Notes under the pieces: model-generated
Told to the model about the DNA's origin: nothing
The model's input: the letters and a program-made list of their open reading frames with translations, nothing else
The model's database searches: none
Shown: one piece after another, positions 1 through 64,000 of the stretch
Position numbering within the stretch: position 1 is the stretch's first letter
Layout of the letters: each line of letters begins with the position of its first letter
Assembly: GCA_014925825.1 (NCBI GenBank)
Contig: JACGCK010000017.1
Coordinates: 434,001-498,000 of the forward strand
DNA length: 64,000 bases
DNA from: Pholiota molesta
Lineage: Eukaryota; Basidiomycota; Agaricomycetes; Agaricales; Strophariaceae
Direction of reading: 5' to 3'
Program-made: the position numbers and the translations under genes

Positions 1-536
1 CATCGCAATCCACAGAAGAAGGCGCGGCTGAAGATATAGTCAAGAACAGCCGAGGCAACGTCTTGGTCGAGACGGTCGCCGCAGGGACCCTCGGTTTGCC
101 CATAATTGCTGGACCCATCTACCAAGACGAGACTTACAGTGATAATCTTCTTTCTGCTGTGTGTCCCAGCATCTAACGCCACACAGAGTTCAAGATCCTC
201 CACCCCTCGGTCTTGCCGCTGACCAAACTCGGTCGCTGGACGAGGATGCGCGGTCGCACGCGCCCTAAGTCTCAGCTCAAATTCCACACCGACGAGCAGG
301 ATATTATGCTCCTCATTCACCTCCTCGCGGACCTCGACATGAAGCTCGGCATCGCAGACTACGAAGGCAAATCGAGAGCGGAGATCTTGCGCCTCGTCTC
401 TACCTTCCACGACAGCTTCAAAGAAGACGAAGACTTTTGCGCGGTGCTTCAAAAGGTTATGCATGTGGAGGACTGGGAAGAGATGTTGACGACCCCTCCG
501 TTCGAGATAGAATCCGAGATCGCGCCCACCGATTAG
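1..536 (+). CDS. 3' end of a nucleotidyltransferase-like hypothetical protein
   Basis: Partial gene whose 5' part lies outside the window. The reading frame runs from base 3 to 138, a 48-base intron (139-186, GT..AG) follows, and the frame continues from 187 to the TAG at 534-536. The join restores a continuous peptide around GPIYQDETYKFKILHPS. The C-terminal part contains FHTDEQDIMLLIHLLAD followed by a charged tail. The pattern 'lysine or leucine landmark, Arg-rich stretch, TDEQDI helix' resembles the C-terminal helix of fungal nucleotidyltransferase-fold proteins. The catalytic part would be upstream, so that assignment is tentative. No transmembrane segment is seen. Confidence 0.6.
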
Positions 537-1714
537 TTGATTTCTGGGTCGATGGGACGGCTCTGCAGCAAAAGTAGTTTATCTGTACTTATTGGTTTCG
601 GTGTTGCTCTTGCTTTCGGCTCTCTATGCTATGTACTTCTTTCTTCGTCAGTGCCCCCGCGTGGGAGGAGCTTTTGTCTCCGCTTTAGGAAGGCCTTGTC
701 CCTGATGGGCCACACCTCCGCATGTCGAATTGTTGAGAACCTGCATTTCTTCTACGCCTCGATTCTCAAACGTCTGTCATGATCATGTCATCTATACCTT
801 CCTGTCCCATATAATTTTCTCAATCATGCAGGAGACCCTCATTCTTTTGATGTTGAACTCGTCGTATACGCCCACTTCAACCATCAGCGCCGAGCGCTGA
901 CTCGTCACTGAGCAGCAAAAGTTTGTGATTGTAGCCCTAACAGAAAAGAGGTATGTACATACCGCCAGCTCCTGCATCATGCTTCAAGGGGCAACAAGGG
1001 CCGGGGAATTCGAAGCCACCTCACCGTGATATCATCGACGGATCGTTTCTTGCTATCTGCCTTTTCCGGTAGTGTCCCCACAACACCACATGCAATCTAG
1101 CGCCCAACGTCACCGAGTCCGACATACCTGCTACTGTCTGGACCTTGCAGCCTGTATCTCAGCCATATATCTCCTTGACGATGGTCCAGAATAAGGACTC
1201 CTTTTCACTTCAGCTTCCATTATTGTGTCTAATTTTGAAAATCAATTCAATTGGATTCGGGTTGGATGATGATATAACCGGTTAGAGTTCGTTGTAGGCG
1301 CATGCTCCCTCGTGGAGAGCTGCCTTACATTCTTTTGTGCGGATATGAACTAGCTAGTGGAGAATTAAATATATTGCTGTAGTTCGTAAGTAGATACTAG
1401 TCAAATGCTATGGGAATGTGTAGTGCTGATAAAGTAAAGAGTAGTGATACAACAGGAGCTAGTGGTAATACAGAGGGTGGAGGTCTACTCCGTATGCGCG
1501 AGGGATGCTAAAAATACAGATACAGCAAGGGAGTTCTTGGATTACCGAGTCAAATGCTTTGAAGGATATGCGCCAGTCCCTAAAACGACAGATTAAAAGT
1601 CTGGGTGCGTAGAGTAAACCACCAGAAAGCGAGAGAGGAAAAAAGCAGGAAGACGAAGGAAAGGACAGGGACATGAATAATCCCCAAGAACACAAACACA
1701 ATAGACGGCCGTCA
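537..1714. other. intergenic, no gene seen
   Basis: About 1.2 kb between two convergent genes. Short open frames here have no recognisable motif, splice context or biased codon use. It probably holds the two 3' untranslated regions. Confidence 0.6.
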
Positions 1715-3605
1715 TCAGCACCACCACACGCCGTCCATCTCCCTCGGCGTGCGGAGATGCGACACCGTCATCTGCGTGTCCGCGACGAGCGGGTGCACCT
1801 CGCCCTGGGTATTCTCGTCCAGGGAGAGCACCCGCGCCTCGTCGCCCATCATCCACACGCGCGCGTCGACGCGGAACACCCGCGTCTCGCGCCTCGCGAA
1901 CAGCCGCGTCGGGACGGGGACCCAGAACTGGAGGTACCACCCGCGCGCGGGCGCCTGCACCCCGGGCCCCGCCGCGCGCGCGAACGCGTCCGCCACCGCC
2001 GCGTGCCGCAGGATGCGCGCGCCGCGCCCGCGGGCGCCCTCGGCGCCCGGCGGCGCGTACGTGCGCACCCACGTCCCGTCGAGCGTGATGTCGTCGGCGT
2101 CGATGGCGGGGGCCGGCGCGCGGGCCCTGGCCGCGCTCGCGGCGTGGGTGGGCGGCGTGCGCTTGCCCTGCGGGCCGATGTAGCGCGTGGTGTACTCCTG
2201 GGATGGGTCGTACACGGACATGCGCGAGGGCAGCGGCACGTCGGAGCAGCGGAGGTCGATGAAGGTGACGTCGGGGAGGGCGAGCGGGAGTCCGGACCAC
2301 GCGTGCGCGTCTTTGGCCATGAGGCAGAGCAGGGCTGGGACGGCGATGTGGGAGCTGTAATAAGTATCAAGTATGTATTAGTATGACACGATAATGAAAG
2401 ACAATAAGAGAGAGTACTGACTCATCGCCCATGTCCCAGACTTCGAAATGCGATGTCTGCGGGAACGCGATGGAAAGCTCACAGTCGGAGGCCCCGAGAT
2501 GCATGCAACCCCATGCGTCTTTCTTTGAGGACGAAGGACCCGACGGTGATTTTGCCTTGGGTGGAGTGAGCTTGGCCTTTGAGGGTATCGCAGAAGGGGT
2601 AGGTGAGAGTAGGGGGTGAGGAGACGTCGTGTTCTGACAGAGTGTACGCAAAGGAAGAGGATGCGGGAGACCAGGAAGGGCGCTTTGAGGTGGCACTGTG
2701 GGCGGTGGATCTATTATGGGCGGAACAACATATCTATTGAGTATGTTGCCGCTCAAGTTTCGGAGACCCTTATTCTTGGACTTCTTGATCCCCATGTCTT
2801 CGCGGACAACTTTAGAATGTCGATTAAATGGGAAAGGGATCTCGTTCTCTATTGAGGCGTCGTCATCGATGGGCGCGGAAAATGGGTTCGAAAATATCGA
2901 AGGAGTAGTCGTAGTGAAAGTCGTCTGCAGACCTGGGCTGTCGGGCGGGCTGGGAATGGACGGTAATGAATCCATGTCCCAACGCGATAGGTCATCTAGG
3001 GTGTCAATCGATAAATACGCTGAAGGTTGCGTCGCGTGTACGGTGGCGACGTCGAACAGGCCTACATTGAGGATCGATGACGCAGATCTACGAAGTGGGG
3101 TACTGATAGCTTTAGATTCGCCAGCTTTCTGTGGATTATTGACAGTGTTCTCGTTCACTTCAGGTTTAGAAGATCGGCGGGTGGTGGTAGGTTCACGAAG
3201 GTTCGACCTGGATTTCTTGCTATGGGCGCCGGCGCGGGTTGGTGTAATTAATGGAACGCGTTCATGCCCAGTGACTCCAGTCGGAAGCGTTCTGGACTTT
3301 GTGGATCGTACACAGCTTGACTCGACACGAGTGGTAGCGGGAACAGGTCGCGGACGCAAGGAATGTTTAATTTTTTGAACTTTTCGCCCCGCCTCTGTCA
3401 AAAGGGAGTGATCGGCGGAGGGTTGGCGCCGCGGTCGTGCTGGAGTTTGCCCGACAGTTGAAGGACCGGACAAAAGACTGGACTTCAACCGGGGGCGTGG
3501 TAGGGACCCATGCGAGTAGATATTCCGGGATTGATGAGCTGCCGATCCGCCCTCAACCTCTCGTTCCGATTCCATGGATGATGTAGATGAGACAGATCCA
3601 CCCAA
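1715..3605 (-). CDS. conserved fungal protein of unknown function, possibly myristoylated
   Basis: Two exons, complement(1715..2354, 2422..3605), encode 607 residues. The 67-base intron joins GDD to SHIAVPALLCLM in frame. The N terminus MGGSVSS fits the myristoylation pattern (Gly2, Ser6). Residues 1 to about 370 are low-complexity, Ser/Pro/Arg-rich and probably disordered. The last 235 or so residues form a compact domain with the landmarks WGCMHLGASDCELSIAFPQ, IDLRCSDVPLPSRMSVYDP, WYLQFWVPVPTRLF and VWMMGDEARVLSL. I do not recognise the family and assign no function. The 3' exon is extremely GC-rich (about 1750-2200), which produces long spurious frames on the other strand. Confidence 0.75.
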
Positions 3606-4946
3606 ATACAGGATTAAAATAAAAAGTAACGAGCGGAAAGATTAAGTGAAAGATAGAAATCAAAACAGAATTAAAGGAGTGTGAAGGGATGTATCTCGCC
3701 TGTAGCGGTGCCACTGACCGTCAAGCTGGGCGATGGATTGGGAGGAAGGAGGTTGGGGTGGCAGCTACGTGACTGTCAATGTATTTGGACGCGAAAAGTC
3801 AGAACAGCGCTCTTATGACGACGCCGGCGCTGAGTGGCACGAGAGACAAAAAGCCACCAAGGTTCATGTTCATGAATGGCCTTGAACGGCCCACCACGCC
3901 TTTCAACAATTGATCGCGGCCCTCGAAGAATTCCGATGTCCTACCCCACCTCCGTTAGCCTGTCCAGCTATACTTGGATTCCTTCGGTGTTCGGGATGCC
4001 GAGGCCCTGACTCTGCTGTGGGCTTTCCAGATGTTAGATTTGAAACATAAAGTTTTGAGCTGGGATAAGTGGAATATTTCTCTCCATGTTTGAAGAGTAT
4101 TTGTGAAGACGTTGTGGATCTCCCAGTGGGCAGGTCGGGACTCGGGGTATGTGGGTTTCCAACTTCCGAGGAGACGACATTTGGCCCATGTGGCCATCAA
4201 TGATTGGTGTTGTTTGCCTTGGGCCTTAGGCCGCTGATTGCCCTTCCGAGTTCGGCCGTTGACTTCCTCTTCCTGCACCGTGACATCTATTGTGTCTCTC
4301 CAACCAAAGAAAATCGTTCCTTGGTTAACTTCATATCCGAAGTCCAACTGCAGGCCACAATTACCATATCCCATGAAATGGTCTATGTCGTCGCTGTTGG
4401 TTAGCTTCTGTGGGCTCTATGACTTGGCGTAACAGCCTGAGGCTGGACCATCCTGCGCTTCGAACTCTTCTACGTATCTACTTCAAGTCTTCGCTGCAAA
4501 CATTGCTTTATCTGCATGAAGCATGTCAAACAAAAAACATTGAATCTAGGCTGGTCTCAATAAATTTCATCTCCAACAGAAACATCCAACATCGGTGTTC
4601 AGGCTACGCATTGTTTTTTCTCTCGTTTCTGTATTTCTTTGATTTCATATTCTCAATCCCGTCGCTATGGGATGAATTGATCTAGGTGGAAAAAGCTCTC
4701 AAGAATGAATTGTTCTTATAAGAACCCTATGGTCATCCAAGAAGTTCACTGAGATAGAGATATAGTACACGCCGTCTCGCTACACAAGCATAAATCTGAG
4801 GACTCGAGGACGTCTTGCCGCAGACCTTTCGATTTCCTCGGGCACCTTCTGTCAGCGTCAAGGCCTGAAACTTGAAGGGGCAGAAAAGGCATGGCGCATC
4901 ATCAATTTAATCTAGGTGACCCCCAAACAGCTCTTGGACAATGTTT
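3606..4946. other. intergenic, no gene supported
   Basis: About 1.3 kb. A 139-codon frame on the minus strand (3955-4374) has ordinary composition but no recognisable motif or splice partner, so it is not called. Confidence 0.5.
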
Positions 4947-6017
4947 CTACGCATGCGCGCCTGTCATAATATTTCTATGATAATTGTCGTCGTCTCGACG
5001 GACCATACCTTCTCGTAGGACGACGATTGCTATGTCATCATTGGCCATTGTCTTCTTTTCTTCTTCTGCCTTGCATCGTGTTTTTGACGATCTGGTGTCT
5101 TTTCCCTTCACTCTTTGGTTCTTCATTTCATCCTCAAACCCTTCTGTTGTTTTGGAGATGGCGTATGCCAGCACGAGCGTTACTTCGAAACGCATCGCCA
5201 CGAAGATCAGCATCGTACACATTGTAGGTACCACTATGATTATGAAAAGTGGGACTACAAAGAACGCGCGCGATGCTTCAGAAAAGTATGAACGCTCGTT
5301 CTGCCAGTGCGACTCCCTCCCTCCATGAGTACAAGCCATGCTTTTCTGCCGCGCACCACGGGCACCCACTCAAGAGTCAAGTGACGTCTCTGTACGTACA
5401 CAAGGCCACCAACTACGGAACTTACCCCGAGTCAGCAGCTAGGGCATCGGAAACAAACTGTACGAGTACTGGACACGCGCGGATGACCATCATTACGAAG
5501 CCTCGCCATGCTTTAGCCTCAGCAGCTGAGGCATCAGCGAATACGTACAAGCCTGGAGCACCACATCACCCCCATTTCCTCCCCGCTTCAACGAGTTCGG
5601 CTGGAGCAAACGCCAGCAGAATGGCAAGCAATCCTTCTTACCTTAACAGTGACCGGCACTACCGCTATCAACGCACGATCGGTGCTACATCCATGTATGG
5701 TGCTTTAGAACCTACAGCCACAATAATGATCGCTGTTCAAGAGTCTATTGTAAGTTATTCCCTCTACTAGTGATTGATGCTCATTATCGATTTTTTGGAC
5801 TGTCGTAACCTGTGACCTGTCAGCAGCCAGAGGGGCGTCTAAGGCGAGGTACCACAGGATCGAGCAAGAGATAGCGGCTAGTACCGCCACTGCTGTTGCA
5901 CCCACTGCCACTGCGACCGCCAGCGATGTCAGTGAAACCAGAGAGTTCTAGAAGAACCTTCCCGCAGCTCTTCAAGGTCAGAGACTCGGAAGCTCGCAGT
6001 TGCCGCTTACCGCTCAT
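4947..6017 (-). other. possible membrane-protein gene or remnant, exon structure unresolved
   Basis: On the minus strand this region holds several hydrophobic stretches that could be transmembrane helices: around 5280-5180 (FFVVPLFIIIVVPTM, then a second hydrophobic run), around 5480-5440 (GFVMMVIRACPVLVQF) and around 5940-5850 (SLAVAVAVGATAVAVLAAI). Good donor sites follow some of them, for example GTAAGT near 5425. I could not join these pieces into one open frame without a stop (an in-frame TGA falls near 5570). It is either a multi-exon membrane protein I could not solve or a decayed gene. The opposite-strand frame 5249-5770 is Ala/Ser/Thr-rich and is probably its shadow. Confidence 0.25.
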
Positions 6018-6454
6018 ACTTCGCGCGTACGCGTATTAAGAAAACGTGTTCGTATCAGTGTAGAAACATTAAGGTCTCAAATAGCCTTCCGAGATTTTTG
6101 AAGTTAATTACCGGATAATCACATTAATGATTAGTAACGCCGCTACCAAAACCGCTACGTACGGTGGCACAGGACTCCGGAGTGCTGGATTCTGACCGCT
6201 GGGGCAATGCAGAAGGGTGCTTGACCAGCGATAGACGTTGGGACTAAATATATCTTGGTAATTTCCGATAGCGGGAGGATTTTCTGTCTGCTTCTCGTGT
6301 GTTTCTGCATTTTTCGGCGAGTGTGGTATTAGAAAAACGTGTTACATTTTGATGAACGGGTCATTGAAGAATTGAAGGCTGCGAGGCTTATATAAGCAGA
6401 GGTTAGGCTCTGGTCGGGGATGACGACAGGCGACACCTGTTTCTTCTCTAACCC
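6018..6454. other. intergenic, likely promoter region of the downstream gene
   Basis: AT-rich stretch of about 440 bases with no coding signal. It includes a TATATAAG-like element near 6390, about 65 bases before the next start codon. Confidence 0.4.
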
Positions 6455-7229
6455 ATGCTCAACTGGCGGGCAGTCTGTCGGCCAGCCATTATCGCACGGC
6501 GGGCTATTGAAAGCCAACGACGGCCCATCCATGTCTCAGTGCCGCGCGCACAAGCCCCAATACAGGCGAGACCGAGCGGTCTGCTTGCGAAAATTCGATA
6601 TAGGAAGGATGGGAACCCACGTTCACGATGGGTGGGCGCGGCATTTGGTGAGTGGCTGCCTTTTTGACTTTTTACCTTTAGAATTAACCTGTCGAGCGTT
6701 AGGGACCCTGATCCTTGTGAACATGCTGACGCTTCTTACAATGTACGACCTCGTCGATGACAGTGAGCTCGCGCTCGGGCTCCTTGCGAGTGTCATATAC
6801 ACACAAAAGGCGGATATGGAGTACGATAAAATCAACTTCGACGACTTCACGGAGACGTATCAGTACTTCAAGAAGCTATATCGGACATTCACCCGCCTCC
6901 CGGACGAAGAAGTCGACGCACTTTTCGCGAACTTCGATCGCTTGCTGCAGATCAAAGGAGATACCAATGCGTGGACGCAAATCCATGGAACTATGCGCAA
7001 GGCTGCAGAACAGATCCATACCGCATTCCAGGAGCTCGATGAGGATTCGATTTCTGCGACGGCGAATTTTATCCTATCGGTGATGAAAGTAGCGCTGGAG
7101 AATATGTTGGAAGTTGTCCAGGATGTGGAAGATGACGACGATGACACCAAATACGCGTTTCAACTAATCAAAGATCGGTCAAGAAAAGACCCAGGAGCAG
7201 TGTTGAAGGACTATGAGGTTTTAGGATAG
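6455..7229 (+). CDS. probable mitochondrial inner-membrane protein, unknown function
   Basis: Two exons, 6455..6647 and 6682..7229, encode 246 residues across a 34-base intron (GTGAGT..TTTAG). The N terminus (MLNWRAVCRPAIIARRAIES) is Arg-rich and almost free of acidic residues for about 60 residues, as in a matrix-targeting presequence. One hydrophobic segment follows at about residues 67-85 (ALGTLILVNMLTLLTMY). The rest is soluble, helical and acidic, with a run of Asp near residue 215. The 5' exon choice rests on phase agreement and on the presequence it creates. A shorter model starting at the ATG at 6724 is possible. I do not recognise the family. Confidence 0.6.
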
Positions 7230-8146
7230 ACGTGTGTCCCAACCTTTCTCACTCGTATCCGTTGCTCATCGACATTTGACAGTCTATTATATATACTTAA
7301 TCTATTCAGCGTTGTTGACGTTTAGTACTGAAGTGTCTGTATGACACTTTATTTACAGATGAGGTATGTCATCGCATTCCTTCGTCTGCATGCCAACATG
7401 TCTAAAACTGTTCTTCTCTGCAGCAATGCATGTACATTTCTAACAATTCTCGAAAACGAAAAATCCAAGAACACCGTTAACTATCCGTCGCTTCCGCATA
7501 TTCTCACAATGCACGAGCTCCACTTTGACGGATCTCTAGAGACATGTAATAATGACAGATGCCAGCAGTACGCGAGTATGCCGTTGTATGCTGAAATCTT
7601 ACCAAACCGTAACGCTTTTTCGGCCTGTACTCAAGGCATTTGAAGGCTGGCGCTGAATATCCAAGCCACCGGCCCCAACTCGTTTCCAACGAGCGCCGTC
7701 AGATGCAAGAGGTATATATATTTTTCTGTCCTTTTCTTCCCGTACTTATAAAAATATAAATCTTCATTCAGGTTCATATTCCCGTATTCACAATCCACGA
7801 CCTTGGAGTATTTCACTTCGTACCCCGAAAATTTTGATCGACAAAAATGACCCGGGACGAAGGGACACTTTCCATCCCGCCCACCCTTCAGGTCGCGCTT
7901 AACTTCGTCCTCTATGAGAGTTCCGGCACTTTAATTCGGTGAAATGAACGCATCAGCTGCGTTCCGAAGGCAGAATTCTCTTCCTCCGGATCATCACTTT
8001 TAAACTCGAAAACCGATCGTTCGTGCCGAGAGTGTAGCAAATGTCGTGCGTATGAATATTTATGATTTTGTTGTACTTTTGCTCACTTTACATTATACGT
8101 AGTCATTACTGCGGAGAAAACGATGCATGGCCGTGGTCCTCGCTCC
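7230..8146. other. intergenic, no gene seen
   Basis: About 0.9 kb between a plus-strand and a minus-strand 3' end (convergent genes). No supported open frame, RNA gene or repeat. Confidence 0.5.
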
Positions 8147-8868
8147 CTATGTAACATCATCATGCCAAGGAATATCATGGGCAATGCGAAATTCATCCCA
8201 TTCCTGCCATTTCTCATTCATCATCTCGTACGCAGGGACCCAATCCACGCACGTATGCGTCGCTCCGATCCTTTTCGTGGTGAAATTCCGTGTCGTAAAA
8301 TCCCCCGGCTCGAGGGTGGCGTCCGCTGCACAGAGCGTCCACTGGCGGAGATAATTATAGCAGTGCAGGATGTGCGCCTGGCGCGCGTGGCTGAACGTCG
8401 TCCAGCCCTGCGCGATGGTGGTGCGGATCCAGCGCAGGCAGTGCAGCTCGTGGAACATCGCGACGGCGAACATGCGCTCCTCCTCCCCGATGCGGACGTG
8501 GCCGTCGCCGTTGCTCGCGGTCCACAGCCATTCCGCTTCTGATTCGGGCGCGACTAGGTCGTAGTGGACGCTCTCTTGGACTGTCATTTTGACGAGTCTC
8601 TCTTCGATGGGAAGCCGTATTGGATGGTCGTCGCCAATGAAAGCTAATAAGACGATTGTTTCAGAAAGCGCCCGCGCTGAATAAACGGAAGGATCTCACA
8701 GTACGAGTCAATCGGGCGCACGGCTGGACTTCTCCTTTGCTGCAATTGGAGGAGCTTCTTCAAATCCTTCGAAAGCGTCATAAGAGACCAGGTCAAATAC
8801 AGTGAACTTGTCGCCAGTAGCAGCAATGAGAATAGTTGAGCCTTTTCCCGTACTCCTTTGCGCTGCAT
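8147..8868 (-). CDS. UstYa-type oxidase (DUF3328), copy A
   Basis: Two exons, complement(8147..8643, 8700..8868), encode 221 residues. The intron (GTGAGA..TTAG) rebuilds the family's start-of-domain motif SYSFIGDDHPI. Residues 10-30 form a single signal-anchor helix. The two diagnostic metal-binding motifs are intact: HELHC (121-125) and HILHC (147-151), the latter followed by YLRQ and C161. UstYa proteins install oxidative crosslinks or hydroxylations, best known in fungal RiPPs (ustiloxin, asperipin) and cyclochlorotine. The start at 8868 gives the short cytosolic tail normal for the family; an upstream in-frame start would add 36 residues. It lies about 7 kb from a repeat-bearing secreted peptide gene and about 12 kb from a second UstYa gene, suggesting a biosynthetic locus. 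Confidence 0.9.
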
Positions 8869-9442
8869 GATCACCAATTCTAAAGGCTGTAGTTTCGAAT
8901 GGAAAACGAGTGATTCAGAGTTTACAAGCAAGTGAAAAACTAGCCTCAAATATCCTGAAGCCCATTCCTGTCCCATGGGCTATTAGAAATCTCTTCTGTT
9001 CTATGGTTCTGGAACCATGTTCGATATACTGTAAATGCAAGGCATCTACTCCCACATTCGATGTTCACTACCCGCGAAGATCTCCAAATTGCCGATAACA
9101 GTTCGTTCACAAGGACCTCCGGAACCGTGCTGTTAGTTTATTCTCATGCTCGTTTTAGACCCTTGACAAATCTTTTTTGTATAGATTGTATCAGCACCGA
9201 TGACGTCTCCGGCAGCCCAAAATCCGCTCGACCTCCCCTTTAAGTTCCTCATTGCGATTTAGTGCGGTGAATTCGACATGACGAAGCAGATCCTTGCATC
9301 AAGATACGGCGCGTGATGAGCACGGAGAGGCATTATAATGATCTCTTCTCGTCATTGATCAGACAATCAACTGTCCGCGGCGCAGTTCCAAGTGCCCTCT
9401 TTCCCTGAGGTAGTGCGTCCCTCCTTGCCCATATACAGAACG
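8869..9442. promoter_or_regulatory. divergent intergenic region between UstYa-A and GNAT-1
   Basis: About 570 bases separate two divergently transcribed genes, so this segment should hold both promoters. I see no clear TATA box or operator. A 60-codon frame at 9061-9243 has no support. Confidence 0.4.
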
Positions 9443-10656
9443 ATGGCCCCTTCCTTTCACGTACAGCGCGTCTTGAATCCCACAGGTGATCGAGTTTCAT
9501 TTTAAGAGGCTGCTCGTTTCAGTGATTTTCTAAACTTCCTGCGTCCCTCAGAAGCCCAACTATGCGACGCAGCGGATCTGTTTACAGACCTCATGAAGAC
9601 CAGTAAGTATCCCTGATTCTTTTAATATTTGACCGGAAACTCGATCGCCTCTTTTGAATCATAGATTTGGGCGCCGTCAGTTTGGCGGGAGGCGAGATCT
9701 CCCTCATGACCTGTCAGGCGTTGGCCCTGTTGCGTGCAGGGGCCCTCGCCGGAGAGTATTACGAAGCTACAAATGAGGAAGGAGAGATGATTGGGTACAC
9801 CATGTGGATGCCCCCTGGGCAGGAAATGTTTAGCACGTCCGTTTTAGGTTCTGTTTTGGCCCCCAAGAGATGATTTTGACAATGATCTCTTCCCCACATA
9901 GCGAAGAACAGAGGAAATTGGGATTCGACGAATTCATGACGAAGCTGTCCGATGAAGCGAAGACCTATTTCAAAACGAAGGTGACATTTCCCCATTGAAT
10001 TATTGAAATAAAGTTTTGAAGCTTTCCCTACTAGTATATGGCTGAATTCCCCGGATTTGTGGCGAGTCTACTCGGCCCAAGGGTATATCTAAAACCTTAA
10101 ACAATCTCGAACTATCAGTTGACGATACACAATATTTAGGGGAAATTAGATTCCTGGTGGCTACACATGGCCATGGTGCGCCGCGATTTTCAAAGGCAAG
10201 GTGTATTACGGACAATGCTCAATCTTGTCAGGGAAAAGGCGAGTACCAGGGAATTCTGCTGCTTTCGAATGACATACCTAATGTATTACGTCTCGTAGGC
10301 TGAAAAACGCGGCGAATACCTTGCGGCATGCACGACAAACGATGATAATGTGATTGTTCGTCACGTTCCGAAGTTCACGATCGACAGCTGACCACGTTGA
10401 TCTTGATTAGATTCGTGTTTATACGGGCCTGGGTTTTGTCCATGAAGGATCCACCACGATGGATTCTCCTTGGGGTCAATGGCCGATCCATGTATTCAGG
10501 ATGACATTCGACAATCATCCGACCGCCAACTTGAAAGCTCTTTTGGTTCATTGGCTTGGGCTCCTTCTCGATGACAAAAGTAAAGTTATACGAGATATTT
10601 TGGGGAGCATTTGGGGAAGCTACCACCGCTTTCTCGTTCCGAGTTCTAAGCACTAG
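9443..10656 (+). CDS. GNAT-family N-acetyltransferase, copy 1
   Basis: Eight exons: 9443..9485, 9552..9602, 9665..9836, 9902..9980, 10035..10082, 10140..10238, 10299..10349 and 10411..10656, giving 262 residues. Exon borders were fixed by aligning this gene with its neighbour copy at 11905-12977; all eight match in position and phase. Diagnostic GNAT elements are GEYYEATNEEGEMIGYTMWMPP (beta strands 3 and 4), then WWLHMAMVRRDFQRQGVLRTM, which carries the acetyl-CoA loop QRQGVL, then VYTGLGFVHEG. Intron 6 starts with GC (AAG|GCGAGT). The last 40 or so residues have no counterpart in copy 2. Substrate unknown; position between two UstYa genes makes acylation of a metabolite plausible but unproven. 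Confidence 0.85.
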
Positions 10657-11904
10657 ACCTTTGTCTTCAGGTTTAGAAATCAGCAGTGATAGATCTAGAG
10701 TGCAAGTGAGAGTAGAGGCCTCGTATCCACCCGGATTCCATACTCTCACAGCTAGTCATTGTAACTTCGATAATTTTAGAGAGTGCAAGACATGATCCTT
10801 TTACTGTATGTTTCAAGTAGATATCTTTGCGTACGTACATAATCAGGTCTTCAATCAACAGGATGCCTGAAGCCCTGTGTTTGAACATTCGATGCCAAAT
10901 CGAGGAGTTCTCAGGCTGTTGGACATGTTAGTGAAAAATATCGCCTGAGCGCTTAAGCAATCGATTGAATTCCGAACCTGCAAGGAGGAAATCGGCGAAT
11001 GAATATCGCAGTCCAAGTCCCATAGATCCTGAGGCCTTAGGCCTGAGGCTTTGAATTAATGTAAATCAAAATGACGAGTGCTGATGTTTACTGGGTGAAT
11101 ATTTTATCAGTCCACCATCGATGCGTGGGCACTGATGCAGAATTCAGATGGATCCATAAATTGGCTGTATGTATGTCACAAGTGTGTCCTCATTCATAAA
11201 CGCATATAACACTGTTCTCTCCTTTGATATATTCTCTCTCACACTTAATTATCCGTATCCGCCGTCAGTGATCTTTCGTACCAAGCTTCTTGAAATTCTC
11301 AACATTAATTCAGAAATATACCACGTCCAACTTCAAGTTCTAAAACAATTGTTCTTTATGCGTGTAGTAAGAAGATCCCAATAAGGTGCACATGGACGAG
11401 AAGTCCGCCTACAAGTAGACATTCTGCTTGTGTTCAAAAATAACCCGCAGTCACACATCGCCGATAGATGCATTGATACATTACAAGGCAACATGCAGAA
11501 ATTTTCACACTGACAATTTGAATCTTTGCGTTGAATAGAATTATATGGATGTTTAACTTGTCCCATGTTGCTCCCTTGGATAAAATCCCTTTACAGCGCT
11601 GACGGTGCCTTGGGCGGCAAGCGCGGCCGGGAGCGCCAAAAACGAGTTCGGGCATCAGTCCAACATCAGTCAAAGCAGGGCCAAACAGAAATGCTGTGGA
11701 TGAAACTGCAGAATCCTCAATCCTGTGGATGCGGTGTGCAAAACAATATCATGTAAGTCACTGTAATGTGCTATTAAAAGTGAATCCCTCATCACTTCGT
11801 CAATAATGAAGCGCCGAGCACGTTCCCAGACTTCATAAAGCGCATGCGTCACGGCTTGCTTAACTTATCTCCTCCTCCTTTCACTCCTTCATATCGTAGC
11901 ATTG
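10657..11904. other. intergenic, no gene supported
   Basis: About 1.25 kb between the two acetyltransferase genes, AT-rich. The minus-strand frames here and over 10375-10749 overlap the last exon of the first copy and show no family resemblance. Confidence 0.5.
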
Positions 11905-12977
11905 ATGGCATTTACTGTTCAACGCGTCGAGAACCCAACAGGTCAGTCGCGCTCATGTCTTGTCTTACTTCCTGTTCAAACCTGTCGATTGATATACTTT
12001 GAAAGATGAACAACTCTGCCAGGCTGTCGATCTATTCCATGAATTAATGCAACATGGTAAGCTAATATGCCCCTTTTAAATTGGACACCATTTAGCCCAG
12101 GAGGTATCTTCAGATCGATCCGCAATTAGCATCTCGGGCGGAGATAGATCGTTAATGAGATTACAAGCCCTGACGATGTTACGAGCATGTTCTTTGAGGG
12201 GTGAATATTATACGGCCACAAATACAGATCAAGAATTGGTCGGATTTGCTGCGTGGACACCACCAGGGCAAGATATGTTCAATTCGTGAGCGACCCGCTG
12301 CAATCTCCGAAAAGTCTGGCTAACAAGATGGTGATAAATTTCAGCAAGGAGGAACGATCACACGCCTTTGGTGAGTTTATGTTACGGGTGTCTGATGAAG
12401 GAAGACAATACTTCGCCACGGTAGGCATTTGCGTTTATACGATATCTTATCTCTAACTTCTTAATAAACGATCAGTATATTCCAACGTTCTCGGCCTTTG
12501 TTGATGCTATACTTGGACCAAATGTACATCGAATACTCAAAAGGGACCATTTGTGAGGTTTCTAACATTCCAATATTTAGGGCAAACGAGACTCTTGGTG
12601 GCTTCATATGACTGGTGTCCGACGCGATTACCAAAAGAAAGGCATTCTTCGGAAGTTGATCAATCTTGTTCAAGAAAAAGTATGTCGACACAGCATGTTC
12701 TTGCTTCTGGCGTGCTTCTAATGTATTCCGGCGTTCAACTCCAGGCATCAATGGGTGGGGATAGTCTTGGCTGTACAGCTACCGATGACGCAAATGTATA
12801 TTGTCCATCCCGCATTTCCAACGCTCATCGCGATTCGTGCTCATGTCTCTTTTGAAGGTGCCTGTTTACATTGCCCTAGGCTTTACTCGTCTCGGTCAAA
12901 CGATTATGCCATCTCCGTGGGGAGACTGGCCGGCGCATTTGTTCTCTTTGAATACCAGCTCCCCTAGGAGTGCGTGA
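11905..12977 (+). CDS. GNAT-family N-acetyltransferase, copy 2
   Basis: Eight exons: 11905..11941, 12006..12056, 12096..12285, 12345..12420, 12476..12523, 12581..12679, 12745..12795 and 12858..12977, giving 223 residues. It is a diverged tandem duplicate of the gene at 9443, with the same exon count and phases. Matching landmarks are GEYYTATNTDQELVGFAAW, DSWWLHMTGVRRDYQKKGIL (acetyl-CoA loop QKKGIL) and VYIALGFTRLG. Every splice site is GT-AG, including the one that is GC-AG in copy 1. No stop or frameshift is present, so both copies appear functional. The protein ends about 40 residues sooner than copy 1. Confidence 0.85.
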
Positions 12978-13641
12978 TATATAAATTGTTATTGCTGATG
13001 CATACTGGCAGTACATACTCTATCAAGGGGCTGGCAGCTCCGGGATTTTGTTTCGTCGGCATCACATTTTACTGTTCATTACGGCTATCTAGGAAATATT
13101 AGACTTAGTAAAGATGTAATAGGCGCGCGAATAATTGGAGCATTACTCCATCTCTGAGGCTCAAATTCAGATCTCGTGTTTGTGAAGTACTTGTAAGCGC
13201 CTGGGCCTGGTAAAGTCCCATTATTCCAGCCCGACGAGCGTTAATGCAAAGCTGCGATACCAGAAAAAGACTTATGGCTAAGCATGATGTTTATAATTTT
13301 TGGGTTCATTGTGAAGCGACATTTCGAATTGTCTTCAAGATAATTCTGGACCCAATGTATCTAGAGGAGGTTACTACTAATGGAAAGATATTAGTTGATG
13401 CGTGTATGTAAAACAAATTCGTAATGATGTTTAGAAGACCCCGGGAACTTGCGGACAAGCTCTCTGTCGCTCGTTGGATATAGTTGTCCCTTCTCCATAT
13501 TCACAATGAGTCTCCATTCAGGTATCGGCTCCCTCGCGGTCCTATATACGAACTGTATATGTCAGTCTGTCTTGCGTCATTGAGTCGTGACCTCAGAGCT
13601 GCTATCCACTTCTTACGAGGGCTCCTTTCAACATTTCCACC
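12978..13641. other. intergenic, no gene seen
   Basis: About 660 bases, AT-rich, no supported coding or RNA feature. Expected to hold the promoter of the next gene. Confidence 0.5.
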
Positions 13642-14672
13642 ATGAATCAAGAGCATGACGACTCCGAATCATTAGAGCTACTTGGCGATGAAGAATTTGA
13701 CGATAGACGCGGTGAGTGTCACTCCTCAGATTCCTCGAAGAGAGCAGGGAAGTCATGGATTGGCCATAGAGCGTTCAAGTTCGTTCAAGCGGAGCGCCCT
13801 GTTCCCCAACCCATCTACGGTCCTGTCAATGGTCTTAGTGCTCTTTTTCTTACTTGATATTATTGCTTTTATTTTCATCGGAAAACTACTTCTTGACGCC
13901 AGCCAATCGATTGAAGGCGTTGAAAACATGGAATTTCGGAATCCGTACATTGGCCTTGACGAACTATACGGGTCCCAAAGGATCAACGTCTCTCGCTACG
14001 CTGCTCTTGTCAACGAACCACGTTTAGCAGTGCAAATTAGCCCAGCGCATCCCGACAAGGTCTTTCCCTTCGATGTACACCGATGGCTCAGTGACTTTGG
14101 TCTTCTATCTCCTCCAGACAGACATTTGCAAGTATCAAGTAAAAGCGAAGTACGCACAACTCAATTTAATCCTGATTTGTCTCTGAACGGTGTACAACTA
14201 TTTTAATCTCTAGATCCACACAGTTGTCCAGTTTAGCGTTTTGGATTATGGAATGGAAAACTGCGCCCTGGCAATACGCCTTCCGCTCCGCGGAGATACT
14301 CTTCCACATCCATTTTTACTTCCCAGTATGTTGGATACGGTACCCCTTCAAATCTGTGAAGTAGACGCAAAGAGGCCTTTGAAAGAGAGGCTTATTTCTT
14401 GGTCAACTCGTCCTACGTGTCTTCGCCTCTTGGGCGTCGTGGAAGCAAGGATAGGCGAAGAGACTGAAACGGAGCGTTTTTTCTGTAAATCTGGTTCATT
14501 TTTAGGATATCAGATCTCCTGCGCCGAGAATTCCCCACAATGCGAAATTGACGTGTGGACTAACCAGAACAAAACATGGGGTGAGCTCGTGTTCCGGTTG
14601 TTCGCTTCAATGGAAGCTCTGACACATGTCTTTATAGGAATCTTCATCAAGCAATATCAGTCCATACTCTGA
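13642..14672 (+). CDS. single-helix membrane protein of the agaricomycete 'NPYIGLDELY' family (But2-like C terminus)
   Basis: Four exons, 13642..13711, 13770..14149, 14214..14580 and 14638..14672, encode 283 residues. A short acidic cytosolic N terminus (about 40 residues) precedes one transmembrane helix at about 41-63. The outer part carries the family hallmarks FRNPYIGLDELYGS, VFPFDVHRWLSDFG, VVQFSVLDYGMENCALAI, a cysteine pair region (CKSG..CAEN) and the terminal IFIKQYQSIL, which is only recovered after removing the last intron. N-glycosylation sequons (NVS, NKT) lie in the outer part. Homologues are numerous in Agaricomycetes and are commonly annotated as But2 C-terminal domain proteins; function is not established. 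Confidence 0.8.
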
Positions 14673-16002
14673 ATTTTTGGTCTACGTCTTCATAACATTC
14701 CGCGTACTTCGAGATACTGTTGCAGAATGGATAAATTTCTGCCTATTACCTTTTGTGCCTTGAATCTGACGCAGGAGGGATAAGGCCCATCATATAATCT
14801 TCAACTCAATCAGAGATTCTCACGTCGGTTAGATGTCATCGGCATGTCTTGTGGCATTATCAGATATGCCGTTGAAAGTCTTGGCCAATCAAGAAAGGAG
14901 TTTTGGCCCTTTAGATTCTACCACCCGCGATGATTCTTTCTCGCCGCAATTGTTCTCTTCCATTTATGCCAGTGATCACAATCAAGGCACCCACCTTCGA
15001 TTCGTATGGATGATATTTCGAACCTGTTTACCATACTTGAAATTTTTGGATAAAGAACAATATGCGGGATGTTGGAAGCAAACAAAATTGGATATCGATG
15101 ATCGTCACCTGCTGTGGATTTCGCTTATAGGGCCGACAACCGACCAACGGGCGCTTGTGTAATGTCACGCCGTTGGTAGGCTTGCACACCTGCCCTTACA
15201 TTTCTGACTACACGCATTGCATTTCCTGTGGCGCTGTGCTTTACTTGTCATTTTCGGTTATCCTGGGCGGTCCCCAACCTCCGATTCACATCGCCATTAG
15301 GTCTGCCTTCCCTACATCCGAACGTATGTAAGCCTCTTAAAACTCCGGATCCGTATACTTACATTTGTGGCATATCTAATTCCAAAGCGACTTGCCCCCT
15401 GATATACAACGTGGTGCCCCAGACCCCAGATGAGTTATTAACGTAACTGTCTGTCAATGGGCGGGCGAGTACTTCCAGATCGCCATTTCTCTACAGTTTA
15501 TCGGCGTGTTCACGGAAATTCGTAATCGTCGTGCAAATATATTGTTCGCATCATCTCCTTTGCCATGGGAAAAGTCGATTCTGAAATGTCCTTGATCGTT
15601 TGAAGGATGTGCCAGGCGTCTTGACTTTGGGAATGTCCGATGAACAAGCCGACATATGGCATCGCTCTTATTTTATTTTGGTAGCATACCCTTATATCGA
15701 TCCTAGTGATATGGTCTAGATTTCCCTTATCTTGTCAGTCACTTCGCTATCCGTTGAAATGGACTCTCATTCGCCATGCCTGATAGGTCCTCAAAAATGA
15801 ATTGATGAACTACTGTTGTACAATTCGTCCCAATCACAATATTTTATAAATAACATCATAGCTTGTGAGTATCAATATGTCTTCCCTGTCTCTTGTTGTT
15901 CTTATACATAAAATACGGCCACGAGAGCTGGTTTCCAGGGATAATTTTAGCGACAACACTTCTTAAATTTACGATTTGGACTCACCACAATAGATAAACG
16001 TT
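14673..16002. other. intergenic, one unsupported small ORF
   Basis: About 1.3 kb. A 109-codon frame at 14833-15162 and a 72-codon frame at 15228-15446 (both plus) show no motif, signal peptide or splice partner. I leave them as unsupported. The stretch also carries the 3' side of the repeat-peptide gene. Confidence 0.4.
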
Positions 16003-16318
16003 TCAAGAGGATTCTGCAAGGGACCGCAGCCATGCGGTATCAACAGGATCCCTCTCAGGAAGAGAACGAAGCCAGGCAGTGTCTACTGGATCCGCCTCTG
16101 AAAGAGAACGAAGCCAAGCAGTGTCGATGTGGTCCCGCTCTGGAAGAGAGCGGAGCCAGGCAGTGTCGACTGGGGCATTGACTGGGGTATCTGCGAAAGC
16201 GTCAGAACAGATCGGTCCAAGATAGATATACCATACCTGGGGTGACCACAGTGACCGGTATCGCAGCAACGGAGACGATACTGCCGATGCTGAGGATAAT
16301 GTAAAGAGCTTTGACCAT
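16003..16318 (-). CDS. secreted repeat-bearing peptide precursor, candidate UstYa-type RiPP precursor
   Basis: Two exons, complement(16003..16190, 16237..16318), encode 89 residues across a 46-base intron (GTATGG..CGCAG). Residues 1-20 form a clear signal peptide (MVKALYIILSIGSIVSVAA). After a spacer, the octapeptide DTAWLRSL occurs four times at residues 36-43, 50-57, 64-71 and 78-85, a strict 14-residue period. The spacers between copies vary (PERDHI, SEADPV, PERDPV) and the last copy ends AESS. The octapeptide is invariant while its codons differ between copies, so selection acts on the peptide. There is no KR or KK Kex2 site, unlike known dikaritin precursors. Two UstYa genes lie within 8 kb. 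I do not recognise this peptide. Confidence 0.85.
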
Positions 16319-16368
16319 TTTTCTTGCTGGGGTGTGTTTTAATTGACGTATGCTTATTTCAAGGCTCC

Positions 16369-16374
16369 TTTATA
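16369..16374 (-). promoter_or_regulatory. TATA box of the peptide precursor gene
   Basis: TATAAA on the minus strand, about 51-56 bases upstream of the precursor ATG. This gives room for a transcription start about 25-30 bases downstream and a short leader. Confidence 0.5.
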
Positions 16375-18470
16375 TCCAAATCGAACATAGCTTGAACGAA
16401 GCCACGCGATCAGGTTCTCCTTCTGGTATTCCTGTCATGAGTCAGAGCCCTTCGGGTTTAATTGTTTTACCAAATAGACTTGCACGTAGGCTTAAACCGT
16501 GATGCGAGGTCAATAATATTTTTCTGCCTTGCGGATGCCGTATGTATGTTTATGATATATTCCACTTTCAATGTCGCAAACGTCGATTGCTCGGCCACAT
16601 TCTCTTGTACATCCTTTACAATATGTGAGATCTTTTATTTAATTTGCGCTGCGGAATTGTAAATGATAATCATTGCAAAAGGTCAGATTGATTCACGCCA
16701 ACGCTGGTTGCGGCTTTCGTCGGTGACTTGAAGTGACTCACGTTCTCAAGTCCTAGCTGACATGTCGAAGTTTATTAAGCCGCCAAAACAGCGAAAAACA
16801 AAACAGCCAGCACAAAACGTTGCTGCTTTAATCTCACTGCAAGTTCTGTGTTCAATTTTTTGAAACTATTTTACGCATTGACAGCCGCTTGCTGCAAAAC
16901 ACACAGATGGGATACATTTTCAGTGACTGTAAGGTCTTATTTTTACTCTAAAAGTTGATATATATTCTAATATTTTTGGCTTACCTCTCTGCGTGGACGT
17001 AGATAGAATGGGAGAGGGACTCCTTTCTAAGAGTGTTTACGTTGTCACTTGGCATCAAGTTCGGTGAAGTAGGTCCATGAAATGAAATCTATCTTTGAAT
17101 AAAACTGCCAGTTCAGAACGGTTGCCAAGCATTCATTAATTTACGGAGGCAGCATAATTACATTACACCCTCTCTTTCTTTAGATGTTCGATTGTTTCCA
17201 AGAAAAGACCCTTTAAAACAGGTAGGTTTAGGATAATTCTTGCAAAACTCTTGGCTAATTCCAGGGTAATTCTTGGTAATTCGCTGGTAATTCGCTCGCG
17301 TGAATTTTGGTGAGCTGCTGTCTAATTTGGTGCCGTCTATTTATAAGTTAATTCATCCATGCTATTCTCACGTGCGCCATCAAGCGCATCAGGCTTGGCT
17401 AAAAGAGGCGCGCACCGCGGCACCGCGTCGTTAGCGAGACGTCACCTTGTAGTTTCTTATTCCAACTCTTGTGCAAGGCAGAAACGGTTTATCAAATAAG
17501 CAGTCTGCTTCCAACTCCTCATGCAAAAGAACTATTTTGAAGATTGCTAGTTTGACCTGCAGTTTTTTTTCAAGAGGGAAAGAAATCTCCAACCCTCTAC
17601 CACCATCGATGGAGATTTTAAAGGCGCGATTTAATGAGCAGAAAATAGCAAGCAAAGAGATTGGTTACATAGAGCCCACGGCCGAGGTAGTGAAGGAGCA
17701 TAGGGTCTTATTTACAAGTTCTCAGCTGCTTGTCTGTGTTTGCTATATATTGAAGTCAACAAGATTAGCGCAGTACCCTTCATCTTGTCCATTTTACTCT
17801 CAGGACAAGACAGCCTGTTTTTCACGCTGTGTCGGAGCGCTGGTACTAGGCTTTAAGCGTTAACTATAGAAATAATGTATCTATTTTGCTCCTCGGAGGC
17901 GCTATTTTAAATTCAACCCACCACCTACCTATCTAATGTTACTAGTTACCGTGTTTAGTTGGTGTTTAATGAGAATCTCACGACAAGGATTCGACATTCA
18001 TCCGGCTTAAGCTACTTATCGGTATTGCCCAAGGTTCTCCGCAGCATCCACTTCGTAGCCATGGCACCCGATGTACCAAATAAACGCCGTTTGATATTTA
18101 ATTTGTCTGTTTTTGAGGAAATTCAGACAGATTATCTCTACTGGGTGCTTCATCCTACAAAAATATAGTATACCACTCGGGCGTCGTAATTTTAAGCGCT
18201 CAGACATAATATAACTTAGGCATCATATATGTATTCCAGCCTTCTAGGCATATATGAAGTGGAAATTTAGGCTGCAGAAATTATCATGGAGAATTTCTGG
18301 ACCTAATCCGTAGTTTCAATTTTCGTTTTCGAAAAACTCATAATTGACTCCAGAACAAACGATACACCGGTACTAAACAATCATATTTATAACTTAAGGA
18401 GGAGAGCTGCATTAATCGTCCATTGTTATCTAAGTACTAGTAGGAGAGATGTGCCACCATTTTGAATCAA
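16375..18470. other. AT-rich intergenic region, no gene supported
   Basis: About 2.1 kb, the longest gene-poor stretch in the window. Frames at 16462-16662, 17471-17863 and 17959-18168 lack motifs and splice context. A short tandem run of GGTAATTC-like units lies at 17264-17295. No transposase, reverse transcriptase or terminal repeats could be recognised. Confidence 0.45.
17264..17295. repeat. short tandem repeat, about 11-base unit
   Basis: Three imperfect copies of a unit containing GGTAATTC (GGGTAATTCTT, GGTAATTCGCT, GGTAATTCGCT). Confidence 0.6.
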
Positions 18471-19688
18471 TCACGACGAACCAAGGCTTTTAGTGCTACC
18501 GTTCCACTTCTCAGTGGCGGAATCACCGAGAGTCGCGGTTCCATGGCTATATCCACCATGACTCTGCAGCTCAATACCTGAAGCGTGGACAACTGGCCGT
18601 CCATTGATGAATTCGACGTTGCTCTGGGCTTGAGTGATAACTTCTCGTCCCCAAGCACGGCCAGTGACAACGCGAAGAACGATCAACTGAGGGGCCAAGC
18701 ACTATGAGGTAGGCCTGTGAGTACCATGCACAGAAATTGAAAATTGACGAAGGGACATACAGCGATCTTAGCCCAGACTTGGCCAAATGAGATAGCTATG
18801 GGGTTACCCATAGCGTAGGGGATCAAAAACATGATTCCGAACACGCTGTAAGGAGCAGCCGACTCGACGAGCATAGATGCAACGCTGGTGTACATCCTGG
18901 CGCTGTCTCGGCCAAGGGCCCTTGAAACGGCTTTCCCGAGCTTGAGAAGCCGGCTCACAATAAGAACGGTTGTGATAATATTGAGAGAGATGGTGATCGT
19001 GTAGTATGGGGTGCCAAAGTTGATCGACTTTCCGTGGAAGAAGTCCCCGCCTGGCTTGCCAGCGATAACAAGTTCGATGATAGCCAGAGCTTTAAATCGT
19101 GATTAGATTCAATAAGATTCAAAAATATCATGGGTGACTTACAAAGTGCAACGAGGTATGCAAGGACTGGGAAGGCTATTACGATCCATCTTGATCCATA
19201 TATGACATAGAGGCGGTAGAGCTTTTTAAATGATGAGCGTTAAAAAAACTTGGACAAATATAGGCGCCTACCAGTAAGGCGTCACCCATGAAAATCATGA
19301 TCACAACGGCGGCAGAGCCCATAGTTTGATACCATGCAGCGGTCTGAGTAGCAATGAAGCCCGGAACACCGCCTGGCCCGTTGCGCCCTTCGATCCACAT
19401 CAGCTCGCCCCATACCGCGTTGACAGAGACATCGACAGTGATGAGCAGCAGGAGGATAGTGCTATATATGGCGAAGAACCTCCGGCTTTTGGGAGAATTA
19501 TGATTGTTTTTTCGTAATAGACCCTGCAACGTCAGAAAATACATGATGAGGTTTATCCCTACAAGGGCAATCAGCATACCGATCTAAGTATAATGTACAG
19601 CCCAAACACCAGACGTACCGTAGAGGATACCGCTCATGTAGCTTCCAATGTAGAAAGAATGTTCGAACTGGGAAAGTGCGTCCGCCAT
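18471..19688 (-). CDS. orphan seven-transmembrane protein
   Basis: Five exons, complement(18471..18701, 18761..19089, 19143..19221, 19272..19558, 19619..19688), encode 331 residues. Hydrophobic segments appear in the order expected for seven helices, with landmarks LIMYFLTLQGLL (TM1), FFAIYSTILLLLITVDV (TM2), VVIMIFMGDALLLYRLYVIY (TM3 and the conserved LYR.YVIY loop), WIVIAFPVLAYLVAL (TM4), YTITISLNIITTVLIVSR (TM5), GIMFLIPYAMG (TM6) and IACLAPQLIVLRVVTGRAW (TM7 and its cytosolic edge). This is a large agaricomycete family of receptor-like membrane proteins without known ligand. The C-terminal tail is polar and Ser/Thr-rich. It is transcribed in the same direction as the repeat-peptide gene, about 2.2 kb upstream of it. 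Confidence 0.85.
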
Positions 19689-20295
19689 GCTGAGAATGAT
19701 AGTAGTGTGCTAAGATGGAGCTGAGGGGGCCTCTCTGCTCTTATACCGAAGGTCTAGGGCGGATTTATGTATCCTCTATGTCCACAGTACACACGGGAAT
19801 TGCTTCGAATGCAAAACTCAGCAGTAGGACGCAGCGTCATATCAGTATCTGTCCTATTTGGTACGTTTGACTTTGACGGATTATGGGAGTTGCGTCGTAG
19901 GCTATCTTCGCTGTCCGAGGGAGAATTTGGATGTTAAGTGGCGATCAGAGTATAAAAATAATCCGAGGGTGGCCACTTGTCGATACTGGGAAACGGGAAC
20001 TATGCATGCCGTTGGCTGGGATGGCGACAGAATGAAATCCTAGTCCTGAATTGGACTCGAAGTCGGTATTTCCGAAGCATTTGAGAGGTGCCACAAAGGG
20101 TTACAGTAAGGTCGCATATCCCCTTCCTGATGATTCCATGAGCGAGCTGTCAGCGGCTGTGAGAGTATGGAATAACAAGGGTAAAGTCTAGAGAGAAATA
20201 TAATTCATGGCCATCATAAATCCGAATCGCGGCCTTTCGTGTGCACGGTGTTGAACAAGAGACAAAATCGAAGCACACATACAATCGTCCTTCAC
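19689..20295. promoter_or_regulatory. divergent intergenic region between the 7TM gene and UstYa-B
   Basis: About 600 bases between divergently transcribed genes, so it should contain both promoters. No clear core element was identified; the frame at 19858-20043 is unsupported. Confidence 0.4.
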
Positions 20296-20986
20296 ATGTC
20301 CACATCCTCGAAGCAGCGCTATACACTATCTTTCGCTGGTATAAGCTTAGTGTTCGTGGGCTTGAGTCTCTTGGTCAAGCTTGCGGGATCAATATGGATC
20401 CATAAACAGATCGCCCATTTGACAAGGGAATACAGTGAGTAGCATCGTCGTCGGTAACTTGCAGACATTCTGCCATTTCTGAGCCTCATTCCCTTTGCTT
20501 GCGGGGTCCTGCTTCTCAGGCTACGTAGGAAACGACTATCCTGAAGAATGGCCCATCGAACGGAAATCTGTCCTGATGACGTTCGACAATCCCAAGCACT
20601 TTCGCTTGGACACTGAAGATGGAGCCGCCGAGTGGGCCGCCATCGCACCTCAAAACGGGGTCGTGCACCTCGGACCACACCGACAGCCATTCACCGTCGC
20701 CATAATGCACCAACTCAAATGTCTCGACATCCTCCGCCAAGAGATGATGCAGGATCGCAGCGAACACGAGCAGCCCTCTGTGCTTGCCCGCCACTGTCTA
20801 AACTACGTGCGCCAAATGGTCATGTGTCACGGCGATTTGGAGCTCGAATCGTTTCAATTTGCCTCCCACAAGAACCCAATAGACTGGCACGGGGTGTATG
20901 AATGCAAGGACTGGGAAGCAGTGTTCAACGAGGTGCAGCGGAATCAAGCAGAGCATGGGAAGTGGCTGGAAACCCACGCAACGTAA
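20296..20986 (+). CDS. UstYa-type oxidase (DUF3328), copy B with degenerate motifs
   Basis: Two exons, 20296..20434 and 20520..20986, encode 201 residues. The 85-base intron (GTGAGT..CTCAG) restores the family motif YSYVGNDYPEEWP. Residues 10-32 form a signal-anchor helix. The first metal motif reads HQLKC (110-114): the second His of HxxHC is Lys. The second reads LARHC (135-139): its first His is missing, though HCLNYVRQ and the following cysteine are kept. A loss of two ligands is unusual and could mean altered or lost redox activity or a partner role. An in-frame ATG at 20239 would add 19 residues; 20296 gives the usual short tail. Confidence 0.88.
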
Positions 20987-21384
20987 TGCGAGAACGCAAA
21001 TCGACCACGGCTTTCGGCAATCATTCGGGGCGCGAACATTGCGAAGGGAATGCAGTGGGCGAGGCTTGAGTACTGTCTAAAGATTTCGTAATGTTCAAAG
21101 ATATCTTTATGATTCGTATTGCGCCATGACGAATATTGCGGGCTTAACAAGATAACAGTCGATCGGTGTTACGTTGGTGATGGCAGATAGCGAGAAATGT
21201 TTTCGAGTGCCTTCGTTATGCACCTTCAAGACCACTAAAATATCGAAGTCGAGCGTATTTTTACAGATTTTCTGTGGCGTACATCTTTGAAACAGACTGC
21301 GGCCGCAAAGAAGGGGTATGTAAATCGAGGGAGACCAAAAAAGAAGATCGCAGGTGTTGTCGGTACCTGATGATGCCACCAATC
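20987..21384. other. short intergenic region, convergent 3' ends
   Basis: About 400 bases between the end of UstYa-B and the end of the siroheme synthase gene. No feature seen. Confidence 0.5.
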
Positions 21385-23298
21385 TCAAAGATCCTCCCAG
21401 CCTGTCTCCAACCCCTCCCGCACTCTCCAGCCACAAGCATCGTCGCCGCCTAACCACCTGCTGACACGTGCCGCATCCTCGCGTTCTCCATTCTCGTCCA
21501 GAACTCCCATGTCGCCTTGGCCATGAAGGGCTAAGACGGCCCAACCAATAATCATCATGCCAGGAGGGCGCTGCTCGCCGTTGCTCTCCAACGCTCTCAC
21601 TATATCCTTCAAAGTCGACGCGATAACACGTTGATCGGGCATCGACGCGCGCTCGATGATGGCGATCGGTGTGTTGAGCGGATACGCGCGTCCGTCGCGG
21701 CGACCGGAATGCGCGTCGTCTACAAGTGCATGGATGACTTGCTGTATGCGCGCTACGCCCATCAGGATGACGACAGTCCTCCCGCGCTCGTACCCGGGTA
21801 ACTGGACGTCCTTTCCTTGCCGGCCCACGCCCGTGCACACGATCAGCGACTCGGCGACCCCGCGCTGCGTGACCGGTATCCCAGCGAACGTCGGCGCCGC
21901 GAGTGCGGAGCTGACGCCAGGGATCACCAGCGGCTCGAACCCATGCGCGCGGAAGTATAGCACCTCTTCGCCCGCGCGTCCGTATACCACCGGGTCGCCT
22001 TGCTTGAGCTGCGCACACACCCACGAATAGCCATGAGAAGCGTCAGCACAAAACGAGTTAAATAACGGCGATTAAGGATAACGTACGCGGACCACGGTCA
22101 AGCCTTGTTTCGCAGCGGCGACAGCTGCTTCCATCATCTCGATTTGTGCGCCCTCTGCGTTGCCGGGAAATTTTCGCGCAATGCGGACCTCCACATGCTT
22201 CGGTATGAGAGCTAGGACCGCAGCAGGGACAAGCTTGTCAGACAGCACGAGATCGGCGTGTCGTGTGAGTGCGGTGTGGGTGGCGATGGTGAGGAGGGAA
22301 GGATGGCCTGGGCCTGAGCCTACTAATAGGATGCGGCCTACTTTTGGGAACGGCGGGAAATGCAAAGAGGGCGTTTGGGCTTGGGAAGTCTGAAGCTGAT
22401 TTATCGCGCTACCCAGGGAAAGTGGATTGGCGTCTGTGAATACGTCTTGCATCTCGGCCTCTGACATGGATGCGAGTTTTGAGATGGGCCAATATTCGCT
22501 GACTTGCGCGACCCATTTGATACGCCGCATTCGCGCCTCTGCGGCGCTTTCAGAGTTGCTTCGAGACGGGACAGGTCGATTAGGCGTCAAGACAGCACCC
22601 TCTTCGCAAATTTCTTCGTCTTCTAGACTATCTTCGAGACGTGTTTCCGATGCACCTGGGCCATCCTTTGCCATGCCACGCATCTGACCGACTTTCTCCA
22701 CAGCTGCGCCCACCTCTCGCGGAAGTTTAGACACGATCTCTCGGCGCAGACGGCCTGCCATGCGACAGCCAAGGCCATTGGTGGTCACTCCAATCTGAAG
22801 TGGTGTCTTTTCGCCTGTTTCGTGGTGTTCGAATCGATGCGACGACGTGAAGGAAAAATCGCAGAGGTCGGCCATATCCGTCGTGTTCACTGGAATGTTG
22901 CGAGCGTGGAGGACGTTGTAGATCTGCGTGGCAGATGCATGGCTGCGTCTCTGTAGCCCAGATAGTGTATCGGTGATAGCTGCCAGAGTAATGTTCGGAG
23001 TCGTCTTCAGGAACGCTTCGAGACGATCCGCTTCACTGTTGGACGCCGACGAGCTGGGCAGGTCTTCCCAGTTGATAAATTGGACTTGTCGCTGATGCAC
23101 ACGATATTGAAGTTCATCGCAAGCAGATTCGACGCCCCCTTTTGCCAATACGATGACCGCAGAATCTGCTTCTAATGCAGCAAAAGCTCGAGATGCGGCA
23201 AGGGTGCCAGAACCGATGATCAAGGTGGTCTTGTTTTGGAGTCTGAAAGAGACGATAAGAGAGGCGCCTCCCTTGGGCGACGAGTAGTGTTCCAGCAT
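21385..23298 (-). CDS. MET1: siroheme synthase: Met8-like N domain fused to uroporphyrinogen-III C-methyltransferase
   Basis: Two exons, complement(21385..22008, 22087..23298), encode 611 residues. The N-terminal third has a Rossmann start, TTLIIGSGTLAASRAFAALEAD, as in precorrin-2 dehydrogenase/ferrochelatase (Met8/CysG N domain). The C-terminal half is the SUMT fold: GRILLVGSGPGHPSLLTIAT and LVLSDKLV near residues 350-385, then LKQGDPVVYGRAGEE right after the intron, PGVSSALAAPTFAGIPVT, and a final IIGWAVLAL. It methylates uroporphyrinogen III with S-adenosylmethionine on the way to siroheme, the cofactor of sulfite and nitrite reductases, in the cytosol. The middle (about 215-300) is a low-complexity acidic linker. 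Fungal MET1 proteins share this two-part layout. Whether the N domain is catalytically active cannot be told from sequence alone. Confidence 0.9.
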
Positions 23299-23663
23299 AG
23301 CTTATGGATGTAGCCAAAGAAGGTGGATTCGTTCGCCGTCATCTTCGTCGTCGATGAGTAAAGCGTTGTCGTGCTCATGAGCAATTCAATTTTCAATTTT
23401 CCGGTCCGGTAAGCTGCTAACCACTTGGCAATTTCTATTTTGCATTATTTAACTACGTAATAAACGTGAGTACACGTGCACAAGTATTGTTAGCAAAAGT
23501 AACGGTCATGTGATTCAATTCAAAACCGTAACGCAAACACTCGCCAATTTGCTCGCCAACCTTCGCCAGCCCGACCACAACTCAATGCCAACTTCCAAGT
23601 CCTTTCTACATAAATTCCCAAGAGTCAAGTCTAGGACAGCCAACACTTGTAGAATCTGAGTCT
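23299..23663. promoter_or_regulatory. divergent intergenic region
   Basis: About 365 bases between divergent genes, carrying both promoters. No strong core element seen. Confidence 0.4.
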
Positions 23664-25571
23664 ATGGACCATTCAGGGACACAGCACATTGACATCGACG
23701 GACGCGACAACCATGAGGAATCTCTGTGGTGGTGTCGAGAAGAACGCGAAAAGAATAAGCGCCCAGGACCCGGAATGCTCCCACCACTTCTGGCAGAAAC
23801 TCTGCACCATCCTTACCATCCTCTGTATTCCGTCAACTTCATCTCATTTCCTCTTACACCCACTGTTCCTGGGGAACAAAATTCAACCAGTTCATCTATT
23901 CTTTCAGCTGCTACCAGCCCATCATTAGAGATTCAACCGCCCTCAGAGACTGAAACGAGGAATTCCGTGCCCCATCCAAATGCCTATTACTGTCCAACGG
24001 ACAATGGATGGGTTATCTTGAGTTGGAAATCATCTCATACTATACCGCCGCTTGCGCAAGCGTATTTAGACGTCGCAGAATTCCCTCTTCCAGACCTGAA
24101 ACGACGTAGAACTCCATCGTGTATCAGTCTCTTTGGCAAGACCTTGAATATGACTCATCACTTCCACAAATACGAGAAAGCAGTCGACGGTCGCAAACTG
24201 ACGCCGCCTGTCCGCGAGGATCAGTGGAAATCCTTCGAGAACGAAGATGATCTGGGGGGTGGGACACTCCTCGACCTGTACATGTGTTGCCAATGTTCAT
24301 TCTATTGCATGGCTTCCGGGATCATTCCAGGGGTTATTCCCAGAGACCTTATGGAAGAGCTTGTGCGCGACAGGACAGAAAATCCTCCCACTGGGAAGAC
24401 GGGTGCACAAGCAGTTGCTGATGCCATTGCAACGATCGCAATGTACGTACCGAAGTCGTATTTCCTCATTCTGCCGCTATGACCGACATGCATCTCAGGG
24501 CCATTGAGAATATATTGTGGAAAGGCGAAAGTCGTAAAATCTACGCCGCAAGTTCAACTTCATCATTCAAAAAGAAGGTAGATTGGAATTCAAATATGTG
24601 AGTTACCGTATATCTTATGTTATTCAACTTTTGGCTAATTACCTATAGAAAACACATTTTCGAGCTTTTGGAATTCGTAGAAGCCGATCATGGTATATTA
24701 ACGCCACCTAATTTGAGTACCCCAATAGGGAAGCTTATAAGGCGAAAGCTCATCCGTGCTTGGTTGGAGTTAAATGCATGGATTGCGGGCTATAAACGCG
24801 CGAATGGTAAATATCAAACCGTGATAATCTTTCGCTATGATGCTTATGCCCCTCTCTTAGCCATTCATTTCAACGATATGAAGAGCTCCAACGCCTACGT
24901 GCGGCTAGATAGCGCACTCGAAATGTACCGAATTGCCATCGGCGCTCACTCGAACCAAAGTCAGTTCCAGCCCACATAAGACTGCCTTAGACCCGCTAAC
25001 GAGTCCATCACCAGTCCCGCGAGGCGTCCTCTCAGACCCTATTCTGCATGCCGTCTGGCCCTCGGTTGGAACCTGGCACAGTCTCGGCCTAACCCTAACG
25101 TCGTTTTCCGGAGGTGTGCCCTATTCCACACGTCGCTATCGGATTGAACTGACCCTCCATTACCCGCGAAAAGACCTGTTTGCCTTCGCGTACCTCGCGC
25201 AATGTCGCTGCGACCCAGCGCGAACGCCACTGTACTTCACCCACCTGACCGATATCGTGAAGCAATTGGACGAATACGGACGCTGCCCAGCAGTACTGCA
25301 ACAGCTAGTCGTTCAAGAACAATCCAGGCACCGATTTACATATGAAGACCTCAGCACCGCGGCCACTTTCCTTGGATTCGGCGCAGACAATATCCTTGGC
25401 GTGGAGTACAACGAAGATACGCCAGAAGAGGTGGTCGAAAATGCTTGGAAGGACTGTGTCAAGCGGTCTTGGAGGGATCCACAACACGGTGCGCAGACCC
25501 AGCGCCTTGCTAATGATGCTTTCAGAGTGTTGTCCGAAATGCGAGGCAGCGCAGGAGCCAGCAAGGAATAG
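23664..25571 (+). CDS. Ubp2-like protein (RPT region) without a catalytic domain
   Basis: Five exons, 23664..24442, 24499..24597, 24649..24806, 24861..24924 and 24971..25571, encode 566 residues. Landmarks resemble the N-terminal, non-catalytic half of fungal ubiquitin hydrolase Ubp2: DLYMCCQCSFYCMASG, TGAQAVADAIATIAM, AIENILWKGESRKI, then a C-terminal repeat-like element (LSTAATFLGFGADNILGVEY...AWKDCVKRSWRDP...FRVLSEMRGS) matching the RPT repeats of that family. The Cys and His boxes of a USP protease are absent, and the gene stops right after the repeat. It could be a split paralogue or a truncated copy acting as a binding scaffold. Family assignment is by motif memory; moderate confidence. 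Splice sites are all GT-AG. Confidence 0.65.
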
Positions 25572-26202
25572 AAGGTCCAAAGGAGGATGATACGGCGATC
25601 CTTTGATGCGCGAAATGTTCTTGCCTGGCTGTAACTATTTTACTGTGGTGGGATTACTTGGACTTCCTGAAAGCCAAGCTCGGCCTTAGATGAATTCGTC
25701 CTCAGGCCATCATCGTATATCCTTCAATTCCATTGTAATAGTATAGAACATGCAACCCGAAAAATTGAATCTGTTCTATGTACATTGTGCAAGTCAACAC
25801 AACGAAAGTCCAGAGAAAAGAAATGCCTGTAGTCAAGTAGTGTAGAGCTGGGGTAATCGGATTTTTAGAACGTGAAAGTCATGATATGCAGCGTTGACTG
25901 ACTGACTCTAATAAAGTCGCGCGCAGTCGTAAAACCATAGAAAATGAGTGAAGGTGGGGTATGAAAAAGGTCCATATAAAGAGAGGCACGTCAAATAGGA
26001 ACAGAGTTGACCGAGGGAGAGAGAGGGGAGAGGAGAGAAGCCAATGAAAGCGAAGCATCAAAACTACATCAAGAGAACACGGAAAACCTGCAAAGAATGG
26101 AGCCAAAGCGACAAAGAGAGCATTGAGCAATGAAGAAATGAAATAAATGAAAAACAGCACATGAAAAGAGAGGGAGCTGACTCGTTCGAGGGGGCAAGTT
26201 TA
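25572..26202. other. intergenic, convergent 3' ends
   Basis: About 630 bases between convergent genes. The hydrophobic minus-strand frame at 25879-26160 lies immediately downstream of the Lam gene and is probably untranslated sequence. Confidence 0.5.
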
Positions 26203-29200
26203 TCAGTCCAATGCATCGAGCTGCTCAAATGCGGCCAGACTCTCTCTTATGGCTTTCACCCTTTGTTCGACCAGGTCGAGAGTTTTATGCAGGTTTGCGA
26301 CATCCTCCTGCCACGTTTTGAGGTCGAGTTTTCCGTCGGTGGCCAGTGAAGGCGCTGGCGGTACAACCACCTCCTGAGCGTTGACAGCTGAAGGAACAAC
26401 CGGTGTAGGTAGTGACATGTCTGAGTGGCCAGCAGGATGCACCACACTATCCGCAACGCGCGCGACCTCGCGCTTCCCCGCCTCCAGCTCGTCCCACAGC
26501 GCCGTCACAATACTGTGCACCCACTTCTCGCGCTCCTCCAGCTTGCGCGTCTCGAGCTTGCGCTCCGCCTCGACGCGCGTCGACCCCATGCGCATGAGTG
26601 TCCACAGGTTGCTCAGCACGAGGAGGACGATGACGAACCAGAGGATCGTCGTGCTCGTGCTCTGGTCCCACGCGTCGCGGATGAGCTCCAGCGCGCCTTT
26701 CGCGCTGCGCATGCCGACTTGGAACGCGCCGTCGAAGGTGTCGTACGCCCACTGGAGCCCGCGCGCATTGCGCTCGCGCTCGCGCCGCTTGAGCAGCTCT
26801 TCCGTAGGCTCCTTTTCGCCTGCGGATACCGCGGGCGCGCCTGGCACTGCTGGAAATGCGGCAACCACCTCTGGCAAGGCTTCGACAATGACAGCGTCCA
26901 TGCCTTCTGGGAGGAATTCGGACTTGTGTTCTTGGATATACGCCCGCATAGCTTTTTCGAGCTCGTTGTGGTATACTTTTTGGCCATCAATAGCTGAGCG
27001 TTCAATGATGCCTGTCAGAGCAAAAAAAGTTAACAAGTTGCATATATAAAGACAGATAAAGATCGAAGAAAAAAAGGTGTTGAACAAACGCAAACGCCGG
27101 CGACTGCCAAGGCACATAAAACGCACCTTTGATAAAACTCCGCCCCGTCCACTCCACCTGCGTCGTCACCAGCACCTTCGAGCTGATCGCGCTCGCCCAC
27201 ATGATGCACGTCCGCGTCTTCACCGAAAACACGCCGCCGCTCGGCACGTCCGGCGTGCGCGTCGTCGTCACCGTCGTGATGTACTGGTCGAAGTCGAGGT
27301 GCGCCATTTCGTCTTTGATCTCGCACTTGGTCTGCTTGGGGCCGAGCGAGCCGTTCAGCGGCTTGATGTAGGACATGTTGCGCGTGAGGAGCTTGGAGGC
27401 GGGGTTGACGGGTGCCCAGTCGGACATCTGGATGTCTGGTCAGATGAACATGCAAAGAAGGGTAAGATTTAGTCAAAGACAGGGCGAAAACAGAGAGGGC
27501 TAAAGAACGCACCGAGCAACTTCTGGTTCCCCACCATGAAATCCTTGATAAACCCACTCGCAAACATCAGATTATGGATCTTCTCCGGCGTCCCCGGAAT
27601 CACCACCTCCATCGCCGTCTCCGAATAATGCTTGCCCTCGCGCCCACACACGCACTGCGTCGCCTGCTTCGCCACCGCCACCGCCGCGCCCGGCGCCTGC
27701 CCCGCGCCCGCGCCGCCGGCCGCCGCCACCACGCCCGCCGCGATGCTCCCCGGCCCGCCGCCGTTCACGCCCGGCAGCCCCTCGGCCGACGTGCGCCCGC
27801 TCGACACGACGCTCACGCCGTCCTCGCCGCCGGGGCGCGCGAGCCGCCAGATGTTGTAGATGACGTCGAACGTCGTGTCGCGCGAGAGGAAGGAGGCGAA
27901 GGTGTATTTCGCCTGCCGCGTGGTGAGCTGGATCGCGTTGGGGATGAAGAGCGCGGTCATCTTCTTTTCGAGCGACGTGATCTCGTAGATCGGGATGGAG
28001 AGCTGGCCGAGGACGGAGGGGGAGAAAGAGGGGGGTTGGTTAGCATCGGTTTTGAGAGGGGCGAGAGAAACAGCAGGAGAGAGTTCGGGAGGGCAAAGAG
28101 GCGAATGCATGGAATGTTAGTAGACTAATGAGGGCAGAAAGCCCCCAAAGAATGTAATGGTAAGTGGGCTGAGGAAGAAGGCTGGTCTCCTAAAGAATGA
28201 GACAAAGCAGTCATTTCAAAAAGGCCTAAAACCCTAACATGCGTCGGTCTTGCATGTCATCATCATGCGGCGTTTTAGGTAAAGAATAGCCAATTATAGT
28301 CACCAAAATATGAATGAACAACAGGCAGACAGGCAACAATACGATGAAAGGCAGTGTTTCCACAGGATGAAACAAAGACCAGTCGAATATGAAGGAGCGA
28401 ACATGTTATAAAAGCTAATGACAGAATAAAAAGGGAGGGTATGGGCTTTGGAAGACTCACGTCGGTTATCCAGCCAAATATGTTCGCATGGAAGCATATA
28501 TGGTTCTCCGAGATGTATATCCGCCCCTGGATGAGAATTTCGCGCTGCAACGCACATCCATAATCTGCAAACAACACGCGTCAGCTCATCATCCTGTGAT
28601 ACACGTAATACACGAGGTCGTTCCAGTATAACGCCCTGCCGACACTCACCCTCAATCAAATAATCGCCCTCCGGCACCGTAGGGAACAGCTCATGGAAGT
28701 CCGCATTCCGCTTATTGCTCGCCACCGCGAACCCCGTCACCGGGATATCGTCCTCGCCCATCAGCCCGTCGATATCGCTCCCGCTCCCGCTCTCGTCCTC
28801 GTCCGAGCTCCCGTCGTCCAGCAGGTCCAGGCCGCTGTAGTAGTCCGCGCGCACGACGGACTCGCCGTCCCCGCCCACGCTCGCGTGAGCGTGCTGCTCG
28901 GACCCCGCCCCGTCCGAGTGCGCCGCGGACGGCCGACGCGAGCGCCGCCCCGCGCTCCCGTGCGACGACTTGCGCGACGCGACGGAGCGCGGGCTCGCCA
29001 GCTCCGCCGCGCTGCCGAGGTCCGCGCTGCGCGCCTTCCCGTGGCTCCGCTGGCTGACGCTGCTCTGCGCGGGCGAGCGCGACAGGTACGGCTGCTTGTC
29101 CTTGTCTGAGCCCTTCGACGACCCGGGGCTGAGCACCGGCGGCGGGCCCCCGATCTGCGCGTGCTGCGCGGCGGAGAGCGACGGGTTCGCCATCGCGAGG

Positions 29201-30222
29201 CCGGACGCGGCGATCGCGGACGCGAGGCCCGTGGGCTTGCGCGTCGTCGAGCGCTTCCACGGGCGCTTGCTGCCCTTGCTGTCGGGCGCGGCGAGCGTCG
29301 CGCTGGTGTTCTCGCGCGCCACGGGGGGCATCGCGCCGCCGTTCGGGAGCGGCGGCACGGGCGGGGCCCCGTTCGCGGTGGTGGGCGTGCTGGCGGGGAA
29401 CTTGATCTCGGTGGGGGATTCGACGACGGGGCGGTGCGTCACGGCGCCGTTGTCGCTGGCCTCAGGGGGCGCGGTCGCCGCCCGGGCGTGGTGGGAGGGG
29501 GAGTTGACGTTGATGTCGGGAGGGGCGTTTTTCCTGCTGTTGATGGATTTGTTGGAAGACTGTTTGCGGATTTGATACGGCCCAGGGGCTAGTGAGTTGG
29601 ACATGGCAGCGGTGTTGGTATTAGTAGTAGGTGCTGCGGTTGGCTTGTTGGCGAATGGAGTAGGAGTTGGCGTGGTGGGGGAATGAACTTCAGGTGCTGC
29701 GGTAGTCGGTGGTGCTGCTGCAGGGGTAGTCGTGCCTGTGTTGGCAGATTCCGCAGTGCCGTTCAGACTGCTCTTGTCGTCCTCGTCTTCCGAATCCGAG
29801 AGGTCGGCGTTGTACGCAAGGGGGCTCGGGGGCACGATGGTGACGTTCGGCTGGGTGCTGAAGGTCTCGATGCTCTCGATGCTCTTGCGCAGACTGACAC
29901 GCTCTCTGCTGAGGCTCCTGCTGCGATTCTGACCCTTGCTCTTCTTGCCGAGGCTCTTCGTCCCGTTGCTGAGGGTGGTGATGATGCTGGGGACGCGGCT
30001 GTCCGCAGAGAACTGCGAAGTGCTCTGGCGCGAGATGCTCGACTGCGTCGGGGTGGTGGGGGAGGAGACGGCGGAGGCGGACTGGGAGCGGTTGCGCTGC
30101 TGCTGGAAGGCGCTGCCGTGGGTGTCAACAACGGTGTCGGAGGAGGAAGAGACCCGTTCGCGGGCGGGTTCGCGGTTGTTGTTGGCGACTTTGACGAGTT
30201 TCTGAAAGAAATTGGGGGCCAT
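26203..30222 (-). CDS. Lam/Ltc1-type sterol-transfer protein (GRAM, VASt, membrane anchor)
   Basis: Five exons, complement(26203..27011, 27127..27435, 27513..28002, 28461..28564, 28650..30222), encode 1094 residues. The first 510 residues are Ser/Thr/Pro-rich and probably disordered with many basic patches. A GRAM domain follows (about 515-620: FHELFPTVPEGDYLIE, GRIYISENHICFHANIFGW, IPNAIQLTTRQAKYTF). The VASt sterol-binding domain comes next (about 690-840: SETAMEVVIPGTPEKIHNL, NPASKLLTRNMSYIKPLNG, CIMWASAISSKVLVTTQVEW). One membrane helix near 950-968 (TTILWFVIVLLVLSNLW) precedes a short coiled C terminus. Yeast Lam proteins sit at ER-plasma membrane contacts and move ergosterol. Intron 2, inside the GRAM domain, is 458 bases, far longer than its neighbours. 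Confidence 0.9.
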
Positions 30223-31224
30223 AAACGCCAGGCGTCCCTGGCTCTGATGCTATCAATGCACTACGACGGCTACCCTGTCACAGAGGAATATCGGTCGATT
30301 ATCCTCTGCTCGCTAGCGCATGCGAAAGTAAAAGGTAATGTCGCGCTGAGGGATATTGACATGAGCTGCCAGGTCGTGTGATAACCATTACACAGCCTTA
30401 CTCACGCGTGCGTCCCAGCGACTCTCCAAATAACTCGAATCCTGGTGGGCGATGTCGATGGCGATGAGCGCAGTCTGTGATGGCAGAAAGGAAGATGTGG
30501 ACAATGGACGCCGCCGGCGCACTTGGTAAAAACGTGGCATTTGTTTTGATACCATCGCCCGGCCTCGAGGCCTTGTTGCCTCGTATCCTTTTTTGTCAAC
30601 CATCTCCGAGAGTTTGTTCTCCATAGTAACCTACCATAGGTATCTTCATAAGCTACTTTTTACGGACTGTATTTCACACATTTCACAGTGTTCCATGGGA
30701 TTGTACAGCTACAAGATAGAGAATACAATGGAATTCATTTGTAAAGTTTTCGCAAGCTTTCCAAAGACTTGTGACTCTCAAATTCCTCGCGTAGGATTCC
30801 AGCTCAACAAACCCTTGTAATGATCACTTGCATTCTAATGGATTCTATTATAGAACTGCCTTGCAAACGTTAGAAGTGTTCCGAGCATTTTATGACATTC
30901 TGATAGAGCTTCTATTACCCAACGTTTGTGACCAGTGCATGGGAGCTTAGCAGAATTCATAGGATTCCTTCACCTAGTGTAGAGGGCGCTTTTTTGGCGA
31001 CGATACCGCCATACTGTGTCAAGGCTCTAATAGTACAAAAAGCATGGCCTTCGTGACTTGAGTAGAGAAAATAAGTTATATGCGATTGTTGTTTCGTGGG
31101 ATGTCGTAGATATCATGATGCTATGTACATGTTGGTATAGAGAGTATAAAGGTAATATATAAAAGCGGTCGTAAAATCCAAAATCACAGCACAAACGAAG
31201 GAGAGCGAAAAAAAAACACACAGC
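30223..31224. other. intergenic region with a dispersed repeat
   Basis: About 1 kb. It contains the Lam promoter at its left and a repeat copy at 30691-31003. No coding gene. Confidence 0.5.
30691..31003 (+). repeat. dispersed repeat, copy 1 of 2
   Basis: A segment of about 313 bases starting TTCCATGGGATTGTACAGCT and ending ...GAGGGCGCTTTTTTGGCGACG. It recurs in the same orientation at 59958-60283, about nine bases in ten alike by eye. No terminal inverted repeats, poly-A tail, tRNA-like promoter boxes or coding frame is seen, so its class (SINE-like, LTR piece, other) is open. Confidence 0.85.
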
Positions 31225-32161
31225 TCAATAATTCTTCCAAAGTGACTTCAAATTCGACGGAGTCCACTTCACACCCAGATCCTGCTCCCCCTCCTCCCTC
31301 ACATTATTCTCCTTAATCACCTTCAGAAACACGCTCTCCAACGACCCCCTCTCCACTGTATACTCCACCTCGCCGTCAAACCCACCGCCATATTCCGCCA
31401 GGGTCTTGAACAGCGCCGCCAGCGAATACCCAGCGGTGATCGGCACCTCGAACCGCGTCGCGACGTCGTCCGCCATGCGCGACCCGGGGATGAGGTGCAT
31501 GAGGTGCCGCGCTTTGACCACCTCGCCCCGCGTCCGGCACACGAATTGCACTTCATACGTCCCATACCGCGCGGCCAGCGAGGCCGTGGTGCCAAGCGCC
31601 AGGATACGCTTGGCGAGGATGCCAACGTTGGTGGCTAAAGCAGCCGCCTCCTCCATCGAATCTACGCAGAAAGCGAAATCAATAAGAATCGTGAATCGGA
31701 TAACAAAGAGGCGCGACTTACGAGTGGTAATCACAATCGCCTTCCCGACGCCCACCCGCCGCAGCGTGTCCCACATCTCGCGCTTCATCCGCGGATCGAC
31801 GCCCGTCGAGAACTCGTCAATCAGCACCACCGCCGGGTTGCCCAGTAGCGCAATCGCCAGCGCCAGCTTCCTCTGATTCCCGCCGGACAGCCTATTCGCC
31901 AGCCTTTCCGCGTAGCCAGCCAGCCCCGTCCCTTCCAGCACCGCGTGCACGCTGTCGTCCAGCTCCGGCCCGCGCGCCAGGCCCTTCAATCGCCCGTACA
32001 CGTAGAGGTGCTCGCGCACGGTGAGCTGGTCGTCGATCGCCGTGAACTGCGGGCACACGCCGAGCGCCATGCGCGCGCGCCGCGGGTGCGTGACGATGGA
32101 CGAGCCGTCGATGAAGACGTCCCCGGTGTCCGGCACGACGTCGCCGCGGATGATGTTGAAC

Positions 32162-32193
<32 letters not shown>

Positions 32194-35100
32194 CAGCGCG
32201 AAGATCGCGTCGCGCGGGATGTCGAGGTGCACGTCCTCCGTGACTTGCTTGCCGTGGAACGCCTTGGAGACACCGACGACGCGCAGTAGGCTTTCGCTTT
32301 CTTGTGAAGACTGATCGTCGACGGCGTCGGAGCTTTCGTTCAAAGTAGAGGTTGAGATCAATCGCCTATGTGCAATCGCCTTTTTGCTGCGCCCAAGGGG
32401 TCGAGGGTACCGATGGCCAGAATCGACCCAAACGAGGATAGCTAGGAGGATGAAGGCATGGACGATGAGGTACAGGATAGGACCTCCATATCTCTTGATG
32501 CCCAGAAGGGAGGTTGTCGAGACAATATCTGTTCCTTCACAGAGCAAAGAGAACAAATTGACGGAAACAAGAGTTGCACGAACCTATGGTATACGTGATG
32601 AATACGAGAAGATAAAAGAACAAGAAAGAAAAAACCACTTACAACGCTGTCTACTGGCGCCAAGAACGAGATTGCGAAGTGAATAGCAGTAGCGATATGG
32701 CTAGCATCCTCCATTTTCGCAAAAGTGAAGACCAGAAGATACGAGGATAGATAGAGCTAAAAGGAAAATGTTAGGTGTCAACATAACGCGCGCCTATAAT
32801 CAAGTACGCACTACGAGCATTATAACCTGATATCCAGCGACGATGCCAAACGCCGCCAACGGAGACGAGACCATCAAGGAAAGCGAATACGAAAACAAAG
32901 CAGCAGTAATGCCATACAGCACAAAAACGATCCACTATCCGCAAACATCAGCCAACGTCAAAGAATACTATACAGTTCATGGAGGATAACTCACCAGCAA
33001 ACCAAGCCCATGGAACTGGTTCGAAGCCGCCCCAAAGATGATAATGATAATAGTCGAAAGGATAACAGAAGTGATAGTGTCGAACATGAGATGTCCAAGC
33101 CACAAACCAACAGGGTTGGCCAACCCATTCGACAGCTGCATAGCCTGCACGTCGGACCGACGCTCCTTGGAGACGTATAAAGCATAAAAAGCCGGATAGA
33201 CAGCCTAATATTATAAAAAAGGTTATTAAAGAATCGAAAAATGGAAAGAATCAAAGAGCCCATACCATGACCGCTCCAAAGAAAAATATCCAGCGCAGAT
33301 ACATCAACGTCGCTCTAGCCACCTTCGCAAATGCCCCATAATTCGTCGCAATCATCACCGGCCTTGGATCATCAGACGTCGTCCCCGCGGTGCTCAGCCC
33401 CACTGCCCGATGCAACAGAACATTGCTCGCCATATTCAACATCGCAGGCGCCCTAATACCTGGTGGGCTCGCCTCCCAAGCCACCGTCGCAGACCCATCC
33501 GCCTGATCCACTGACACACCTCCAAGGGCAAGCGTATGCCTTCCGCTCGTAACGGCCGCCGTGAACGCTGCTGCATCAGCCGCCTCGCTCACCGTCAGGT
33601 TCGAAGTAAGGTTCCCGAAAGTATTCAGCAGATCCGGCGGCGACACGACCATCCGCGGGAAAGACCCCGCCGACGCAGTCGCCTGCGCAAACGGCGCATC
33701 CGGGAGCCACAGCGGCACCGCAACGATCGGCGCCGCCTTCGGGACGCAGAGCTGCTGCAGCCCAGTGGTGAACGTCAGCGGGATGGTCGCCCCGGCGACC
33801 GCGATCGCGATCGTGAGCAGGGGCGTCACCCACGCGCGCCGCGCGATCAGCAGGCGCTTGTGGAAGATGGTGAACGCCTGGCGGTAGGGCGACACGCCCC
33901 TTCCGTTCGGCAGATCCATGGCGGCCAGCGCGGGCTTGACCAAGGTCGTTGAGGACAGGTTGTCTATAGACGACGAGGCGCTGTGGGTCTTGGTAGGCTT
34001 CGACTGCTCCCGATGCATCAAGTCCAAGAAGATGTCCTCGATAGTGGTTCCAAGGATATCATACGAGACGATCCGCCCTTCCCTTTCCTCCTCCTCCAGG
34101 AAATCAAGGACCTGACCTACAACACCGCTATCCCGCGTCTTGAGATGATAGACAGATACGGATGGCGAAGGCTTGGTCGCATATGCATCCGGCACAAGCG
34201 TGCGTATGGCATGCAGCAAATCGTACGATGCCGACGAATACCCATAGAGCTTTTCCGGAGCGTCTTCGCCAGCAACTGATAGAGATCCAAAAGTGACTTG
34301 AACGGAGTATCCTTCACCTAGGTCTCGCTTGAGGGCGACGGGCGAGCCTGATGCGACAACTTTGCCTGGAGCAGCGAGGATGGCGATGTGGTCTGCCAGA
34401 AGGTCCGCTTCATCGAGGAACTAGAAGTTTTCAGATGTCAGTGCCTATTAAATGAGACAGACAACGTCGAAAATGGGCTTACATGGGTAGTAAACACGAT
34501 ACACCGGTCCTCTCGGAACGCAGACAGCGTCTTCCAAATAGCCCTTCGGCTCAGCGGATCCACGCCCGACGTACATTCATCCACGAGAACAACTACAAAA
34601 CCGATGCGCGACAAAGGTCAATTCCAAACCAAGCAAAAAAATAAATAGATGACTTACTCTTCGACCCCCCAAGCAGCCCAATCGCCAACTGCAGCTTCCT
34701 CTTCTGCCCGCCGCTCAGCGTCTCCGCCACAGCATGCACCTTCCCCTCCAGCCCACACTCCCGCAACAGCCGCTCCAGATCCGCCTCCGTCTCCCGTTCC
34801 TCTCCACCCTCAGACCACTTCACCGCGCGCCACACGCGGAGCGTCTGCATGCACGTCAGGCCCTCGAACAGGACGTTCTTCTGCGGCACGATCCCGAGCA
34901 CGCCGCGCGCGGGCCGCGCGTGCCCGCCGGCGAAGGTGACGGTGCCGCTGGTGATGCTCGAAAGGCCTGCTAGGATGGACAGCGTGGTTGATTTTCCGGC
35001 GCTGCATACATGAAATAGAAATTAGAACGATCAATCAATATGTGGATCGCGTCTATACGCACCCATTCGACCCCAGCATCACGAAAATCCCCGTCTTCGG

Positions 35101-36978
35101 AATATCGAGGCTCAGGTTCGCCACCGCAGTGACATCGTCGCCGCCGCCGAACCACGATGTGCTGTAGATTTTGGTGAGATTGCGGACGGAGATCGCCGTG
35201 TTGGGGGGCATCGGCTGGATGGGATAGTTCGCCGACCATGCTGACGACGACGACGGCGACTTCAGTATGGTCGCTGTGCTGTACATGTATCGCTCGAGCA
35301 AGACGGCGAGGAAGGGCCAGATAATGATATCAATCTATCAAAAGAAAATCGTCAGTGCCACAGGAACTCAGCAGTCGGACGCAACAAAAACGCACAATCG
35401 CAACAACAATCAGCGGCGCAATCAGAATCCCCCTATCCGGATCCGCCCTGAGCACATCCGCCGCCATCCGGTGGTTCTCGAACCCACACACCGCCTTCAG
35501 CGCAAAGATATACCACGCCGGCGGGAACAGCAGCGAGAAGAACACCTGCACCAGCGCGTTCGCCGTGTCCACGACCATCCCCAGGATCGCGAGCACCACG
35601 GCGAGGAAGGTCGCGACGACGGCCGCGAGCTGCGGGCTCTCGCTGAACGGGACGGCGACGACCAGGGACCACGACGCGAGCACGAGCCCGAGGAGGACGT
35701 GCATGAGCAGGATGAGGACCGCGCTGGTTTCGACGAAGATGATGGCTTTCCAGATGGCCGCGACGACGAGCCACCCGGGGAGGTAGGTGAGGGAGGTGCC
35801 GATGTGCCAGGACCTACGTGGACGTTGGTTAGTATGTACTCCTAAGAACTCGGTGGGATGGAAGATGTACGTACAAGATGCGCGCGGAGTCGTAGAGGCC
35901 CATCGCTTTCATGTGTTCTGTGATGAGGAGGGCGCGTTCGTTTGCTATGGATCCGGGGATTTGGTATACGATTCCAGTGAATGTTAAGAAACTTGATAAG
36001 CGTCAGTACACTTCGAATAAAATAAGAGTTTTTCTGCAAGGCAACTTACAAGGCAAGTCCAACGATTTCCCTGATGCCTCTATCATAGCCTAAAGAGTAG
36101 ATGTCAGCCTTTCCGAAGACAAACCAAAACTTGTTACATACTAAGTCGGATCGCCATGTCTTGTTGTGCATTCGTCTGATTCGAATAGCCCCATTCTAGA
36201 GGAGTTTGCTGGGATACGTTCGTCTGCAGTTCGATGATGGACTAGAAGTTCGATGGGTTTAATGAGTAATTCGAAACCTCAAAACTCAGCAACACGCACT
36301 TTATCTATAGCCCACTGTAAGGGCAATATCCGCTTCACCAAATCGCTCGTATGACCCTCCACGTCTACATGTGTAAGTCCCGCATCCGCAAAAATCGTAT
36401 AGTTGACTCCATGAGGGGTCGAACCGTTTTGCGCCATGTCGGTAAAGACGACGACGGCATAACAGTTGGACAAGCCGTTGAAGTTTTGTGGACACTTCTT
36501 AGGAATATCGGAGGGACCATCGAGAATGTCAACTGCGCTGAGCTGTTCCTTGGTAAAGTCCGCGAGGGCGTGTTTCATGATTTCGGATGGGGAAGGGACA
36601 TCGAAGATGGTTTGCGAAGTCGCGTCGAGAAGATACAGTGACGTCTTTCCATCGAAGTGGTCTTTTAAAGAGGAAATAGGTGCGGGCGATCCAGGACCAT
36701 ACTATTGCAAGAACGCGTCAGTAAAGAGTTGCAGACAGGAATGAAGCTTACGAACATTGTTTAATCTATGTAACATATACTGGGCAAAAGATAGGAAGAC
36801 TCCATAAGCAATAGGAAGCAGAAAGCATCGTAATATAAAGAACTAGACGTCGAGTCAGTGTTCGTCTTTCACGAAAGGCAACAGAAGCACTCACGTATGG
36901 GCTCTTTGAACTAATTATCCAGTTCTTCCAGACAAGAGCGCGAAACTGTAACCAGAAAAGGCCTAGTGCCTTGGTCAT
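31225..36978 (-). CDS. ABCA-subfamily full-length ABC transporter
   Basis: Sixteen exons on the minus strand (16 to 1): 31225..31661, 31722..32583, 32643..32756, 32812..32934, 32995..33204, 33266..34420, 34483..34592, 34658..35001, 35063..35334, 35396..35813, 35875..35991, 36050..36089, 36142..36241, 36300..36701, 36756..36842, 36895..36978; total 1624 residues in frame. Layout is TMD1-NBD1-TMD2-NBD2. NBD1 has GSNGAGKST (Walker A, near 503), LSGGQKRKL (signature) and VLVDECTSGVDP (Walker B, Cys where Pro is usual). NBD2 has GPNGAGKTT, LSGGNQRKL and VLIDEFSTGVDP. TMD1 starts with the ABCA N terminus FRALVWKNW and a large outer loop; ERALLITEHMKAMGL is the family's coupling segment. ABCA proteins move lipids across membranes. 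Start at 36978 is the first ATG before the FRALVWKNW motif. Confidence 0.93.
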
Positions 36979-38446
36979 TATGAGAGGTGAAGGAATATAC
37001 GAAGCGCCACCAGGGCTGCTGCTACTTTAATCCTCTAGATAGATCGTAGACTGCCAGGAGGGACCGACAGCGGGGTGGTTGACAGTCGGAAACGTAAGGC
37101 GGTTACAGGCTTACAGCCCTTTGCAGTCTAAGTATGCGGACTGGAGCTGAAAAGTGGAGACGGCTCGGCTTATTCTGGCCTGGTTGCATCGCGTGTACAC
37201 CGCCTCAGACCGCCTCTTTAGCCGCTAGGACGAGGACAAAATGGTTCGGGATCAGATTACATACACTGCCGCCATGATAGCCGGAGTGGTATCCACCCAT
37301 CACAAGATCAGTTGTGGTTGGCTATGGGTTTCACGGAATACTTACTTTCATCGGGAAATTATCGTTCCTTTTTGCTACCATTAGCAATTTAGCATTAGGA
37401 ATAGTTTCTGAAGGTAGACCGCCTTATTTGTGAAAGTTTTAGTGATTGCCTACTATTTTAAATCGAGAAATATCTTGGTCTGACCTCTTCGAGGCTAGAC
37501 AGAAACTGACGAGTAATATTAATGCGAGGTTCACCTTGATGGAATCTGCCTTTTTATGTGCACTAGGTATATTCAGATTGTGCTAAACTTGACTAATACA
37601 TGCCAATTTGTAGGTTTATGCCATTCTCTTGAGAAGAGTCTGCATTATTTTTGCACTTTTACATTGGCATCAACCGAACATCAACCTCAGCCAGGCTTCA
37701 GCCTCCCGGGCGCCGTCTCTAAGCCAACCTCACAGATAAGGATCACTGAACTGGTTCACCTAAGTCCTCAATCATTCTCCCATATTACTTTTGGCTCCGC
37801 GGCTCGAGCGCTAAAGTGGTTCAAGATAATTTGTAATACTCCACGTAACGGAACACGAGCGTCTGATGCAGTAAGTAGTATTGCGCAGCAGTTCAACGAA
37901 ATTATTGTTATTCAAGAGTCTATACGTATGTAGCTGCCATATCGCCAAAGTTATTGCTAAATGCCACGTTTGCACCTCAAGATGAAATGTTACTCCATGT
38001 CCAATCGCATTTAATCTCTGAAGCATAGTTCACAGGCAATCGTCATCAATAACGTGTATGCTTACTGAATCGGCGGGCAGTCGACCTCCGGTCCTCCGCT
38101 GTCCTCGTGTCGTTCTCTTAAAGTTAGCGGCCTCACAAAATCTGCGTCTTGACTAACTAAAAGTATAAAAGTTCACAATTGCTTTGATTACTTATTAGTT
38201 GTCACTTTGTCATGTAGGTCATAGCGCGCAGATGAGATAGTAACGATGGTGCAGAGCGCCCTTCAGGCTTCAAGTTAGATGCAGCATCATAATGATTGGC
38301 TATAGTATTTCTATGAAACCCTATTTTTTTTGAAATCAGCGGACAAAAACCAGTACTATAGAACTGATAAAAGCGGGGGAGAACTAGACTAGATATATTC
38401 ACTTGTACATGCTTTGATACCAAAGCTAGAGATCGATGAATTCTCA
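36979..38446. other. intergenic, no gene seen
   Basis: About 1.5 kb. The frame at 37556-37933 (plus) has no motif or splice partner. AT-rich, no recognisable mobile-element coding remnant. Confidence 0.45.
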
Positions 38447-39639
38447 CTACAAAATATCGCCTTCAATGCGATTCATCCCGCGCATGACCCTGCTGGCCCT
38501 CTTGTGTTGCATAGTGGGAGAAACCTCGCCGGCGGAAGACGCACTAGAAGGGGATGCAGTAACAGATGCAGCGTTGACAGTAACAGTCACCGTAATCATT
38601 CTCGCAGTCGTAGTAGGAGCGCTCGCAGAGGGAGTCACCGTCGTGAAGACAGTCAAAGTGGCCCCGGATGCAGGGGAATTTAGCGTGATGGTCGAAGAAG
38701 GGGCAGCAGTAGAGGACCCAGTCCCAGTAGTGGCGTTGGTTGTAGTGGCATTGGACTGTCCGTCGACCAGCGTAGCGACGGGAGGGCCGGGGAAGACGTA
38801 CGGCACGTCGATGTTGAACACGTCCTTGTCGTCGAGACCAGGGTCGGAGTCCTTGTACTCGCCAGGGATGCTAACGAGGTCGCTCTCTTTGGGTACGCCA
38901 GTTTGGTTGCCACCGACGCGGAGCTGCGAGCAGGAGGGGTAGAATTCCGCCTTGCCGGGTCCTTGATCGGCCAGATGCAAGGCGATGATTTCGTGGCGGA
39001 TGAGGTAATTTCCGGGTGCGAGGGTGCTGGGAATCTGACTGGTGGCGACGCCGCCTTGCACTGGAAAATGAAAAAAAAAATGAGTATGTCAGTCGCCAAA
39101 GTGGGTGGAAATAATATAAAGAAGGCTTACTCAGGTCGTTCTGGACCCATGTCCCATTTTTGTCGTTCGCCTTTCTGCCAACTTCCTGGGTTTTAAACCA
39201 CTTGGCTTTCGAGATGTCGAATTTAGCGCAGGTCACATTGCCGCAAGACGCCATATATGTGAACATGGGTCCAATATTGTGGGGCCACTAAATATCGAAC
39301 ATTAGAAATTTAGCATTAAATATTTGGACGACAGATGAGAGAAAGACGTACAGGGCCTAGGTCGCCACTTTTCCAGTCGAAAGTAACCTTGTCCCCAGGG
39401 TTCGCATCCGCACTTAGTGTTCCGGGAGTCGAATCGGGACCACAGGTGAGGGCGGTGTTATTGGCGAAATGGTTGGGGTCGGGGGTGCTGATTTGTCGAA
39501 TAACACTAGGATTCTTGGGACCATTGGGGACGTTCCCATTGAAGGCCTTTCCCGCAATGGTAATGGTCATAACATGTCCGTGAGCCCAAGTGGATGTTGC
39601 CAACAGGACGGGCAGAAGAAGGGAACTGATGGAGTACAT
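38447..39639 (-). CDS. AA9 lytic polysaccharide monooxygenase (LPMO)
   Basis: Three exons, complement(38447..39060, 39131..39287, 39352..39639), encode 352 residues. A signal peptide of 19 residues ends ATSTWA, exposing His20 as the N-terminal copper ligand (HGHVMTI). The second ligand His sits in WPHNIGPMFTYMASC and the axial Tyr in EFYPSCSQLRV, so the histidine brace is complete. The enzyme oxidatively cleaves cellulose or hemicellulose outside the cell. The last 120 or so residues are a Ser/Thr/Ala linker-like tail with no cellulose-binding module. It faces the GH28 gene across about 0.9 kb, so shared induction by plant cell wall material is plausible. Confidence 0.93.
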
Positions 39640-40538
39640 AGTACTGGACGAATAGGATAGAAGTTCTTGAAGGGAGTGTGGTTTGGCTCAGGCGTTCGTG
39701 CAGCGATGACGAGTGGACTCGGAAGGCTTTTTGGAGTGAAGTTGTGGGTAAGAAATGAAGAGGATGGATGTTGACGGTAATGTATTATTGACTGGCTTTA
39801 TAGAAATAGAGGATTTCAGTGGCACTCAAAGCGTTCGTTGCTTTGAATGCTAGTGGTAGCTTCCAAACTAAATGCAAAATCTAACTTGAACTGCATCAAT
39901 GTGGCTCTCATGTTTACACTTAAAACGGTACCGTTTTAGGCTTCGCAAGCGTGGCCCTCGTCTTTGAGAGTGCGTTCTTCGTTGCCGTGGCCCATCCTGT
40001 ACATAACATTAGCAAACTCAAACTAATAACTTTATTGGGCCTCTATCTGCCGCATTCTTCTCGACCCAAGCTGATGATATATTGCCATGGCCCTGGCCAA
40101 CCCCTGGCGCAATCCATTTTGGCAGTCCAGAGGCGGCCATTGTTTGCGATAAGAGTAAAAGCAATAGATTTAGGGCATGCTCAGAGCGTACACCAACTTA
40201 GTGTCTTTAATTACGCAAAGGTTATACGAAGGAGACCACAATTGTGTGCTTTGCAAGCGCTTCGAAGAAAATAAGCGCGCTTACATCTATGGGCGTCTGG
40301 TGGCTCCCGGACCGTGCGGACCGCCTCATACCATCCCCGGCGCGCTGGCGGTTCCATGCGCGTATTCTTCTTTGTTGCCGACATCCACCATGACCGCGAC
40401 GAATCGCACGCGCCATAGTCATGTGTGTTGAAGCAATATACGGCCTCTGATAGTATTAGTAATGCAGCTCTATATCATGACGAGAACCTCCAAAGGACAT
40501 AAATCACTGTCATCGAAGGTATCGACTTGGACCCCTTC
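39640..40538. promoter_or_regulatory. divergent promoter region between AA9 and GH28 genes
   Basis: About 900 bases between two divergent plant-polymer-degrading enzyme genes. A candidate palindrome AAAACGGTACCGTTTT lies at 39921-39936 (eight-base arms), which could be an operator site. No other gene. Confidence 0.45.
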
Positions 40539-42898
40539 ATGGCGCCTTCCTACTCAAAGTTTGGGTTCTTACTCGCGGGCATACGCCTTGTGAATGCCTG
40601 GTCTACGTTTGTGGTTCCCCACCTCTCGGATGCGGACGATACCCCGGCATTGCTCGCCGCCCTTCCTGAGTTCGCTGCGAATGCCACCATTTTGTTCAAG
40701 GAGGGCATCACATACAACATCTTCACCCCAATCAAGTTTCCAACCTTAAGCAATGTGGAGGTCGTTATAGAAGGAAATATAACCTATCCGACGGACATTC
40801 CAACCATACAAGGTACGTGTCAGCGACACGACCAGGTCGCAGCGGTGATGCTAATTTAATTATTCCCAATTTCAAGCTATTGTCGGCGCCTCAGTGAGTC
40901 CTTCTCGGGTTACTAAAGGCAGCGTCTTACACTCTGCCGCTAGGGCTTCCCAGGAGCATGGTAATACATTTGGCTTATCTTTCCAATACTCTTCTTCTCA
41001 TACTCTGTTTTCGTAGGATTGCATTCACTGGCGGCACCAACGTGACCTTACGAGGCTCTCTAAACCCGAAATGGGGATGGATTGACGGCCATGGCCAAGC
41101 AGTGAGTTTTGATTGAATGCCGTGATTTTGTGCGGCTTTTCACGTCGTCTGGAAGTGGTGGGATGCCGTGCAGCAGGTCAACCGACCTCATGGAGTCGCT
41201 TTCAGCAAGATCACAAACGGCGTTATTCGTGATATGAAGATTTGGAAGGTACGTCGACCGCACATCGTTTTGTTTCCCCGCGTGTCTCCATTAATCCTGA
41301 TTTTTTTTTTTACCACCAGCCGATTGGTTGGAACTTTGCCACCAGTGGCTCGGTCAACCTTCATGCGTTCAACAACAAGATCGTTGCTGTTTCGGATACC
41401 GGTGTGAGTGTTTTTCAAATTTATAAATACCTTGCGCTCATATATTAGTAGTCCTTCCCATTCAATACGTATGTATCACGCTTCCTTCATGTGACGTTCT
41501 ACTTCTGAACCTTTTACTATTTCGCTATTAGTGATGGTAAGCTGGAGTTATTTTTTGTTCAATGACCTATGCTCACATATATTCAAGGATTTTCCGCTGG
41601 GGGAACCAACATGCTCTTCGAGAACAATCACGTACAGAACGGCGATGACTGCTTGACAGTTGGTAATGGCGCAATAAATATTCATTTCAGGTGAGCGTCG
41701 TCCTCTTTTTTTGTGCCTAGATTCTGACTTACGCTGCACATAAAAATTTAAGGGATTCTTACTGTGAAGGCGGCCATGGACTATCAATCGGCTCCCTTGG
41801 AAGTGGCGGATCGGTGGCGAATGTTCAAAACGTTTTGTGCGTTGTATCCTGTTTTGTTTGTGATGATGTCGCCTCTAATTTTATGAGTCAGAATTGAAAA
41901 TGTTGTTATGGTAAATAGTACTCACATTATCATCTTCCTTTGATTATTGAGAAACGTCCAGAATAATACTCTGTATGGAGCGAGATTCAAGAGCTGGACA
42001 GGCGGAAATGGAATCGCACGAAAGTAGGTCTTTTCTATCTTCCGAAATTTGGATAGGGTCTCAACGTTTTGCGCAGCATTACATGGAAGAATATTGCGTT
42101 CAAAGACGTTCCGTTTCCCGTAAGAATTTGCATTATACATCCTGAAAACCGTAACTGATCAAGGTGGAATGAAGATATATGTCACGCAAAAGTATGGATA
42201 TCTGATGATTCTCTTTTGATGGCTTGACTGATCATCGAATCGGTCACCCTTTCTTAGCTACTGGGATCAAGGAGTGAGTGAATTTTGTTTACGAGACGTG
42301 CTCTTGAGAAGCTAACCTAATATCGGGCTTCAGGTCGGTCCTCGGCCGAATACAAGTAGCATTAACAACACACATATTCAAGACTTCTTGTTCCAGAACT
42401 TCGTTGGAGTGATCAAGGAGTATGTATTGATATATTTCTCATAGCACATTCGTCCATTGAAATTTCTCCCAAGTGTTCCTTATGTTGAAGGTAGCTGCGT
42501 CACTGATCCTTGTTGGTGCGTATAAGTTCGTTCGTTTTGTGCCTTCTGTAAGTTGACCTTTTTCGCAATAGGTATTCTGTACCGGGTGCCACAGGAAAAG
42601 AAGTCATAATACTTGATCTCTACCCCGACACTGGTACGTTATGAGTACTGAGTCTCGATTCCTGACAATAGATGTCTCATTGCCTATGTCCCAATAGCTG
42701 TCAACGTTGTCGCAAAAGACATATTTGCGACGACTGAGACACATTCTCCCGTCGCTGTAATGTGCAACTCTACTGCTGTAAGTATTATCTGTTGCCGTTT
42801 ATCCAAATTTCTGAGCTCTGTTGCGCGTATAGATTACAACAGATGTGGGATTCAAATGCTGGGATGGGCGTTTCATACGAACCAAGGCGGGATTATAA
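40539..42898 (+). CDS. GH28 exo-polygalacturonase-like glycoside hydrolase, 20 exons
   Basis: Twenty exons: 40539..40812, 40877..40893, 40944..40960, 41017..41101, 41156..41248, 41320..41403, 41452..41468, 41532..41536, 41588..41690, 41753..41836, 41892..41910, 41962..42023, 42077..42119, 42175..42191, 42258..42273, 42334..42419, 42495..42515, 42572..42633, 42698..42777, 42833..42898; 416 residues in frame. The signal peptide ends VNAWS. GH28 catalytic motifs are complete: NTDGF (D197, codon carried by the five-base exon 41532-41536), NGDDC (D217, D218), GHGLSIGS (H240) and GARFK (R274, K276). The GARFKSW form points to exo-acting enzymes. It is secreted and removes galacturonate from pectin. 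Eight internal exons are 21 bases or shorter. Confidence 0.92.
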
Positions 42899-43254
42899 TT
42901 TTAAATCAATTTCTGATTTAGTGACCTTACATAGGTTACAGCTTCTTAATCGGGGAGGATAGCTGCGATATATTTTATTTTTATTTTCTGTCAGACTCAT
43001 CTGTTTGTCTACAAAATTTGAAGCTTGACGTTCTGCGGAATTGAGAAAACCAGTCGGACAGGGGTACATAAATCCCAATTTGGGTTGCGGGGTAGTTGTC
43101 TGGCTTACCAAATACGCTGACTCGCCTGAATCTCCTCTCGTCTAGCACCGTCATATCCTTCGTGCTCAAGCGCTCACAGCGCTCAATTCGCGCTCTGTTT
43201 ACTTCTAAGTATCCTCCGGACTGGTGTCTCTTTTGCTGCTGATGATATGGAGAG
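42899..43254. other. short intergenic region
   Basis: About 355 bases between two plus-strand genes. No element identified. Confidence 0.5.
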
Positions 43255-44145
43255 ATGAACAGTGAATCCCTCAAACGACAACTGGAGGAACTCCAACTTA
43301 TCCAATGCTCTCTTCTTCCAACGGAGCACCTCACTTTTCTCGATGATACTGGTATTTGGACGGACGCCTTGCGTCAGTATTCTGAAGACTCGTCTGCATC
43401 GTTGCCTGATCTGGACAACTCGCCCTTCATCGGTATTCATGTGGACGGCGCGAAGATATGGTTCGAAGTGAAGCCGAACGAGGAAGCTTCGAAGATGGTC
43501 ATTTCTGTGAAGGGAGAGGGTATAACACGGGCGGAACAGGAACATTGGCGATCTCTTGTAGTTGAGAAGATGGAAGAGATTTCTGATTCGGAGTTTGTCC
43601 ATTTTCTTTGTATTACTTGCCTTCGCTCATTTCATCGAGTTAGATTCCCAATGTATCAGCTCGTTTCTCTCCATCTACTCCCTCTGCTACACGAAGAAGT
43701 GAAAACTGCAGAGTTTCAGAAATTCAACCAACAAGCAACTGTCAAGCCCGATTTGCGTGACAGCGAGCCTTTTCATGTCCTCTTTACCTCGCACCACCTG
43801 ATCTCTCCAAACAAACGCCGTTCTCTCCAACAATGGTGCTCTTCGCTCTCTCTTACCGGATTTGCGAAGGTTGGGTACCCAGGTGTGATTTATGCTCAAG
43901 GAGAACGCACAAACATCGAAGAGTTTGTGGACAACGTCAAGGCAATGCAGTGGCTCGCACTGAAGGTTAGGTTCGTGGAGCCGCTACCCATCCCTGAGAG
44001 CACAAATAGCTATCAGGCGGGGCCTACATCATGGAAAGAATTTCAGAAGGTCGGGGAGGTGGTCGAGGAAATGAGGAGGATCGGCAGGGAGGAATACGTT
44101 GTCGAAATGGGTATTGGAAGCGCAGGCGTCAACACCGGCACTTAG
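43255..44145 (+). CDS. RWD-domain protein (RWDD2-like)
   Basis: Two exons, 43255..43592 and 43644..44145, encode 279 residues. The N-terminal RWD domain ends with FPMYQLVSLHLLPLLHEE, formed only after removing the 51-base intron (GTTTGT..GTTAG). The C-terminal half is the conserved DUF1115-type region: FHVLFTSHHLISPNKRRSL, WCSSLSLTGFAKVGYPGVIY and NVKAMQWLALKVRFVEPL. Family members are small cytosolic proteins without enzymatic activity of known kind. The intron length is a multiple of three and stop-free, so retention would add 17 residues without breaking the frame. Confidence 0.9.
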   Translation: MNSESLKRQLEELQLIQCSLLPTEHLTFLDDTGIWTDALRQYSEDSSASLPDLDNSPFIGIHVDGAKIWFEVKPNEEASKMVISVKGEGITRAEQEHWRSLVVEKMEEISDSEFVHFLCITCLRSFHRVRFPMYQLVSLHLLPLLHEEVKTAEFQKFNQQATVKPDLRDSEPFHVLFTSHHLISPNKRRSLQQWCSSLSLTGFAKVGYPGVIYAQGERTNIEEFVDNVKAMQWLALKVRFVEPLPIPESTNSYQAGPTSWKEFQKVGEVVEEMRRIGREEYVVEMGIGSAGVNTGT

Positions 44146-44393
44146 AATTTGTCTGATTGAACTCTGGATTCTGGAAGTCTCGACCTCTTATCTGCAGGAC
44201 TCAACTCAACGCCAATCAGCGAAAGGCATATCCATTTCCAACCGGATGCGCGGGCCGTTGTTATCCGATAATGAGAATCAACTTGCAGCTTCAAAATCCC
44301 ACAGAATCAGCTAGCTACCTTCGTTCCTGCCGTCATCACTATTTCCCAGTCCTACGCCCTTCTTAGCTACTCTTCACGTTGAAATGGCTGCTA

Positions 44394-45870
44394 CGCTTGG
44401 ATTCCGGGTTTCTCGTGGCGCTTTGACCACGATCGCGCCTCCGTATGCCTTTTCACACTATAATCCAAATGGTACATCTGCCTGACATGCTTCCTTATAA
44501 CTTCCAGGATCCCGCGCGCCTACGAATGGGCGAGCAGATTTAAAGCCACCCCCAGCCACCCACTACTGGACATGTCGCAAGGCGTACCCGGCATCCCGCC
44601 CCCTGAAGCCGTGCAATCCGCTTTAGGGGTTGCGGCCTCGTCGCCTTCGAGTTTTGGGTACACGCGATGGGATGGAGAGCCGGCGCTGCGTGGGGCGCTC
44701 GTAGACGAGATGAAGGTGGTATATGGAGGAGATTCGGATTTGAATGTGGATGACGTTGCGTTGACGGCGGGGTGTAATTTGGCGTTCGTGGCGGTTGCGA
44801 TGAGTATTGTGGATCCTGGAGATGAGGTGATCTTGCCCGTGCCGTGGTGAGTCGTGCTATGAACGCGAATTGGCGGACGGGTTGTCCTGATTCTTGATGT
44901 TATGCGTAGGTATTTCAATCATCAGTGAGTTTTTTTTGAACCTGTAACTCAACCAACCCTTATCTAATATGTGTTCGGCAGGATGACGCTCAACCTCCTC
45001 GGAGTGAAGGCAGTTCCGCTGCACACCCGATCAGAAGACGGTTTCACACCTTCCGTTGAACGCTGTCGAGAATTGATTACCTCAAAAACCAAAGCCATTG
45101 TCCTCATCTCGCCAAACAATCCAACAGGAGCGACCTACTCCCCATCGCTTATAGCATCATTCGCCAACCTCGCCCGCGAGAAGAACGTCGCGCTCATCAT
45201 CGACGAAACCTACCGCGACTTCATCGTCACCGGGGCGCCTCCCCATAGCCTCTTCTCGTCACATTCAGCCGACCCATGGCGCAGCACCTTCATCCACCTC
45301 TTCTCCTTCTCCAAATCCTACTGCCTGCCCGGCCACCGTCTCGGTGCTATCGTTGCGTCACCCTCTTTTCTCGCATCGGTGCGCTCTGTGCTCGACACGC
45401 TGCAGATCTGCCCCCCGCGTCCGATTCAGCTCGCACTGGCGCCGCTCGTCCCGGGCCTGCGCACATTTGTGAAGGAGACGGCGGAGCGCCTGCATGCGAG
45501 GCATGTGCTGTTCAAAGACCGTCTGCCTCCACGCTGGCGCGTCGGAGCGCAGGGAGGATATTTCGCGTTTGTCCGGCACCCGTTTATCGGGGTGAAGGCC
45601 GCGGATGTGAGCCGGCGGCTTGCGGAGGAGGTCGGGGTGGTCACTCTGCCGTCGGGATTCTTCTCGGAGGAGACGAGGACGGATGAGGCGGAGGTTGGTG
45701 AGGTTGATGTTGATTGGAGGAACGTGGAGTTGGACAGAGAGGTGGAAGAGGAGGACAGGTGGATACGGTTTTCGGTTGCGAATGTGGACGATGAGAAGGT
45801 GAAGAAGGTGTGTCAGCGGTTGGGATCGTGCGAGGATGTTTTTGGATGGAGACTTGAGAATAGTGTGTAA
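44394..45870 (+). CDS. PLP-dependent class I/II aminotransferase
   Basis: Four exons, 44394..44452, 44508..44846, 44910..44924 (15 bases) and 44982..45870, encode 433 residues. It shows the fold type I pattern: MSQGVPGIPPPEAV at the start, YTRWDGEPALRGAL, GCNLAFVAVAMSI and DEVILPVPWYFNHQM (substrate entry), SPNNPTGATY (PLP-contact Asn), DETYRDF (Asp binding the pyridine nitrogen) and SFSKSYCLPGHRLG with the Schiff-base Lys249. The downstream Arg that binds the substrate carboxylate is likely in WIRFSVAN. The substrate amino acid is unknown; cytosolic location likely as no targeting peptide is seen. Confidence 0.9.
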
Positions 45871-46459
45871 GGTACGAAATGAACGTCTTAGTTCTAGGGG
45901 TTTGCAATTGATTTGTGTAGTTTGGGCAAAGCCTGCAATATTCTACCGCATTTCAGTTTTCCAAATTATTGCAGTATGCACATGTTGGAGGTAAGTATTC
46001 TGGAGAACTTGAAGAGGCGGGCCATTCATTATAATTGACAATACGAATTATTCGGCGTATTGTCAAAAGAAATCATCAAACTAATTATCAGGAGCAAGGA
46101 TGACAAGCAGACAAATGTTTATTGAAGATGTTGCAAAGCAAAGTTGACGTTGGCTGGGGAAAGATTAGATTGATAGAAATAGACGAACGGCCGGGGCCGC
46201 GATCGAAGTCCGCTTGGCGTGCACACAACGCTAACACACACTTCGACTCCGTACCATTTACTGCGACACAAGGGCGAATTCTGGACGAACCTTGACAAGG
46301 TTTGGTTGCGTTATTTAGAGTGTTCACTGTCTGCTGGCTGCTGAGGTGTGTTATTCCTCGCATTACTTGTCCTGATGTACTGACATCCTGACAAGCGCTC
46401 CTAGATTTTGCACACGTCATCTACTGTGGAACGGCACATCCGCCTATTGTGCAGTCAGT
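45871..46459. other. intergenic with a perfect hairpin
   Basis: About 590 bases between two plus-strand genes. Contains the inverted repeat at 46035-46066, no other feature. Confidence 0.5.
46035..46066. repeat. perfect inverted repeat, 11-base arms
   Basis: TTGACAATACG and CGTATTGTCAA, separated by a 10-base spacer. It lies 165 bases past the aminotransferase stop codon. It could be a 3'-end hairpin or a protein site. Confidence 0.6.
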
Positions 46460-47975
46460 ATGGCCGATATGGATGAATCTGTCAGGCTTGCGATTATGGA
46501 AGCACTAGAACAACAGCTCCGGGAACGAGAGGCGAACCTTGTTGAACTGCGAAACAAAGTGCACCAGTTCAACATGCAAGCAATCCGCATCCGTGTCCAG
46601 TTTACTGACTGCCTACCCCCGGAAATTGTGGCAGAGATCTTCGAATTTTGCATACCCGACGTCAATTATGTGTCATCGAAATACAAGCTATCTGCTCCGT
46701 TGGTCCTTTCGGCTGTCTGCAGGAGTTGGCGAGACATAGCACATTCAATGCCTCGACTCTGGAACGTCCTTCCTCTTTATCTTCGGGATTCGGACTCTGG
46801 TCCGTTACCTGGTCCCCTCCTCGTCAAAGAGTGGATAGGTCGTGCAGGCCAGCTTCCGCTCTCAATATATTTCTCCGTATTCGAAGCTCTTGATGGTCCA
46901 GAGAATTTGGGTGTTGCTGTCCAGATAATCAATGTCTTCAACCAATACTCTATTCGCTGGCGAGATCTCAAGTACGGAGGTCCGCCGTCACTGCTCTCCC
47001 ACTTTTCGAGCGACATGCAAGGCCTTCCCCAATTGCGCAGCCTTAGCCTTGAGACTCGGAGTCGGGGACCTGATCATGGCATAACGACATACGACGAACC
47101 ACTCAAGCTACGTCCTAAAAAACTTAAGGCGCTTACGATTCTTGCAATTATTCCCCACACGTTGGACTTTGACTGGTGTCACCTCACGCAACTAGATATA
47201 TCATTTGTCGCACTTGCCGATTACTTCGAGGTTCTCCGTAGAGCACCCCTCCTCACAAAATGCTCGTTTAGATGGGAAGCTACACACTATACAACGCGTC
47301 ACGAACTCCCACCAAAATCCATTGTATGCTCCGGCATCAGGAGTCTTTATATCAGTGCTCCTCTATATGAGAAGATTATTGAACGTTTGATATGTCCTTC
47401 GTTGAAGGATCTCAAGCTCCTGAAATTTTATAACAAAACGGTCGAAATGCCCCTCATTGTCGATTTCCTCCGAAAATCCGGCTGTTCTTTGGAGGTTCTA
47501 TCGCTTGAGGACAAGGTGAATTTATCTCAATCGCACATGGCCTTATTATGTCAAGCAATACCAAGCCTGCAGATCCTGCATCTAGAATTATCGCTAGCTT
47601 CAACACCAAGTCATTTCCTGAAGCTCCTCGCAGCGCTTGCGACTATTGATGGACAAATAACACCTCAGTATCTTCCCTCCCTTTCTTCCCTATACTTTGC
47701 CCAGGACACGTTCTACGATTGGAAAATACTCCCTGATGTTTTTGGTACTTCCGCCCTACGTCCAACTGACTGAACGCCATAGACATGCGCTCAAGAAGGT
47801 CAAAATCAGACTCACGGCACTACACGGGAGTCACATCAATTCAGGCCGACAAGTAATTTATGATATTGAAGAAGAGACGCTGAAGAGAATGAACTGGTTG
47901 GGAGAGTCGGATGTGTTGTGGGATTTGGATGATACTATACGATTTCGACGAGTCATTCGTACCTCGGATCAGTGA
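46460..47975 (+). CDS. F-box protein, copy 1, frameshifted near its C terminus
   Basis: Intron-free. An open frame from 46460 to 47773 gives 437 residues: an N-terminal coiled coil (LEQQLREREANLVELRNKVHQ), an F-box (LPPEIVAEIFEFCIP, then LSAVCRSWRDIAHSMPRLW) and a leucine-rich tail. F-box proteins bring substrates to SCF ubiquitin ligases. At about 47760-47770 the frame shifts: the remaining C terminus (ERHRHALKKVKIR..YDIEEETLKRM) aligns with copy 2 but lies in another frame, ending at 47975. No convincing GT-AG intron restores the frame. Either a real truncation or a sequencing indel. Confidence 0.75.
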
Positions 47976-48366
47976 TGAGCAGAGTTCGCTGGATAGTTGT
48001 TTCACAACTCAGTGTATATTGCATTCCAGTATGAAGAGACAACGGGTGGTGGTGTTGACAACGAGGTTCGAGTTGAAATTGAGTTGAAAGCTGGCGTCGA
48101 CGTTGAGGCTAAAGTTGTGTTGAAAGCCCCGGCCCGGGGATATGTCGGTCCGAGCGCACGAACCCTGCCCTTGATAAGCACGGCAGCCTGATCATGACAA
48201 GCTCGTTCAAAAGTTAACTGAGAACTAACGTTGAACTAAGGAATAAATTTCTCCAAGACTTAAATATTCTATCCTTTGGTGTGTTCTGTTTTTGTAATAC
48301 GTCTTAACGAATGCTCATATCCTGTATGTGTATGTGGACTATCTGTTTGCAGAATAGTTGTAGATC
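47976..48366. other. short intergenic region
   Basis: About 390 bases between the two F-box genes, no supported gene; the frame at 47997-48191 is unsupported. Confidence 0.5.
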
Positions 48367-49947
48367 ATGTCCGATCTTTGTCGAAATCGCGATTGTCTTC
48401 CCGATGGCAAAGACTTGCGTGAGCTCACAAGCCCCAATGCCTCACTACGTGAACGGCTTACGGAACAGGAGAAAAGGATCGAGGAAGTCAGGACGCTGCT
48501 CGTTGACCTAGAAAGCGAGCACCAGACACTGAAGGAGGAACTGAACTACAACAGCGACAGCCTCTTACTCCGTATGCCTCCAGAGATTGCAGCGGAGATC
48601 TTTAAACTCTGCATTCCTGAGGAAATTATGGACCTCCCCCTTCAGCGTGTCTGGCCACCGTACATGATCGGTGCACCATTCGTCCTTTCGGCTGTGTGTC
48701 GACGGTGGCGAAACCTAGTGCATTCCACGCCTGAGCTGTGGAACACCATCCCTATCTGTTTTCGCTCTTCGGAATCTCGACTCCTAGATCGCCTCACTCT
48801 CATTGCAGATTGGTTAGAACGCTCTCGCCGCCTTCCGCTCTCCATCAATCTCTGCGTAACCGAGCATGCTAAAGAGTTGGCGGTCCTCCCAGTGCCTTTG
48901 ACCAATCTATTCAACAATCACTCCCATCGCTGGGTGAAACTCCAGTACGATGGTCCCTTACATCTGGCAGCAAACTTCCTAGGAGATATTCCGCGCTTAC
49001 ACACTCTCCACCTATTCAGCCCTGGCCGTTTCTGGGGAGAACCCGAAGTCGCGTTCAGGCTGAATGCCCCAAAGCTACATACGATGATGCTAGTTGGGCA
49101 CGTTTTCAGTAGAATACAACTCGATTGGCATACCGTCAGGAAAGTCGAAATGGAATTAGCCACTCTCACCGAATGCATAAAGCTCCTCAACCAAGCGCCT
49201 CATCTGGCGCATTGTGTCTTGGGACCACTCCGCCGCGAGGCAGACTTTGACGCATTCCCCCCACATCCCATCCGGATTGTCCTCCCCGCAATGGACCATC
49301 TCGTGATGTGTGCTCCCCTGCATGAGGGGATCTTGAGCCGCGTAATGATGCCCTCTTTAAAGACTTTGGTGCTCGATTATACCGGCGGACACTTCGATCT
49401 GCCCCTTCTCCTCGACTTTTTACGGGAGTCGAACTGTTCATTGGACACCTTATCCCTTTCGTACGTAAATCTATCTGAATCGGATATCGTTGCAGTGTGC
49501 GAGAAGGTACCCACGTTGAAGTCTCTTTACTTGAAATTGGAAGACGCATCGTCGCCAAAAGGCATCTTGGCATGCCTCGCAGAGTTATCTACCGTTGATG
49601 GGAAATCGGAGCCCCGATATCTTCCCCACCTCACTTGGCTCAATTTGGCCTATGATGCATTTGATGATTGGAATATGCTCCCTGATATATTCGCTGCTTC
49701 GCCTTCTGACACCGAACACCAGAGAGAACACTGCAGGCCCGCCCTCCAAACCATCATCATGACCGTATTTCCACAAGCGACGATGGACGATAAGGTGTTG
49801 GTGTATAAGATTGGCGAAGAGACATTGATGAGGATCCTGCGGTTAAGGGAGGCGGGTGTGAAGTGGAAGATATGGTTTGGTCAAAATAGAATTGACATGC
49901 TTCGCCTTGCAATTGAGGGTTATGGTATACCATACGTGTATGAATGA
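48367..49947 (+). CDS. F-box protein, copy 2
   Basis: Intron-free, 526 residues. An N-terminal coiled coil (about 30-60, RERLTEQEKRIEEVRTLLVD) leads into the F-box (LRMPPEIAAEIFKLCIP, LSAVCRRWRNLVHSTPELW) and a leucine-rich, repeat-like C-terminal region. The layout and many tail motifs (YLPHLTWLNLAYDAFDDW) match copy 1, showing tandem duplication. Expected role: substrate recognition for an SCF ubiquitin ligase. The C terminus is intact here. Confidence 0.85.
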   Translation: MSDLCRNRDCLPDGKDLRELTSPNASLRERLTEQEKRIEEVRTLLVDLESEHQTLKEELNYNSDSLLLRMPPEIAAEIFKLCIPEEIMDLPLQRVWPPYMIGAPFVLSAVCRRWRNLVHSTPELWNTIPICFRSSESRLLDRLTLIADWLERSRRLPLSINLCVTEHAKELAVLPVPLTNLFNNHSHRWVKLQYDGPLHLAANFLGDIPRLHTLHLFSPGRFWGEPEVAFRLNAPKLHTMMLVGHVFSRIQLDWHTVRKVEMELATLTECIKLLNQAPHLAHCVLGPLRREADFDAFPPHPIRIVLPAMDHLVMCAPLHEGILSRVMMPSLKTLVLDYTGGHFDLPLLLDFLRESNCSLDTLSLSYVNLSESDIVAVCEKVPTLKSLYLKLEDASSPKGILACLAELSTVDGKSEPRYLPHLTWLNLAYDAFDDWNMLPDIFAASPSDTEHQREHCRPALQTIIMTVFPQATMDDKVLVYKIGEETLMRILRLREAGVKWKIWFGQNRIDMLRLAIEGYGIPYVYE

Positions 49948-50013
49948 TACAAGTTACAGTCGCGACTCCCGATATGTATTATGAACATCCTCTTATAAAA
50001 TATAGTTATGTTT

Positions 50014-51485
50014 TCAAGCATACTTCTTCACGTCGTCCGCAGAAGGTCCGGCGGGTTCGTCCGATGCTGCAAGGTTGCATTGGTGGAACGCGCGGACTTG
50101 ATCAGGCTTGAATGCGCCGACGACGGTGTGCAGAACGCCGCGGTTGTGGAACAAGACAAAATCGTTTTCTCGCCTGCAAAGATAAGCTTTGTTAACTTTG
50201 AGGTCAGTAATTCAATAGAAAAAGGGACTTGCCAGTCATGGGGGTAAACAAGCTGAGAAAAATTATGATCAATTGAGTCCTTGGTCAAAAAATTAGACAA
50301 ACGCACCTCGGGTGCGATTCCAGGCCTTTGCATCTGATAGAGGAGTCCTCTAACTTCTTTGAGATCAGTGATATGAGCACCATCCGGATACAGAGCACCC
50401 TCGCGACTAGCGCCTTCAGGTAGCGGGTCGATAATCAGCTCACGCGCACCGCAAGGATGAACCTCGAAGTGCAACCCTCCAGTGACGGGATTCTTCCAGA
50501 GCTATAAATAGATCAACCCTGTAGCGCTCCTCCTGAACCTGGACCGAATGGCACGCACCACCGGGAAGACCTTCACTTTCGCCTCGTTCCACTCCGGGAG
50601 CTCCTCGAGCGGCAGCTCCAGCCCCTCCGACTCGATCCCGAGGCCGGTGGACATCGCGTGCGCCGGGGCCATCCACACATACGGGTGCGGCGCATACCGC
50701 ACCCGCGCGCGCACCGCGACGCTCTTCAGCGCCCGCGGCAGGATCTCGAACATCGTGCGCCCCGACACGAACGCCGTCGTCCCGAGCGGCACCGCGAGCG
50801 CGTCGCCGGTGCCGTCGTCGTACCGGCACACCTGCGCCGCGCCGGCGGGCACGGTGAGCCCGTAGAGCGTGGTCACCCTGGGCGGGTTGAGGTCGTAGAG
50901 CGCGGCGTCGATGTGCCAGCGGTAGAAGCGGGTCGCGCCGCGCGCGGCGTCTTCGGGGGACACGACGGTCTTGTGGAAGGTGGTGTGGCTGGGGTGCTTG
51001 AGCTTTGCCTCGGCGAGGCCCTCGTGGTTGTAGACGGTGCCGTTGCCGATGAGCTGCACCTGCGGGACGGAGGGGATGGTCTTGAGGTCGGGGTGCAGGA
51101 TGGACTTCTTGGTTTCGCCCGTCTTGTTGTTGCCGTGGCCGTAGCTCTCGGATTGGGGATCGAATGCCTGCAGGGTGCGTTGGTGTTTAAAAGATAAGAT
51201 GTCCACAATGTGCGTACCTTGGTAAGGGCATATTGCTGCGCAGGGGTAACCTTTGCGTCTCTGAATAAGAGTGCACCATGCTACTCATTGGCGTTATGAG
51301 ACGAGACGATGCATGACATAGATACTGTTGTGATAACGTACCTTGTACAGTGCCTCTTCGATCTCCTTGAACTGTTCAGGGGTGAATTCCGCAGGATTGA
51401 CTCCCTTGACCTCTCTACCAAAGTCAGTAAACTTTGAAGCGTCGGCTGAGGCGGGCAGAGGAAGAGGAATTAGTTCGATAGCCAT
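50014..51485 (-). CDS. TauD/TfdA-type 2-oxoglutarate-dependent dioxygenase
   Basis: Six exons, complement(50014..50173, 50233..50252, 50307..50501, 50559..51167, 51218..51280, 51339..51485), encode 397 residues. Iron ligands H155 and D157 are in RWHIDAALYD and the distal H360 in NRGVLHTVVG; R372 (QVRAFHQ) would bind 2-oxoglutarate. The family hydroxylates taurine, sulfonates or other small acids, usually releasing sulfite or an aldehyde. The fifth intron starts with GC (TG|GCAAGT, 50232 downward) and its flanking 20-base exon encodes LVYPHDW. The start at 51485 precedes MAIELIPLPLP. No targeting signal is seen. Confidence 0.92.
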
Positions 51486-52134
51486 TGTATTTCGATATCT
51501 ACGTATCAGTCGATGGGGAGGAAGCTTAAGTGCGAGCAAGATCCGCATCATACCGTGGATGTTAGCTATTTATTGTGCAGTGGCATAGATTAGATGCCAC
51601 ATGCACTCCATATGTCATCGACAGCGGAGATCTAGAAATGAATCAGCTATCGTCACGAGGAAGATAACAGAGGCTCAATACCTGGGCGTCAAATCTTAGC
51701 CTTCAAGCCGCCGAGCCCAGATTCTACCTTTACGTTTGATAAGAGTCCAGACGCGAAGCTCTTATCATCTGGCTGACCGGAAATGCGACCAGATTCTTAT
51801 TTTACACTCCATCTCGCTGTCTCAAAGCACTTGCTCAGATCACAACTCAATGACATTTACATCGTGCTCAACATTAGTATCAAAGTCGCATACTCATGCT
51901 CTGGAACCTGCAAGCCTGCGCGAGGCGCACGAGCGCATCATCAAAATAAAGATAACGCAGGCGGGACTTGCGTATTATTTGCGAATAGTCGATTCACACT
52001 GGTTCATACAGTTCATGGATTTTTGGCGGGGATGCATATGCATAGAGCGATATAATGGGTGACATACAAGCATCCTGCATGCCGGAAGCGTGATGGAAAC
52101 AAAGCGGAGGGAAAAAGCGTAGATCGTATTCCAT
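51486..52134. other. intergenic, no gene seen
   Basis: About 650 bases. It lies upstream of the dioxygenase gene (its promoter) and downstream of the eL21 gene. The plus-strand frames here are unsupported. Confidence 0.5.
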
Positions 52135-52795
52135 CTAGATTGTTGTCTCGTAAGGAACAGGAACGATCGTCTGGGGAGCGTTCTGGGCGGTGGAAACGGT
52201 GCGAGATTCCCGGGGGAGGGCGGGGATGCGGCGGAGGTTGATGCGCTCTGCACGACACGAATAAATTCATAAGAATCATAAACCCAAAGGAATCTGCGAT
52301 ATTGCGACTCACCGCCCTTCTCCTTTGCAATAACATGCGCCTCGTGGTTAGCCTTCACCCGGTCCAAGAACTCCTGACGGCATTTTGAGTGACGGACGTG
52401 CTCGACGCGGAGGTTCACTCGCTTCTCGATGTAGCGGTTACCGACGACCTTGTAGACGATGACGCCGACGGCGCTGGGGGTGACGTTGTAAACGATTCCG
52501 GTACGTCTACAGACATTCAACATCTGTTATTAGGCATACAATAAAAGAAGGATTGACTGGAAACATACCCATGGTAGTATTTGTGGGGCATACCCTTTTG
52601 CTGAGCGGCATTGGCCTTGATGTCAACGATGTCTCCGACATGGTAGTTGATCAAGAAGGTGGACAGCTTGACGGGGCCGTGGTCTGCGCAAGGTCAGAGG
52701 TCCGCACTCATGAATCAAATAACTTGGGGCGCACCCTTGAACCCCCTCTTGAACATGTGGCGCGTACGCGCGCGGTAACCAAAGGAGTGCGGCAT
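52135..52795 (-). CDS. RPL21: 60S ribosomal protein eL21
   Basis: Four exons, complement(52135..52247, 52313..52506, 52569..52683, 52735..52795), encode 160 residues, the normal length. Landmarks are MPHSFGYRARTRHMFKRGF, HGPVKLSTFLINYHVGDIV, MPHKYYHGRTGIVYNVT, VGVIVYKVVGNRYIEKRV, and the terminal APQTIVPVPYETTI. It is a structural component of the large cytosolic subunit. Divergently transcribed from uS4. Confidence 0.95.
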
Positions 52796-53072
52796 CTTGA
52801 GGACTGCGCGTCGGACAGATCATCAGCATGGGCGACGGGGCGGCGATGGGGAGCATACGTACATCAGGCGTTGGCGATGTCCTATACGATGTCCAGAGCA
52901 AGCAGAATTGGGTGTGGCCCGGCAACTCCCGGGTGGCTGGTGGGGTGCTGTACAGTTGCGGCTGTGCTGAGCCTATTCTGTTTGTCCTTCTTTGGCTGGC
53001 CCACCCAATTGGAAGCGTCGAGCTCGTTTTCCGCCGAATCCACATCATCAAGACCCCCTCGTCGCCGCCAAC
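52796..53072. promoter_or_regulatory. shared bidirectional promoter of eL21 and uS4
   Basis: 277 bases between the start codons of two divergent ribosomal-protein genes, one of each ribosomal subunit. This region must serve both promoters. It is unusually GC-rich near the eL21 side; I did not recognise a specific factor site. Confidence 0.65.
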
Positions 53073-53919
53073 ATGCCCAGGTAATGTCCTCGTCGTCGTT
53101 CGCAGTGCTTAGCGTATTAATGGCTGTTACAGGGCCCCGAGGAACCACAGCAAGACGTGAGTCTGATATAACTTTCTTCAAGATCCACACTATGTGGAGG
53201 GTGTAGCAGTTGTGCTGACAAGCCAATGCTCCCCATGTTACTTTGTAACTCTATAGCTACAAGGTCCCCCGTCGTCCTTTTGAGTCGGCGCGCCTCGATG
53301 CTGAGCTGAAGGTACGGCGCGCCCAATCCCATTTTCTCATGCGTTATCTCATACACGGGATGCTAGCTCGCCGGAGAATACGGTCTCCGCAACAAGCGCG
53401 AGATCTGGCGCATTGCCCTCATCCTCTCCAAGATCCGTCGTGCCGCCCGTGAGCTTCTCAAGCTCGATGCCAAGGACCCCAAGCGTCTCTTCGAGGGTAA
53501 CGCCCTTATCCGCCGTCTCGTGCGCATCGGTGTGCTCGACGAGACCCGCATGCGTCTCGATTACGTGCTTGCCCTGAAGATCGAGGATTTCTTGGAGCGC
53601 AGGCTGCAAACCCAAGTGTTCAAGATCGGCTTGGCTAAGAGCATCCACCACGCCCGTGTTCTCATCAGGCAAAGGCACATCCGGTGCGCAGCTTGCTTTA
53701 TTTGCTCATTTCCATCTTCTGATTTTGTTTTCTTCCGCCAGCGTTGGCAAGCAAATGGTCAACGTCCCATCCTTCGTCGTTCGTCTCGACTCCCAAAAGC
53801 ACATTGACTTCGCCCCCACCTCTCCCTACGGAGGAGGCCGTCCCGGACGTGTCAAGCGCAAGCGTGCCGCCGCTGCCGCCAAGAAGGAGGAGGGCGGTGA
53901 CGAAGAGGATGAAGAGTAA
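53073..53919 (+). CDS. RPS9: 40S ribosomal protein uS4 (S9)
   Basis: Five exons, 53073..53080, 53133..53156, 53257..53311, 53367..53683 and 53742..53919, encode 193 residues, the normal length. The first exon is only eight bases (ATG CCC AG). Landmarks are [59 protein letters not shown] (S4 RNA-binding fold), and [12 protein letters not shown], with a C-terminal acidic tail ([10 protein letters not shown]). It helps decoding in the small subunit. Confidence 0.95.
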
Positions 53920-54103
53920 ATTAGTCGCTATCCACTCATCACACTCTCATCTCCTTGTTGTACTGTATGCCATCGATTCTATGCTATCATGCTGCATGCT
54001 TCTCCATTTCTTTTCGGGATCATAATCTTTTTTATATTTCCGTCGGGGTCTAAACTATCCTACTTGCCAACTGTTTCCAGAACAATTTGAGTGCTATGCT
54101 TTA

Positions 54104-56745
54104 TTAGTGCGGACCTTTGGCAGGTTCAAAGATGGGGAGAGGGTGTGCTTCTGTGTTCAACACATACCCTGAAAATCATTCATGTGAATGTTTTGATCCG
54201 CGACATGAAGGAACGACTTACGATCCAGAGGTATCACGTCAGAACTCGCAAATAAGAGATACAAATACTTGAGTGTCTCGCTCTAAAAATCCCATTAGCT
54301 GCATCATCCCAGCGCCAGCAAAAGCCGAACGCACCAAGAAGAACGTCTCCATCTTATCCTCCAGGCGCGCTGGATTCTCGTCGACGTTGATGATCGTCGC
54401 GTACCCGCCGCCCTCGACGCGGCAGTGCCTCTCGATGGCCTGGAATATCCGCCAGCCGTGGTCGCGGTAGAGCTGGTCGCCCGTGAGGCGGTACGCGAGG
54501 AAGAGCGACTCGACGGTCTCGGGGCGCAGCATGTAGCGCGCGTCGTAGGGCGGGAATTCGCCGATTCTGTGGGCAAGGCGTTGGGTTAGCGAGGGGGTGG
54601 GGGAAAGGGGGTATCGAGCGGGTGGATAGCTTACGCAGCGCCTTTGATGTACCAATCCGGGGGTGCGTTCGGCAGGACGTCCATCCCGTCGCTGGGCACC
54701 CTGAAGTAGACGATCTCGGGCGATAGCCCACTGCATAAGGATCCGTCGGTCAGCGTCTCTGCCCGTGGGACATGTTACTTTGGGATGAACGCACGTTGCG
54801 GTATCATGCGTATTCATGCACGTCTTGACAAGCTCCACGCCCGTCTGCCAATCGCGCTTGCCCTTCTCGGAGAGCTCCTCGGGTCGCGGGGGCACGGAGA
54901 CGTGCTGCTTCAGTGCGCCGGTGCGTGTGGCGCCCAGCATGAGAGAACCGCCGAGGAAGCAGACGAGGTGGTCTTGCTTCGGTGTGAGGCGCCATACCCT
55001 TTGGTTGATGCGTGTCAGTGTTAATGTCAGTGCGTGTGTTGGCTGGTAGCATGCTTACAGTTCGCCCTGTGGTCCGTTTTCGGCGACGAGCTCGGATGTA
55101 TAGGTCATTTTGTTGCCCATGCTCTTTTGGACGAGGTGGTTGTGGATACCGTCCATGGCGTCGTCGTACATCTGGTTGATAGGGTTAGTTTGGAGTGTAT
55201 GAGTTATGGGAACGTTACTTGCCTCACGATAAATGTCTTCCGAATTATTCTGGTACGTTGATTAATGAATAAATTTCGGCCAAAGAAATTTGAGGATCTG
55301 CTTACAGTTTGGAGATATTGTTTTCTATTCAAGTGACGGAAGTTAGAATGCTGCACCTGAAGATATATAGTTGGGCTTACAGGAGGTATTCGTAGAACGA
55401 GTCGCCACGGGAGCCAAGACGAATAGTAGACGTCTCGTATTGTCCGTTGTCGATGCTGTAAATCCTAAGTAAAGAAGTGGTCGAGAAAGAAAGTCAGAGT
55501 ACTGACTTCATGAATATAGAAGCCAATCCATGGGGAAGACGAGCGCGCTTGATAACTTGCATGACCTGCACTGAACTGAGCATATGGCCATTGCCAAACC
55601 CAATTTGAACGCACTTTAACAACCGCCTTCCAATAATCCTCGTTTCCGGTTAGGTAGCTCAGATATCGGAACTCCAATTGGAGGGTTCCGATCTCGGCAA
55701 TGCTGGTCAGCCCCGGAAAGTCGTCGGTGTGGTACCCCTTCTGCTGCGCGAGGTTGATCACAGGCAGTGGTATGCCGAGGTCCGTTTCGAATGCAGGCAT
55801 CATCCGGTCCGCGAGGTCGATGGCCTTCTCGAGATAAAGAGAATCATGTCCGAAAGGTGGTATGTGGACAGTAGGCCACCGAGTACCCGAATTGTAGTCT
55901 AACCAGCCCGGTGAGCTGGCAAAAGGGTCTCTAAATTGTATGGAACGTACCTCGAATGTGCTGAACCTATCGTCTCGGTCGAATGTGAGCTTCTCCGCAA
56001 CCCACTTTCTCGCGCGTATGTATTCGTCTTGGAGGCCCATTATTTGCATGGTGTCCAGCACATCGACGACCATGTACCCTATGCCTCCCGCTTCGGTGAG
56101 ATTTGAGCCTCTTTTGTCGATGGGGTGATATTCATCGTCGCCCATAGCGTCTCGTTCTGGAGAAACAGGATCTTCATTAGCCGCCATGGATTCTGCGCTG
56201 CCAATAGACCCTCACCATATGCATGCCATGAATGCTACGGATAACGTCAATCCCAAGGTTCTTTCTGGCACTAGTAGATGGTAACGAACCTTGAAAGCTG
56301 AGACGATAGCGTTGCGTTTTGGAACATCCGCTGGAAGGAATGTTTTTGGAGAGTGATGAGCTACCGGAGCTGCATCATAGTGGTCCGAAAACCCAATCCA
56401 CTCGTCAATGAAGGATGCAACGATCGCAGGATTCTGTATATGTTCGAGCAAATTTAACTCCCCGCCCACGGAAAGCTCAGAGAGTACGCACCAAATATAG
56501 ATATACAGCAATAGAGAGTAATACAGGTATCCAAAGGACCGTTGACGACAACGAAGAGGATGGACTGCCAGCGTTCGTGCCCTACGCCATGTTAAGAATA
56601 GACAATTATGATGATGAGAGCCTTGTTCCCTTCGGGGTGACATTGACACGGAATGACAGACCTCTTTTGGCTTTTTCTGGGTATCGGTGGCCTTCTTCGT
56701 AGGAGGATCCTTCCTCAACTTCCTGCGCTGGCGAGAATCGCTCAT
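54104..56745 (-). CDS. GH47 alpha-1,2-mannosidase, 16 exons, one base missing
   Basis: Exons on the minus strand: 54104..54168, 54222..54282, 54335..54566, 54635..54730, 54795..54998, 55059..55171, 55222..55248, 55306..55324, 55381..55464, 55507..55565, 55615..55898, 55951..56156, 56216..56234, 56290..56433, 56492..56581, 56662..56745. A short basic tail and signal anchor (about 41-58, VLWIPVLLSIAVYLYL) fix it in the ER or Golgi membrane. GH47 motifs are abundant: SNLTEAGGIGYMVVDVLDTM, IAEIGTLQLEFRYLSYLTG, LGSRGDSFYEYLLKQYLQT, HLVCFLGGSLMLGATRTG, THDTATGLSPEIVYF, and the terminal calcium-binding NTEAHPLPIF. Exon 55615-55898 is 284 bases, one short of a multiple of three, breaking the frame near 55850. 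One intron starts with GC (55221). Confidence 0.85.
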
Positions 56746-57268
56746 CAGACCAGCCGTTGTCGTCGTCAAAAGTTGGAGTGAGTTGCGATCATTTGCCGCT
56801 TGCGGCTGTCTCTCTCGACGCCAAGCATTGACCCGCCAGCTCACGTGGTATCGATCATGATCTAATGATCGCTCGAACCTGACATCGAAGCAACAGCCTC
56901 AGGCTGCAACCACAACTCTTACCGAACTCCTACCAAACGTCGAGGCACTCTGACCGGGAACTCGTCATGCTGAGTCACTTGTGCATTTCTGAGTGAATAT
57001 AGCAATGTCATTACGACGCGCGTATTTACTGTCAAAATCTCATGCACGCACGACTTGATATCATCACAATATCATCAATGCTATGACTCGATACCGCCTC
57101 CGATGTTGCCATCATAAAACTCTTTGAACGACTCCAATACGATTATGGTTCAACTAAAACTTCCTATATAAACGCCATAAACGGACCTCTCGATTGCACT
57201 ACTCTACACTATCCTCGCTCCAAAAGCAGCACAAGGACACAACATATCAACCAACCAACAACCAACTT
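56746..57268. promoter_or_regulatory. divergent promoter region with a TATA box
   Basis: About 520 bases between divergent genes. A TATATAAA element at 57165-57172 sits about 100 bases before the ATG of the RNA-repair gene, placing transcription start near 57195-57200. Confidence 0.55.
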
Positions 57269-59881
57269 ATGGATGTCACTTTCCAGAAATATGGAGGCGC
57301 TCTCGCTCTCGTCGGACCAGCTGTGGACAGCTTCGCCCATACCGCTTTGAACTCTAACGATTTCCCAAACCAAAATGTTGTGCCTCTCACCTCAGGGTAC
57401 CACATCACCATTGCCACGAAAGACGAGCTACGAAGCCTTACGCCGGAACAACACCTCCAAGTCAAGTCCATCCGACCCGACACACGATATATATTCTCAG
57501 CGGGACTTGGAGGAAAACCACACGCCGGAGCCTACTGGGTCGTCATCATCTGGGCTGCAGGGCAGCAGATTCGGAAACAGCTCGGGCTGCCTCCCAAACA
57601 TTTCCACATCACACTCTCCGCCGCCGATGTACACGACGTGGACAAAGGCATCGAGTCTCTTCTACTCGAGGAGCAGCTTCCCTCGACTCATAGTGTCGAA
57701 TTCCTGGACCATACCGCCTTCACCTTGTATTTTTTTGGGCAGCATGAAATTGCTCTGAATTATTGCTCCCGACTTATTCTTCTGGATTCCACGTCCTACA
57801 AAGGGTTTCTGAGAATCGCAGACATCTGGCTGATCAAGGATCAGGTCAAGTTAGCTATGCTGGCCTATGCCTGTGCGTATCAGCGCACGGCAGACGACAA
57901 ACTCAAGAAATACTGCTTGAAGAAGCTCGTTGAATGCTCAAAGGGAACAGAATGGGGTGCCGTCTTTCAGGAGCACGAGATGACGCAGATCGACGAATTC
58001 AAAATCATTTCATCTTTTTTGCTACTCCTATGGTCTGCCGACCTAAAAGAGGCGCTCAGCGATCTGAAACTAGCGCCTTCTTTGCTTTTAGAATCACGAC
58101 AATCACTATACATCCCTTCGCCTTTGAGATCGCCTGATACGTACAAGCTCCCCCGATTTTTCCGTTGGATCGTCCCATTTCACCTAGCGGTAATGTCGAC
58201 GCCGCGTAATGAAGATGATATCACAGCGCTTTCTGCTCCGTATCTCGGTATACGACATGTATTAACGCTCACAGAAGAGACACCATTACCCGCGTCTTGG
58301 TTCAGCAACAAGGCGATCACCAACACCTTCCTTCCCATCCCCAACTTCCATCCGCCGTCGATCGAACAGATGGATCTCATCATAAAACTAGTCGGCGACT
58401 CGAAGAAACGTCCGCTTCTCGTCCACTGCGGAGGTGGCAAAGGACGCGCAGGGACGGTGATCGCGTGCTATCTAGCAGCATTCGGATTCCAAAAACCGAT
58501 CGCAGACCAAGACCACCCAGAAATGCCCGCTGTTGAGGCTATATCAACGCTGCGCTCTCTTCGGCCTGGGAGCTTAGAAACCTCTCAGCAAGAGGCCTTC
58601 GTTTCGAAGTGGTGCAGCACAATCTGGAAGCGCCAATCAGTCTATCCCGAAGTGCAGTCGGAGCCTCCGCCGTGCCCGATGGAGGTCGAAGGCAAGCTGA
58701 CGCGGGACTACGATTTGGTGATGCTCGTCGGCCTTCCGGGATCTGGCAAATCGTGGTTTTCAAATTCCCTTCTCGCGCGCGAGCCGGCGAAATGGCTCCG
58801 CATCTCGCAGGACGACTCCGGCAGCAGGGACGCATGCGAGACGGAGATCAGCCGCGCTCCCAAGGGCAAGCGCGTTCTCCTGGACCGCTGCAATACGTCC
58901 GTCGCCGACCGGAAGCTCTGGATGCAGCTGGCGTCCAACTGGTGCGCGTCCCCGATCTGCGTGTGGTTCGACTATGACAGGGAGCTTTGTACGTCGCGGG
59001 CGCAGATGCGCGCCGGCCATCCGACGCTGCCGCCGGGGAGTCGCGTGCGCAATGCGGTGGAGCAGATGCAGAAGATCTTCGTAAGGCCGGCGCTTGGGGA
59101 GGGGTTCAAGGCCATTGTTGTCGTGCGTTCGATTGCGGCTGCTCAAGAGGCTATTCTGCGGCTTTCGGCCCCATTGACGATGTACAAGTTTCCGCGGACG
59201 CCCCATCTGATTGATGTTGGTGCAGCGACTTCCGACGATGTTCATGTCGACATTTCTTCATTGGCTGATATACGCGGCCACGTCATCATCACCGAGAAAA
59301 TCGACGGCGCGAATATGGGCTTTTCACTCTCTTCGGATCGTTCTCGCATTCTAGTCCAAAACAGGTCACACTACGTTAACTCCTCTACTCATGAACAGTT
59401 CAAAAAGCTTGGATTGTGGGTCGAACGACACGAGGAAGAGCTGCGGAATATCCTTGACCGCGATCCTTACTTCCCCGAACGCTACATCTTGTACGGTGAA
59501 TGGATGTTCGCGACGCATTCCATTCCTTACGCGGAACTCCCGGACTACTTCATAGCCTACGAGATCTTCGACCGATCGACGCAATCCTGGGCGGACACGA
59601 AGGCTTTGCATGCCCTTTTGAGGGATACGACGATAGCCTCGGTCCCTGTTCTTCATGAAGGGAGCATGCCCGCAGAGGCAGCGCTGTTGGAAATGATTCA
59701 GAAACAATCGCAGTTCTACAATGGACGAGTGGAGGGTATCTATGTGAAGGTAGAGGTGAATGGCCAGATTAAATCTCGCGGAAAGGTTGTCAGGAGTGAT
59801 TTCATTGCTGGAAACGAGCATTGGACACGAGGAGGTATTCGGGTGAATACTTTGCGCTTAAGTGCTGAATCAGATCCCTAG
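57269..59881 (+). CDS. multidomain RNA-repair enzyme: 2H-like, TPR-like, phosphatase, kinase, RNA ligase
   Basis: Single exon, 870 residues. The first ATG is at 57269; the open frame before it has no ATG and lies around the likely transcription start. Domains in order: a 2H phosphoesterase-like region with two HIT motifs (H45 in GYHITIA, H113 in FHITLS); helical TPR-like repeats (about 140-235); a dual-specificity phosphatase (about 285-455) with the CX5R loop HCGGGKGRAGT (C387, R393); a P-loop polynucleotide-kinase-like domain (about 480-625) with GLPGSGKS (488-495) and LLDRCNT; and an Rnl2-type RNA ligase (about 640-870) with EKIDG (nucleotidyl Lys677), YGEWMF, EGIYVK (822-827) and KSRGK (835-839). 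Together these could trim, phosphorylate and seal broken RNA ends. No targeting signal is seen. Confidence 0.9.
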   Translation: MDVTFQKYGGALALVGPAVDSFAHTALNSNDFPNQNVVPLTSGYHITIATKDELRSLTPEQHLQVKSIRPDTRYIFSAGLGGKPHAGAYWVVIIWAAGQQIRKQLGLPPKHFHITLSAADVHDVDKGIESLLLEEQLPSTHSVEFLDHTAFTLYFFGQHEIALNYCSRLILLDSTSYKGFLRIADIWLIKDQVKLAMLAYACAYQRTADDKLKKYCLKKLVECSKGTEWGAVFQEHEMTQIDEFKIISSFLLLLWSADLKEALSDLKLAPSLLLESRQSLYIPSPLRSPDTYKLPRFFRWIVPFHLAVMSTPRNEDDITALSAPYLGIRHVLTLTEETPLPASWFSNKAITNTFLPIPNFHPPSIEQMDLIIKLVGDSKKRPLLVHCGGGKGRAGTVIACYLAAFGFQKPIADQDHPEMPAVEAISTLRSLRPGSLETSQQEAFVSKWCSTIWKRQSVYPEVQSEPPPCPMEVEGKLTRDYDLVMLVGLPGSGKSWFSNSLLAREPAKWLRISQDDSGSRDACETEISRAPKGKRVLLDRCNTSVADRKLWMQLASNWCASPICVWFDYDRELCTSRAQMRAGHPTLPPGSRVRNAVEQMQKIFVRPALGEGFKAIVVVRSIAAAQEAILRLSAPLTMYKFPRTPHLIDVGAATSDDVHVDISSLADIRGHVIITEKIDGANMGFSLSSDRSRILVQNRSHYVNSSTHEQFKKLGLWVERHEEELRNILDRDPYFPERYILYGEWMFATHSIPYAELPDYFIAYEIFDRSTQSWADTKALHALLRDTTIASVPVLHEGSMPAEAALLEMIQKQSQFYNGRVEGIYVKVEVNGQIKSRGKVVRSDFIAGNEHWTRGGIRVNTLRLSAESDP

Positions 59882-59957
59882 CTATGCTTATATGTTTTGT
59901 TGGTAGCATTCTGATGCCTCAGAAATGTTGTGCACCCATACGAGGATATTAGAATTA

Positions 59958-60283
59958 TTCCATGGGATTGTACAGCTATAAAATAGAGAATACAGTGGAA
60001 TTCATTTGTAAAGTCTTCGCGAGCTTTCCAAAGACTTGTGACTCTCAAATTCCTTGCGTAGGATTCCAGGTCAATAAACCCTTGTAATGATCACTTGCAT
60101 TCTAATGGATGCTATTATAGAACTGCGTTGCAAATGTCAGAAGTGTCCCGAACATTTTATGGTGTTTTATGACATTGTGATAAAGCTTCTATTACCCTAC
60201 GTTTGTGACCAGTGTATGGGATCTTAACAGAACTTATAAGATTCCTTCGCCAAGTGGTGTAGAGGGCGCTTTTCTTGGCGATG
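59958..60283 (+). repeat. dispersed repeat, copy 2 of 2
   Basis: Same unit as at 30691-31003, same orientation, about 326 bases. It carries a small insertion near TTTTATGGTGTTTTATGAC relative to copy 1. It fills most of the gap between the RNA-repair gene and adenosine kinase. Confidence 0.85.
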
Positions 60284-60319
60284 GAGTTGCGGGGAATCAG
60301 TGGGCATAGATTAGATTAG

Positions 60320-61752
<1,433 letters not shown>

Positions 61753-62460
61753 GCGCCTCGATGCCAGCAGGATACAGTCATTCAACAGGAAGCGCGCGAT
61801 AGCCTGCTCGCACGATATCTGACCGTCGCAAGAACTTCTCAACAAGTTCGCGAGAGCTTTTTCAACAGAGCTCGATAGGGCTTTTCAACAAGGTTCACTC
61901 ACACAGGAGGACACATGCTCGGACGCGGCTGGCGTCATTCCGGATGCGTAGGATACTGTTTTACATATGTAGATTGGAAAACATGTAGGGTATTGGTTTT
62001 GGATGTAGATTGCGCGCTGCACGCGATGCGTGACGTTGGATAGCGACCAATGAGGAACGGCCAGTACGACGACCGTGCCAATAAGAAATGAACCTAATAC
62101 AAAGTGAGCGTCAAATCGAACGCCGAGAAGAACAAGAATTAAGCATGGTGTGACATAGTGTATAAAATAGTGCGAGAATAAAAAATGAGCAACCCAGTCG
62201 TTGTAATTTATGGAGCGTACTACTGCTACTTGACCTGTGTTCCAGATGTGATTAGCTTCGACGAGATATGGAGCTAATTTACAATTAATGAATGGCGCAT
62301 GTTTCATTGTCCGATAAGAATCGAATACTTAAAACCCGGGAAAAGCGTGAAGAAATGACGGTAGAGGGGGACATGGAGTAAGGAAAGAAACAGAGGCGGC
62401 GAATTGTGCATGCAAGAAGGGATATATATTCGAGAAGAAAAATTCAACATCAAGGAATCG
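61753..62460. other. intergenic, convergent 3' ends
   Basis: About 700 bases between convergent genes. A hydrophobic minus-strand frame at 61885-62307 has no support. Confidence 0.5.
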
Positions 62461-64000
62461 TCAGGGTGGTGGGGATTCTGCAAGTGATTCCTAAGGTAAA
62501 AGGCGCAAAACGAGTTGGTTGAGAAAGAAAAAAAATGCCGCGTGCTTGAACTCACCTGTGTCAACAGCTCAGCTTTTAATTCGAAATACGTCAGCGAATA
62601 CCAAAGCACAAGACAAGCAGGAGAACGCATACCGGGATTCAGCATCGGCTCTCCATCCTCTGTCAGTATATGTTCCATGGGCTCCGGCCGCCGAAACGAC
62701 AGCGACCCATACCCATGCAACCCGCCCATCCCATCCTCCATGCCCCGCTCCACATCCATCGCCTCCTCCTCCCCCGCGTTCCCCGCGCCGTCGCCCTCCG
62801 CCTCCCGCTCGCGCAGCCGCCGCTCCTCCGCCTCCCTCTCCCGCTGCCGCTTCTCCTCCGTCTCCGCGGCCTGCAGCAGCACCGCCTGCACCGCCGCGAC
62901 GACGTCCGCCGCCGTGAGCTCCGCGCCGCCCTCGAGCGCGGGGTCGATGCACGACGCGATACCGGAGTCGGAAAGCGACGCGGACGAGTTCGGCGGCTCC
63001 GTGCGCGCGGTGCTGCTGCTGCCCGCGGACGGGCTGCCGCCGGCGCTGTGGTACAGTGGGGGCGGGGGCGGCTGCGGCGGGGGCGAGCGGCCGGTGTGGT
63101 ACGCGTTCGTGTGCGGGCGGTAGTGCGGGGAGGGGTAGTACATGGACATCGTGTAGCCGATGGCGCCGACGTTCGGGGGGAGGGGCCCGTTCTGCCAGGG
63201 CGGGGGGTACTCGGGCCATGGCGGGCCTGTGCGTACGGACGATGTGGGGAGGCCGAGCTGCGCTGGGCGAGGGGGGATGTAGGCTTTGATGATGTGGGTT
63301 GAGGACAGCGGCTGAGAGAAGGGAAATGCGACGTACGGGTTGTGGTTGCGGTGTGCGAGCGGTAGTAGCTTGAGGGTCCGGAGCTGGTGGGAGCTCCTTG
63401 GTAGGTCTGGACGGGAAGGCTGGTCGCCTTTTCCTTTCCTTTCAGTGAGGAGGGTGTTCCGCTGCGACTTCGGCTGTCGTCGTCGTCCTTGCTCCCCTCG
63501 ATGGGTTCTATCACGACCCCATGGTGTCTGATAGGCGTCAATAGAGCACACACGTCTAAAAGAGTGGCACTCACCTCGATTTCTGGTGTCTCCTTAGCGC
63601 ATCCGTCTAACACCTCACGATTAGTATATAGCACCTCAGAACAGCAAGCAGCACGACATTACCCGCGTGAAATTCGCATCGCATTGCGGACAGGCACTGC
63701 ATACAGATCAGCGGGGGGCGCACGCAGAGGAGGAGGGGCGCACGCACAAACTAGGCATGGAGTGCAGCTTCGTCGTCCGCTGATGGCGCTTGAGGTCGGC
63801 CTCGCGCGCGAACTGCTTGTTGCAGCCGTTGATCTTGCACGGCCAGACGCCGGTGGCGACGGGCTTCTTGCGCTGCGCGCGCTTCTTGAGCGACGAGGAC
63901 TCGCCGGGGCTCGCTGGCGGGTCGGCCATGTCAGGCGCGGCGCCCGCGTCGGGGTGGAGGAGGTAAGTGGGCTGCCAGACACTCACGGGCGTGCCGTCCG
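62461..64000 (-). CDS. C2H2 zinc-finger transcription factor, 5' partial
   Basis: Exons in the window: complement(62461..62490, 62556..62572, 62633..63283, 63337..63527, 63575..63606, 63663..63696, 63748..>64000). The gene continues past the window end. Two adjacent C2H2 fingers are built across three exons: CKINGCNKQFAREADLKRH, then CPQCDANFTRTDALRRH, with linker HSMPSFA. A long Pro/Ser/Tyr-rich region follows, then a charged coiled coil (EKRQREREAEERRLRE, near the C terminus) and a conserved tail (EPMLNPAELLTQESLAESPPP). The tail comes from one 17-base and one 30-base exon. It is a predicted DNA-binding regulator in the nucleus; targets unknown. Confidence 0.85.

Follow-up and report, generated by a model that had tools for sequence, protein, structure and literature searches.

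A likely new repeat precursor, linked to UstYa genes and lacking dibasic sites, in the mushroom Pholiota molesta

Within the 64,000-nucleotide stretch of Pholiota molesta DNA that we analyzed (hereafter, the window), a minus-strand gene at positions 16318-16003 is predicted to encode a short precursor protein in which the octapeptide DTAWLRSL is repeated four times, and this gene lies between two genes of the DUF3328/UstYa family. The gene is real, and its frame is very likely translated, because the changes among octapeptide copies are silent only and the octapeptides are kept in a second haplotype. We regard the precursor as a likely new variant of UstYa-linked repeat precursor, a real gene with predicted chemistry. 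A preliminary description of the window had proposed a candidate RiPP precursor; this proposal is supported in part: the protein is of secreted type, contains repeat cores under selection, lacks dibasic sites and is encoded between two UstYa genes, but a RiPP identity is putative and the precursor is not a plain dikaritin.

The precursor gene has two exons, with the ATG at 16318 and the stop codon within exon 2. Based on the splice listing and hydropathy, exon 1 (16237..16318, minus strand) encodes a predicted signal peptide (MVKALYIILSIGSIVSVAAIPVTVVTP). The predicted intron (16191..16236, minus strand; 46 bases) reads GTATGG...CTGAC...CGCAG, in which CTGAC is a branch-like site, and exon 2 (16003..16190, minus strand) encodes the DTAWLRSL unit four times, with a period of 14 residues, and ends with the stop. 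The predicted spliced precursor is 89 residues long (MVKALYIILSIGSIVSVAAIPVTVVTPDTPVNAPVDTAWLRSLPERDHIDTAWLRSLSEADPVDTAWLRSLPERDPVDTAWLRSLAESS). A script listed five possible splices for this gene, and the four DTAWLRSL repeats are present in all five. Two alternative acceptors, both in frame and downstream of the chosen one, give introns of 55 and 67 bases; an alternative donor, GTCAAA, gives a 79-base intron and a 78 aa product from which the signal peptide is lost, and another, GTCTCC, gives a 40-base intron and a 91 aa product. Of the five options, the splice with the 46-base intron has the most usual signals. Without splicing, exon 1 runs into a stop, and the frame of exon 2 has no ATG between the prior stop and the repeats, so only a spliced frame connects an ATG to the repeats. 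The two-exon, 89-residue product with a 46-base intron given in the preliminary description was reproduced as a predicted splice, and the intron has the same length in the second haplotype.

The signal peptide was judged from the sequence and its hydropathy, which peaks at 2.54 over 12 residues starting at residue 14, and secretion is likewise a prediction. The sole tyrosine of the precursor (residue 6) falls within the predicted signal peptide. Adjacent K/R pairs are absent from the precursor in both haplotypes, which bears out the earlier statement that it contains no KR or KK. As a short secreted-type protein (secretion predicted) with at least three similar repeats, the precursor resembles the KEX2-processed repeat proteins (KEPs) in overall form.

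The four copies of DTAWLRSL start at residues 36, 50, 64, and 78, a period of exactly 14 residues, as first described. A glutamate two residues past the octapeptide is also constant (codons GAG, GAG, GAG, and GAA), and the junctions between units read PERD, SEAD (SEVD in the second haplotype), and PERD. At the DNA level, TRF reported a 42-base unit with 3.8 copies and 77% matches. An 8-residue word repeated four times at fixed spacing was found once in the real window and in none of 40 first-order Markov windows; the repeat is therefore beyond chance.

Among the octapeptide copies, at least nine changes are needed (a minimum count), and all nine are at third positions, with none at first or second positions. 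Pairwise comparison of the copies gave 24 synonymous versus 0 nonsynonymous differences, whereas the first three spacers gave 10.5 synonymous versus 10.5 nonsynonymous differences; the earlier observations that the octapeptide is constant despite differing codons and that the spacers vary in their residues were both confirmed. In a neutral simulation, an all-silent outcome arose in 6 of 200,000 trials with eight random substitutions and in 0 of 200,000 with ten. The pS between octapeptide copies is 0.615, compared with 0.070 between the two haplotypes of the gene; by this measure the copies are old, and recent duplication therefore does not account for the identity of the octapeptides. These codon patterns make it very likely that the octapeptide is under purifying selection, and the comparison within the gene argues against its free drift.

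In the assembly (65.6 Mb, 625 contigs), a second contig (C33) carries the locus again in collinear form, with 96% DNA identity in the gene region. Because the collinear match extends over ~20 kb at ~95%, this copy is probably the other haplotype and not a duplication. Its gene is also 316 bases long; the frame, intron length, and splice signals are kept, and all four octapeptides are unchanged. There are eight codon differences between the haplotypes, four synonymous and four nonsynonymous, and the latter comprise three in the signal-peptide region plus A60V in a spacer. Within the second haplotype, the octapeptides differ by at least eight changes, all at third positions (pairwise, 22 synonymous versus 0 nonsynonymous), and the first three spacers show 10.5 synonymous and 11.5 nonsynonymous differences. 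When the genome was searched with the whole precursor, and again with the N-terminal part alone, the two haplotypes were recovered and no further paralogue. The frames of both UstYa genes are open in both haplotypes. When identity between the haplotypes was calculated in 250-base bins, most were at 88% or more; however, the haplotypes diverge sharply at 11501-11750 and 17251-17750, with many gap columns and 59-69% identity per bin, pointing to insertions or deletions between the two UstYa genes.

The precursor gene sits 7.1 kb from the first of these genes and 4.0 kb from the second. The first, UstYa1 (8147..8868, minus strand; intron 8699-8644), encodes a DUF3328/UstYa protein of 221 aa, and its main exon scored 58.6 bits against PF11807 (cut-off 25). 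UstYa1 carries an N-terminal hydrophobic helix and the HxxHC motif twice (HELHC and HILHC). The second, UstYa2 (20296..20986, plus strand; intron 20435-20519), encodes a DUF3328/UstYa protein of 201 aa whose motifs are degenerate (HQLKC and LARHC), and its main exon scored 67 bits against the same profile (cut-off 25). A 49-base alternative exists for the UstYa2 intron; the 85-base option agrees with relatives.

Two other genes between UstYa1 and UstYa2 are predicted to encode membrane proteins; they are neighbors by position, with no implication of cluster membership. The gene at 13688..14672 (plus strand, two exons), between UstYa1 and the precursor gene, is predicted to encode a membrane protein with one span, which shows weak similarity to a But2-like domain (PF09792; 20.4 bits, under the cut-off of 24.2), and, as in UstYa proteins, one N-terminal hydrophobic stretch is followed by a larger domain. 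For the gene at 19179..19688 (minus strand), the predicted product is a membrane protein with several spans that matches no Pfam family; the model is partial, and more exons are likely, to ~18686. Beyond UstYa2 lies a siroheme-synthase-type gene, to which a tetrapyrrole methylase match belongs. Among the best candidates scored for tyrosinase (PF00264), none of the 26 matches listed is on this contig (C79) or on the allelic contig, and the peptidases or methyltransferases that one would expect in a cluster of this type were not recognized among the ORFs scanned, which comprised part of the ORFs and small exons in the window. Elsewhere in the window, a single frame of 907 residues (57158-59878, plus strand) contains, in order, a 2H phosphoesterase, a DSP-PTPase-type "Swiss Army Knife" domain, an AAA kinase, and an RNA ligase; such an order seems unusual in a fungal RNA-repair protein.

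We also searched the 65.6-Mb assembly with the UstYa profile; this search identified at least 11 exon-level matches on five contigs, two of which are the haplotypes of the locus. In three other UstYa-bearing stretches of 10 kb (on C94, C135, and C168), no 4-residue word occurs three times at spacings of 6-45, and these stretches have no blastn match to one another. Because these three stretches lack peptide repeats, UstYa genes in this genome need no repeat precursor nearby. The C135 stretch contains a second, divergently transcribed UstYa pair (4469-5973 of the stretch) with the same pattern of one canonical and one degenerate member (HQLHC/HVNHC and HQFKC/LTHHC).

A protein search with UstYa2 gave 53 matches; those in Pholiota conissans, Flammula alnicola, Galerina marginata, and Psilocybe cyanescens are 75-78% identical to it, and no relatives of UstYa2 were found in a viral contig collection. 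A joint query of UstYa1 and the precursor gave 38 matches, all of them UstYa proteins, with the top match, from Pholiota conissans, at 89% identity. Sixteen UstYa1 rows come from a species that is also represented among the UstYa2 rows; in 12 of these, the two relatives are on one contig, a call that is a strong inference from equal size of the source contigs. Seven of the 12 shared contigs are <200 kb; sharing one of the others, which reach 3.8 Mb, is no proof of closeness. The remaining four rows comprise Coprinopsis cinerea and Amanita muscaria, for which different strains or assemblies are compared, and Agrocybe pediades D9613 and Steccherinum ochraceum, in which the relatives are on different contigs. 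Where locus tags look ordered, they are close in Leucocoprinus (g1828/g1831) and Panaeolus cyanescens (006878/006880), and the tags of the Psilocybe cyanescens pair (009604/009618) differ by 14. Of two UstYa2 relatives in Panaeolus cyanescens, the one linked to the UstYa1 relative has the lower identity (55%, P0023), and the closer one (73%, P0011) is on another contig. Judging by this linkage, the UstYa pair looks old. The preliminary description had suggested a homology search for paired UstYa and repeat-peptide genes; such a search recovered the UstYa pair, linked in other agarics, but no homologue of the precursor.

The difference in motifs between the two UstYa proteins extends to their relatives. 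Among the UstYa1 matches, motif 1 is H..HC in all 38, and motif 2 is H..HC in 34 of 35 readable rows; the UstYa1 relatives also have invariant cysteines (C123, C149, C159, and C186 in the numbering of P0054). A structure prediction for P0054, the Pholiota relative of UstYa1, is confident (53 rows, mean pLDDT 87.1) and shows a long N-terminal helix. Among the UstYa2 matches, motif 1 is H..KC or H..RC, and the first histidine of motif 2 is missing, each in 51 of 51 readable rows. CctR is a DUF3328 hydroxylase whose two HxxHC motifs build a dicopper site within a disulfide-linked homodimer; it is a membrane protein with the copper site facing the lumen, and alanine mutants of the conserved histidines and cysteines lost activity (PMC12435403). 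UstYa1 shares with CctR the double HxxHC and the N-terminal hydrophobic helix; however, the CctR homodimer acts on a non-ribosomal peptide, whereas the genes described here are one canonical and one degenerate, with a putative substrate (PMC12435403). Because the HxxHC residues are needed in CctR, UstYa2 is predicted by analogy to be inactive alone or of altered chemistry.

UstYa-dependent precursors such as those of ustiloxin, asperipin, and phomopsin are secreted, contain repeated cores, and are cut at KR sites. The Pholiota precursor is similar to the dikaritins (ustiloxin, phomopsin, asperipin-2a, and victorin; Ascomycota) in its predicted signal peptide, repeated cores, and nearby UstYa/DUF3328 genes, but it comes from a mushroom, it has no dibasic sites and no core tyrosine, and its contig has no tyrosinase match. 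Tyrosine is the cross-link site in ustiloxin, phomopsin, and asperipin. Victorin uses Phe and Leu (PMC9233826), and a clustered tyrosinase is described for several, not all, dikaritins (PMC12048977). Because two usual marks are missing (dibasic sites and a core tyrosine), the precursor is dikaritin-like in design but is not filed as a dikaritin.

With the KEPs of Agaricomycetes (PMC9769878, PMC7329392, PMC6339444), the precursor shares a short secreted-type protein, peptide repeats that contain Trp, and, in part, XP (STE13-like) dipeptides before the core. It differs in lacking the dibasic sites (KR/RR/KK) that define KEPs (PMC9769878), and screens that require such sites would consequently pass over it. 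In one survey, Y is enriched in DUF3328-linked KEPs (65.6% versus 38.2% for others), and W is present in 20.5% of the repeat sequences of DUF3328-linked KEPs versus 24.5% for others (PMC7329392). The same survey describes a W-containing KEP type, P-3, with seven proteins in five genera, including Galerina, Psilocybe, and Coprinellus, and four of the seven have DUF3328 nearby (PMC7329392). Trp cores beside UstYa genes thus have some precedent without being the rule.

A search of the protein database with the 89-residue query, which covers proteins of ~49-156 residues, gave no match at E≤1 among 1,622 candidates; for longer precursors (~171-542 residues), the joint query gave UstYa proteins only, with scoring applied to the 7,998 candidates that had the most words in common with it. 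Either short spliced genes of this kind are absent from annotations, or the precursor is not the conserved substrate of the pair. The titles and text passages that our literature search covered describe no mushroom repeat precursor that is linked to UstYa genes and lacks dibasic sites; the text passages likewise yielded no proven mushroom UstYa product, and a search with Coprinopsis locus tags found no paper.

Our best explanation, to which we give about an even chance, is that the gene encodes a secreted multi-core precursor from which DTAWLRSL units are released in the secretory pathway and oxidized by the flanking UstYa pair. The precursor would enter the secretory pathway and meet the UstYa proteins in the lumen, as expected from the studied relative CctR, a membrane-bound enzyme whose copper site faces the lumen. 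Since the repeats lack tyrosine, the predicted chemistry concerns the Trp-containing core, which would either lose two hydrogens by oxidation (a cross-link) or be hydroxylated. For these two oxidations, shifts of -2.016 and +15.995 apply to the computed MH+ values, which are 961.510 for DTAWLRSL, 1442.775 for VDTAWLRSLPER, 1654.855 for DPVDTAWLRSLPER, 1613.792 for DHIDTAWLRSLSEA, and 1646.802 for DPVDTAWLRSLAESS. Catalysis would fall to UstYa1, with its full copper motif, whereas UstYa2 would be a partner that is non-catalytic or altered, and the two proteins may form a heterodimer; we place UstYa2 in this role because its relatives lack two of the four copper histidines in all readable cases. 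Both the action of the UstYa proteins on the precursor and the release of the cores are steps that we infer. Core release is the weakest of them, with no cutting rule that suits all junctions: at two of the three junctions, the chain might be cut behind the one arginine of PER and DP then taken off by an STE13-type activity, or another protease might act. STE13 removes XP dipeptides, and two of the three units after the first start with DP. Arg-Asp is at two of the three unit boundaries, so cleavage behind single arginines would leave some units joined; the core also has an arginine of its own. In a study that expressed C. cinerea precursors (KEPs) in yeast, several products were apparently cut after single arginines (PMC9769878). 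Against this explanation, the database searches that found relatives of the UstYa pair gave no precursor homologue, and the pair may serve another substrate.

The main rival holds that the products are linear peptides, unmodified or minimally trimmed, that act as KEP-like or alpha-pheromone-type signals beside UstYa genes that are old, non-acting neighbors. We judge it improbable, though by no means negligible. The KEP peptides of C. cinerea, L. edodes, and Pleurotus are described as linear and minimally modified (PMC9769878), and in the survey, 103 of 1680 basidiomycete KEPs, and no more, have a DUF3328 gene nearby (PMC7329392); the searches also gave UstYa-pair relatives where they gave no precursor homologue, and the arginine at two of three junctions, together with the XP dipeptide (DP) that opens two of the three following units, would suit linear peptides as well. 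However, KEPs are defined by dibasic sites, of which this precursor has none, and of the few UstYa genes that the profile found in the genome, two bracket it. It is less probable again that the protein remains intact as an uncut secreted repeat protein whose four units work jointly as amphipathic helices, perhaps on a surface or in the role of a multivalent ligand. Helices are predicted in the exon 2 product (residues 10-14, 24-33, 35-47, and 49-60), and no consistent protease site lies between all units; on the other hand, this structure prediction, made from a single sequence, is weak (mean pLDDT 63.6, pTM 0.38), and the spacers vary while the octapeptide is fixed, as expected of separate cores.

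Two further possibilities concern what kind of gene this is, if any. A non-coding tandem repeat, or a frame on the plus strand, would be consistent with the 42-base array, which is real, and with the repeated words that the plus strand also has; however, all of the octapeptide changes fall at third positions of the minus-strand frame, and neither haplotype has lost the frame, the length, or the splice signals. We reject this possibility on the third-position pattern and consider it very improbable. The predicted multi-span membrane protein gene at ~18.7-19.7 kb could suggest a basidiomycete mating-pheromone precursor beside its receptor, yet the exons and the partial model of that neighbor match no Pfam family, pheromone receptors included. 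The precursor has no cysteine, and its C-terminus is AESS, without a CaaX box; a lipopeptide mating pheromone was rejected on these grounds, and we give this possibility the least credence of all.

UstYa genes can be numerous in mushrooms, with 16 reported for Pleurotus (PMC8893723), and the survey that found DUF3328 genes near so few KEPs asks whether cyclization hardly occurs in basidiomycetes (PMC7329392). A broader proposal, which we offer tentatively and regard as doubtful, is that mushrooms have an old linked UstYa pair, one member with a full and the other, though conserved, with a half-lost dicopper site, which acts as a heterodimer to oxidize Trp-containing multi-core precursors without dibasic sites, a class of mushroom ribosomal peptides that surveys requiring Kex2 sites would have missed. 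The locus also lets a partnership between a catalytic and a degenerate DUF3328 protein be tested, a question that the CctR study does not address in the sections consulted (PMC12435403). For the family in mushrooms, the locus offers one concrete candidate for a UstYa substrate that is invisible to Kex2-site searches, together with a reason why it would be missed.
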